A DNA stretch of 44,948 nucleotides from Pseudomonadota bacterium (GTDB lineage: Bacteria > Pseudomonadota > Gammaproteobacteria > Burkholderiales > Burkholderiaceae_C): the NCBI GenBank assembly GCA_030538605.1, contig JAUNTQ010000019.1, positions 1-44,948 of the forward strand, written 5' to 3'. The notes beneath the pieces are model-generated. The model was not told where the DNA came from and searched no databases. It saw only the letters and a list, made by a program, of their open reading frames with translations. Each line of letters begins with the position of its first letter. Position 1 is the first letter of the stretch. A program made the translations under genes and the position numbers. Below, piece by piece: positions 1 through 44,948 of this stretch.

Positions 1-497
1 AGGTCGATGTCGCTGGACACGTTCAGCTCGCGCGCGCCCAGCTTGCCCATGCCGATGATCCACAGGTGGGCGCGTGCGCCGCTGGCCGCGAGCGGCGCGC
101 CGTGGCGCTCGTCCAGCTCGGCAAAGGCGTGCGTGCAGGCGGCGTCCAGCGCCACCTCGGCCAGCTCGGTGACGGCGCGGGTCACGTCGTCCAGCGGCGC
201 GGCCTGCTCGCAGTCGAGCACCACCAGCCGCTCCATGACCAGCTGGCGCAGGATGCGCAGCGCAGCGCCCGTGTCGTGCCCTTGCGCGCGCAGGGCGGCC
301 AGGCACGCGTCCATGTGCTCGCGCGTGGGCAGGCCGGCGGGCAGCAGCGGCAGCTCTTGTGCGTAGCGGCGGCGCAGGCGCTGCACCAGGCGCGAATGCG
401 CGGCGCTGCCGGGCAGGCCGGCAAAGCGCTCGGTACCGGACGGGGTTAACAAAGAGTCACTGCCGGGGCAAGAACCATCGGCTTCGGCGCGGGTCAT
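1..497 (-). CDS. glnE: Glutamine synthetase adenylyltransferase/deadenylase, N-terminal part (cut by window edge)
   Basis: GlnE adenylylates and deadenylates glutamine synthetase in response to PII, setting ammonia assimilation. Only about 165 N-terminal residues lie in the window. Reading leftward from the ATG at 497 the protein begins MTRAEADGSCPGS. Near the left edge it contains IIGMGKLGARELNVSSDIDL, the signature of the first nucleotidyltransferase domain, where the SSDID acidic pair binds metal. A GAAAGAA stretch just upstream can act as a ribosome binding site. The gene diverges from yhdP with about 140 bases between the two starts, so that gap should hold both promoters. The C-terminal deadenylylation half lies outside the window. 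Confidence 0.9.
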   Translation of the reverse strand, partial: MTRAEADGSCPGSDSLLTPSGTERFAGLPGSAAHSRLVQRLRRRYAQELPLLPAGLPTREHMDACLAALRAQGHDTGAALRILRQLVMERLVVLDCEQAAPLDDVTRAVTELAEVALDAACTHAFAELDERHGAPLAASGARAHLWIIGMGKLGARELNVSSDID

Positions 498-638
498 AAT
501 TTCTTTCACTGCTTTGCGGGGCCTGTGCTCGGGCCTGCGGGCAAGGGGGCGCGGTCTTTTTTGCACGGCGCTTCGCTTCGTTTCATTTCGCCGATAACGC
601 CGTTGCTCCAGCCTTCCCTCAAAGCCGCTGCCACCGTG

Positions 639-3600
639 ATGCGGTGGCTCACACGCATCGTCGCGACGCTGGCGGTGCTGCTGGTGCTGGGGGCACTCGC
701 CCTGCACTGGGTCATTGTGCCGCGAATCGACGACTTCCGGCCCCGGCTTGAGGCGCTGGCCTCGCGCGTGCTGGCCACGCCGGTGACCATTGGCGCGCTG
801 CGCGCCGAGTCGAACGGGCTGGTGCCCTCGGTGTCGCTGCACGACGTGCAGGTGCACGACCCCACGGGCCGCCCCGGCTTGCGCGTGCCGCGCGTGCTGG
901 CGGCGTTCTCGGTGTGGTCGCTGGCGCGCGGCGCGCTGGAGCAGCTGGTGATCGAGCAGCCCGAGCTGGAGCTGCGCCGCACCGCCGAGGGCCGCTTGCT
1001 GATGGGTGGGCTGGACCTGTCCGGCGACGCCTCGGGCGACACGGGCGCGGCCGACTGGTTTTTCTCGCAGCCCGAATTTCTGGTGCTGGGCGGGCGCGTG
1101 CGCTGGGTGGACGAGCAGCGCGAGGTGACCCCCGTGGCGCTGAACGAGGTGCAGATCGTCATGCGCAACGGCCACCGCCGCCACCAGATGCGCGTGGACG
1201 CCACGCCCGACGTGGCCTGGGGCGAGCGCTTCACGCTGGTGGGGCAGTTTCGCCAGCCGGTGTTCTCGCGCCACGCGGGCTATTGGCAGGAGTGGGACGG
1301 GCAGGTGTATGCCGACTTCGGGCGCGTGGACGTGTCGCGCCTGCGGCAGTACGTGGACCTGAAGACCGAGTGGGGCGTGGACCTGCGGCGCGGCAGCGGC
1401 GCGCTGCGCCTGTGGGCCGACGTGCAGCGCGGCCAGCCCACCGAGGCCACCGCCGATCTGGCCCTGGGCGCGGTGGAGGTGGCGTTTGGCCCCACGCTCA
1501 AGCCGCTGGCCTTTGCCTCGCTCACCGGGCGCGTGGGCTGGCGCGATGCGGGCGGCGCGCTGTCGGTGGGCACCGAGGGGCTGCAATTCGTCGATGCCGA
1601 TGGCCTGGCCTGGCCGGGCGGTAACGTGCAGCTGAGCCTGCGCGAGCCGTCGCCCGATACGGACGCAGGTGCCGGCCAGGGCGGCGGCGAGCTGAGCGGC
1701 GACCAGCTTGACCTGGCCGTGCTGGCCAAGATCGCCAGCCGCCTGCCGCTGCCGCCTGCCGTGCACCGGCACTTGCAGGATCACCCCGTGCAAGGCCGGG
1801 TGCAGACCTTGCACGCGCGCTGGGACGGGCCGCTGGACGCGCCCACCGACTGGCGCGTGCAAGCGCGCGTGTCGGCGCTGTCGGTGGGCGCGCGCCCCGC
1901 GCCGCCGGGGCCGCGCGGCGAGCCGGTGGAAGGCATTCCGGGCATCGAGGGCGCGGCCATCGAGCTGACGACCCACCCGGCGGGGGGCGAGGCCACGCTG
2001 GCCATTCGCGACGGCGCGCTCACCTTTCCCGGCGTGTTCGAGCAGCCGCGCATTCCCCTCACGCGGCTGAACGCGCGCGCGAACTGGCAGGTGCAGGGCG
2101 AGCGCGTGGCGCTGCAAGTGGAGGAGCTGTCGCTCGCCAACGCCGATGCCACCGGCAGCTTCAAGGCCAGCTGGCGCACCTTTGATGCAATCGACGCCGA
2201 TGCCGAGGGCAGGCGCTTTCCCGGCGTGCTGGACTTGCAAGGCAGCTTCAGCCGCGCCAACGGCGCGCGCATTCACCGCTACCTGCCGCTGGGCGTGCCC
2301 GCCGACGCGCGGCGCTACGTGCGCGAGGCCGTGCAAAAAGGCGAGGCACACAACGTCAGCGTGCGCGTGAAGGGCGACTTGCGGCAGGTGGCGCGGCCCA
2401 GCCCCGCGCCGGGCACCGAGTTCCGCTTTGCCGGCCAGGTGCGCGGCACCACCCTGAACTACGTGCCGCCCCGCCTGCAACCCGAAGGGCAAGCGCCCTG
2501 GCCCGCGCTGCACGAGCTGGCGGGCGAGCTGGTGTTCGAGCACGCCAGCATGCGCGTGAACAAGGCCAGCGCGCGCGTGCAGGGCCACCCGGGCTGGCGC
2601 TTCACCGGCGTGCAGGCCAGCATCGACGACCTGGCCCACACCCGCGTGCGCCTGCGTGCCGACGGCAGCGGCCCGCTGGCCACCGCGCTGGACATCGTGC
2701 GCACATCGCCCCTGGCCGGCTTCACCCAGCACGCGCTCGACCGCGCCAGCGCCACGGGCGATGCGCAGCTGCGCCTGAAGCTGGACCTGCCCATCGACGA
2801 CATTCAGCACGCCAAGGCCGAAGGCCGGATCACCCTGGCGGGCAACGCGCTGCGCGTCACGCCCGATGCGCCTTTGCTCACGCAGGCGCAAGGCGAGCTG
2901 CATTTTTCAGACACCGGCTTCACGCTGCACGAGGTGCAGGCGCAGCTGCTGGGCGGGCACGCGCGCGTGAGCGGCGGCACGCCCAGCGCCGAAGCGCGCG
3001 CCGCAGGGGCCCCCGCCGTGCAGGTGCAAGTGCGCGGCACCGCCACCGCCGAAGCCCTGCGCGAGATGCACGACTGGGCACCGCTGCCCGCCCTGGCGCG
3101 GCAAGCCAGCGGCAGCGCGGCTTACGAGGCCATGCTGGGCTTTGGTGCAGGCGCGCCGCAGGTGGTGGTCACCAGCGATCTGCACGGCATGGCCTTCGAC
3201 CTGCCCGAGCCGCTGAACAAGCCCGCCGACGCCAGCTGGCCGCTGCGCTATGAAAGCCAGGACTTGCCCAGCCGCGCAGGCACACCTGCACGCGACCGCC
3301 TGCGCCTGCGCGTGGCCGATCTGCTGGCGCTGGAATACGAGCGCGACACCCGCGCCAGCCCCGCGCGCGTGGTGCGGGGCGCGATGAACATCGGCGCGGC
3401 CAACGCGCGTGCGCTGCCACTGCCCGCCAGCGGCGTGGCCGCGCGCGTGCAACTGCCGCGCGTGTCGGTCGAGGCATGGGAAGGCGCGCTCACCCGCGTC
3501 TTCGGCCCGCCCACCGATGCCGCGCCCGGCGCAGCCGCCGAAAGCGGCTACGTGCCCACCGCGTGGACCTTGAAAGTGGACGAGCTGCTGTGGGACGAGC

Positions 3601-4703
3601 GCACGCTGCACGCCGTGAGCGCCAGCGGCACGCGCGCAGGCCGCACCTGGCGCGCCGACGTGCAGGCGCAAGAGCTGGCCGGCCAGCTCGAATACAGCGA
3701 AGGCGGTGCCAGCGGCGCGGGTCACTTGCGTGCGCGCCTCGATCGCCTGTCCATCCCCGCCAGCCGGGGGGCAGACGACCCGCCCTCGCTGGCCGAGCCG
3801 CACACGCGCATCCCCTCGCTCGACGTGGTGGTGCAGCACTTCGAGCTGCGCGGCATGCGCCTGGGCGAGCTGCGGGTGCAGGCCGTCAACCGCGACGCGG
3901 CCAGCGCCCGGAACCCCGGCACGCGCATGCGCACCTGGCAGCTCACCCAGCTGGGGCTGCACATGCCCGAGGCCACGCTCAGCGCCCACGGCCAGTGGGC
4001 CACGCCCGGCGCCCAGGCAGGCGATCAAGCGAGCGATGCGCGCCGCACCGAGCTGGACTTCACGCTCGACGTGCGCGACGCGGGCGCGCTGCTGGCGCGC
4101 GTTGACATGCCCGGCGTGCTCTCCCACGGCGAAGGCCATCTGCATGGCCGCCTGGCCTGGGCAGGCGCGCCCTTTTCGCCGCACTACGCCAGCATGGGCG
4201 GACAACTGCACCTGGAGATGGGGCAGGGCCAGTTTCTCAAGGTCGACCCCGGCATGGCCAAGCTGCTGGGCGTGCTCAGCCTGCAGGCGCTGCCGCGCCG
4301 GCTGTCGCTGGACTTTCGCGACCTGTTCGCCACCGGCTTCGCCTTCGACTTCATTCGCGGCGACGTGCGCCTGGCGCAGGGCGAAGCCAGCTCGCACAAC
4401 CTGCAAATGAAAGGCGCCAGCGCCACCGTGCTGATGGACGGCAACGCCGACCTGGGCCGCGAAACACAGAACCTGCGCGTGCTGGTGGTGCCCCAGATCG
4501 ACGCCGGCACCGCCGCCCTGGTGGCCACCGCCATCAACCCCGCCATCGGCATCAGCGCCTTCATCGCGCAACTCGTGCTGCAAAAGCCGCTGGCCAAGGC
4601 CGCCACGCGCGAGTTCCACATCACCGGCACCTGGGACGACCCGCAGGTCGAGCAAATCGGCGCACGAGAGCCGGACACGGACGCACCCGGCGTTGAGCGT
4701 TGA
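639..4703 (+). CDS. yhdP: YhdP-family AsmA-like envelope protein
   Basis: This very large protein (1354 residues from this start) belongs to the YhdP/TIGR02099 family of AsmA-like proteins. Members are anchored in the inner membrane, span the periplasm, and in E. coli take part in lipid transport to the outer membrane. The N-terminus MRWLTRIVATLAVLLVLG is a basic stretch followed by one membrane anchor (about residues 5-27). The rest is a long periplasmic region, with an AsmA-like C-terminal part around GASATVLMDGNADLG and a conserved end LVATAINPAIGISAFIAQL. The frame stays open upstream to a GTG at 525, but the anchor directly after the ATG at 639 favours the later start. No strong ribosome binding site is seen at either. 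It is convergent with creC. Confidence 0.88.
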   Translation: MRWLTRIVATLAVLLVLGALALHWVIVPRIDDFRPRLEALASRVLATPVTIGALRAESNGLVPSVSLHDVQVHDPTGRPGLRVPRVLAAFSVWSLARGALEQLVIEQPELELRRTAEGRLLMGGLDLSGDASGDTGAADWFFSQPEFLVLGGRVRWVDEQREVTPVALNEVQIVMRNGHRRHQMRVDATPDVAWGERFTLVGQFRQPVFSRHAGYWQEWDGQVYADFGRVDVSRLRQYVDLKTEWGVDLRRGSGALRLWADVQRGQPTEATADLALGAVEVAFGPTLKPLAFASLTGRVGWRDAGGALSVGTEGLQFVDADGLAWPGGNVQLSLREPSPDTDAGAGQGGGELSGDQLDLAVLAKIASRLPLPPAVHRHLQDHPVQGRVQTLHARWDGPLDAPTDWRVQARVSALSVGARPAPPGPRGEPVEGIPGIEGAAIELTTHPAGGEATLAIRDGALTFPGVFEQPRIPLTRLNARANWQVQGERVALQVEELSLANADATGSFKASWRTFDAIDADAEGRRFPGVLDLQGSFSRANGARIHRYLPLGVPADARRYVREAVQKGEAHNVSVRVKGDLRQVARPSPAPGTEFRFAGQVRGTTLNYVPPRLQPEGQAPWPALHELAGELVFEHASMRVNKASARVQGHPGWRFTGVQASIDDLAHTRVRLRADGSGPLATALDIVRTSPLAGFTQHALDRASATGDAQLRLKLDLPIDDIQHAKAEGRITLAGNALRVTPDAPLLTQAQGELHFSDTGFTLHEVQAQLLGGHARVSGGTPSAEARAAGAPAVQVQVRGTATAEALREMHDWAPLPALARQASGSAAYEAMLGFGAGAPQVVVTSDLHGMAFDLPEPLNKPADASWPLRYESQDLPSRAGTPARDRLRLRVADLLALEYERDTRASPARVVRGAMNIGAANARALPLPASGVAARVQLPRVSVEAWEGALTRVFGPPTDAAPGAAAESGYVPTAWTLKVDELLWDERTLHAVSASGTRAGRTWRADVQAQELAGQLEYSEGGASGAGHLRARLDRLSIPASRGADDPPSLAEPHTRIPSLDVVVQHFELRGMRLGELRVQAVNRDAASARNPGTRMRTWQLTQLGLHMPEATLSAHGQWATPGAQAGDQASDARRTELDFTLDVRDAGALLARVDMPGVLSHGEGHLHGRLAWAGAPFSPHYASMGGQLHLEMGQGQFLKVDPGMAKLLGVLSLQALPRRLSLDFRDLFATGFAFDFIRGDVRLAQGEASSHNLQMKGASATVLMDGNADLGRETQNLRVLVVPQIDAGTAALVATAINPAIGISAFIAQLVLQKPLAKAATREFHITGTWDDPQVEQIGAREPDTDAPGVER

Positions 4704-4718
4704 GTTTTGAGCGCACAA

Positions 4719-4740
4719 CGTGGGTGCAAGCACCCACCCT
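4719..4740. repeat. Small dispersed palindrome GTGGGTGCAAGCACCCAC, copy 1
   Basis: A short perfect palindrome, GTGGGTGCAAGCACCCAC, lies 16 bases after the yhdP stop. The same sequence, extended to CGTGGGTGCAAGCACCCACC, recurs in opposite orientation at 17866-17887 between frmA and fghA. Its function is unknown; being downstream of a gene, it may help end transcription. Confidence 0.7.
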
Positions 4741-4771
4741 ACGGTTGCCATGTTGGCCTCGCTGGAACATA

Positions 4772-4866
4772 TAAAAAGAGGAGCTGCTTGCGTACGTTCT
4801 GTATTGTTTTCAAAATTAAATACATTGAAAACAATACATAACTTACGCAAGCAGCTATTATTTATT
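4772..4866. repeat. AT-rich long-hairpin element, copy 1 of 6 (between convergent yhdP and creC)
   Basis: The outer arms GAGCTGCTTGCGTA (4780-4793) and TACGCAAGCAGCT (4844-4856) pair. Inside them a second perfect 13-base stem pairs GTATTGTTTTCAA (4801-4813) with TTGAAAACAATAC (4825-4837). The A-rich left flank and T-rich right flank make it look like a bidirectional terminator, which suits its place between two genes that end facing each other. Related copies lie at 15257, 26847, 30204, 36432 and 44674. Confidence 0.85.
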
Positions 4867-4912
4867 TCATTGGCTGGCCCTGTTCATCCACCCAGGCCCG
4901 CATGCAGGCGAT

Positions 4913-6442
4913 TCAGGGCGACGCGTTCATCGCGGGCAAACGCAGCGTGGCGATGGCCCCGCTGTCGGCGCGGGCGGGGGCAAAGCCCGGCTCGCGGCGG
5001 GCGGTGTTGGTGCTGCGGGCGTTGGCCAGGGTGACGCTGCCCTGGTGCAGGGTGGCGATTTCGCGCACGAAGGCCAGGCCCAGGCCCGTGCTTTTCTTGT
5101 GCGAGCCGGGGCGCGCGAGCGAGAAGAATTTGTCGAATGCGCGGCCTTCGGCATAGGCGGGCAGGCCGGGGCCATGGTCGCGCACGGTGATGCAGGCCAT
5201 GCGCCCGTCGCGCGCGAGGGTGAGCACGATGTCGGTGCCGCCGTCTTCCGCCGGGTCGGCGGGCGCTGAAAACTCGATGGCGTTGTCAAGCAGGTTGCCC
5301 ACGGCGCGGCGCAGCAGGAAGGCGTCGCCTTCTGCGCTCAGCGGCTCGCGCACTTGCACGTCGATGGCCAGGCGCGGGGCGCGCGCGCGGGCGCTGGCGG
5401 CCAGCTCCTGCAGCATGGGCGCCAGCGGCACGGGCTGCTGGTTTTGCAGCATGCGGCGGCTTTCCAGCGCGGTGAGTTCCAGCATGCGCTCGACCACCTC
5501 CTGCATGCGGTGGGTTTCGCGCGCGATGTTGGTGGCAAAGCGCGCGGCCTGCTCGGGCGGCATGCCCGGCTCTTGCAGCAGCTCGGCGGCGCCGCGCACG
5601 GCGCTGATGGGGCTTTTGAGTTCGTGGGTGAGCTGGCCCACGTAGTCGTGCACGTAGTTGCGCCCGGCGATGGCGTCGCGCACTTCATGCCCGGCGGCAC
5701 GCAGCTGCGCGCGCAGCGCCCGCCAGGCGCGGCGGGGGCTGAAGCTGCGGCGGCCTTGCGCGTCGCGCGCCCAGGCGGTGCCGAGCGCGGCGAGCAGGTC
5801 GCTGGTGATGCCCAACGGGCGCATGAGCCAGAACGACAGCAGCAGCGCCAGCGCCAGCGCCGATGCGCCCGAGACCAGGCCCACGTAGACGATGTTGCGC
5901 CGCGCGTCGGAGACGAATTGGCCGAAGCTCTGCACGGGCTTGCCGAGGGTGACGACGCCGACGATCTCGCCCTGCCAGCGGATGGGCGCGCCGACGTACA
6001 TGACGCTGCTGCGCGCGTCGCCGGGCACGTCGCGCGTGGTGCGTGCGCCGTATTCGCCGCGCAGGCTCTGGCGCACGTCGCGCCAGTGGGCGTAGTCCTG
6101 CCCCAGGTCGCGCCCGGTGGAGTCGTAGACCACCTGGCCGTAGCGGTTGGTGACGTAGGCGCGCAGCTCCACGCGGGTTTTGTGCAGGTTGTAGATCTGG
6201 GCGGAAAAGCGGCGCGCATACAGGTCGCGAAACAGCCCGCCGATGCGGTCGGTGGGCAATGCGCCGTGTTCCACCTCCTGCTCGATCACGGTGGCCAGCA
6301 GCTGCGTGGTTTCGATCAGGCCGTCTTCGGCGGATTCGCGGTAGCGCGGGTCGATGTCGGCCAGCAGGTGAAACAGCAGCGCCCCCATGCCGATGGCGTA
6401 GATGGCGATCAGCGCGAGGATGATGCGGGTGCGGCGGGACAT
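4913..6442 (-). CDS. creC: Two-component sensor histidine kinase CreC
   Basis: This is an inner-membrane sensor kinase of 509 residues that phosphorylates the response regulator encoded just upstream (creB). Two membrane segments (about residues 7-28 and 183-207) bracket a periplasmic sensor region with a motif (GEIVGVVTLGKPV) typical of CreC. The kinase core shows the H-box LTHELKSPISAVRGAAELL with phosphoacceptor His273, the N-box NLLDNAIEFSAP (Asn387), the G1 box DHGPGLP (422-428) and the G2 box GLGLAF (453-458). In E. coli CreBC responds to carbon source and cell-wall stress; the signal here is unknown. creB ends 24 bases before this start, so the two are probably cotranscribed. No creD is present beside them. 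Confidence 0.9.
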   Translation of the reverse strand: MSRRTRIILALIAIYAIGMGALLFHLLADIDPRYRESAEDGLIETTQLLATVIEQEVEHGALPTDRIGGLFRDLYARRFSAQIYNLHKTRVELRAYVTNRYGQVVYDSTGRDLGQDYAHWRDVRQSLRGEYGARTTRDVPGDARSSVMYVGAPIRWQGEIVGVVTLGKPVQSFGQFVSDARRNIVYVGLVSGASALALALLLSFWLMRPLGITSDLLAALGTAWARDAQGRRSFSPRRAWRALRAQLRAAGHEVRDAIAGRNYVHDYVGQLTHELKSPISAVRGAAELLQEPGMPPEQAARFATNIARETHRMQEVVERMLELTALESRRMLQNQQPVPLAPMLQELAASARARAPRLAIDVQVREPLSAEGDAFLLRRAVGNLLDNAIEFSAPADPAEDGGTDIVLTLARDGRMACITVRDHGPGLPAYAEGRAFDKFFSLARPGSHKKSTGLGLAFVREIATLHQGSVTLANARSTNTARREPGFAPARADSGAIATLRLPAMNASP

Positions 6443-6466
6443 GTGTGGCGAGAAACCGATGCGCCC

Positions 6467-7228
6467 TCAGTCCCGAAGCGCATAGCCGACGCCTCTCAGG
6501 GTGCGGATGGGGTCGTCGTCTTCGCGCACGGCGCGCAGCTTGGCGCGCACGGTCTTGACGTGGGCGTCGACGGTGCGGTCAAAGCTCTCGCCGGGGTCGT
6601 CCCACACGCGCTCCAGCAGCTCGTCGCGCGTGAAGACGCGGCCCGGGCGCTGCATGAGGGTGGCGAGCAGGCCGAATTCGTAGCGCGAGAGTTCAAGCGC
6701 CTGGCCGTGGTAGCGCATCTGGCGGCGCTCGGTGTCGCATTCGAGAAAGCCGTGGCGCAAGACCGCATAGGGCGCAGCCTGCGCGGCAGCGGGCGGGGTA
6801 TCGGCAGGTGCGGCGGCGGGCAGCTCGTCCGCCGCGCCGGCGCGCGCGCTGCGGCGCAGGATGGTGCGCACGCGCGCCACCAGCTCGCGCGGGGAAAAGG
6901 GCTTGGCCACGTAGTCGTCGGCACCCAGCTCCAGCCCCACCACGCGGTCGATCTCGCTGCTGCGCGCGGTGAGAAACAGCATGGGCGTGGCCGCGCCACC
7001 GGGCAGGGCTTGCAGGTGGCGAAACAGCTCGAAGCCGTTCATGTCGGGCAGGCCCACGTCGAGGATGGCCAGCACCGGTGGCGCGGCCGCAAAGTGCGCC
7101 AGCGCGTCGGCGCCGGTGGCCACGCAGCGCGGCTCGAAACCGTCGGTCGAGAGCGCGTAGGCAATCGTGTCGGCAATGCCTGGCTCGTCTTCCACCACCA
7201 GCACACGCGGGCGCGGCGCGGTGTTCAT
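6467..7228 (-). CDS. creB: Two-component response regulator CreB (OmpR family)
   Basis: This is a DNA-binding response regulator of 253 residues. The receiver domain (about 8-125) contains the acidic pocket VVEDEP, phosphoacceptor Asp57 in LAILDVGLPD, the switch Thr87 and Lys109 in YVAKPFSP. An Ala/Pro-rich linker (about 130-152) leads to an OmpR-type winged helix ending RTLRGVGYALRD. The chosen start (MNTAPRPRVLVVEDE) places the receiver at the N-terminus; an in-frame start 24 bases upstream would add MPSCLCLP, which fits the family less well. It sits directly upstream of creC and is almost certainly its partner. Confidence 0.92.
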   Translation of the reverse strand: MNTAPRPRVLVVEDEPGIADTIAYALSTDGFEPRCVATGADALAHFAAAPPVLAILDVGLPDMNGFELFRHLQALPGGAATPMLFLTARSSEIDRVVGLELGADDYVAKPFSPRELVARVRTILRRSARAGAADELPAAAPADTPPAAAQAAPYAVLRHGFLECDTERRQMRYHGQALELSRYEFGLLATLMQRPGRVFTRDELLERVWDDPGESFDRTVDAHVKTVRAKLRAVREDDDPIRTLRGVGYALRD

Positions 7229-7371
7229 GGGCAAGCAAAGGCAGGACGGCACATGGCAGCGATTCTAGTTTGCTACTAAAAAAGAAGCTGCCGACGCCGT
7301 TTTTCAAGACAGGAAAGGCTGCGCAGCAAGCCCTTCCGAAAGGGCCGCGGAGCAGGCCACGCCAGAACGCA

Positions 7372-7442
7372 GTGGCCGGGGTCCCCCGGCCAGCAGCGTT
7401 GTCCCCCTTCCAGGGGGAAGGCGCCAAAGGCGACTCAAGGGG
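7372..7442. repeat. GC-rich dispersed repeat abutting the minE stop
   Basis: It contains a perfect palindrome, GGCCGGGGTCCCCCGGCC, followed by CCCCCTTCCAGGGGG and the tail GGCGCCAAAGGCGACTCA. A second copy lies at 30339-30406. In both places the tail meets the 3' end of a minus-strand gene; here the TCA of GACTCA is the complement of the minE stop codon (7435-7437). The hairpins could act as a terminator for minCDE. Confidence 0.75.
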
Positions 7443-7698
7443 TGGATTTTTCCGGCAGCTCGATCTTGACTTCCAGCACCTCAAGGTCGTCCTGCTTTTC
7501 AAGCTGCACCTTGATGTCGTCGGGGTTGATCTTGACGTACTTGCTGATGACGGCAATCAGGTCGCGCTGCAGCGCCGGCAGGTAGTCGGCCTCGGTGTTG
7601 CGGCCCGCGCGCTCGTGCGCCAGGATGATTTGCAGGCGTTCCTTGGCGACGCTGGCGGTCTTTTTCTTCTCGCCGAGGAAAAAGCTGAGGAAAGACAT
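7435..7698 (-). CDS. minE: Cell division topological specificity factor MinE
   Basis: MinE (87 residues) drives pole-to-pole oscillation of MinD by displacing MinC and stimulating the MinD ATPase, which keeps the division septum at mid-cell. The N-terminus [20 protein letters not shown] is the amphipathic membrane-targeting and anti-MinCD segment. The C-terminal topological specificity domain includes [19 protein letters not shown]. The length is normal for the family. It is the last gene of minC-minD-minE, 5 bases after minD. The final residues STP and the stop codon lie inside the dispersed repeat that starts at 7372. Confidence 0.97.
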
Positions 7699-7703
7699 GG
7701 GCC

Positions 7704-8522
7704 TTACTTGCCTCCGAACAGGCGCTTGAAGAAGCCGGGCTTTTCAGCCTCGATGAAGCGCAGGGGTTTGTCGGTGTCGCCCAGGAAGCGCTCGACCACG
7801 TCGGTGTAGGCACCGGCCACGTCGGTGCCCGTCAGGTGCACGGCGGGAAGGCCCTGGTTGCTGGCTTGCAGCACGGCCTCGCTTTCGGGGATGACGCCGA
7901 TGAGCGGGATGCGCAGGATGTCCTGAATGTCCTGCAGGCTGAGCATCTGGCCGTCGGCCACGCGGTCGGGGTTGTAGCGGGTGATGAGCAGGTGCTCTTT
8001 CACCGGCTCCTTGCCTTCGATGGCGCGCTGCGTCTTGCTGCCCAGCATGCCGAGGATGCGGTCGGAGTCGCGCACGCTGCTGACTTCGGGGTTGGTCACC
8101 ACCAGCGCCTCGTCGGCGTAGTGCATGGCCAGCAGCGCACCGGTCTCGATGCCGGCGGGAGAGTCGCAGACGATGTACTCGAAGCCCATCTCGGCCAGCT
8201 CGTCCAGCACTTTCTTCACGCCCTCTTGCTTGAGCGCGTCCTTGTCGCGCGTCTGGCTGGCGGCCAGCACGAAGAGGTTTTCACACTGCTTGTCCTTGAT
8301 GAGGGCCTGGGTGAGATTGGCCTCGCCCTGGATGACGTTGATGAGGTCGTACACCACGCGGCGCTCGCAGCCCATGATGAGGTCGAGGTTGCGCAGGCCG
8401 ACGTCGAAGTCGATCACGGCGGTCTTGTGGCCCTTCAGGGCCAGGCCGGAGGAAAAAGCGGCGCTGGTGGTGGTCTTGCCCACGCCACCTTTGCCGGAAG
8501 TCACGACGATGATCTTGCTCAT
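7704..8522 (-). CDS. minD: Septum site-determining ATPase MinD
   Basis: MinD (272 residues) is a membrane-associated ParA/MinD-family ATPase that recruits MinC to the membrane at the poles. It shows the deviant Walker A motif GKGGVGKTT (Lys11 and Lys16), the switch motif [12 protein letters not shown], and a C-terminal amphipathic membrane-targeting helix [12 protein letters not shown]. The frame stays open upstream, but the ATG at 8522 gives the exact family N-terminus [18 protein letters not shown] and has GAGGTG as a ribosome binding site. It lies between minC (about 60 bases upstream) and minE (5 bases downstream). Confidence 0.97.
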
Positions 8523-8581
8523 GTTGAATGCACCTCGGGGTCGTGCGTTGTCAGGGTTGAAGGCGATGGGAGCGGCGCTTT

Positions 8582-9331
8582 TCAGTCCGCCACGGGTTCG
8601 AAAAAGAGCTTGTCGCCTGCCTCGGTGCTGGACAGGCGCACGCTGGCGGGCCGGCCCCAGACCGGCTCGGGCAGGGGCTCGTCGCTGGCGCGGTACACGC
8701 CGGCGATGGACACCAGCTCGGGCCGCATGTCGCGCGCGAAGATGCGCGCGCCCGGCCAGCCGCGCGCACCGGCAATGGCGCGGCCACGCAGCGGGGCATA
8801 GACGTGGATGTGGCCGTCGGCGATGACTTCGGCCCCGGCATTGACCATGGCCATGACCACCAGGTCGCGCCCGCGCGCATAGGCCTGCTGGCCGGAGCGC
8901 AGGGGGCGGTCGATGACCAGCGCGCCGGGCTCGGGCACGTCGGGCGCGGGTTCGGGGGCAGCAGCCGGGGTTGAGGCCGGGGCCTGCACGCATGCATCGG
9001 GCGCGGCCAGCAGACCGGCGTGCAGCGCCGCCTCCATGTGGCTGGCGTGGCCACCGCGCACGGCCAGCGGGCGCAGGCGGTGTGTGCGCAGCAGGGTGAG
9101 CAACTGCGAAAAGTCGATGGGAGGGGGAGGTGCCTCGGACGCGGGCAGCGCCGAAAGGTCGATCACCAGCGCGTCGTCTTCGAAAAAACCGGGTTTGTCG
9201 CCGTATTGGGCCGACAGCTCGGCAGCGAGGGTGTCCAGGTCGGCGGATTTCAGGCGCAGTGCCAGCAGGGGCCAGCTGGCGCTTTTGATTTCGAAACTGG
9301 AGGGGCTGCGGCCGGCAAGGGCGACGGACAT
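8582..9331 (-). CDS. minC: Septum formation inhibitor MinC
   Basis: MinC (249 residues) inhibits FtsZ assembly away from mid-cell and works with MinD. The N-terminal domain (about 10-105) binds FtsZ. A Pro/Ala-rich linker (about 112-137) leads to the C-terminal beta-helix domain (about 138-235), with the MinD-binding RSGQ (145-148) and GHIHVYAPLRGRAIAGA. The start at 9331 (MSVALAGRSPSSFEIKSAS) fits the family; the frame is open upstream only through low-complexity sequence. It is the first gene of the min operon, and its promoter should lie in the candidate origin region to the right. Confidence 0.94.
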   Translation of the reverse strand: MSVALAGRSPSSFEIKSASWPLLALRLKSADLDTLAAELSAQYGDKPGFFEDDALVIDLSALPASEAPPPPIDFSQLLTLLRTHRLRPLAVRGGHASHMEAALHAGLLAAPDACVQAPASTPAAAPEPAPDVPEPGALVIDRPLRSGQQAYARGRDLVVMAMVNAGAEVIADGHIHVYAPLRGRAIAGARGWPGARIFARDMRPELVSIAGVYRASDEPLPEPVWGRPASVRLSSTEAGDKLFFEPVAD

Positions 9332-9478
9332 GGGCGCGGACGACGGCGACGTGAGGGGGAAAAGCGACCGGCGTTCACAGCGGTCGGAAGGGGAAAGGCG
9401 GAGCGATCTTACCAGCGGGCCGGGCTTTGCTTGCCGTTGCGGTGTGCTGCGGCGCAGGGCCGGAGCCTGAGAGGGCGC

Positions 9479-9728
9479 TTTTGCACAGGCGCGCTGTCTC
9501 CATGGCTGTTGGCTTTTTTTGTATGAAAGATTAGTCGTAGTAGTAGAAGGCCTGCACAAGCGGGGAAAACCTGGTTTTGTCTTTTTGAATCAAGGGCTTG
9601 CGTGGTGTTTTCGGCTGTGGGAAAGCGCCGTGGAGGTGCGGGAGGGGAAAGGGATAAAAACGCCTGTCGCGCGTCGCTTGTGGATAAGTCGATGCTTATG
9701 CCAGAACTATCCACAGGGTTGTGTGAAA
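9479..9728. other. Candidate replication origin (oriC): DnaA-trio array, AT-rich flank and DnaA boxes
   Basis: The 428-base gap 9332-9759 has no credible gene. It holds an AT-rich run GGCTTTTTTTGTATGAAAGA (9511-9530), then triplets TAG-TCG-TAG-TAG-TAG (9532-9546), then the GC-rich AAGGCC. To the right are DnaA-box-like sites: a perfect TGTGGATAA (9679-9687), CTATCCACA with one mismatch (9707-9715), TGTGGGAAA with two (9616-9624) and TGTGTGAAA (9720-9728). TTTTGCACA (9479-9487) matches the relaxed TTWTNCACA. Box, GC-rich spacer, TAG triplets and AT-rich DNA in this order is the layout of bacterial basal unwinding regions. The site is about 24 kb from the parS cluster. No dnaA gene is nearby, so a relic or a regulatory site remains possible. 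Confidence 0.6.
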
Positions 9729-9759
9729 CTTCGGGACATGCGATGGGAGGTAAGTCTTG

Positions 9760-9969
9760 TCATTTTTCGATGACCCACTGGATCACGCTCTTGGCCAGAA
9801 AGCCGAGCATGCCGAAGGCCAGCGCCAGAAACAGGATGAAGGTGCCGAACTTGCCCGCTTTCGACTCCCAGGCCAGGTGGGCGATGATGAACACCATGTA
9901 GAGCATGAACGCGCCCACACCCACGGTGAGGCCAAACCAGGCGATCTGCTCTTCTGAAAAACCAAACAT
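9760..9969 (-). CDS. DUF2788 small membrane protein
   Basis: This 69-residue protein starts MFGFSEEQIAWFGLTVGVG and has two hydrophobic helices (about residues 11-32 and 42-62) joined by a short basic loop ESKAGKFG. Sequence and size match the DUF2788 family of small inner-membrane proteins found in beta- and gamma-proteobacteria. The function is unknown. It is encoded 37 bases downstream of the DUF2189 gene and could be cotranscribed with it. Its 3' end borders the candidate origin region. Confidence 0.85.
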   Translation of the reverse strand: MFGFSEEQIAWFGLTVGVGAFMLYMVFIIAHLAWESKAGKFGTFILFLALAFGMLGFLAKSVIQWVIEK

Positions 9970-10006
9970 CTCGAATGCTCCAGCACCGCGTGGCGGCGCT
10001 CAGGGA

Positions 10007-10873
10007 TCAGGCGGTGCCTTCGGGCGGCAGCCGCTCGGGCAGCGTGCTGGCGTCGACCAGCGCGCGGTAGGCGTGCCAGCTGGCATGGCCCAGCCAGGGG
10101 ACGATGAGCACCAGGCCCAGCAGCAGCGTGGCCATGCCCAGCAGCGTCAGCCCCATCAGCAGGCTGGCCCACAGCGCCATGGTGGCCGGGTGGCGCAGCA
10201 CGGTTTGCCAGCTGGTGAGCACGGCCTGCAGCACGTCCACGCGGCGGTCGAGCAAAAGCGGCATGCTCACCACGCTGGAGGCAAACAGCGGCGCAGCCAT
10301 GAGCGCGCCAACGGTGAGCCACAGCTCGAACAGGTAGCCGCCGCGCGCCAGCACCACGTGCTGAATGAAGTCGGCCGGTGTGTGCACGGGCTGCGGCGCG
10401 AGCAGGGTGATGAGCGCAGCAGACGTGAGCACCCAGCCGGTGCCCGCGAGCGAAAGCAGCAGGCCGAAGCGCACCAGGCTCCAGTAGCCGCCATGCGCGG
10501 CAAAGCGCGAGTATTGCCAGCGCGTCCAGGTCTTGACGATGGTGCCCAGGCCCACAGGTTCGCCGCGCTCCAGCGCGCGGCTCATGGCGTAAAGGCTGGT
10601 GGCCAGCACGGGTGCCACCACCAGAAAGCCGGAAAAAGCCCCTGCCAACAGCCAGAAGCGGTCTTTGGCCAGCAACAGCAAAAGGCCGCCGAACAGCGCC
10701 AGCGCCAGGCCCTGCAACAGGCTCCACGGGCCGCAGCGCCACATGTCGCGCCAGCCCAGCGCCAGCCAGGTGAAGGGGGCGTTGACCGACACGTCGCGCA
10801 CCGCAGGCAGGCGCAGGGTGCCGCGCGGCGGGCGGGGCGGCAGGGGAGGAGGTGAAGGAGCGGTGTGCGGCAT
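10007..10873 (-). CDS. DUF2189 integral membrane protein
   Basis: This 288-residue protein begins with a Pro-rich cytoplasmic tail (MPHTAPSPPPLPPRPPR), followed by about six hydrophobic segments. Motifs such as WLALGWRDM and SLYAMSRALERGE are typical of DUF2189, a family of polytopic membrane proteins of unknown function. The ATG at 10873 is the first standard start; an upstream extension would need a CTG codon. It is followed closely by the DUF2788 gene, also a membrane protein. Confidence 0.82.
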   Translation of the reverse strand: MPHTAPSPPPLPPRPPRGTLRLPAVRDVSVNAPFTWLALGWRDMWRCGPWSLLQGLALALFGGLLLLLAKDRFWLLAGAFSGFLVVAPVLATSLYAMSRALERGEPVGLGTIVKTWTRWQYSRFAAHGGYWSLVRFGLLLSLAGTGWVLTSAALITLLAPQPVHTPADFIQHVVLARGGYLFELWLTVGALMAAPLFASSVVSMPLLLDRRVDVLQAVLTSWQTVLRHPATMALWASLLMGLTLLGMATLLLGLVLIVPWLGHASWHAYRALVDASTLPERLPPEGTA

Positions 10874-10947
10874 GGCGGGCAGCTTACGTGCAAACAGCCA
10901 AACAGCCAAACAGGCTCATGCCGGGGACGCAGAGGATTTATGGAGGA

Positions 10948-10970
10948 CGCGAAAGAAGCTTTCTTTCGCG
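10948..10970. terminator. Hairpin downstream of the peptidoglycan-binding lipoprotein gene
   Basis: Perfect 10-base arms CGCGAAAGAA and TTCTTTCGCG with a 3-base loop lie 24 bases beyond the stop of the minus-strand gene ending at 10994. There is no T-run, so termination is only a guess. The preceding bases GACGCAGAGG resemble the arms of the large palindrome after parB (40510). Confidence 0.4.
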
Positions 10971-10993
10971 GCTTGCCAAAGCGTCTACAGGTG

Positions 10994-11341
10994 TCAGTGC
11001 GCCAGCGCTTCCATGGTCACGGCGTCGAGGCGGCCGGTGGCGGCCAGGCCCTGGTCGCGCTGGAACTGGCGCAGCGCGGCGGCGGTGCGGGGGCCGGAGA
11101 GGCCGTCGATGACGCCCGGGTCATAGCCCTTGTCGGCCAGTGCCTGCTGCGCCTGGCGCACGGTGAGGTGCGCGGGGGCCGGGTTTTCCACCACGGCGGG
11201 TGCATCTGCGGCGGGTGCGGTGACAGGGGCGGTGTGGGCGGGTTCGGGGGCGGCTTCGGGCGCTGCCGGCTCGGATGCGCAGGCAGCCAGCAGGGCAAGG
11301 GGGGCGGCGAGAGACAGCAGACGGGACAAACGGGTTTGCAT
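10994..11341 (-). CDS. Peptidoglycan-binding lipoprotein
   Basis: This 115-residue protein starts MQTRLSRLLSLAAPLALLAA, a signal peptide ending in a lipobox (LLAAC), so it should be a lipoprotein. An Ala/Pro-rich spacer (about 45-76) leads to one peptidoglycan-binding type 1 domain (about 77-114) with LTVRQAQQALADKGYDPGVI and GPRTAAALRQFQRDQGL. It probably tethers a membrane to the cell wall; there is no catalytic domain. AGGAG lies 7 bases before the ATG. The domain resembles the C-terminus of the large repeat protein at 42143. Confidence 0.85.
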   Translation of the reverse strand: MQTRLSRLLSLAAPLALLAACASEPAAPEAAPEPAHTAPVTAPAADAPAVVENPAPAHLTVRQAQQALADKGYDPGVIDGLSGPRTAAALRQFQRDQGLAATGRLDAVTMEALAH

Positions 11342-11469
11342 GGTGTTCTCCTTTGGGTATGCAAGACAAACAGGCATGGCGCGCCGGGTGCAGGGGCGCG
11401 CCACGCGAATTGACCTTAACAGCTTCCCGTGATGCTTCGCCGTGGGAGGCGGTGCCGCGCCGATGAGGC

Positions 11470-11502
11470 AAAAAAAAAGCCACCCGCGGCGAGGCGGGTG
11501 GC
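11470..11502 (-). terminator. Rho-independent terminator of the Spy-like gene
   Basis: On the minus strand a 9-base perfect stem, GCCACCCGC with GCGGGTGGC and a 6-base loop, is followed by nine T residues (A-run 11470-11478 on the plus strand). It starts about 25 bases past the stop of the gene ending at 11527. Confidence 0.9.
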
Positions 11503-11526
11503 GCAGGGGATGAAGGCCGATGCGGG

Positions 11527-12057
11527 TCAGCGCGGGCCGTGGCCGCCGCGCCCGTGGCCGCGCTTGCCTTCGCCGTGCGAAGCGCGCATGGCGCGGGCGT
11601 CGAAGGTTTTTTGCTGCTCGGGCGTCAGCTGGGCGTAGAAGGCCTTGGTGGCGTTGCCGCGCGCGGTCATCTGCGCGGCGCGCTCGGCGTGCAGGGCTTG
11701 CATGCGGTCGATGCGCTCGGGGGTGGTGAGCTTTTCAAAGTCGCCGCGCGATGGGCGCTCGCCGCGTGGCTGCGGTTGCATGGCAGCGGCGAAGCTGTTC
11801 CAGGCGCTTTCCTGCGCGGGGGTGATGTGCAGCTGGGCTTTCAGCTCGGTCATGCGCTGGGCCTGGCGTTCGGCCATGCGTTGCTGCCGCTGGGCGGGGT
11901 CCTGGCGGGCGCCGCGCTCGGACGCGGGGCGGGCTTTGGCTTCGCCAGCGGCAGGGGTGCCTTGCGGCGCGGGGGCCGGGGTGCTTTGCGCGCTGGCAAA
12001 GCCGGCGGCGGCGGCGAGGAGGGCGGCGGCGATGGCTTGCTTGCGGGTGATCGTCAT
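11527..12057 (-). CDS. Spy/CpxP-like periplasmic protein (LTxxQ repeats)
   Basis: This 176-residue secreted protein has a signal peptide (MTITRKQAIAAALLAAAAGF, likely cut after ASA). It has two family motifs: ITPAQESAWNSF and LTPEQQKTFDAR, the latter the classical LTxxQ motif of the Spy/CpxP family. These are helical periplasmic chaperones or stress and metal-response proteins. The C-terminus is rich in Gly, His and Arg (KRGHGRGGHGPR), which could bind metal, and the gene sits next to the copper genes; a role in copper stress is inference. AAGGA precedes the ATG, and a good terminator follows. Confidence 0.85.
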   Translation of the reverse strand: MTITRKQAIAAALLAAAAGFASAQSTPAPAPQGTPAAGEAKARPASERGARQDPAQRQQRMAERQAQRMTELKAQLHITPAQESAWNSFAAAMQPQPRGERPSRGDFEKLTTPERIDRMQALHAERAAQMTARGNATKAFYAQLTPEQQKTFDARAMRASHGEGKRGHGRGGHGPR

Positions 12058-12204
12058 GGGGAGTGTCCTTTCGTGACGTATGGCCTTGCGGCGGGAGGGC
12101 TTGGCCGACGCTGTTGCATCGGCTTGCAGGCAAGTGTGTGCGCCCGATGTATCGGGGGCATCGTCGCTGTGTAAAGCTGGGTGAAGCCGGGGGCGCAGGG
12201 TGTT

Positions 12205-12612
12205 TCAGTGGCCGGCCAGGTCGTCGAGGATGGGGCAGTCCGGCCGCTGGTCGCCATGGCAGTGCTGCAGCAGGTTTTGCAGCGTGGCGCGCATGTCCTG
12301 CAAGGCGGCGATGCGTTGCTCAAGATCGGCCAGATGTGCGTTGGCGATGCGCTTGACGTCGGCGCTGGCGCGCTGGCGGTCGTGCCACAGGCCCACCAGT
12401 CCGCCGATTTCGGCCATCGAAAAGCCGAGCGCGCGGGCACGCTGGATGAAGCGCAGGGTGTGCACATCGGCGGGGGTGTACTGGCGGTAGCCGGCTTCGG
12501 TGCGGGCCACGGGGCGCAGCAGGCCGAGCGATTCATAGTGCCGCACCATCTTGGCCGACAGGCCCGAGGCGCGCGCGGCCTGGCCGATGGCGACGGGGCC
12601 GCTGCCGCTCAT
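12205..12612 (-). CDS. cueR: Cu(I)-responsive MerR-type regulator CueR
   Basis: This MerR-family activator (135 residues) senses cytoplasmic Cu(I) and twists promoters with long spacers. The N-terminal HTH reads AIGQAARASGLSAKMVRHYE. A dimerisation helix follows, then the metal loop Cys118-HGDQRPD-Cys126: two cysteines with seven residues between, as in CueR (Cys112 and Cys120 in E. coli). The start codon overlaps the copZ stop (ATGA), so the two are translationally coupled. The likely targets are the two promoters in the copZ-copA gap. Confidence 0.93.
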   Translation of the reverse strand: MSGSGPVAIGQAARASGLSAKMVRHYESLGLLRPVARTEAGYRQYTPADVHTLRFIQRARALGFSMAEIGGLVGLWHDRQRASADVKRIANAHLADLEQRIAALQDMRATLQNLLQHCHGDQRPDCPILDDLAGH

Positions 12613-12803
12613 TCGACGGCGTAGCCTTCTTCTCGGATGGCGGCGGCGATGGCTTCGCGCGGCTGGGTGGAGTCGACCTCGACCAGGTGGGCGGCGCGGT
12701 CGATCCTGACCTGCGCGCCGCCGTCGATCTGCTGGATGGCGCGGGTGACGGCGGCTTCGCAGTGGCCGCAGGTCATGCCGGTGACGGTGAAGGTGTGCTG
12801 CAT
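12609..12803 (-). CDS. copZ: Copper chaperone CopZ (HMA domain)
   Basis: This 64-residue protein is a single heavy-metal-associated domain. It carries the Cu(I)-binding motif MTCGHC (Cys12 and Cys15) and should hand Cu(I) to the P-type ATPase encoded divergently. It has a clear AGGAG ribosome binding site, overlaps cueR by 4 bases at its 3' end, and lies behind a CueR-type promoter. Confidence 0.93.
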   Translation of the reverse strand: MQHTFTVTGMTCGHCEAAVTRAIQQIDGGAQVRIDRAAHLVEVDSTQPREAIAAAIREEGYAVE

Positions 12804-12839
12804 GGGGTGCTCCTGTGAATGACGGGGTGGAAAGCCGCC

Positions 12840-12870
12840 ATGATGAAGCTTGCCACGGTGGGCATGTCAA
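12840..12870 (-). promoter_or_regulatory. CueR-type promoter for copZ-cueR
   Basis: Read leftward: -35 TTGACA (12870-12865), a 19-base spacer containing the dyad TGCC-CACCGT-GGCA, and -10 CATCAT (12845-12840). The long spacer and central dyad are hallmarks of MerR-family promoters. It closely resembles the copA promoter facing it. Confidence 0.8.
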
Positions 12871-12888
12871 GCACCCCAGTGGTGGCGC

Positions 12889-12919
12889 TTGACATTGCCA
12901 CCATGGGAGGCTTCACACT
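12889..12919 (+). promoter_or_regulatory. CueR-type promoter for copA
   Basis: -35 TTGACA (12889-12894), a 19-base spacer with GCCACCATGGGAGGC, and a weak -10 CACACT (12914-12919). Transcription should start about 6-7 bases later, that is at or beside the copA ATG at 12926, which predicts a leaderless mRNA. Confidence 0.78.
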
Positions 12920-12925
12920 GCGGTC

Positions 12926-15256
<2,331 letters not shown>

Positions 15257-15268
<12 letters not shown>

Positions 15269-15354
15269 GCTGCTTGCGTAGGATATAAAACATTTTTAGA
15301 TATATTTACATGCGAAAATGAATTAAAACGTACGCAAGCAGCTCACTTTTTATT
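15257..15354. repeat. AT-rich long-hairpin element, copy 2 (copA / hemerythrin gap)
   Basis: Perfect 24-base arms span 15257-15280 and 15331-15354, with core GTGAGCTGCTTGCGTA and an AT-rich 50-base loop. The TGA of copA (15266-15268) is part of the left arm, so the element overlaps the coding end. Confidence 0.92.
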
Positions 15355-15468
15355 GAATGCAGCACTTGCCTGCGCAGCCCCATGCCCCCCGCCCGAACTT
15401 GACGCAAGTCATGCCACGGCCACAGTCCGCGCACTAAACTGGGCCACCCACAAGGAGAGAGCATTGCC

Positions 15469-16056
15469 ATGAAACACCGCAGTCTGGAAATCATCCGCGA
15501 CGAACATTCGTCCCTCGCCGCCATGCTGCAATCCATGCGCATGCTGGTTGATCGCGGCCCGCGCGACGACCCGAAGAACTTCTTCGACGTGCTGCGCGCC
15601 ATGCTGTTCTACATCGACGAATTCCCCGAGCGCCTGCACCACCCCAAGGAAACCGAGCTGCTCTTTCCCCGCGTGCTGGCCGCCGCGCCCGACGAAGTGG
15701 GCACCGCCATCGCCCGCCTCGACCGCGACCACGCCTACACCGAACACGCCGTGCGCGAGATCCAGCACCTGCTGCTGGGCTGGGAGCTGCTGGGCGAGTC
15801 GCGCCGGCAGAGCTTTGTGGACGCCTTCAACAAATACGTCAACCTGTACTTGGCGCACATGCAGCTCGAAGAAAAAGAAGTGCTGCCCGCCGCCGAAAAA
15901 CACCTGACCGACGCCGACTGGCAGGCGCTGGACGCCGCGTTCGAGAAAAACTGCGACCCCCTCACCGGCAAATACAAACCCGAGCCGCTGTACGACCAGC
16001 TCTTCACCCGCATCGTGCAAAACGCGCCCGCGCCCATCGGGCTGGGCGGGGGCTGA
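15469..16056 (+). CDS. Hemerythrin HHE-domain protein
   Basis: This 195-residue cytoplasmic protein is predicted to be all-helical. Candidate di-iron ligands are spread as in hemerythrin-like HHE domains: IIRDEHSSL (His14), RLHHPKETELLFP, DRDHAYTEHAV and YLAHMQLEEKEVLP. Such proteins bind di-iron and are linked to oxygen, nitric oxide or iron stress; the role here is not shown. AAGGAG lies 11 bases before the ATG, and a good terminator follows. It sits between the copper and formaldehyde modules and shares no obvious operator with either. Confidence 0.88.
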   Translation: MKHRSLEIIRDEHSSLAAMLQSMRMLVDRGPRDDPKNFFDVLRAMLFYIDEFPERLHHPKETELLFPRVLAAAPDEVGTAIARLDRDHAYTEHAVREIQHLLLGWELLGESRRQSFVDAFNKYVNLYLAHMQLEEKEVLPAAEKHLTDADWQALDAAFEKNCDPLTGKYKPEPLYDQLFTRIVQNAPAPIGLGGG

Positions 16057-16081
16057 CGAGCTGCTGATTGCTTTGCGATGG

Positions 16082-16106
16082 AAGGCCGCCTTGCGCGGCC
16101 TTTTTT
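16082..16106 (+). terminator. Rho-independent terminator after the hemerythrin gene
   Basis: The stem AAGGCCGC / GCGGCCTT with loop CTTGC is followed by a run of T, about 25 bases after the stop codon. Confidence 0.9.
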
Positions 16107-16130
16107 ACGGCTGTGAAGGCGTCACCCCCT

Positions 16131-16215
16131 CGTAGGCTGGGTAGAGCGCCAGCGAAACCCGGCAAGCCGGCTCGCGAGAGCGCTGGGTTTCGCTGCGCTC
16201 TACCCAGCCTGCGAA
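16131..16215. repeat. GTAGGCTGGGTAGAGC dispersed palindrome, copy 1
   Basis: The outer arms GTAGGCTGGGTAGAGCG and CGCTCTACCCAGCCTGCG pair, and AGCGAAACCC pairs with GGGTTTCGCT inside. Other copies lie at 37585-37667 and 41527-41620 (right half damaged). It lies between the hemerythrin terminator and the frmR operator. Confidence 0.85.
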
Positions 16216-16262
16216 GGTGTGTGCGTGCAAGAAATTGAACCCCGCCAGCCGATCGTTTATAA

Positions 16263-16276
16263 ACTACCCCTGAGTA
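16263..16276. promoter_or_regulatory. Probable FrmR operator
   Basis: ACTACCCCTGAGTA (complement TACTCAGGGGTAGT) is an inverted half-site pair around a run of G, as in operators of the RcnR/FrmR/CsoR family (TACT-Gn-AGTA). It lies 7 bases before the frmR start codon, so bound repressor would block frmRAB expression. Confidence 0.65.
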
Positions 16277-16283
16277 TCAGACC

Positions 16284-16583
16284 ATGCCCCATTCACCCGA
16301 AGACAAGAAACGCGCCATCACCCGCCTGCGCCGCATCCGCGGCCAGGCCGAGGCGCTGGAGCGCAGCATCACGCAGGGCAGCGACTGCGGCCCCGTGTTG
16401 CAGCAGCTGGCCGCCATGCGCGGCGCGGTGAACGGGCTGATGGCCGACGTGCTGGAAGGCCATTTGCGCGAGAGCTTCGGCCATGCCGACTGCGCGATGG
16501 CCGATTTGCAAGACCCCGCGCATGCGCGCACGCACGAGGCCATTGACGAAGTGGCCTCGCTCGTGCGTTCGTATTTGAAATGA
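16284..16583 (+). CDS. frmR: Formaldehyde-responsive repressor FrmR
   Basis: This 99-residue all-helical repressor belongs to the CsoR/RcnR (DUF156) family. It has Pro2 and Cys35 (GSDCGPVLQQ), the pair crosslinked by formaldehyde in E. coli FrmR, and His60 in VLEGHLRESF. Together with frmA and fghA downstream this points to formaldehyde rather than nickel or copper sensing. It probably represses its own operon through the site at 16263. It is separated from frmA by 160 bases that hold a perfect inverted repeat. Confidence 0.9.
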   Translation: MPHSPEDKKRAITRLRRIRGQAEALERSITQGSDCGPVLQQLAAMRGAVNGLMADVLEGHLRESFGHADCAMADLQDPAHARTHEAIDEVASLVRSYLK

Positions 16584-16618
16584 ACGCTCTGACCCCCTCC
16601 CGCGCGGCAAATCAGGCA

Positions 16619-17856
<1,238 letters not shown>

Positions 17857-17865
17857 AGCAGTCGC

Positions 17866-17887
17866 AGGGTGGGTGCTTGCACCCACG
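17866..17887. repeat. Small dispersed palindrome GTGGGTGCTTGCACCCAC, copy 2
   Basis: The inverse-orientation copy of the sequence at 4719-4740, located 10 bases after the frmA stop and before fghA. Confidence 0.7.
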
Positions 17888-17944
17888 TGAACGCTGCGGG
17901 CCGCATCAACCGCTACGTTTCTATCCAAACAACCGGAGTCCACC

Positions 17945-18778
17945 ATGCAACGCACCGAACACCACGCCAGCTTTGGCGGGCGCCAGGAGGTCTGGCAACA
18001 CGACAGCAGCAGCACGGGCACGCCGATGAAAGTGGGCGTGTACCTGCCGCCGGCGGCGCTGGCGGGCGAGAAGTGCCCGGTGCTGTATTGGCTCTCGGGC
18101 CTGACGTGTACCGAGCAGAACTTCATCACCAAGGCCGGGGCGCAGGCTTTTGCGGCGCAGCACGGGCTGATCGTCGTCGCGCCTGACACCAGCCCGCGTG
18201 GCGAAGGGGTGCCCAATGACGATGCCTACGACCTGGGGCAGGGTGCGGGCTTTTACTTGAACGCCACGCAGCAGCCCTGGGCGAAAAACTTTCGCATGGA
18301 AGACTATGTGGTGCATGAGCTGCCCGCGCTGATCGAGCAGCACTTTCCCGCCACGCAGGCGCGCGGCATCAGCGGCCACAGCATGGGCGGGCATGGGGCG
18401 CTGACGCTGGCGCTGCGGCACCCGGGGCGCTACAAGAGCGTGAGCGCGTTCAGCCCCATCGTGGCGCCTTCGCAGGTGGCTTGGGGGCAGAAGGCGTTGC
18501 GGGCTTATCTGGGTGACGACGAGGCGGCCTGGGCTGCGCACGATGCGGTGGCGCTGGTGGCCACGGCCAGCGAGCGGCTGCCGCTGCTGGTTGACCAGGG
18601 CGAGGCGGATGAGTTTCTGGCCGAGCACCTGCGGCCCGAGCTGCTGCAGGCGGCGTGCGATCAGGCCGGCCACCCGCTGACGCTGCGCTTGCAGCCGGGG
18701 TATGACCACAGCTATTACTTTGTGGCCAGCTTCATGGGCGACCATGTGGCGCACCACGCGCGGGCGCTGCGCGGCTGA
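17945..18778 (+). CDS. fghA: S-formylglutathione hydrolase
   Basis: This serine esterase (277 residues, alpha/beta hydrolase fold) splits S-formylglutathione into formate and glutathione, completing glutathione-dependent formaldehyde detoxification. The catalytic serine is Ser146 in GHSMGG. The likely Asp is 222 in DQGEADEFL and the His is 255 in GYDHSYYF. The conserved stretch YWLSGLTCTEQNF is also present. GGAG lies just upstream of the ATG. Equivalent names are frmB and yeiG. Confidence 0.95.
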   Translation: MQRTEHHASFGGRQEVWQHDSSSTGTPMKVGVYLPPAALAGEKCPVLYWLSGLTCTEQNFITKAGAQAFAAQHGLIVVAPDTSPRGEGVPNDDAYDLGQGAGFYLNATQQPWAKNFRMEDYVVHELPALIEQHFPATQARGISGHSMGGHGALTLALRHPGRYKSVSAFSPIVAPSQVAWGQKALRAYLGDDEAAWAAHDAVALVATASERLPLLVDQGEADEFLAEHLRPELLQAACDQAGHPLTLRLQPGYDHSYYFVASFMGDHVAHHARALRG

Positions 18779-18865
18779 GTCTCTGAAAGCAGCCGTTGAA
18801 CGGGCAAGCGTTCGACGGCAAGAAGGCATGCGGCTGAACCCAAAAAATCAGACGTTTCTTGGCGC

Positions 18866-18956
18866 CTCTTTCGCTGGGGAGGGTTGGGGCCAGCCATGGT
18901 GGAGGCGCGCAGGTGCTCAGCCCCCATCCCGGCCTTCCTCCCTGCGAGGGAAGGGG
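18866..18956. repeat. Diverged GC-rich palindrome related to the copA insert
   Basis: The blocks TCGCTGGGGAGGGTTGGGG and CTCAGCCCCCATCCC...GAGGGAAGG keep the order seen at 14788 and 44812 but with many changes. It occupies part of the gene-free stretch 18779-19151; the rest of that stretch holds only the Fur-like site and promoter of the receptor gene. Confidence 0.6.
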
Positions 18957-19071
18957 CCAACAGCCGAAGCGTCCGTCGGTTGATGGATGGGATAGGCCAT
19001 GGCCCTTGACGCCACGCAAGGTGCGGCGCCGGGGGCAGGGGCGCGAGTCAAGCGGCCTGGAATCTAATGTA

Positions 19072-19103
19072 ATAGTAATACGAATCATTCTTGTTGCTAT
19101 ACT
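19072..19103 (+). promoter_or_regulatory. Fur-like site and promoter of the heme locus
   Basis: AATAGTAATACGAATCATTC is AT-rich in a GC-rich genome and resembles beta-proteobacterial Fur boxes. A -10-like TATACT lies at 19098-19103. The position about 50 bases before the receptor start and the iron/heme genes behind it support iron-dependent repression by Fur. No clear -35 was found. Confidence 0.6.
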
Positions 19104-19151
19104 CAAATGCATTGAGAAGCCTTCTTGGCCGCTCCCGCTTTGTTTTCATTC

Positions 19152-21152
19152 ATGCCGCCCCTTTCTGCTCGTCTTCCTCTTTGTCTGCTGCCGCTGCTGC
19201 TTGTTCTGCCTGCCCATGCCGATGAAGAGGGCGCGGCGTCAACGCTCAAGCCGGTGGTGGTCACGGCCACGCGCACCGAGCGGGCGATGGACGACGCCCC
19301 CGTGCGCACCGAAGTGGTCACGCGCGAGGAGATCGAGCGCACCCATGCGCAAACGCTGACCCAGGCGCTGGAGAACGTGCCCGGCCTGCAACTGCGCGAG
19401 GTGCTGGGCAAATCGGGTTACGAACTCTCGCTGCAGGGCCTGGGCGCCGACCAGGTGCTGGTGCTGATCGACGGCCTGCCCATCACCGCCAGCACCGGCT
19501 CCACGGTCGATCTGAGCCAGTACCTGCTCAGTGACGTGGAGCGCATCGAGGTGGTCAAGGGCGCCAGCTCGGCGCAGTACGGCAGTTCGGCCATGGGTGG
19601 CGTGGTCAACGTCATCACGCGGCGCATTCCGGCCGGCTTCGGCGGCACGGCCACGCTGGATGCGGGCAGCTACGGCCGCCAGAACGACAGCGGCCGCCGC
19701 GTGGACGCCAACAACCGCCACGCCCGCTTTGCCCTGGGCGGCGGTGGCGAACGCTGGCGCCTGGCGCTGTCGGGCGACGTGGTCGATGACGCCGGTTTTG
19801 GCGTCAACCCCGACGCCTGGCCCCGCCAGGGCGACGCCAGCGGCCGCCAGCAACTGGCCGCGCGCGGCGAATGGCTGCCCAGTGCGCAAGGCCGCGTGTG
19901 GGCCGACGTGTCGCACTACACCGAAAAAGACACGCAGCGCTACAACGTCTTCGTGCCGCCCACCAACGTGCCGCAGCGCAAGCTCGAAGACATCACCCGC
20001 GAGCGCATCAGCGGCGGCGCGCACTGGCGCTTTGCCAGTGGCGTGCGCGCCGAGGTCAAGGGCGTGCACGAACAGTACGACAGCCATTCGCCCGGCTATT
20101 CGAACGAGGTGCTGGCCACCGACCGCCGCTCGCGCCAGCAGACGCAGCACCTGGGCACGCAGATCGACCTGCCCGCCTGGGGGCGGCAGTTGTGGATGGT
20201 GGGCACCGACTGGCGGCGCGAAACACTGACGCAGACCAGCAACGGCCTGTCCGAGCTGGGCGTGCCCGGCCGCGTGGCGCGCACCAGTGCCGAGCTGTTC
20301 GTGCAGAACAACGTCGTGCTCAACGACCGGTGGGAGCTGCTGCTGGGCCTGCGCGGCCAGCACGATTCGGGCTTTGGCAGCCATTGGGCGCCCAAGCTCA
20401 GCGTGCGCGGCAACCTGCTGCAAGCGGGCGACTGGCGCGGCGTGCTGCGCGCCAGCGTGGGCCAGGGCTACCGCGTGCCCAACCTGAAAGAGCGCTACTA
20501 CCTGTTCGACCACAGCGCGCTGGGCTACGTGGTCACGGGCAACCCGCGGCTCAAGCCCGAATCGTCCACCAGCCTTCAGCTGGGCGGCAGCCTGAGCCAG
20601 GGCGATCGGCTGTCGATCGACGCCAACTTGTTTCTCAACCGCCTGCGCGACCTGATCCAGACCGACGAAGCCAACGCCGTCACCACCGAGGGCGGCATCA
20701 CCACCTACACCTACGCCAACGTGGCGCGCGCGCGCACCAGCGGGCTGGAGACCAGCGTGCGCTGGCGCGCCAGCAAGGCGCTGACGCTCAACGCCGCCTA
20801 CACCTACACCCGCACGCGCGACCTGGTCAGCGGCGGCGAGCTGACGCGCCGCCCGCGTGACATCGTGCGCCTGGGCGCCGACTGGCGCGTGCAGCCGGCC
20901 ACCGTGCTCAGTCTGCGCCTGCGCCACCAGGGCAGCGAACTGGTGGGCAGCACCAGCGGCGCGCGCTCGCCCGGCTGGCGCACGCTGGACTTGAGCGTCA
21001 ACCACAGGGTGGGCCGCGCCACCACGCTGTTTGCCGGCGTCAACAACCTCACCAACCGCCAGCGCGACTTTGCCAGCCCAAGCGACTTCGGCCCGGTGGC
21101 CGGGCGCTTCATCTACGTCGGCGCCAGGCTCGCCTTCGGCAACGAACTTTGA
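19152..21152 (+). CDS. hmuR: TonB-dependent heme receptor (outer membrane)
   Basis: This 666-residue outer-membrane receptor should bind heme or a heme carrier and import heme using TonB energy. A signal peptide (MPPLSARLPLCLLPLLLVLP, cut after AHA) is followed by a TonB box region (KPVVVTATRTER) and the plug domain (about 45-160, with VEVVKGASSAQYGSSAMGG-like sequence around IEVVKGASSAQYG). The 22-strand barrel follows, including the conserved GYRVPNLKERYYLF and NPRLKPESS and ending in RFIYVGARLAFGNEL. The substrate is inferred from the hmuSTUV genes downstream; the barrel also resembles BtuB-type receptors. An in-frame TTG at 19125 would break the signal peptide pattern. Confidence 0.88.
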   Translation: MPPLSARLPLCLLPLLLVLPAHADEEGAASTLKPVVVTATRTERAMDDAPVRTEVVTREEIERTHAQTLTQALENVPGLQLREVLGKSGYELSLQGLGADQVLVLIDGLPITASTGSTVDLSQYLLSDVERIEVVKGASSAQYGSSAMGGVVNVITRRIPAGFGGTATLDAGSYGRQNDSGRRVDANNRHARFALGGGGERWRLALSGDVVDDAGFGVNPDAWPRQGDASGRQQLAARGEWLPSAQGRVWADVSHYTEKDTQRYNVFVPPTNVPQRKLEDITRERISGGAHWRFASGVRAEVKGVHEQYDSHSPGYSNEVLATDRRSRQQTQHLGTQIDLPAWGRQLWMVGTDWRRETLTQTSNGLSELGVPGRVARTSAELFVQNNVVLNDRWELLLGLRGQHDSGFGSHWAPKLSVRGNLLQAGDWRGVLRASVGQGYRVPNLKERYYLFDHSALGYVVTGNPRLKPESSTSLQLGGSLSQGDRLSIDANLFLNRLRDLIQTDEANAVTTEGGITTYTYANVARARTSGLETSVRWRASKALTLNAAYTYTRTRDLVSGGELTRRPRDIVRLGADWRVQPATVLSLRLRHQGSELVGSTSGARSPGWRTLDLSVNHRVGRATTLFAGVNNLTNRQRDFASPSDFGPVAGRFIYVGARLAFGNEL

Positions 21153-21173
21153 CCCTCTACCAGGAGACTTCTC

Positions 21174-22445
21174 ATGCACCCTCGCCCCACCCTGCGCCTC
21201 ATGCTCGCGGCCTGCGCCGCCGCCGCCCTCACCGCCTGCGGCGGCGGTGACGACTCGCCCACCACGCCCGTCGACCCCACGCCGACGCCCACCCCCAACA
21301 GCAAGTTCACCCGCTCGGCCACCTGGGCCTTCACCCTGCCGGCTGCCGGCCAGTCGGTCTGCTACGACTTCGACGCCCAGGCCGAAGTGGCCGGCTGCAC
21401 CGGCACCGCGTGGGACGTCAAGGTGGTCAGCGGCGGCCGCTCGGCCGAGCTGTTCACCAACAGCGGCCCCAGCGGCAGCGGCGCCGGCGGCGCCTTCGGC
21501 AGCCCCTTCGTGCACACCTGGGCCGATCTGCTGAAGTGGAACGACGCGCTGATCGACCCCGCCAGCGGCGCCATTCCCGCCACGCTGTACACGGCCGATG
21601 CGCCCAAGAGCGTGTTCACCGGCAGCAACAGCATTCAAAGCGCCATTTATGAATACGGCCTGAACGGCGGCCACCAGCTCAGTCCCAACTTCCGCGTGTT
21701 CCTGATCGCCACGAACAGCGCCTCGGCCGACATCACCGGGGCCGAAGGCGCGGTGTTTGCGCTGCAAGTCACCGGCTATTACGGCGGCCCCACCGGCACC
21801 GCCTCGGGCTGGCCGTCCATCCGCTGGGTCAACACGGCCAACCCGGCCGTGGTGAACACCGCCAGCCTCGACGCCACCGCCGGCTGGGTGTACTTCGACC
21901 TGTCCACCGGCACCGTCAGCAGCGAAGCGGGCAACTGGCACATCGCCTTCAACCGCTACAACGTCAAGCTCAACGGCGGCACATCGGGCAGAGGCACCGT
22001 GGCCGGTTTCCTGAGCAAAACGCCCGCCGGCTTTTACGAAGCCGACGGCAGCACGCCCGTGCCCGCCCAATTTGCCGCCACCACCCACCTGGCCGGCACC
22101 CTGGCCGACTTGACCGGCACGCAAACCGGCCCGCGCACGGCCGCCGCCTGGGTCAAGGACAGCATCGGCTCGCAACTGTCGCCCGCCTACACCGGCAGCT
22201 ACCCCAACGCGCTGGACTTTGGCTGGTACAGCTACTACCCCACCGACGCCGCCGCGGCCGCCGTCGGCCTGACGCAGCACCAGCTGCGCGCCAACCCCAG
22301 CGCCGCCACGCTGGTGCGATCGGGCGAAGGCCACAGCTACGCGCGCATGCACCTGGCCAGCATCCAGTACGCACCCGCCACCCCGGCCTACAACGGCGCG
22401 CAGACCTGGACTTTCCAGTTCGACGTGCAGCCCGCCGCGCAGTAA
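21174..22445 (+). CDS. HmuY-family heme-binding lipoprotein, apparently two-domain
   Basis: This 423-residue lipoprotein has a signal peptide ending in the lipobox LTAC (Cys22), then a Thr/Pro linker. HmuY proteins are surface hemophore-like proteins best known in Porphyromonas. The C-terminal half (about 236-420) has the family pattern WVYFDLSTGTV, NWHIAFNRYNVKLNGGTSG and TWTFQFDVQP. The N-terminal half (about 60-235) shows a similar order (CYDFDAQAEV, AWDVKVVSGGRSAELFTNSG), suggesting a duplicated domain. Its place between the receptor and hmuS supports capturing heme for the receptor. A ribosome binding site (AGGAGA) precedes the ATG. Confidence 0.8.
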   Translation: MHPRPTLRLMLAACAAAALTACGGGDDSPTTPVDPTPTPTPNSKFTRSATWAFTLPAAGQSVCYDFDAQAEVAGCTGTAWDVKVVSGGRSAELFTNSGPSGSGAGGAFGSPFVHTWADLLKWNDALIDPASGAIPATLYTADAPKSVFTGSNSIQSAIYEYGLNGGHQLSPNFRVFLIATNSASADITGAEGAVFALQVTGYYGGPTGTASGWPSIRWVNTANPAVVNTASLDATAGWVYFDLSTGTVSSEAGNWHIAFNRYNVKLNGGTSGRGTVAGFLSKTPAGFYEADGSTPVPAQFAATTHLAGTLADLTGTQTGPRTAAAWVKDSIGSQLSPAYTGSYPNALDFGWYSYYPTDAAAAAVGLTQHQLRANPSAATLVRSGEGHSYARMHLASIQYAPATPAYNGAQTWTFQFDVQPAAQ

Positions 22446-22473
22446 AGCCACCGCCACAGACCTGTTGCCCACC

Positions 22474-23571
22474 ATGTCGAATGCTATTGAAAAAGAAGCT
22501 GCTCGCGCAGACCAGGCAAGCGCCAGAGCCGCATTTTCCGCTGAACGCGCCCAGGGCCGCCGCGCGCTCGAAGCCGCGCGCGCCATCGGCCTGAGCGAAG
22601 GCGCCGCCGTGGCCGCCCACGTGGGCGCGCCCGCCGGCGGTGCACAGGCGCGCGCGCTGCGGCCCGACTGGCTGGCGCTGCTGCAAGCGCTGCAAGCCTG
22701 CGGCCCGCTGATGGCGCTGACCCGCAACGAACACGCCGTGCACGAAAAAACCGGCATCTACCAAAACGTCTCCGGCAACACCCGCATGGGCCTGGCGCTG
22801 GGGCCGGACATCGACTTGCGCCTGTTCCTCACCCACTGGCACGCCGGCTTTGCCTTTGCCGACCACCCCGCGCCGCCCAGCCTGCAGTTTTTTGACGCCA
22901 CGGGCCGCGCCGTGCACAAGGTCTTCGTGCGCGAAGCCACCGACCTGGCGGCCTGGCGGGCGGTGATCGACGCCTTCGCCCTGCCCGCCGATGCGCCCGC
23001 CACGGTTTTCAGCGCGCCCGCGCCGCCCCCCGCCGCCCGGCCCGACGCCGACATCGACCAAGGCGGCCTGCTGGGCGAATGGGCACAGCTGGAAGACACG
23101 CACGACTTCTTCGGCCTGCTCAAAGCCTACGGCGTGCAGCGCGAGCAGGCCCTGCGCCTGGCCGAAGGCCGCTTCACCCGCACGCTGGCAACCACCGCCG
23201 TGCGCGCGCTGCTGCTGGCGGCGGCGCTGGACGGCACGCCCATCATGTGCTTCGTCGGCAGCAGCGGCTGCACGCAAATCCACACCGGCCCCGTGCACCG
23301 CATCGAGCCCATGGACATGCGCGGCGCGCGCTGGCTGAACGTGCTCGACCCCGGCTTCAACCTGCACCTGCGCGAAGACGCCATCGCCCGCGTCTGGGTG
23401 GTCGAAAAGCCCACCACCGACGGCGTGGTCACCGCCGTGGAAGTGTTCGACGCCCAGGGCGAAGTCATCGCCATGTTCTTTGGCGAGCGCAAGCCAGGCG
23501 TGCCCGAACTGCCCGCCTGGCGCGCGCTGGTGGCCGACCTGCCGCCGCTGACCGAGCCGGTGGCGGCATGA
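22474..23571 (+). CDS. hmuS: Hemin-degrading/heme-trafficking factor HmuS
   Basis: This 365-residue cytoplasmic protein of the HmuS/ChuS family receives imported heme and releases or degrades it. Two similar halves are visible. The first has RNEHAVHEKTGIYQNVSGN and LFLTHWHAGFAF. The second has CFVGSSGCTQIHTGPVHRI and LNVLDPGFNLHLREDAIARV, as in the family. The extreme N-terminus (EKEAARADQASARAAF) is encoded by a stretch that resembles one of the dispersed hairpins. The stop overlaps the hmuT start (ATGA). Confidence 0.9.
   Translation: MSNAIEKEAARADQASARAAFSAERAQGRRALEAARAIGLSEGAAVAAHVGAPAGGAQARALRPDWLALLQALQACGPLMALTRNEHAVHEKTGIYQNVSGNTRMGLALGPDIDLRLFLTHWHAGFAFADHPAPPSLQFFDATGRAVHKVFVREATDLAAWRAVIDAFALPADAPATVFSAPAPPPAARPDADIDQGGLLGEWAQLEDTHDFFGLLKAYGVQREQALRLAEGRFTRTLATTAVRALLLAAALDGTPIMCFVGSSGCTQIHTGPVHRIEPMDMRGARWLNVLDPGFNLHLREDAIARVWVVEKPTTDGVVTAVEVFDAQGEVIAMFFGERKPGVPELPAWRALVADLPPLTEPVAA
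22484..22537. repeat. Hairpin-like sequence inside the hmuS start region
   Basis: TTGAAAAAGAAGCTGCTCGC closely resembles the left arm of the long hairpin family (AAAAGGAGCTGCTTGCGCA), and GCAAGCGCCAGAGCCGCATT resembles a matching right arm. The similarity is imperfect, and chance in GC-rich coding DNA is possible. Confidence 0.4.
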
Positions 23572-24446
23572 CGGGCACGCCCTTGGCCAAACGCCGCGCG
23601 GCCCTGCGCGCAGGCGCCGCCCTGGCGCTGGCCGCCGCCCTGCCCGCCCGCGCGCAGGCCGCGCCGCGCCTGGTCACCCTGGGCGGGCCCATCACCGAAG
23701 CGGTCTATCTGCTGGGCGCGCAAGACCTGCTGGTGGGCACCGACACCACCAGCACCTACCCCGACGCGGCGCAGCGCACACCCAAGGTGGGCTACTTCCG
23801 CCAGCTGTCGGCCGAAGGACTGCTGGCGCTGGAACCCACAGCCATCGTCGCCAACGCCGAAGCCGGCCCCCCGCTGGTGCTGGAGCAACTGCGCGGCGCC
23901 GGCGTGCGCGTGGACGTGGTGCCCGTCACGCACGACTGGGCCGAAGTGCAGGCCAAGCTCGCCGCCGTGGGCCGCGCCACCGGGCGCGAGGCCGCCGCGC
24001 GCGAGGTGCAGGCGCGGCTGGACGCCGACTGGCAAGCCGCGCAGGCCGAAGTGGCCAACGCGCTGGCCCGCCAGCCGCGCCGCCCGCGCGCGCTGTTCAT
24101 CCTGGGCCACGGCACCTCACCCAGCGTGGCCGGCGCGGGCACGGGGGCCGATGCGCTCATTCGCCTCATCGGCTGCGACAACGCCATGCAGGGCTACCGC
24201 GGCTACCGCGCCATGACGGCCGAAGGCATGGCCCAGGCCGCGCCCGACGTGCTGCTGACCACCACCGAAGGCATCGCCGCGCAAGGCGGCATCGAGCGCT
24301 TGTGGGCCCGCCCCGGCATGGCGCTGGTGCCCGCCTACGCCGCGCGGCGCCTCGTCGCGCGCGACGCGCTCGAAATGATGGGCTTTGGCCCGCGCCTGCC
24401 GCAAACCGTGCGGGCGCTGCACCGCGCCGTGGTGCGCGGCGCATGA
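23568..24446 (+). CDS. hmuT: Heme ABC transporter periplasmic binding protein HmuT
   Basis: This 292-residue protein of the class III (FecB/BtuF-like) binding family collects heme in the periplasm for HmuUV. A Tat- or Sec-like signal region KRRAALRAGAALALAAALPA ends near ARAQA. The mature part starts PRLVTLGGPITEAVYLLGAQ, and GTDTTSTYPDAAQRTPKVGY is characteristic of HmuT. Later motifs are MTAEGMAQAAPDVLLTT and MMGFGPRLPQTV. It overlaps hmuS by 4 bases. Unlike typical operons, a 362-base repeat patch separates it from hmuU. Confidence 0.92.
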   Translation: MTGTPLAKRRAALRAGAALALAAALPARAQAAPRLVTLGGPITEAVYLLGAQDLLVGTDTTSTYPDAAQRTPKVGYFRQLSAEGLLALEPTAIVANAEAGPPLVLEQLRGAGVRVDVVPVTHDWAEVQAKLAAVGRATGREAAAREVQARLDADWQAAQAEVANALARQPRRPRALFILGHGTSPSVAGAGTGADALIRLIGCDNAMQGYRGYRAMTAEGMAQAAPDVLLTTTEGIAAQGGIERLWARPGMALVPAYAARRLVARDALEMMGFGPRLPQTVRALHRAVVRGA

Positions 24447-24476
24447 CGCCGGGTGACCCCGCATGGCAAGCCCCGG

Positions 24477-24507
24477 CTTGGCAGGAGCGAGCCTGCCCGC
24501 TCCCACA
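24477..24507. repeat. REP-like fragment after hmuT
   Basis: GCGAGCCTGCCCGCTCCCAC and the flanking GGCAGGAGCG form an imperfect hairpin of the same type as the longer unit at 24689. It lies in the 362-base gap between hmuT and hmuU. Confidence 0.6.
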
Positions 24508-24688
24508 AAAAGACCAAGACGACACACGGCCTCAGCCTCGCCTTCGACAACGGCGCTTCACGCCATGACAAATGATGAATTTCATTGTGGTCTGGGGTAT
24601 ATGCCGACAACGCTTGCTCATCAAGCGCTGGCAGTCCATTGTCAATGGGGTATATGGCTGGACAAGCACCCGGTCAACGAGCCGCCTT

Positions 24689-24761
24689 GTGGGAGCGGGC
24701 TTGCCCGCGATGGGGCGCACCGCCCGGTGCTGGCGCCCATCGCGGCCAAGCCCGCTCCCAC
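24689..24761. repeat. REP-like inverted pair between hmuT and hmuU
   Basis: GTGGGAGCGGGCTTGCCCGC (left) pairs with GCGGCCAAGCCCGCTCCCAC (right) over about 26 bases with one mismatch and an internal GC-rich loop. The unit resembles REP/BIME elements common in Pseudomonas. Between 24560 and 24660 there is further non-coding, AT-richer sequence with two GGGGTATATG boxes of unknown meaning. Confidence 0.8.
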
Positions 24762-24808
24762 CAAAGAAACAGTCCGCTCGCATTTCATGCGCGCCCTGGA
24801 AAACTGAA

Positions 24809-25897
24809 ATGTCGCCCACTCCCACCGCCTCCCCGGCCGCCTGGCATCGCCAGCCCGCCGCCGTCTGGCTGGGCGGCGGCGGGCTGCTTTTGCTGGCCTT
24901 CACGCTGGGCGCGGCGCATGGTGCCTACGCCATCGCGCCGTCGGAGCTGGCCGCCATCGTGGGGCAGGCGCTGCGGCGCGCGCTGGGGCTGGCCGCGCCC
25001 GCGCCCGACACGGCCGCGCTGGTCTTCACCTCCATCCGCCTGCCGCGCCTGCTGCTGGGCATGGCCGCCGGCGCCGGACTGGGGCTGGCCGGGGCGCTGA
25101 TGCAGGGGCTGTTTCGCAACCCACTGGCCGACCCCGGCCTGGTGGGCGTCAGCAGCGGGGCCGCGCTGGCGGCGGGCCTGATCATCGTGCTGGGCGCCGC
25201 GCTGGCACCCGATCTGCCGCGCCAGCTGGGCAGCTGGGCGCTGGTGGCCGCCGCCTTTGCGGGCGGTCTGGGGGTGACGGCGCTGATCTACCTGCTGGCG
25301 CAAACCGGCGGCGGCACGCACGTGGCACTGATGCTGCTGGCCGGCATTGCCATCAACGCGCTGGCCGGCGCCGGGCTGGGCTACCTCAGCACCATCGGCA
25401 CCGACGAGCAGATGCGCAATCTTCAGTTCTGGCTGCTGGGCAGCCTGGGCGGCGCGCGCTGGAGCGCGGTGCTGGGGGTGCTGACCGTGTGCGCGCTGGC
25501 GCTGCTGCTGGGCCTGCGGCTAGCCCAGCCGCTCAACGCCATCGCCCTGGGCGAGGCGCAGGCCAGCGCGCTGGGCGTGCCGGTGGAGCGCGTCAAGCGC
25601 GCCGCCGTGGTGGTGGCCGCGCTGGTGGTGGGCGCGGTGACGGCCACCACCGGCATCATCGGCTTCATCGGCCTGGTGGCGCCGCACATGGTGCGCCTGC
25701 TGGTGGGGCCCGACCACCGCCTGGTGCTGCCCGGCGCTGCCCTGCTGGGCGCGGCGCTGGTGCTGGGGGCCGATGCGCTGGCGCGCACCCTGGTCGCCCC
25801 GGCCGAGCTGCCGCTGGGCGTGCTCACCGCCGCGCTGGGCGCGCCTTTTTTCTTGCTGCTGCTGCGCGGGCAACGCAGACGCCTGGTGGCGCCGTGA
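24809..25897 (+). CDS. hmuU: Heme ABC transporter permease HmuU
   Basis: This 362-residue FecCD-family permease forms the inner-membrane channel with HmuV. Signatures are RLPRLLLGMAAGAGLGLAGA, MQGLFRNPLADPGLVGVSSG, and the ATPase-coupling segment followed by TGIIGFIGLVAPHMVRLLVG. About ten membrane helices are expected. The ATG at 24809 gives a family-like N-terminus; the frame is open further upstream only through repeat DNA. The stop overlaps the hmuV start. Confidence 0.92.
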   Translation: MSPTPTASPAAWHRQPAAVWLGGGGLLLLAFTLGAAHGAYAIAPSELAAIVGQALRRALGLAAPAPDTAALVFTSIRLPRLLLGMAAGAGLGLAGALMQGLFRNPLADPGLVGVSSGAALAAGLIIVLGAALAPDLPRQLGSWALVAAAFAGGLGVTALIYLLAQTGGGTHVALMLLAGIAINALAGAGLGYLSTIGTDEQMRNLQFWLLGSLGGARWSAVLGVLTVCALALLLGLRLAQPLNAIALGEAQASALGVPVERVKRAAVVVAALVVGAVTATTGIIGFIGLVAPHMVRLLVGPDHRLVLPGAALLGAALVLGADALARTLVAPAELPLGVLTAALGAPFFLLLLRGQRRRLVAP

Positions 25898-26787
25898 TGC
25901 CGGTCAGCGAACGCGTGGACATGGCCACCGCCCAGGCCGGCCTGCATGGCGGCGAGCACCTGGACAGCCACTGCGGCGCATGCGAAAGGCCCGCGCTGGA
26001 TGACGAGCAGGCGCTGCGCGCCGAAGGCGTGGGCGTGTCGGTGGGCGCGACCGCGCTGCTGCGCGGGGTGAACGTGACGCTGCACGCGGGCCGCGTCACG
26101 GCGCTGCTGGGCCCCAACGGCGCCGGCAAATCGACCCTGCTGGGCGTGCTGGCCGGGCAGCGCCAGCCCACGCGCGGGCAGGCGCGGCTGGCCGGGCGGG
26201 CGCTGGCGCAGTGGCGCGGCGATGCGCTGGCGCGCGTGCGCGCGGTGATGCCGCAGCACGGCCCGGTGGCCTTCGACTTTCGCGTGGGCGAAATCGTGGC
26301 GCTCGGGCGCTACCCGCACCGGCTGCGCCCCAGCGCGCACGAAGCGGCCATCGTGCCCGCCGCGCTGGCGCTCACCGGTGTGACGCACCTGGCCGATCGG
26401 CACTACGCCAGCCTCTCGGGCGGCGAGCAGGCGCGCACGCAACTGGCGCGCGTGCTGGCGCAGCTGTGGGAGCCCGCCGCCCCCGGCGCCCCGCGCTGGC
26501 TGCTGCTGGACGAACCCACCGCCGCGCTCGACTGGGCGCACCAGATGCAGCTGATGGACACCGTGCGCCGCTGGGCACACGCCGAAGGCGTGGGCGTGGT
26601 GGTCGTGCTGCACGACCTGAACCTGGCCCTGCGCTACGCCGACGACGCCGTCGTGCTCTCGCAAGGCACGCTGGTGGCCGCTGGCGCCTGCGCCGAAGTG
26701 CTCACGCCCGCGCTGGTGCAGCAGATCTGGCAGGTGCGCTGCCAGCGGCTCGACCTGGGCGACGGCGTGGCGCGGCTGGCGGCATGA
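25897..26787 (+). CDS. hmuV: Heme ABC transporter ATPase HmuV
   Basis: This 296-residue ATPase powers heme import. It shows Walker A GPNGAGKS (72-79), signature LSGGEQ (173-178), Walker B WLLLDEP (201-207) and the H-loop VVVLHDLN. From this start an extra N-terminal stretch of about 40 residues (with HCGACER) precedes the usual beginning EGVGVSVGATALLRG. The start is chosen because its ATG overlaps the hmuU stop; an ATG at 25921 or a later one is possible. It is followed by hairpin copy 3. Confidence 0.92.
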   Translation: MPVSERVDMATAQAGLHGGEHLDSHCGACERPALDDEQALRAEGVGVSVGATALLRGVNVTLHAGRVTALLGPNGAGKSTLLGVLAGQRQPTRGQARLAGRALAQWRGDALARVRAVMPQHGPVAFDFRVGEIVALGRYPHRLRPSAHEAAIVPAALALTGVTHLADRHYASLSGGEQARTQLARVLAQLWEPAAPGAPRWLLLDEPTAALDWAHQMQLMDTVRRWAHAEGVGVVVVLHDLNLALRYADDAVVLSQGTLVAAGACAEVLTPALVQQIWQVRCQRLDLGDGVARLAA

Positions 26788-26846
26788 GGGCGGGGCGGGT
26801 GGTCTCGACGCCGGGCGGGCTGCGGGTGCCTGGGTCGAAGTTCTGA

Positions 26847-26942
26847 TTAAAAAGGAGCTGTTTGCGCAGGATATAAAACAAATTCAGATATAAAACCATC
26901 TGAAATAACCGTTCAACAAGCGCAAGCAGCTTCCTTTTATTT
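26847..26942. repeat. AT-rich long-hairpin element, copy 3 (between convergent hmuV and nemA)
   Basis: The arms AAAAAGGAGCTGTTTGCGC and GCGCAAGCAGCTTCCTTTTA pair imperfectly. Its loop TTCAGATATAAAACCATCTG is the reverse complement of the loop of copy 4, so the element has an orientation. It can end transcription from both sides. Confidence 0.88.
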
Positions 26943-26974
26943 GAATGTCTTGCACCTGAATGCTGGATGGGCCT

Positions 26975-28102
26975 TCAGTCGCCCAGCGCCGGGTAGTCGG
27001 TGTAGCCCTTGGCGCTGCCGCCGTAGAGGGTGGTTTTGTCCAACGCCTGGTAGGGGCCGCCGTGGCGGATGCGGGTGGCGAGGTCGGGCATGCTGATGAA
27101 GGCTTTGCCGAAGGCGACGAGGTCGGCGTGGCCGCTGGCGATGGCGGCTTCGGCCATGTCGGGGGTGTAGCCGTTGTTGACCATCCATGCGCCCTGGCCG
27201 CCTGCGTCGCGGTAGGCGGCTTTCAGGGCGGCGTAGTCGAAGGGGCGGTCTTCGATTTCGCGCGGGCCGCCGGTGGCACCTTCGATGATGTGGATGTAGG
27301 CTAGGCCGAGCTTGGCGAGCTGGCGGATGAGGTAATCGAACAGGGGCTGCGGGTCGGCGTCGGTGATGTCGTTGGCGGGGGTGACGGGCGAGAGGCGGAT
27401 GCCGACGCGGTCTGCGCCGACGGCGTCGATGACGGCGCGGGTGACTTCGAGCATGAGGCGGGCGCGGTTCTTGATGGCGCCGCCGTAGTCGTCGGTGCGC
27501 TGGTTGGCACCGGTTTTCAGGAATTGGTCGAGCAGGTAGCCGTTGGCACCGTGGATTTCGACGCCGTCGAAGCCGGCCGATTGCACGGCGTTGCGGGCGG
27601 CGGCGGCGTAGTCGTGGACGATGGGCGGGATTTCGTGGCGGTGCAGCGCGCGGGGGGCGCTGACGGGGATGAAGTGGCCCTGGCCTTCGTCGTTGAAGAC
27701 GTAGGTTTTGGCGTGGGCGCGCAGGGCCGAGGGGGCAACGGGGTCGGCGTTGCCGGGTTGCAGGATGTGGTGCGAGATGCGGCCCACGTGCCAGAGCTGG
27801 CAGACGATCTTGCCGCCTTGCGCGTGTACGGCCTGGGTGACGTGCTTCCAGCCGTCGAGCTGGGGGGTTTCGTACAGGCCGGGCACGTCGGCATAGCCTT
27901 GGGCCTGGGGGCTGATGGCGGTGGCTTCGCTGACGATGAGGGCTGCGCCGGTTGCGGGGTTGGCGCGCTGGGCGTAGTACTGGGCCATGAGCGCGGTGGG
28001 CACGGCAGCGGGGGCGCGGTTGCGCGTGAGCGGGGCCATGACGATGCGGCTGGCGAGGTCGATGCTGCCCATGTCCAGCGGGGAAAAGAGGGTTTGGCTC
28101 AT
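26975..28102 (-). CDS. Old yellow enzyme family alkene reductase (NemA-like)
   Basis: This 375-residue FMN-dependent reductase of activated alkenes, N-ethylmaleimide or nitroesters has a TIM barrel starting MSQTLFSPLDMGSIDLASRI. Family motifs are APLTRNRA, CQLWHVGRISH and the substrate-binding pair in EIHGANGYLLDQF (His184 and Asn187, with Tyr189 as proton donor). NQRTDDYGGAIKNRARLMLE follows. AAGGA lies before the ATG; the frame is open upstream but that sequence is not family-like. It is divergent from an MFS gene, with an inverted repeat in the gap that may bind a regulator. Confidence 0.92.
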   Translation of the reverse strand: MSQTLFSPLDMGSIDLASRIVMAPLTRNRAPAAVPTALMAQYYAQRANPATGAALIVSEATAISPQAQGYADVPGLYETPQLDGWKHVTQAVHAQGGKIVCQLWHVGRISHHILQPGNADPVAPSALRAHAKTYVFNDEGQGHFIPVSAPRALHRHEIPPIVHDYAAAARNAVQSAGFDGVEIHGANGYLLDQFLKTGANQRTDDYGGAIKNRARLMLEVTRAVIDAVGADRVGIRLSPVTPANDITDADPQPLFDYLIRQLAKLGLAYIHIIEGATGGPREIEDRPFDYAALKAAYRDAGGQGAWMVNNGYTPDMAEAAIASGHADLVAFGKAFISMPDLATRIRHGGPYQALDKTTLYGGSAKGYTDYPALGD

Positions 28103-28227
28103 GGCGAATCCTTGATGTGACGGCGCAAATTGTGCGCCATGCGCCGGGCGTGAAAGCGGCAGGGGTGGCCCACAATGGTTGACATGGAACATGACTTCGC
28201 TTGGCTTGATGACCGGCGCTGGCGCGC

Positions 28228-28310
28228 CATGACAAATGACAGAACGGCCATGCGGGCGGATGTGATGTGTCATATGCCATGCGCTCGACAGAGCGCGGTC
28301 ATTTGTCATG
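28228..28310. promoter_or_regulatory. Distant perfect inverted repeat in the nemA / MFS divergent gap
   Basis: CATGACAAATGAC (28228-28240) and GTCATTTGTCATG (28298-28310) are perfect complements with 57 bases between. They could be two operator half-sites or the ends of a small element. A related string, CGCCATGACAAATGA, also occurs at 24562-24576. No regulator gene is adjacent. Confidence 0.5.
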
Positions 28311-28335
28311 TCTTGCGGTTGGCGGAGCAGCGCAC

Positions 28336-29556
28336 ATGAACCCGCCCGATCCGCCCCCCTTGCGCCGCCTGGTGTGGACGGCGCTGGCGCTGTCGCTGGG
28401 TGCGGCGGTGTCGCTGGGCATCACGCGCTTTGCCTATGGCCTGCTGCTGCCGGTGATGCGCGAGGACCTGGGCTGGGGCTACACGCTGGCGGGGGCGATG
28501 AACACGGCCAATGCGGCGGGCTATTTGCTGGGGGCGCTGGCCACGCCGTGGCTGATGCGCCGCTTGGGCGCGGCGCGGGTGTTGCTGGCGGGGGCGCTGC
28601 TGGCCAGCGGGTTCATGGCGGCGTCGGGGTTTTTCACGGCGGCGGGGCCGCTGCTGCTGCAAAGGCTGCTGGCGGGGGTGTCCAGCGCGTGGGTGTTTGT
28701 GGCCGGGGGGCTGCTGGCGGCGCGGCTGGGGGCGCAGGCACCGCAGCATGCGGGGCTGCTGCTGGGGCTGTATTACGGGGGCACGGGCTGGGGCATCAGC
28801 GCGTCGGCGCTGGCGGTGCCGGGGTTGTTGCAGGCGGCGGCGGGGGTGCCGCATGGCTGGGCATGGGCGTGGTGGGGGTTGGCGCTGCTGTGTCTGCTGG
28901 CGTCGCTGGTGCTGGCCTGGCCTGCGTGGGTGCTTCAGAAATCAGAGCGTCCAGCGCAGGTTTCGCAGGCGCAAAAGGCGGATGTGGTGGTTGACCCGCT
29001 GCCCTGGCGGCGCATGGCACCGGCGCTGGGGGGTTATTTGCTGTTTGGCGTGGGCTACATCGGCTACATGACGTTCGTGATTGCGCTGCTGCGCGAGCAG
29101 GGGGTGGCCAGCGGGGCGATCACGCTGTTTTACACGCTGCTGGGGCTGGCGGTGGTGGCGTCGGCGCGCATCTGGGCGGGGCTGCTGAACCGGGCCAGGG
29201 GCGGCGGCGCGCTGGCGCTGCTGAATGCGCTGCTGGGGGTGGCGACGGTGCTGCCGGCGCTGACGCAGGCGTGGCCGGTGGTGCTGGCGTCGGGGCTGCT
29301 GTTTGGGGCGGTGTTCCTGTCGGTGGTGGCGTCAACCACGGCGTTTGTGCGGCACAACCTGGCCGGCACGCAGTGGGCGGCGGGTATCAGCGCGTTCACG
29401 ATCGTGTTTGCGGCGGGGCAGATCGTGGGGCCGACGGTGGTGGGCTGGGTGGCGGACGGGCCGGGCGGACTGGCGCGGGGGCTGGTGTATTCGGCGCTGG
29501 CGCTGTGGGCGGGGGCGCTGCTGGCGTGGCGGCAGAGGGCGCTGAACGTCAGTTAG
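28336..29556 (+). CDS. YbfB/YjiJ-family MFS transporter
   Basis: This 406-residue inner-membrane transporter has about twelve hydrophobic segments. The N-terminus [20 protein letters not shown] and [20 protein letters not shown] are characteristic of the YbfB/YjiJ branch, as is TGWGISA. The substrate is unknown. The ATG at 28336 ([12 protein letters not shown]) directly precedes the first helix. It lies divergently from the alkene reductase. Its stop codon overlaps the stop of the convergent YkgJ gene. Confidence 0.88.
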
Positions 29557-29828
29557 TCGGGGGCGGTGGCGGCTTCGAGCTGGCGCAGGTAGCGCAGGGC
29601 GTGCGTGCCTCGGTCGCCCGGCGGGCCGCACATCTCGTGCGAGGGGGCGAGCTGCGCGCAGACGGCGGGGCGGCTGGGGTGGCCGAAGAGCTTGCAGCGC
29701 AGGGCGTGGTCGAGCTGGGGGCAGGGCACGTCGGCGGGCTTGCCGCCGCGCAGGCCAGGGATGGGCGAGCTGATGGACGGGGCGATGCAGCAGGCACCGC
29801 AGCCGGGGCGGCAGGTGGGCGGGGGCAT
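29553..29828 (-). CDS. YkgJ-family cysteine cluster protein
   Basis: This 91-residue protein has eight cysteines. The N-terminal cluster C-x3-C-x2-CC (CRPGCGACC) and later single cysteines (PCPQL, RCKLFG, VCAQL, MCGPPG) match the YkgJ family, thought to bind metal or an Fe-S cluster. The function is unknown. Its TAA overlaps the TAG of the convergent MFS gene by two bases. Confidence 0.85.
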
Positions 29829-30009
29829 GGTGGGGAAGGGCTGGTGGGGCGGCGGCTGTCTGGCGGGGGGTGGCTTGTCCTACCCCGCGTGGAAGGCATG
29901 GCCGACAGCGGGCGCGGGTGTGCTGCGCCACGATGGCGGCAGGCTTTGGGGCGGCGTGCCGCAGGCCGATTGAGTTGAACCACACCCCGTTCGGGAAAAG
30001 GAGATTGCC

Positions 30010-30192
30010 ATGTTGAGGTGGGCCATTATTTTTGCCGTGATCGCGCTGATTGCGGGTGCTTTGGGCTTTGGCGGCATTGCCGCTGGCGCGGCGGGCATTG
30101 CGAAGTTCCTGTTCGTGCTGTTCCTGATCGTGGCGGTGGTGTTTCTGGTGCTGGCGCTGATGGGCGGTCGGGCGGTGAGCAAGCGGCTTTAA
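30010..30192 (+). CDS. DUF1328 small membrane protein
   Basis: This 60-residue protein starts [20 protein letters not shown] and has two hydrophobic helices split by a Gly/Ala-rich turn ([15 protein letters not shown]). It matches the DUF1328/YtjA family. AAGGAG lies 9 bases upstream of the ATG. The function is unknown. Hairpin copy 4 starts 11 bases after the stop. Confidence 0.9.
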
Positions 30193-30203
30193 TGATGAGT
30201 ATT

Positions 30204-30299
30204 TTAAAAAGTGAGCTGCTTGCGTACGTTTTAAAACGTTTTCAGATGGTTTTATATCTGAAGTTACTTTGAAACGTACGCAAGAAGCTCACTTTTTTA
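30204..30299. repeat. AT-rich long-hairpin element, copy 4 (between convergent DUF1328 and gdhA)
   Basis: The arms TAAAAAGTGAGCTGCTTGCG and CGCAAGAAGCTCACTTTTTT pair, extended inward by TACGTTT/AAACGTA; CAGAT and ATCTG form an inner stem. It lies next to the GC-rich repeat that borders gdhA. Confidence 0.92.
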
Positions 30300-30338
30300 G
30301 ATAAGACTGAGGCAACCAAGTCATTCCAGGCCGCCCGA

Positions 30339-30406
30339 GCCGGGGTTCCCCCGGCGACCAGCGGCGTCGCCCTGGGGGGAAGGCGCCGAAGGCGACTCAG
30401 GGGGGA
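30339..30406. repeat. GC-rich dispersed repeat abutting the gdhA stop
   Basis: Second copy of the unit at 7372: GCCGGGGTTCCCCCGGC, then GGGGGGAAGGCGCCGAAGGC and GACTCAGGGG. Its end meets the gdhA stop codon (30407-30409), as the other copy meets minE. Confidence 0.75.
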
Positions 30407-31753
30407 TCAAGGATACAAACCGCGCAGGTCGCGCGCGTGCAGGATGCGGGCGCAGGCCACGATGAAGGTGGCGGTGCGCAGGCTGACCTTGTGCTGCTGG
30501 GCGGTGTTCCACACGGCGGTGAAGGCGTCGGTCATGATGCGCACGAGGCGCTGGTTGATTTCGTCCTCGCTCCAGAAGAAGCTGGAGAAGTCCTGCACCC
30601 ATTCGAAGTAGCTCACCGTGACGCCGCCGGCGTTGGCGATGACGTCGGGCACCACCAGCACGCCACGGTCTTGCAGGATGTCGTCGGCTTCGGGGGTGGT
30701 GGGGCCGTTGGCACCTTCGATGACCATGCGGGCCTTGATCTTGCTGGCGTTCGCCTGGGTGAGCTGGCCTTCGAGCGCGGCGGGCACGAGGATGTCGCAG
30801 GGCGTGGCCCAGAAGTCGTCGGGCTTCATGGCTTCGCCGCCCTTGAAGTCGGCCACGCCGCCGCGTTCGGCCACGTGGGCGAGCAGCTCGGGTACGTTCA
30901 GGCCTTTGTCGTTGCGCACGGCACCGGTGTGGTCTTGCACGGCGACGACGAGGGCGCCGGCTTCGGCAAACAGCTTGCCGGCGATGCCGCCCACGTTGCC
31001 GAAGCCCTGCACGGCGACGCGCGCGCCCTCGATGGCGAGGCCAATGCGCTGCGCGGCTTCGACGCCGACGGTGAACACGCCGCGGCCGGTGGCTTCGTTG
31101 CGGCCGAGAGAGCCGCCCAGGTCAAGCGGCTTGCCGGTGACGACGCCGGTGGCGGTGAGGCCCTGGTTGACGGAGTAGGTGTCCATCATCCAGGCCATGA
31201 CCTTGGCGTTGGTGTTGACGTCGGGCGCGGGGATGTCCTTGGTGGGGCCGATGATGATGCCGATTTCGGACGTGTAGCGGCGCGTGAGGCGCTGGAGCTC
31301 GGCCTCTGACAGCTGGCGCGGGTCGACGCGGATGCCGCCTTTGGCGCCGCCGTAGGGCACGTTGACGGCGGCGTTCTTGATGGACATCCACGCGGCCAGG
31401 GCCATGACTTCGGACAGGGTGACGTCCTGGTGAAAGCGCACGCCGCCCTTGCCGGGGCCGCGGCTGATGTTGTGCTGCACGCGGTAGCCCTCGAAGTGGG
31501 CGACGGTGCCGTCGTCGCGGTGCATGGGCACGTCGACGATGAGCGAGCGCTTGGGCCGCTTGAGCGATTCGGCCCATTTGGAGAGCGGGCCGAGATAGGG
31601 CGTGACGCGATCGACCTGCGCCAGATAGGTGCCCCAGGGGCCGAGGTGCTGCGCGTCGAGGTAAGAGGGCAGGGCGTGCCCCGAGCCTTGCGCGGAGGTG
31701 GGGGCGGCGGGGGATGCGGGGGCGGGAGCGGGTGTCTTGCGGCTGTTGGGCAT
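30407..31753 (-). CDS. gdhA: Glu/Leu/Phe/Val-family glutamate dehydrogenase
   Basis: This 448-residue oxidoreductase interconverts glutamate and 2-oxoglutarate plus ammonia. After a Pro/Ala-rich N-terminal tail (residues 8-22) come [20 protein letters not shown] and [20 protein letters not shown] (catalytic lysine in the second), then GRNEATGRG and the dinucleotide fold [18 protein letters not shown] and [13 protein letters not shown], with the end [13 protein letters not shown], fit the family. GGAG lies before the ATG at 31753. The gene symbol is by function; such enzymes are also called gluD or gudB. Confidence 0.92.
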
Positions 31754-31828
31754 GGCGTGTCTCCTTTGTTGTGGTGTGTGCCAGCCATAGCTTAACGCCG
31801 TGCAGGACACGTGGCGCATGGGCTAAAA

Positions 31829-31852
31829 TGTACAAAACTGGAGATTTGTACA
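31829..31852. promoter_or_regulatory. Operator-like inverted repeat of the Phd/VapC operon
   Basis: TGTACAAA (31829-31836) and TTTGTACA (31845-31852) are perfect complements with an 8-base gap that contains the ribosome binding site GGAG. Binding by the antitoxin (with toxin) would block initiation, the usual autoregulation of such operons. Confidence 0.75.
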
Positions 31853-31853
31853 A

Positions 31854-32105
31854 ATGCAGACCGTATCCGTGACCGAATTCCGCGCCCGCGCCGCCGAGAT
31901 GGTGGACCGCGTGCAAAAGGGCGAGACCGTGCGCATCCTGCGGCATGGCAAGCCGGTGGCCGAGCTGGTGGCACCGCAGCCCGACGCCGCGCCCAAGGTG
32001 CCGCGCTGGAAGACGCCGATTGAGAACCCGCTGGTTTACACGCGCCCCGACGGCAAGACGATGGCGCAGCTCATCATCGAAGAGCGTGAGCAGGCGAGGT
32101 ATTGA
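31854..32105 (+). CDS. Phd/YefM-family antitoxin
   Basis: This 83-residue antitoxin has an N-terminal DNA-binding Phd fold (MQTVSVTEFRARAAEMVDRV, then QKGETVRILRHGKPVAELV). The C-terminal tail (about 48-83, KTPIENPLVYTRPDGKTMA) should wrap the toxin. It lies 5 bases before the PIN-domain toxin gene and has an inverted repeat over its ribosome binding site. Confidence 0.9.
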   Translation: MQTVSVTEFRARAAEMVDRVQKGETVRILRHGKPVAELVAPQPDAAPKVPRWKTPIENPLVYTRPDGKTMAQLIIEEREQARY

Positions 32106-32110
32106 AGGCC

Positions 32111-32530
32111 ATGAAGATTCTTCTGGATACCTCTGCACTGGCCAAACGCTACAAGCGCGAGCCGGGCTGCGAATCGGTCGATGACTGGCTGGCGCAGGCC
32201 GACGAGGTGGTGCTGGCGGCGCATTGCAAGATGGAGATTGCCTCGGCCTTTCTGCGCGACGTGCATGACCAGATCTTGTCCACCGGGCAGTACGCGCTGG
32301 GCATGCGTGAGGTGGCGGTGGATTTCACCGAGTTTGCCGTGTTGCCGGTGTCGCCGGATGTGGAGTCGCTGGCCATCGCCGCCATGCAGCGCACCCGCCT
32401 GCGCGCGATGGACGCGCTGCACATCGGCACGGCGCAGGCGGCGGGCGTTGACCTGTTCGTGACCGCCGACCGCCAGCAGGCCCGTGCGGCCGAGCAGGCC
32501 GGGCTGCGGGTGGAGATGGTGAGCGCATGA
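32111..32530 (+). CDS. VapC-like PIN-domain toxin
   Basis: This 139-residue PIN-domain ribonuclease has conserved acidic residues Asp6 ([11 protein letters not shown]), Glu42 (KMEIASAF), Asp101 ([11 protein letters not shown]) and Asp120 (FVTADRQQ), so it looks intact. It should cleave RNA when not held by the antitoxin. The ATG at 32111 is preferred over an in-frame TTG 9 bases earlier. Its stop overlaps the mnmG start (ATGA), which puts an essential-type tRNA modification gene directly behind a toxin. Confidence 0.9.
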
Positions 32531-34476
32531 GCATGATCTACCCCCAACACTTCGACGTCATCGTCGTCGGCGGCGGCCACGCGGGCACCGAGGCCGCGCT
32601 GGCTGCCGCGCGCATGGGCGCGCAGACCCTGCTGCTCACGCACAACATCGAAACCCTGGGCGCGATGAGCTGCAACCCCAGCATCGGCGGCATCGGCAAG
32701 GGCCATCTGGTGAAAGAGGTGGACGCACTGGGCGGCGCGATGGCGCTGGCCACCGACGAAGGCGGCATCCAGTTCCGCACGCTGAACTCAAGCAAGGGCC
32801 CCGCCGTGCGCGCCACCCGCGCGCAGGCCGACCGCGTGCTGTACAAGGCCGCCGTGCGCCGCATGATCGAGAACCAGCCGAACCTGTGGCTGTTCCAGCA
32901 GGCGGTGGACGACCTGATGCTGGAGGGCGACCGCGTGACGGGTGCCGTCACGCAGGTGGGCATCGCCTTCAAGGGCCGCACCGTGGTGCTGACGGCGGGC
33001 ACGTTTCTGGACGGACGCATCCACGTGGGGCTGGACAACTACGCGGCGGGCCGCGCGGGCGACCCGCCTGCGGTGTCGCTCTCGGCGCGGCTGAAAGAGC
33101 TGAAGCTGCCCCAAGGCCGCCTGAAAACCGGCACGCCGCCGCGCCTGGACGGGCGCAGCATCGACTTCAGCGCCTGCGAAGAACAGCCCGGCGACAGCGA
33201 CCCGGTGCCCGTGTTCAGCTTCATGGGCCGGGCAGACATGCACCCGCGCCAAGTGCCGTGCTGGATCACGCACACCAACGCGCGCACGCACGACATCATC
33301 CGCAGCGGCTTTGACCGCAGCCCCATGTTCACCGGCAAGATCGAAGGCGTGGGCCCGCGCTATTGCCCCAGCGTGGAAGACAAGATCAACCGCTTTGCCG
33401 ACAAGGAAAGCCACCAGATCTTTCTGGAGCCGGAGGGGCTGGACACGCACGAGGTCTACCCCAACGGCATCAGCACCAGCCTGCCGTTCGACGTGCAGCT
33501 GGCGTTGGTGCGCAGCATGAAGGGGCTGGAAAACGCCCACATCCTGCGGCCCGGCTACGCCATCGAATACGACTACTTCGACCCGCGCGCCCTGCGCAGC
33601 AGCTTCGAGACGCGCGACGTGAAAGGCCTATTCTTCGCCGGGCAGATCAACGGCACCACGGGCTATGAAGAAGCGGCGGCGCAAGGGCTGTTCGCCGGCA
33701 TCAACGCCGCGCTGCAATGCCGTGGCGAAGCGCCCTGGCTGCCGCGCCGTGACGAAGCCTATCTGGGCGTGCTGGTGGACGACCTCATCACCAAGGGCGT
33801 GACCGAGCCTTACCGCATGTTCACCAGCCGCGCCGAATACCGCCTGCAACTGCGCGAAGACAACGCCGACATGCGCCTGACCGAAGCGGGCAGGGCGCTG
33901 GGGCTGATCGACGACGCGCGGTGGAACGCCTTCAACCGCAAGCGCGACGCTGTTTCACGTGAAACAGAGCGCTTGAAAGCCACCTGGGTGAACCCGCGCA
34001 ACCTGCCCGCCGCCGAGAGCGAGCGCGTGCTGGGCAAGGCCATCGAGCATGAGCATAACCTGTTCGACTTGCTGCGTCGCCCGGATGTGAGCTACGCCAG
34101 CCTGATGTCGATGGACGGTGGCCGCCACGCGGTTGCCGATGTTTCACGTGAAACACTGGGCGATCTGTCTGTCCCCGTGATCGAGCAGGTGGAGATTGCC
34201 GCCAAATACAGCGGCTACATCGACCGCCAGCGCGACGAGGTAGAGCGCGCCGCGCATTATGAAAACCTGCGCCTGCCGCCTGAGCTGGATTACATGCAAA
34301 TCCCCGCGCTCTCCATCGAGGTGCGGCAAAAGTTGCAAAAGCACCGGCCGGACACGCTGGGCCAGGCGGGCCGCATCAGCGGGGTGACGCCAGCGGCCAT
34401 CTCGCTGCTGCTGATTCACCTGAAGAAGGGCGGCTTCAAGGGTTTTGCAGGCGGCACACCCGTCGCCGTGGCATGA
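32527..34476 (+). CDS. mnmG: tRNA uridine-5-carboxymethylaminomethyl modification enzyme MnmG (GidA)
   Basis: With MnmE this FAD protein modifies uridine 34 of several tRNAs. The 649 residues include the FAD motif [19 protein letters not shown] (GGGHAG at 15-20), [20 protein letters not shown] and [51 protein letters not shown] and a C-terminal MnmE-binding region also fit. An ATG at 32533 ([10 protein letters not shown]) may be the ancestral start; 32527 is used because it overlaps the toxin stop. Two perfect parS sites lie within the coding sequence, each read as VSRET. It overlaps rsmG by 4 bases. Confidence 0.96.
33951..33966. other. parS: parS site 1 (inside mnmG)
   Basis: TGTTTCACGTGAAACA, the exact 16-base palindromic parS consensus, where ParB loads onto the chromosome. 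It is read in mnmG as VSRET. It lies about 5.6 kb from parB. Confidence 0.95.
34140..34155. other. parS: parS site 2 (inside mnmG)
   Basis: TGTTTCACGTGAAACA again, an exact match 189 bases after site 1 and in the same reading frame, so it too is read as VSRET. Confidence 0.95.
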
Positions 34477-35126
34477 CGGCGCACCCCTTGCACGCGCGTT
34501 TGGCCGAGGGGCTTGAGGCGCTGGGCCTGCCCCTGACCGACGCGCAGGCCGGGCAGCTGCTGGCCTACCTCGATCTGCTGGGCAAGTGGAACAAGGTCTA
34601 CAACCTGACGGCGGTGCGCGACCCCGCTGAGATGCTCACGCACCATGTGCTCGACAGCCTGGCCGTCATCGCGCCGCTGCGGCGGCACACGCAGGGCAGG
34701 GCGCTGCGGCTGCTGGACGTGGGCGCGGGCGGCGGCTTGCCGGGTGTGGTGATCGCCATCTGCTGCCCCGAAATCGCGGTGAGCTGTGTGGATGCCGTGG
34801 CCAAGAAAGCCGCTTTCATTCAGCAAGCCGCGGGTTCGCTGGGCTTGCCGGATCTGCGCGGCGTGCATGCGCGGGTGGAACGCATCGTCGACACATTCGA
34901 TGTGGTGACCTCGCGCGCCTTCGCCAGCCTGGCTGATTTCACCGGCTGGTCGCGCAGCGCGCTGGCCGAGGGCGGTGTGTGGATGGCGATGAAGGCCAAA
35001 TGCCCCGTCGATGAAATCGCCGCGCTGCCCACAGGCGTGGACGTGTTTCACGTGGAACAACTCACCGTGCCCGGCCTGGATGCCGAGCGCTGCCTGATCT
35101 GGATGCGGCCACGCGCCGCGCATTGA
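34473..35126 (+). CDS. rsmG: 16S rRNA (guanine527-N7)-methyltransferase RsmG
   Basis: This 217-residue class I methyltransferase (GidB) methylates G527 of 16S rRNA. Motifs are [20 protein letters not shown] (39-58), HVLDSLAV, and the SAM-binding loop [17 protein letters not shown] (80-96), then [11 protein letters not shown]. The start overlaps the mnmG stop (ATGA). A near-perfect parS (one change) lies in the 3' part of the gene. Gene order mnmG-rsmG-parA is standard near bacterial origins. Confidence 0.95.
35044..35059. other. parS: parS-like site 3 (inside rsmG)
   Basis: TGTTTCACGTGGAACA differs from the parS consensus at one position (A to G) and is read in rsmG as part of VFHVEQ. It is probably a weaker ParB site. 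Confidence 0.8.
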
Positions 35127-35128
35127 CC

Positions 35129-35566
35129 ATGTCTACCGAACGCTTCACCCGCACCCCGGCTTTTCGCATCGCCCTGTGGGGTGGCCTGAGCGCCGGCCCG
35201 GTGCTCGCCCTGCTGTGGCCGATCTTCGTGCGGCTGGAGTCTGGCGTCTGGCCGGCTTCGCCCATCGCACTCACCCTGGCCATGTTCACACTGGGCACGC
35301 TCACCGGGCTGGGGGCAGCCTTCACGGTGTTGCTGCCTGCGCTCAGTCTGTTCAAGCTGCGTCCCGGCCCGCGCCTGCGCTGGGTGGCGGCGGGCGTTGG
35401 GGCGGGCGTGTGTCTCATCCTGGTCACGCTTTTCGGTCTTTTCTCGGACGTTGAGCGGGTGGGCGCACAGTGGCCGCTGGGCTTGCTTCTTACAATCGTC
35501 GGGGCGCTGTGCGGGTGGCTGGGTGCGCTGGCCGTGCCCGCCGCCCACTCGGTGCCGCGCGACTGA
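35129..35566 (+). CDS. Uncharacterised four-helix membrane protein
   Basis: I do not recognise a family for this 145-residue protein. It has about four hydrophobic stretches (LWGGLSAGPVLALLWPIF, ALTLAMFTLGTLTGLGAAF, VAAGVGAGVCLILVTLF, GLLLTIVGALCGWLGAL) with short basic loops, so it should be an inner-membrane protein. It starts 2 bases after rsmG and ends 88 bases before parA, so it is probably transcribed with them. A TTG at 35123 is an alternative start. Confidence 0.75.
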   Translation: MSTERFTRTPAFRIALWGGLSAGPVLALLWPIFVRLESGVWPASPIALTLAMFTLGTLTGLGAAFTVLLPALSLFKLRPGPRLRWVAAGVGAGVCLILVTLFGLFSDVERVGAQWPLGLLLTIVGALCGWLGALAVPAAHSVPRD

Positions 35567-35654
35567 GCCGAGCGTCCTTCCCCCGTCCCACGCCCGCCGC
35601 CACCGATTTCGCCGCTGGCACACAACCCCTCCCCGCAGCTACCACCTCCACGCC

Positions 35655-36434
35655 ATGGCTCAAATTTTCTGCATCGCCAACCAAAAAGGCGGGGTCGGCA
35701 AGACCACCACCACCGTCAACCTGGCCGCAGGCCTGGGCAAGATCGGCCAGCGCGTGCTGCTGGTCGATCTCGATCCGCAGGGCAATGCCACCATGGGCTC
35801 GGGCGTCGACAAGCGCGCGCTCAAACACTCGGTGTATGACGTGCTGCTCGAATCCGCCAGCATCGCCGAAGCCGCCGTGGTGCCCGACAAGCTCAAGGAG
35901 GCCGGCGCACCCTACGCCGTGCTGGGTGCCAACCGAGAGCTGGCCGGGGCCGAGGTCGAGCTGGTGGCCGAAGAGCGCCGCGAGCGCCGCCTGAAAGACG
36001 CGCTCGCCCAGGTGGCCGATGCGTATGACTTCGTCCTCATCGACTGCCCGCCCTCTTTAAGCATGCTCACCCTGAACGGCCTGTGCGCCGCGCAGGGCGT
36101 CATCGTGCCCATGCAGTGCGAATACTTCGCGCTCGAAGGCCTGGCCGACCTCACCAACACCATCAAGCAGGTGCACGCCAACCTCAACCGCGACCTCAAG
36201 CTCATCGGCCTGCTGCGCGTCATGTTCGACCCCCGCATCACCCTGCAGCAGCAAGTCAGCGACCAGCTCAAGGCCCACTACGGCGAAAAGGTGTTCGACA
36301 CCCTCATCCCCCGCAACGTGCGCCTGGCCGAAGCCCCCAGCTACGGCCTGCCCGGCGTCGTGTTCGACCCCGCCGCCAAAGGCAGCAAAGCCTTCATCGA
36401 CTTCGCCGAAGAAATGGTGCAGCGGATGAAGTAA
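35655..36434 (+). CDS. parA: Chromosome partitioning ATPase ParA (Soj)
   Basis: This 259-residue ParA-family ATPase moves ParB-parS complexes during chromosome segregation. The deviant Walker A motif is KGGVGKTT (11-18); VDLDPQGNATMGSG, LIDCPPSLSMLTLNGL and MQCEYFALEGLADL follow, and the C-terminus is family-like. The ATG at 35655 gives MAQIFCIANQKGG. The stop TAA (36432-36434) is the first part of hairpin copy 5. Unusually, parB is not adjacent: four genes lie between. Confidence 0.96.
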   Translation: MAQIFCIANQKGGVGKTTTTVNLAAGLGKIGQRVLLVDLDPQGNATMGSGVDKRALKHSVYDVLLESASIAEAAVVPDKLKEAGAPYAVLGANRELAGAEVELVAEERRERRLKDALAQVADAYDFVLIDCPPSLSMLTLNGLCAAQGVIVPMQCEYFALEGLADLTNTIKQVHANLNRDLKLIGLLRVMFDPRITLQQQVSDQLKAHYGEKVFDTLIPRNVRLAEAPSYGLPGVVFDPAAKGSKAFIDFAEEMVQRMK

Positions 36435-36528
36435 AAAAGGAGCTGCTTGCGTACGTATTCAGCCAGTTTCAGGAATAAAAATAACTAAAAAGACCAAATA
36501 ACCTACGCAAGCAGCTCCTGTTATTTTT
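36432..36528. repeat. AT-rich long-hairpin element, copy 5 (after parA)
   Basis: AAAGGAGCTGCTTGCGTACG and CCTACGCAAGCAGCTCCTGT form the arms. The element fills the whole gap between parA and the next gene, whose start codon follows 3 bases later. Confidence 0.9.
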
Positions 36529-36531
36529 CTC

Positions 36532-37080
36532 ATGCCATCCCCCATCGTGCTCACCCTGCCAGGCTGGCAAGGCAGCGGCCCCGCCCACTGGCAAAGCCGC
36601 TGGGAAGCGCTGCACGGCCACACGCGCGTGCAGCAGCACGACTGGCAGCGCCCCCTGCGCGGCGACTGGGCCGCGCGGCTGGACGAAGTCGTGCAACAGC
36701 AAAACCAGCCCGTGCTGCTGGCCGCGCACAGCCTCGGCTGCCTGCTCACCGCCTGGTGGGCCGCGCATTCGCGCCACACCGCCCGCGTGGTGGCCGCGCT
36801 GCTCGTCGCCCCACCCGACATCGAGCGCGACGACCTGCGCCAGCAAATCCCCGGTTGGGCGCCGCCCGCGCGGGTGCGCCTGCCCTTCAAAAGCATCCTC
36901 GTCGCCAGCAGCAACGACCCCTACGGCAGCCTACAAAATGCCAGCCGCCTGGCCGCCCACTGGGGCAGCGACTTTCTCAACCTCGGCCCCCGCGGCCACC
37001 TCAACGCCGACTCGGGCCTGGGCGACTGGCCCGAAGGGCTGGCGCTGCTGCAGTCGCTGGCAGGTGAGGGCACTGCTTGA
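36532..37080 (+). CDS. RBBP9/YdeN-family alpha/beta hydrolase
   Basis: This small serine hydrolase has 182 residues. The start PIVLTLPGWQGSGPAHWQSR is the family's oxyanion region. The nucleophile is Ser67 in AAHSLGCL, the acid probably Asp128 in SSNDPYG and the base in GPRGHLNADSGLGDWPEG. The substrate is unknown. Its upstream region is entirely the hairpin element, with no normal ribosome binding site, so expression may depend on read-through or a start inside the element. The stop overlaps the next gene. Confidence 0.88.
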   Translation: MPSPIVLTLPGWQGSGPAHWQSRWEALHGHTRVQQHDWQRPLRGDWAARLDEVVQQQNQPVLLAAHSLGCLLTAWWAAHSRHTARVVAALLVAPPDIERDDLRQQIPGWAPPARVRLPFKSILVASSNDPYGSLQNASRLAAHWGSDFLNLGPRGHLNADSGLGDWPEGLALLQSLAGEGTA

Positions 37081-37499
37081 TCCACGGCATCAGCCACCTC
37101 ACCTTCATCGTGCGCGACCTGTCCCGCGCTGCGCGCTTTTTCTGCGACGGCCTGGGCGCACGCGAGGTGTACGACAGCGCGGCGCGCCACTTCTCCCTGT
37201 CGCACGAAAAATTCTTCGACCTGAACGGCCTGTGGCTCGTCGCCATGCAAGGCGAGCCCCCGCCCGAGCGCAGCTACCGCCACGTCGCCTTCCAGGTGGC
37301 CGAAGCCGACCTGCCGCACTACGCCACCCGTCTGGCCGCCATCGGCGCCGAAGTGCGCCCGCCGCGCCCTCGCCCGCCGCGCCCGCGCGTGGCGGGCGAG
37401 GGGCAGTCGCTGTATGTGTACGACTTCGACAACCACCTGTTCGAGCTGCACACGGGCACGCTGAGCGAGCGCCTGGATCGTTGCCAAAATCAGAGCTGA
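37077..37499 (+). CDS. FosX-like glyoxalase-superfamily protein
   Basis: This 140-residue vicinal oxygen chelate protein resembles FosX/FosI-type Mn-dependent fosfomycin epoxide hydrolases. Metal ligands His7 (GISHLTFIVRD), His69 (ERSYRHVAFQV) and Glu123 (DNHLFELHTG) and a glutamate at position 44 (SLSHEKFF), the general base of FosX, are present. A low-complexity insert PRPRPPRPR (about 95-104) is unusual. The start is a TTG overlapping the previous stop. Resistance activity is not shown; chromosomal homologues often have other roles. Confidence 0.82.
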   Translation: MIHGISHLTFIVRDLSRAARFFCDGLGAREVYDSAARHFSLSHEKFFDLNGLWLVAMQGEPPPERSYRHVAFQVAEADLPHYATRLAAIGAEVRPPRPRPPRPRVAGEGQSLYVYDFDNHLFELHTGTLSERLDRCQNQS

Positions 37500-37584
37500 C
37501 TGCGCTTGTTACCAGGGCGATTGCATTCAAAAATGCTGCCTTGTTTTCCTCTCCACCCATCGGCTTGTGTATGCACATATCTTT

Positions 37585-37667
37585 GTAGGCTGGGTAGAGC
37601 GTGGGCGAAACCCAGCAAACCGGCTCGCGAGAACGCCGGGTTTCGCCTTCGGCTCTACCCAGCCTAC
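37585..37667. repeat. GTAGGCTGGGTAGAGC dispersed palindrome, copy 2
   Basis: Perfect 16-base arms GTAGGCTGGGTAGAGC and GCTCTACCCAGCCTAC, with inner GGCGAAACCCAGC / CCGGGTTTCGCC. It lies between convergent genes (FosX-like and MFS). The 15 bases upstream (ATGCACATATCTTT) resemble the flank of copy 3. Confidence 0.88.
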
Positions 37668-37698
37668 GAGGCTGGCAGGCCGCAAGCACCGCAACTTC

Positions 37699-38889
37699 TC
37701 AATCCCCCCGTACCGCCGGCACCCACGGCGCGTACAGCGCCGCCAGCCCCAGCGCGCCCGCCGACGCCAGCAGCGACGCCGACCAGCCCCACTGCTGCAC
37801 CAGCGCGCCGCCCGCCCACATGCCCAGACCCAGGCCCAGCATGAGCAGCGTGGTGCTCCAGGTGAAGGCTTCGGTTACCGTGGAGGTGGGTGCCAGCGCA
37901 CCCAGCTGCAGCGACAGTGCCGTGATCAGCGGCCCGAAGGCCAGCCCGGTGAACAGGCAGGCCAGCGTGAACCACGCCACCGAAGGCGCGAGCGCCATCG
38001 CTCCGCTGCCGGCGGCCAGCCACAGCACGGCCAGCAGAATCTGCCGGTTGAGCGGCGGCGCCCAGCGCCGCGTGCCGTACACCAGCCCGGCGATGGCCGA
38101 CGGAATGCTGACCGCCGCATAGAACAGCCCCACCAGCCGCGCATCGCCCTGTGCCGTGGCAAAGGCGGGCACGGCAATTTCGTTCAGCCCAAAACCCGTG
38201 GCCACCAGCAGCGTCAGCACCAGCGAGCGGCGCACGCCCATCACGCGCAAAGGGCCGAGCCAGTGGCGTTCGGCCGCCTGCTCCACCTGGCCCCAGCGCT
38301 CGATGGCGCCGGTGCGCGCAAACAGCGGCACGCCCAGCGCGATGCACCCTGCCGCCAGCAGCACGCCATACGCCGCCGAGCCCGCCAGCAGCGCCAGGCT
38401 GACCAAGAGCGGCCCCAGGATGAAGCAGCTCTCGATCACCACCGACTCCACCGCAAAGGCCGACTGCCGCTGCGACGCCGTCATGTCCGCCTTTCGGTAC
38501 ATGGCGCGAATCACGGTGGACACGGGCGGAAAGAACAGGCCCGCCACCAACGCGCTGCCCAGCAGCCACGGCAGCCCCAGGTTCAGCTGCGCCGCCCCCA
38601 CCACCGCCAGCAGCGCCAGCGTGTGGCCCGCCGCCAGCGGCCCCATCACCCCGCGCGGGCCGCGCTGGTCGATGAAGCGCCCCACCAGCGGTGCCTGCAG
38701 CGCCAGCGCCGCCATGTACGCGCCCGACACCCAGCCCGCCTGCGCAAACGAGCCCGTCGCCGCTTGCACCAGCAGCGTCAGCCCCAGCGCGTTCATGCCG
38801 ATCGGCAGGCGCGGCAGCACCGAACCCAGCATGATGCGGCGCAATTCGCGGTCGGCGAACAGCAGGCGGTAAGAGGACAGATCGAGCAA
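37699..38889 (-). CDS. MFS transporter
   Basis: This 396-residue major facilitator has about twelve membrane segments, with RFIDQRGPRGVMGPLAAG in the loop between helices 2 and 3 as in MFS drug/sugar exporters. STVIRAMYRKADMTASQRQS and TEAFTWSTTLLMLGLGLGM are also noted. The substrate is unknown. The start used is a TTG (MLDLSSYRLLFADRELRRI), since no ATG lies before the first helix. It faces the other genes of the interval and separates parA from parB. Confidence 0.85.
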   Translation of the reverse strand: MLDLSSYRLLFADRELRRIMLGSVLPRLPIGMNALGLTLLVQAATGSFAQAGWVSGAYMAALALQAPLVGRFIDQRGPRGVMGPLAAGHTLALLAVVGAAQLNLGLPWLLGSALVAGLFFPPVSTVIRAMYRKADMTASQRQSAFAVESVVIESCFILGPLLVSLALLAGSAAYGVLLAAGCIALGVPLFARTGAIERWGQVEQAAERHWLGPLRVMGVRRSLVLTLLVATGFGLNEIAVPAFATAQGDARLVGLFYAAVSIPSAIAGLVYGTRRWAPPLNRQILLAVLWLAAGSGAMALAPSVAWFTLACLFTGLAFGPLITALSLQLGALAPTSTVTEAFTWSTTLLMLGLGLGMWAGGALVQQWGWSASLLASAGALGLAALYAPWVPAVRGD

Positions 38890-39030
38890 GCCGGCGATTG
38901 TAGGCAGCGCCCGTGACAGAGGCCCCCGCTGCTACACTGCGCCGCCGGTAGTCGTTTGCGAGCCATCCGGCATGGGCAGCCCGGTCGGTCAAGGCCTACG
39001 TGAACCGATCCTCACGCGCGGGCCATACAC

Positions 39031-39534
39031 ATGAGACGTTTCCTGCGAAAACAAAGCGTTGCCAACGTGCCGGCTGCGCCCAAGCCATCGCTCATCCAGC
39101 GCTTTACCCAGAACGCAGCCGAAGCCATCGGCGCGGTCATCGAAGGGCTGGCGGGCCTGGGTGCCCTGATCGCTGTGCCTGTGGCCGTGGTGCTGGGCAA
39201 GCTGTTTCTGGCCGTCATCCTGGGCGTGGTGGCGCTGGGGGTGTTTTGGCGACTGGCGGGGCGCAAGCGCCGGGGCGGGGCGGCACCGGTCAGAATCGCT
39301 ACCCCGGCCTGGGCGCATGCCGTGGCGGGCCTGGCGTCGGCCATCGAGGTAGCGGTGCTGGTGGAGGCCACCCAACTGCCCGTGCGGCACGACCAACCCG
39401 GCTTCACGCAGACCAACTGGCTGCTCGTGCTGCTGGCGTGGAGCGTGGCCTATGTGTTGCAAACCAAAGGGCTGGCTGCCCTGCTGGCGCGCAGCCAACG
39501 TGGCAAGCCCGGCGCACCCGCGCGGCTGCCCTGA
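39031..39534 (+). CDS. Uncharacterised membrane protein upstream of parB
   Basis: I do not recognise this 167-residue protein. A basic N-terminus (MRRFLRKQSV) leads to an amphipathic stretch and a hydrophobic hairpin (about 32-73, LAGLGALIAVPVAVVLGKLF then LAVILGVVALGVFWRLAG). A third and fourth segment follow (about 93-110 and 130-150, WLLVLLAWSVAYVLQTKGL). It ends 17 bases before parB and may be cotranscribed with it. Confidence 0.7.
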   Translation: MRRFLRKQSVANVPAAPKPSLIQRFTQNAAEAIGAVIEGLAGLGALIAVPVAVVLGKLFLAVILGVVALGVFWRLAGRKRRGGAAPVRIATPAWAHAVAGLASAIEVAVLVEATQLPVRHDQPGFTQTNWLLVLLAWSVAYVLQTKGLAALLARSQRGKPGAPARLP

Positions 39535-39551
39535 TTGAGGAGAAAGACCCC

Positions 39552-40487
39552 ATGGTCACCAAGAAAACCAAAGGCCTGGGGCGCGGCCTGGATGCGCTGC
39601 TGGCACCTTCCGCGCTCGACCCCGTCGCCGCCGATGGCGCGCCCGCCACCCCTGCCGGCACGCCCATGATGCTGGCGCTGGCCGACATGGCCCCCGGCGC
39701 TTACCAGCCGCGCACGCGCATGGACGAAGGCGCGCTGTACGAGCTGGCCGAAAGCATCAAGGCGCAGGGCATCATGCAGCCCATTCTGGTGCGGCGTGTG
39801 GCTGGCGCGGCCTTGCCGTTCGAGATCATCGCGGGCGAGCGCCGCTTTCGCGCCGCCAGGCTGGCGGGGCTGGATGAGGTGCCCGTGCTGGTGCGCGACG
39901 TGCCCGACGAGGCCGCTGCCGCCATGGCGCTGATCGAGAACATCCAGCGCGAAGACCTGAACCCGCTGGAAGAGGCGCAAGGCATCCAGCGCCTGATCCG
40001 CGAGTTCGAGCTGACCCACGAGCAGGCCGCGCAAGCCGTGGGCAAAAGCCGCAGCGCCGCCAGCAACCTGTTGCGCCTGCTCAACCTGGCCGAGCCGGTG
40101 CAGACCATGCTCATGGCCGGCGACATCGACATGGGCCACGCCCGCGCCCTGCTGGCCTTGCCGGGCGCGGCGCAAATCACCGCCGCCAACCAGGTTGCCG
40201 CGCGCAAGATGACGGTGCGCGAGGCCGAGGCCCTGGTCAAGAAGCTGGGCGCAGAGTTCAGCCTCACTGCAGGGCGCAAGCCCTCTGCCGGGCGCGAAAA
40301 ATCGGGCGACGTGCGGCGGGTGGAAGAAGAGCTGTCCGACCTGCTCACCGCCGAAGTCGAGGTGCGCGTGAAAAAGCACCAGCGCCAGAACGGCCAGATG
40401 CAGCCCGTGGGCGAAATCGCCATCCACTTCGGCTCGATGGACGCGCTCAATGGCCTGATCGAGCGGCTGAAAGGCTCAACAGGCTGA
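39552..40487 (+). CDS. parB: Chromosome partitioning protein ParB (Spo0J)
   Basis: This 311-residue CTPase clamp binds parS and spreads on DNA. The N-terminal ParA-stimulating segment is KKTKGLGRGLDALLAP. The ParB/sulfiredoxin domain contains GERRFRAARLAG (95-106) and ENIQREDLNPLEEAQG (129-144). The HTH is about 154-177 (EQAAQAVGKSRSAASNLLRL), and a C-terminal dimer domain ends GEIAIHFGSMDALNGLIERL. GAGGAGAAAG precedes the ATG. Its targets are the three parS sites in mnmG and rsmG. Confidence 0.96.
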   Translation: MVTKKTKGLGRGLDALLAPSALDPVAADGAPATPAGTPMMLALADMAPGAYQPRTRMDEGALYELAESIKAQGIMQPILVRRVAGAALPFEIIAGERRFRAARLAGLDEVPVLVRDVPDEAAAAMALIENIQREDLNPLEEAQGIQRLIREFELTHEQAAQAVGKSRSAASNLLRLLNLAEPVQTMLMAGDIDMGHARALLALPGAAQITAANQVAARKMTVREAEALVKKLGAEFSLTAGRKPSAGREKSGDVRRVEEELSDLLTAEVEVRVKKHQRQNGQMQPVGEIAIHFGSMDALNGLIERLKGSTG

Positions 40488-40509
40488 GCAAAAACACGGA
40501 ACAACCGGA

Positions 40510-40610
40510 CGCAGAGGACGCAAAGATGGCGCAGAAGATGCAAAAAGGAAAACCGAAAAAATTCGGGCTGTTTCTTTTGCCCTCTCTGCGCCATCTTTGC
40601 GTCCTCTGCG
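40510..40610. repeat. Large palindrome downstream of parB
   Basis: Perfect 26-base arms (40510-40535 and 40585-40610, with core GAGGACGCAAAGATGGCGCA) enclose nested stems GCAAAAAGGAAA / TTTCTTTTGC and CCGAAAAAATTCGG. It starts 23 bases after the parB stop and is probably a dispersed repeat acting as a terminator. The remaining sequence to 40751 shows no gene. Confidence 0.88.
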
Positions 40611-40751
40611 TGCGGTATGCAGGTGCGCTGATTCGGCCGCTGTCGCTGGCGCGCACATGACACCCCGCAGCCCCTCCCGCGCCGGTGTAAGCTGGTGCCC
40701 TTGCTGCACCGCCAGCGCTGTGTGCCGATTTCGTTTGCGCGCCTTTCCCCT

Positions 40752-41501
40752 ATGCGACTGCCCAACAACCCGTCCGCCCGTTCGTCCACGCCCCGCGCCC
40801 TGGCGCGTGCCGAACGCCGTCGTCTGACCGAGGTCGGCCCGCTGCTGGCCGTGCGCGCGGCCCGCGCGGGTGTGGCGCGCATGCGCCAGGCCATGGATCG
40901 CGCCGTATCGCACTCGCCGCAGACGCTGTTCTTGCGCGCGCTGGTGGCGCAGCCGGGCACGGTGGGGGCCATTTGCGCCAGCTCGCCGCGCCTGGCGCAG
41001 CGCATGGCCGCGCAGGTGGACTTGGCGCGCGGCGGCCTGGTGGTGGAGCTGGGCGGGGGCACGGGCGTCATCAGCGCGGCGCTGTTGGCGCATGGCGTGC
41101 CGGCGGCGCGGCTGGTGATCGTGGAGCAGTCGCCCGCGCTGGCCGCGCACCTGCGTCGGCGCTTTCCCGGCGTGTGCGTGATCGAGGGCGACGCGGCCGA
41201 GCTGACGCAGTGGCACGCCGATGGCCGCTTTCCGGCAGGCGAGGGCGGCGCGCTGCTGCCGATCGACTGCATCGTCTCGGGCCTGCCGCTCTTGTCCATT
41301 CCGCTACCGGTGCGCCAGCGCATCCTGTACGCGGGTGCGCAGGCGCTGGCCCCGGGTGGCAAGCTGGTGCAGTTCACCTACGCGCTGCACGGCCCCTCGC
41401 CCTGGCAGGGGGCGGGCCTGGTGCGCCAGCGCAACGAGCGCGTGCTGGCCAACCTGCCGCCCGCGCGCATCGACGTGCTGGGGCACCCGCCAGCGGCTTG
41501 A
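40752..41501 (+). CDS. PmtA-like phospholipid/SAM-dependent methyltransferase
   Basis: This 249-residue class I methyltransferase has the SAM loop VVELGGGTGVISAALLAHG (about 97-115) and VIVEQSPALAAHLRRRFPG. The N-terminal FLRALVAQPGTVGAICASSP, typical of proteins annotated as phospholipid N-methyltransferases, is present. It also has ALAPGGKLVQFTYALHGPSP near the end. It may methylate phosphatidylethanolamine; the substrate is inference. The ATG at 40752 (MRLPNNPSARSS) is preferred over an upstream GTG. Confidence 0.8.
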   Translation: MRLPNNPSARSSTPRALARAERRRLTEVGPLLAVRAARAGVARMRQAMDRAVSHSPQTLFLRALVAQPGTVGAICASSPRLAQRMAAQVDLARGGLVVELGGGTGVISAALLAHGVPAARLVIVEQSPALAAHLRRRFPGVCVIEGDAAELTQWHADGRFPAGEGGALLPIDCIVSGLPLLSIPLPVRQRILYAGAQALAPGGKLVQFTYALHGPSPWQGAGLVRQRNERVLANLPPARIDVLGHPPAA

Positions 41502-41526
41502 GCGTTGTGGCGGCCCTGCGAGGGGC

Positions 41527-41620
41527 TTTGTATATGCACGCGTTTCTGTAGGCTGGGTAGAGCGAAAGCGAAACCCAGCAAATCGGCCCGCGAAAACGCC
41601 GCGCTCTGTCCAGCCTGTAA
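41527..41620. repeat. GTAGGCTGGGTAGAGC dispersed palindrome, copy 3 (damaged)
   Basis: The left arm GTAGGCTGGGTAGAGCGAAA is intact, and AGCGAAACCCAGCAAATCGG follows as in the other copies. The right half is reduced to GCGCTCTGTCCAGCCTGTAA, so this copy looks partly deleted. The sequence from 41621 to 41818 shows no gene or repeat that I recognise. Confidence 0.75.
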
Positions 41621-41818
41621 CCCTGCGGGCCGATCTGTTGGCCTTCGGGGCCGCGTGCATGCCATCGGGTGAGATGTGTGCATGCACGCAAGGCAAAGGG
41701 TGCCCCTGTCCTGACCGGCACCGGTGTGGCGAGATTCAAGCACTTTGTTGCGTTTGCCGCGCAAGTGGGCGTCAAATCGGGGACTTTTGGGTTGCCAGCG
41801 GTTACTATTTGACGTCAT

Positions 41819-42060
41819 TGAACCTAGAAACGGCAGTTGAACGCACCCGAGCGTGCTGCGATGGGCGTGTCAGGCAAGGCGTGAGGACGACGCAGGCAAA
41901 TGCCTGCCAGGACGAGCAACGCCGCATGACGCGGCCAGCGTGGTGCGATCGGGTGCGTAGCGCCCTCACCCAAGCGATGAACGTCATCGAAGACGCAAAT
42001 GTCAGCATTCATGCGCGTTTCGTGAAGTTTGCAAGCGGTCAATTGCCGTTTCTAGGTTGA
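41819..42060. mobile_element. Candidate MITE: 242-bp element with 22-base terminal inverted repeats and a nested fold
   Basis: The ends TGAACCTAGAAACGGCAGTT (left) and AATTGCCGTTTCTAGGTTGA (right) are inverted repeats over 22 bases with two mismatches. Inside, ACGCACCCGA (41841-41850) pairs with TCGGGTGCGT (41949-41958), GCAGGCA/TGCCTGC (41892-41907) forms a hairpin, and GCCGC/GCGGC (41921-41935) a second one, giving a cloverleaf-like fold. No reading frame is credible and no clear target duplication is visible. No transposase that could move it is in the window. Confidence 0.6.
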
Positions 42061-42063
42061 CCG

Positions 42064-42087
42064 CGCCCGGCGCTTGCCCGGGCTTTT
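42064..42087 (+). terminator. Terminator-like hairpin after the MITE
   Basis: GCCCGGCGCTTGCCCGGGC followed by TTTTT, just past the right inverted repeat. It could end any transcript coming through the element. Confidence 0.75.
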
Positions 42088-42142
42088 TGCATACGTCGCC
42101 TGACACCACCCCGGGCACATTGCCACGCGAGACGAGAGCACC

Positions 42143-44665
42143 ATGAAACGTCACCCCTTCACCGCCCCCCGTTCACTGCCCGCCGCCATGCGCCGCGCCG
42201 GTTTGCTGGGCGGCGCGCTGCTGCTGGCCACCGGCGCCCATGCGGGCATGGTGACCGACGCGCACGGCAACGTGGGCTACGACACCGCTGCCGAGTGCGA
42301 CGCCGCCGTGCAGGCCGGCACCGCGCGCTATTACCAGCCCGTCACCACGCGCAAGCCCGCGCGCAAGAAAGGCGAGGCGGGTGTGCGCACCATCGCCTTG
42401 AGTGAACTCAGCAGCGCCACGGCCCAGGCGGCGGGCCTGCGCTACAGCGCGGCTGACTACACGCGCGGCGCGTGCGACCTGGGCATCCGCCACGTGCATG
42501 GCCGCCCCGACATCACGCCCGAGCTGGTCGGCAAATGGGTGCCCTTTGCCCCCGACATGCCGCTCAACCTCTACACCGACGCCGCAGGCCAGCCCGTGCG
42601 CGCCACCATGGCGCAGTGCGACAACGGCTTCTCGGGCAACCTGCCGCGCCCCGTGCCGCCCGCGCCCGTGGTGGCCGAGCAGGCACCGCCCCCGCCCGAG
42701 GCTCTGCCCAACCAGTGCTTTGCCAACATCCTGCTGCCCGCCCAATTCGAGGTGCGCAGCGAGCAGGTACTGGTGGCCCCCGCCACGCAGCGCGAAGAAG
42801 TGGTGCCCGCCACCTACAAAACTGTCACCGAGCAGGTGCTGGTGCAGCCCGAAACGCGCCAGCAGGTGGCCGTGCCGCCCACGCTGCGCACCGTCACCGA
42901 AGACGTGGTGCTGCGCCCCGCCGGCACGCGCGACGAGCCCGTGCCCCCCACCTTCACCACCCGCACCGAGCAGCGCGAAACCCAGGCCGCCACCACCCGC
43001 TTCGAGGTCTCGCCGCCGGTTTACCGCATCGAGCACCAGCGCGTGGTCGACGTGCCCGAGCACACCATCCAGCGCGTCGTACCCCCGGTCTACCGCGAGG
43101 TGGAAGAAACCGTGCAGGTCGCCGCCGCCACCACCCGCACCGAAGTCGCCCCCGCGCGCTACCGCACCGAGACAGAGCGCGTGCTGGTGCGCCCCGAGGT
43201 GCTGCAATACGTGCCCGTGCGCCTGCCCACCCGCCAGGTGCCCGAGCAGCGCCTGCGCAGCGAAGCCACCACCCGCATCGAAACCCTGCCGCCCGTCATG
43301 CAGACGGTGGTCGAGCCGGTCGAAGTGCGCGCCGCCAGCGTGCGGCGCGAAGCCGTGCCCCCGGCCTATGAAGTCGTCACCGAGCAGGTCAAGGTCAGCG
43401 AGCCCTACCGCGAATGGCGCCGTGGCCGCGCCTGGGTCGGCCAGGCCATCGAAGTCGTGCCCCTGCGCGGCTTCATCGTCGACCACACCGGCCAGTTCAA
43501 GGGCCACCAGGTGGCCGACCGCACCCTCGTGCCCGCCGCCACGGGCGGTGCCTCGCGCGGCATCGTCGATACGGGCATGACCCCGTCCGACAACACCTTG
43601 CTGGACGACGACGTGATGTGCCTGGTCGAAATCCCCGCGCAATACCAGACCGTCACCCGCAAGGTCTTGCGCGCGCCCGCCACCGTCAACGACGTGCCCG
43701 TGCCCGCCGAATACCGCAACGTCACCCGCCAGGTGGTCGTGCGCGAAGCCACCACCCGCACCGTGGCCGTGCCCGCCGTTTACCAAAGCGTCTACCGGCA
43801 GGAGGTCGACTTCGAGCGCGCCCGCCAGCTCGGCTACAAGTTCGACGACGCGGGCGAGCTGGTCGCCACCCCCAGCGGCCAGCCCGTCATGCGCGCCGCC
43901 ACCGTGGCCGGCCAGCCCGGCGTGCAGATCGACCGCGCCACTGCCCCCGACGCCTGGGTGCGCGAAGTGCGCATCCCCGCCGAATACCGCAACGTCAACC
44001 GCTACGTGCCCGAGCAGCCTGCCAGCGTGCGCGTGGTCGACGTGCCCGCCGCCCAGCGCACCATCAAGCGCCGCGTCATGGTCGAGCCCGCCCGCACCGA
44101 AACCGTCACCATCCCCGCCACCTACCGCACCGTCGCCAAACAGGTGCTGGTGCGGCCCGACGCCACGCGCGAAGTCGACGTGCCCGCGCAAACCGTGGCC
44201 ATCACCCACCGCGAGCTTGACCAGCCCGCCAGCCTGCGCCAGGTGGCCGTGCCCGCCGTCACCGCGCCCATCAGCCGCCAGGAAGTGGTGCAGGAAGCCA
44301 GCGTGCGCGAGGAGGTCGTGCCCGCCGTCTACCGCACCGAAACCCGCCAGGTGATCGACCAGCCCGCAGGCAAGCGCACCGTCGACGTGCCCGCGCAATA
44401 CGACACCATCAGCTGGCAAGTCAAAGTGGCCGACGCGCGCGAGGAAAAGCGCGAAGTCATGTGCGAAACCAACACCCACCCCGACAAGATCCGCGAAGTG
44501 CAGCGCGCCCTGCAAGCCGTCGGCTTCAACCCCGGCCCGGTCAGCGGCGCGCTCACCCCCGACACCATGGGCGCCGTCTCCCAATACCAGTTCGCCCGCG
44601 GCCTGCCCGTGCACGGCTACCTCGACGTGGACACCGTGCGCGCACTGGGTGTCGCACCCAACTGA
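42143..44665 (+). CDS. Large secreted repeat protein with C-terminal peptidoglycan-binding domain
   Basis: I know no function for this 840-residue protein. An N-terminal signal (PAAMRRAGLLGGALLLATGA, cut near AHA) is followed by a unique region (about 36-190). About 18 tandem units of 23-24 residues follow, with pattern PAxYxTVTxQVLVxPATTR. Examples are VPATYKTVTEQVLVQPETR and PATYRTVAKQVLVRPDATR. Two non-repeat linkers (about 425-500 and 565-615) break the array. The C-terminus (DKIREVQRALQAVGFNPG then SQYQFARGLPVHGYLDVDTV) is a peptidoglycan-binding type 1 domain. A beta-rich fibre or wall-linked adhesin-like protein is inference. Confidence 0.85.
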   Translation: MKRHPFTAPRSLPAAMRRAGLLGGALLLATGAHAGMVTDAHGNVGYDTAAECDAAVQAGTARYYQPVTTRKPARKKGEAGVRTIALSELSSATAQAAGLRYSAADYTRGACDLGIRHVHGRPDITPELVGKWVPFAPDMPLNLYTDAAGQPVRATMAQCDNGFSGNLPRPVPPAPVVAEQAPPPPEALPNQCFANILLPAQFEVRSEQVLVAPATQREEVVPATYKTVTEQVLVQPETRQQVAVPPTLRTVTEDVVLRPAGTRDEPVPPTFTTRTEQRETQAATTRFEVSPPVYRIEHQRVVDVPEHTIQRVVPPVYREVEETVQVAAATTRTEVAPARYRTETERVLVRPEVLQYVPVRLPTRQVPEQRLRSEATTRIETLPPVMQTVVEPVEVRAASVRREAVPPAYEVVTEQVKVSEPYREWRRGRAWVGQAIEVVPLRGFIVDHTGQFKGHQVADRTLVPAATGGASRGIVDTGMTPSDNTLLDDDVMCLVEIPAQYQTVTRKVLRAPATVNDVPVPAEYRNVTRQVVVREATTRTVAVPAVYQSVYRQEVDFERARQLGYKFDDAGELVATPSGQPVMRAATVAGQPGVQIDRATAPDAWVREVRIPAEYRNVNRYVPEQPASVRVVDVPAAQRTIKRRVMVEPARTETVTIPATYRTVAKQVLVRPDATREVDVPAQTVAITHRELDQPASLRQVAVPAVTAPISRQEVVQEASVREEVVPAVYRTETRQVIDQPAGKRTVDVPAQYDTISWQVKVADAREEKREVMCETNTHPDKIREVQRALQAVGFNPGPVSGALTPDTMGAVSQYQFARGLPVHGYLDVDTVRALGVAPN

Positions 44666-44673
44666 GCATACCA

Positions 44674-44767
44674 ATAAAACAGGAGCTTCTTGCGTACGTT
44701 TTAAAAGGATTTTAGAATCAAAAGTATCTGAAATTCCTATGAAACGTGCGCAAGCAGCTCCTGTTTT
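44674..44767. repeat. AT-rich long-hairpin element, copy 6 (after the repeat protein)
   Basis: AAACAGGAGCTTCTTGCGTA and GTGCGCAAGCAGCTCCTGTT form the arms, with ACGTTTT / GAAACGT next to them and an AT-rich loop. It begins 8 bases after the stop codon. Confidence 0.9.
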
Positions 44768-44811
44768 GTGATAAATCCCATCAACAAATCGACTACCGCT
44801 TCGGCTGTTCG

Positions 44812-44909
44812 CCCCTTCCCCCGCTGGGGGAAGGCTGGGATGGGGGCTGACCACCTTTGAGAAATCCACCGTGGTTAGCCCCCACCCCAACCCTCCCCCA
44901 GCGGGGGAG
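44812..44909. repeat. GC-rich palindromic dispersed repeat, intergenic copy
   Basis: CCCCTTCCCCCGCTGGGGGA, GGGGGCTGACCACC, then GTGGTTAGCCCCCACCCC and CCCCCAGCGGGGGA. This is the same unit, inverted, as the insertion in copA at 14788. The last 39 bases of the window show nothing recognisable. Confidence 0.9.
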
Positions 44910-44948
44910 CAACTGTGTTCAAAGTCAAGTGTTTTTCATGGATATATC

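Follow-up and report, generated by a model that had tools for sequence, protein, structure and literature searches.

A putative chromosomal replication origin upstream of minC in an Ottowia-like member of the Burkholderiales, and a DnaA-trio module shared across its family

The gap 5′ of minC in this Ottowia-like member of the Burkholderiales very probably holds the chromosomal replication origin (oriC), judging from sequence comparison within its genus and family. In the window, the whole 44,948-base stretch of DNA analysed here, the gap runs from 9332 to 9759 between the start of minC at 9331 and the end of a 69-aa ORF at 9760, both on the minus strand, which confirms its earlier placement beside minC. 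A cluster of DnaA boxes sits in this non-coding DNA, where the order on the minus strand is an inverted box pair, a weak box (9616), a degenerate box (9561), a GC-rich spacer, DnaA-trios and an AT-rich run (Table 1). The first-pass annotation had described the same elements on the plus strand, as an AT-rich run, TAG-TCG-TAG-TAG-TAG, AAGGCC and then DnaA-type boxes. All are present in that order, the first three at 9514–9531, 9532–9546 and 9547–9552, and the layout of the block bears out the comparison that the annotation drew with the basal unwinding region found at bacterial origins. The perfect box that it reported is also there and is the only perfect occurrence of TTATNCACA in the whole window, at 9679–9687, with the inverted one-mismatch box at 9707–9715 lying 28 bases away. 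A further box, with one mismatch to TTATNCACA, is found at 9479, on the other side of the AT-rich run.

Table 1. Coordinates of the putative origin core and of neighbouring features in the window.
Feature	Position	Strand	Remarks
Putative origin core, 215-base block	9505..9719	-	5′ end on minus strand at 9719; ungapped block common to 25/27 genus minC-upstream regions
DnaA box CTATCCACA	9707..9715	+	1 mismatch; inverted relative to box at 9679..9687; position kept in genus
Perfect DnaA box TTATCCACA	9679..9687	-	Position near-invariant in genus alignment A1
Weak DnaA-type box TTTCCCACA	9616..9624	-	2 mismatches; CACA core mostly kept at this position in genus
Trio-proximal box position TTTTCCCCG	9561..9569	-	Degenerate, 3 mismatches to TTATCCACA
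GC-rich spacer	9549..9555	-	GCAGGCC on minus strand; from sequence reading and genus comparison
DnaA-trio array	9532..9546	-	Plus strand 3′ to 5′ from box side: GAT GAT GAT GCT GAT
AT-rich run past trios, candidate unwinding element	9514..9531	-	From sequence reading; relatives likewise
minC	8582..9331	-	Pfam MinC_N and MinC_C
minC promoter-like element, CTGNTAAGAT-like	9406..9415	-	Apart from origin core; pattern in 25/27 genus loci
parS sites	33951..35059	+	33951 and 34140 perfect, 35044 with 1 mismatch; within mnmG and rsmG
mnmG, rsmG, parA, serine hydrolase gene, ORF without Pfam match, parB	32527..40487	+	

The closest known counterpart is the basal unwinding system of the Bacillus subtilis type, which, in the available text of PMC8287927, has the same order of box, GC-rich spacer, 3′-GAT-5′ trios and AT-rich run, and a box-to-trio spacer of at most 16 and commonly about 13 bases. 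At least three 3′-GAT-5′ trios stand beside a box in the window block, and the spacer is 14 bases, as it is in 21 of the 25 genus sequences aligned (13 in three, 12 in one). The proximal box, with its three mismatches, falls outside the limit of two that a published search program sets for a single box, which is a program threshold rather than a proven functional limit; 18 of the 25 genus sequences have two mismatches or fewer to TTATCCACA at this position. The degenerate proximal box suggests, from sequence, a heavier reliance on the distal box pair in the window genome. Unlike the Bacillus subtilis-type system as presented in that text, the window block has no adjoining dnaA, and its boxes occupy about 150 bases, the distal pair being conserved and the proximal box degenerate in the window genome.

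The window genome is a draft of 234 contigs (3.77 Mb, 92% complete), and its genus appears to be Ottowia-like, since the nearest minC loci are those of Pseudomonadota/Burkholderiales MAGs and of Ottowia. Of 29 genus genomes, 27 have a MinC match, and the regions upstream of minC were aligned ungapped and anchored on the trios, an earlier gapped alignment having been dropped as too gappy. Boxes, spacer, trios and AT-rich run recur at one spacing in 25 of the 27 regions; the other two (L021 and L028), in which no trio was found, were left out of the alignment, and both genomes carry the block elsewhere. The trios are irregular in four of the 25 (L022, L025, L027 and L029), with an anchor score below 6 as against at least 23 for the other 21. 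Mean information over 10 columns is 0.17–1.41 bits within the block (about −170 to +50 from the anchor) and 0.08–0.27 bits either side; random offsets, as a control, averaged 0.11 and did not exceed 0.18 bits, and the bases flanking the 215-base block are not conserved among these regions.

A sequence-only model of the block, R1, was built from the 25 aligned sequences, so matches in the genomes that supplied them are not independent. Within the whole 3.77-Mb draft of the window genome R1 has a single match, at 9511–9718 (E = 9e-36, the window sequence itself being part of the model). It matches 27 of the 29 genus genomes, 26 of them once and G028 three times; the two genomes without a match are 78% and 84% complete and are also without a MinC match. 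In G003 and G007, whose minC regions are without the block and lie outside the model, the match is about 7 and 37 kb away from minC. Recurrence at a fixed spacing across the genus, together with the single match in a 3.77-Mb genome, indicates that the block is more than chance. A separate CTGNTAAGAT-like element occurs 36–90 bases 5′ of minC in 25 of the 27 loci, including those of G003 and G007, where there is no core, and from its sequence it is likely to be a promoter element of minCDE.

Conservation reaches well beyond the genus. Among 300 family genomes drawn at ≥95% completeness, five of them from the window’s genus, R1 matches 295, representing 114 of 115 genera. Loose box and trio motifs do arise by chance, and the block might on that account be a coincidence, or else the origin of an integrated plasmid; however, the E value in its own genome (with the sequence in the model), the best E values per genome of 4e-11 to 2e-28 in all of 40 family genomes outside the model, and the presence of the block in nearly every genus of the family leave either idea a negligible probability. 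These 40 genomes, each in 1–3 contigs and together from 34 genera, were hand-picked from the 300, with at least 16 more such genomes left out. At the level of the order, R1 matches 98 of 299 sampled genomes, of which 11 are family members, and the other matches are weaker (E = 1e-11 to 1e-3). Seven of the weaker matches outside the family fall at bases 845–1,736 of single-contig records, which would be a short way downstream of dnaA in any record that begins with that gene. Three genomes of another family (f7; G374, G541 and G562) each have three weaker matches about 360–770 bases apart, which is to say tandem origin-like cores outside the family.

The position of the block is variable. The 40 hand-picked genomes hold 63 matches in total, and a copy lies about 1 kb downstream of the DnaA domain in 12 of them (between dnaA and dnaN in G107 and G257, the two in which dnaN was located), 5′ of minC in five and beside mnmG in two, with G257 having both the dnaA and the mnmG type; in the remaining 22 all copies are elsewhere. 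With the 13 matches adjoining dnaA and one in G124 set aside, the shorter arc from dnaA to mnmG contains every one of the other 49. Arc distances use genome lengths given to the nearest 0.1 Mb (unrounded only for G244, G257 and G275), and the distance of the second copy of G124 is not measurable because it falls beyond the rounded genome length. As the block is found beside dnaA, beside mnmG or elsewhere in other genera, the module tracks the origin neighbourhood and not minC.

Loci with a named minC give a similar range of arrangements. R1 matches 54 of 80 such loci (n = 64 matches), which extend at most 6 kb from minC and are often shorter, so the absence of a match is weak evidence. All five loci labelled Ottowia have the block in the orientation of the window, and 28 of 34 labelled Hydrogenophaga have it, in 27 of the 28 reversed only and in one in both orientations; the block is present in none of the 17 labelled Polaromonas within the same ≤6 kb of minC. 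The objection raised in the first-pass annotation, that genes at 9.8–12.8 kb point toward the region, carries little weight given these 27 Hydrogenophaga blocks placed only opposite to minC.

An alternative is that the block is a DnaA-controlled promoter of minCDE, its boxes coupling the control of the division site to initiation, with no initiation at the site itself. The trios lie about 137–316 bases 5′ of minC in 25 of the 27 genus loci, as such a promoter might, and the frequent presence of the block near minC in Hydrogenophaga also fits. However, the whole block stands beside dnaA or mnmG with minC about a megabase or more off in G074, G168, G190 and G066, and likewise in G135 and G100, in which no minC was found. 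It occurs in either orientation relative to minC, the separate promoter-like element persists in the two genus genomes that have no block there, and a promoter has no need of trios or of an AT-rich run. We therefore regard a promoter role in place of an origin as highly improbable.

The first-pass annotation had noted that no dnaA lies near the candidate origin, and rightly so, as dnaA of the window genome is on a different contig (C169, the window being on C114) and the block does not adjoin dnaA, dnaN or rpmH. In six of nine other genus genomes examined (G014, G001, G025, G027, G004 and G003) dnaA and the block share a contig, 72 to 505 kb apart, and in the other three they are on separate contigs. 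The order is dnaA, mnmG, block in G027, G025 and G001, and dnaA, block, mnmG in G004 and G003. The first-pass annotation had named a second region by dnaA, with boxes and trios superior to those at minC, as a finding that would speak against the minC site; the rpmH–dnaA gap of the window genome holds a pair of boxes but lacks a trio array. An inverted pair of DnaA boxes, 49–50 bases apart, is found 5′ of dnaA in seven of ten dnaA loci (at 12311 and 12361 in L003, and in L033–L037 and L040), and two of the three loci without the pair start at dnaA, so that there is no upstream DNA to compare. DnaA boxes 5′ of dnaA serve dnaA autoregulation in Escherichia coli, and by analogy the inverted pair probably does the same here.

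The block might also be a relic, a former origin in a chromosome whose working origin is elsewhere, for example at rpmH–dnaA. The box pair 5′ of dnaA, the degenerate proximal box of the window genome and a GC skew that does not mark the site in the genus are all in keeping with this. However, a relic would not hold one spacing across 25 genomes, the window genome has no second R1 match (in a draft 92% complete, from which another such region could be missing), and the rpmH–dnaA gap is without trios. Conservation of the block throughout the genus makes a relic very unlikely in our view, and oriC, as first proposed for this gap, is clearly the best explanation of the block.

GC skew was read over contiguous stretches of G027, G025, G004, G257, G107, G275 and G244, together with a shorter stretch of G117, and it is almost absent over the stretches of the three genus genomes (G027, G025 and G004). 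With so flat a profile, skew does not separate the block from other sites in this genus, and so says little on the minimum elsewhere that the first-pass annotation had named as contrary evidence. The sign of the skew at the block is the expected one in seven of the eight genomes, and it is clear only in G275, where, over 200 kb of a record not rotated to dnaA, the cumulative minimum at 3,139,627 compares with copies at 3,139,824 and 3,140,292. In G117 (80-kb stretch) the skew changes from 0.000 left of the block to 0.037 right of it; it rises slightly across the block in G107, G025 and G004 and hardly in G257, and falls, the wrong way, in G027 (0.005 left, −0.004 right). G244, which has the minC-side arrangement, reaches its minimum at 2,410 kb; the block is 41 kb away from this point and dnaA 164 kb. 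In a local flip test with 40-kb flanks and 1-kb steps, the positions equalling or beating the block numbered 0 of 120 in G275, 15 of 120 in G025, 18 of 120 in G107, 24 of 140 in G004, 46 of 240 in G027, 188 of 220 in G244 and 278 of 320 in G257. KOPS counts around the block gave no signal, and other oligomer contrasts with small p values, among the several oligomers tried, were GGGG in G275, in G027 and around the second G257 copy, and AGGAG in G257 and G025.

The partition region of the window lies where it had been reported, with the parS cluster (33951, 34140 and 35044) about 24 kb from the gap, a distance that favours an origin here; no such sites were expected from 100 shuffles. A serine hydrolase gene (PF06821, 36532–37080) lies between parA and parB, as it does in six of the seven relatives whose region was read, with no match in G244.

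Extra copies of the block are frequent, with two or three R1 matches in 19 of the 40 family genomes in 1–3 contigs. Copies were compared by eye in seven genomes or loci, six of which have two or three, and the box positions, the proximal box and the trios are kept in all seven. Identity between copies is 77% in Hydrogenophaga taeniospiralis (two copies, 587 bases apart), 69–74% among the three of a Hydrogenophaga MAG (L224), and 60% and 53% for the pairs of L255 and G275. Similarity between copies ends at the block edges in three of five self-compared loci (L210, L232 and L224), which suggests retention of the copies by selection, alongside divergence of the sequence around them; only 74–76 bases align in L255, and the copies of L205 do not align at the same setting.

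Two arrangements of copies deserve separate description. One lineage of the genus (L210 and G028) has two or three cores 4.1–4.4 kb apart, one of them adjoining minC: Ottowia thiooxydans (L210) has copies at 1462–1670 and 5595–5805, 67% identical, and contig C25 of G028 has three cores at 57157, 61589 and 65722. On contig C1 of G257, cores at 2357461 (beside mnmG) and 2386114 (between dnaA and dnaN) form a pair 28.7 kb apart, in opposite orientation and 67% identical, perhaps an origin partway through a move.

A broader account, which we offer tentatively and consider plausible if somewhat short of probable, is that the origin in this family is a duplicating, relocating module of about 215 bases that is copied within the dnaA–mnmG region. 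Two or three cores would be kept by selection, all of them able to fire, and once the old copy was lost the origin would have a different gene beside it. On this view the origin of Ottowia next to minC would be the end state of such a move, and about half of the chromosomes in the family would be multi-origin.

In the mechanism that the available text of PMC8287927 describes for Bacillus and Helicobacter, DnaA at the boxes is directed to the trios of a single strand, and the stretching of this strand by DnaA opens the AT-rich run. By analogy, DnaA-ATP would bind the box pair at 9679–9715 and the weaker boxes towards 9561, would be guided over the GC-rich spacer onto the plus-strand trios, and would polymerise along them from 9546 to 9532. 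The polymer would stretch the plus strand so that the AT-rich run at 9514–9531 opens, and the helicase would be loaded there. The position of the module is not bound to that of dnaA, since it lies 5′ of minC in most of the genus and at other sites near dnaA or mnmG in sister genera. minC has a promoter-like element of its own, placed between its start codon and the module.

In E. coli, oriC lies beside mnmG (gidA) and apart from dnaA. The putative origin of the window is likewise apart from dnaA and in the wider mnmG neighbourhood, but unlike the E. coli type its neighbour is minC and its boxes are laid out differently. The origin of E. coli and Yersinia is given as gidA–mioC in the available part of PMC10225481. 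Putative double origins of bacterial chromosomes have also been proposed (Gao 2015, PMC4403523), and a table in the accessible part of that paper includes Ralstonia pickettii with hemE and dnaA. Our results resemble those cases in that there is more than one origin-like region per chromosome, in the Burkholderiales too. They differ in that the double origins, as set out in that part, were each proposed for a single species from box counts, skew and gene neighbourhood, whereas here one trio-bearing module occurs in two or three copies across many genera of a family. Origins located away from dnaA are already known, and multiple origins per bacterial chromosome have been proposed in that same source; the more surprising part is the family-wide moves and the extra copies of the module. 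A non-exhaustive literature search found no paper placing oriC at minC, describing the origin of Ottowia or Hydrogenophaga, or reporting such mobility, and the available portions of PMC6595937 (Acidovorax citrulli) and PMC4572682 (Delftia) hold nothing on origin position.

The block described here is the likely replication start for a large and mostly environmental group, Ottowia, Hydrogenophaga and their kin, whose GC skew can be weak. Genome records are often rotated to dnaA, and in the Ottowia-like genus that start would be off by 72–505 kb. R1 locates the site in draft genomes, as growth-rate estimates from read coverage require. The variable position of the module and its frequent second and third copies make origin movement, and the natural use of multiple origins, directly testable in this family.
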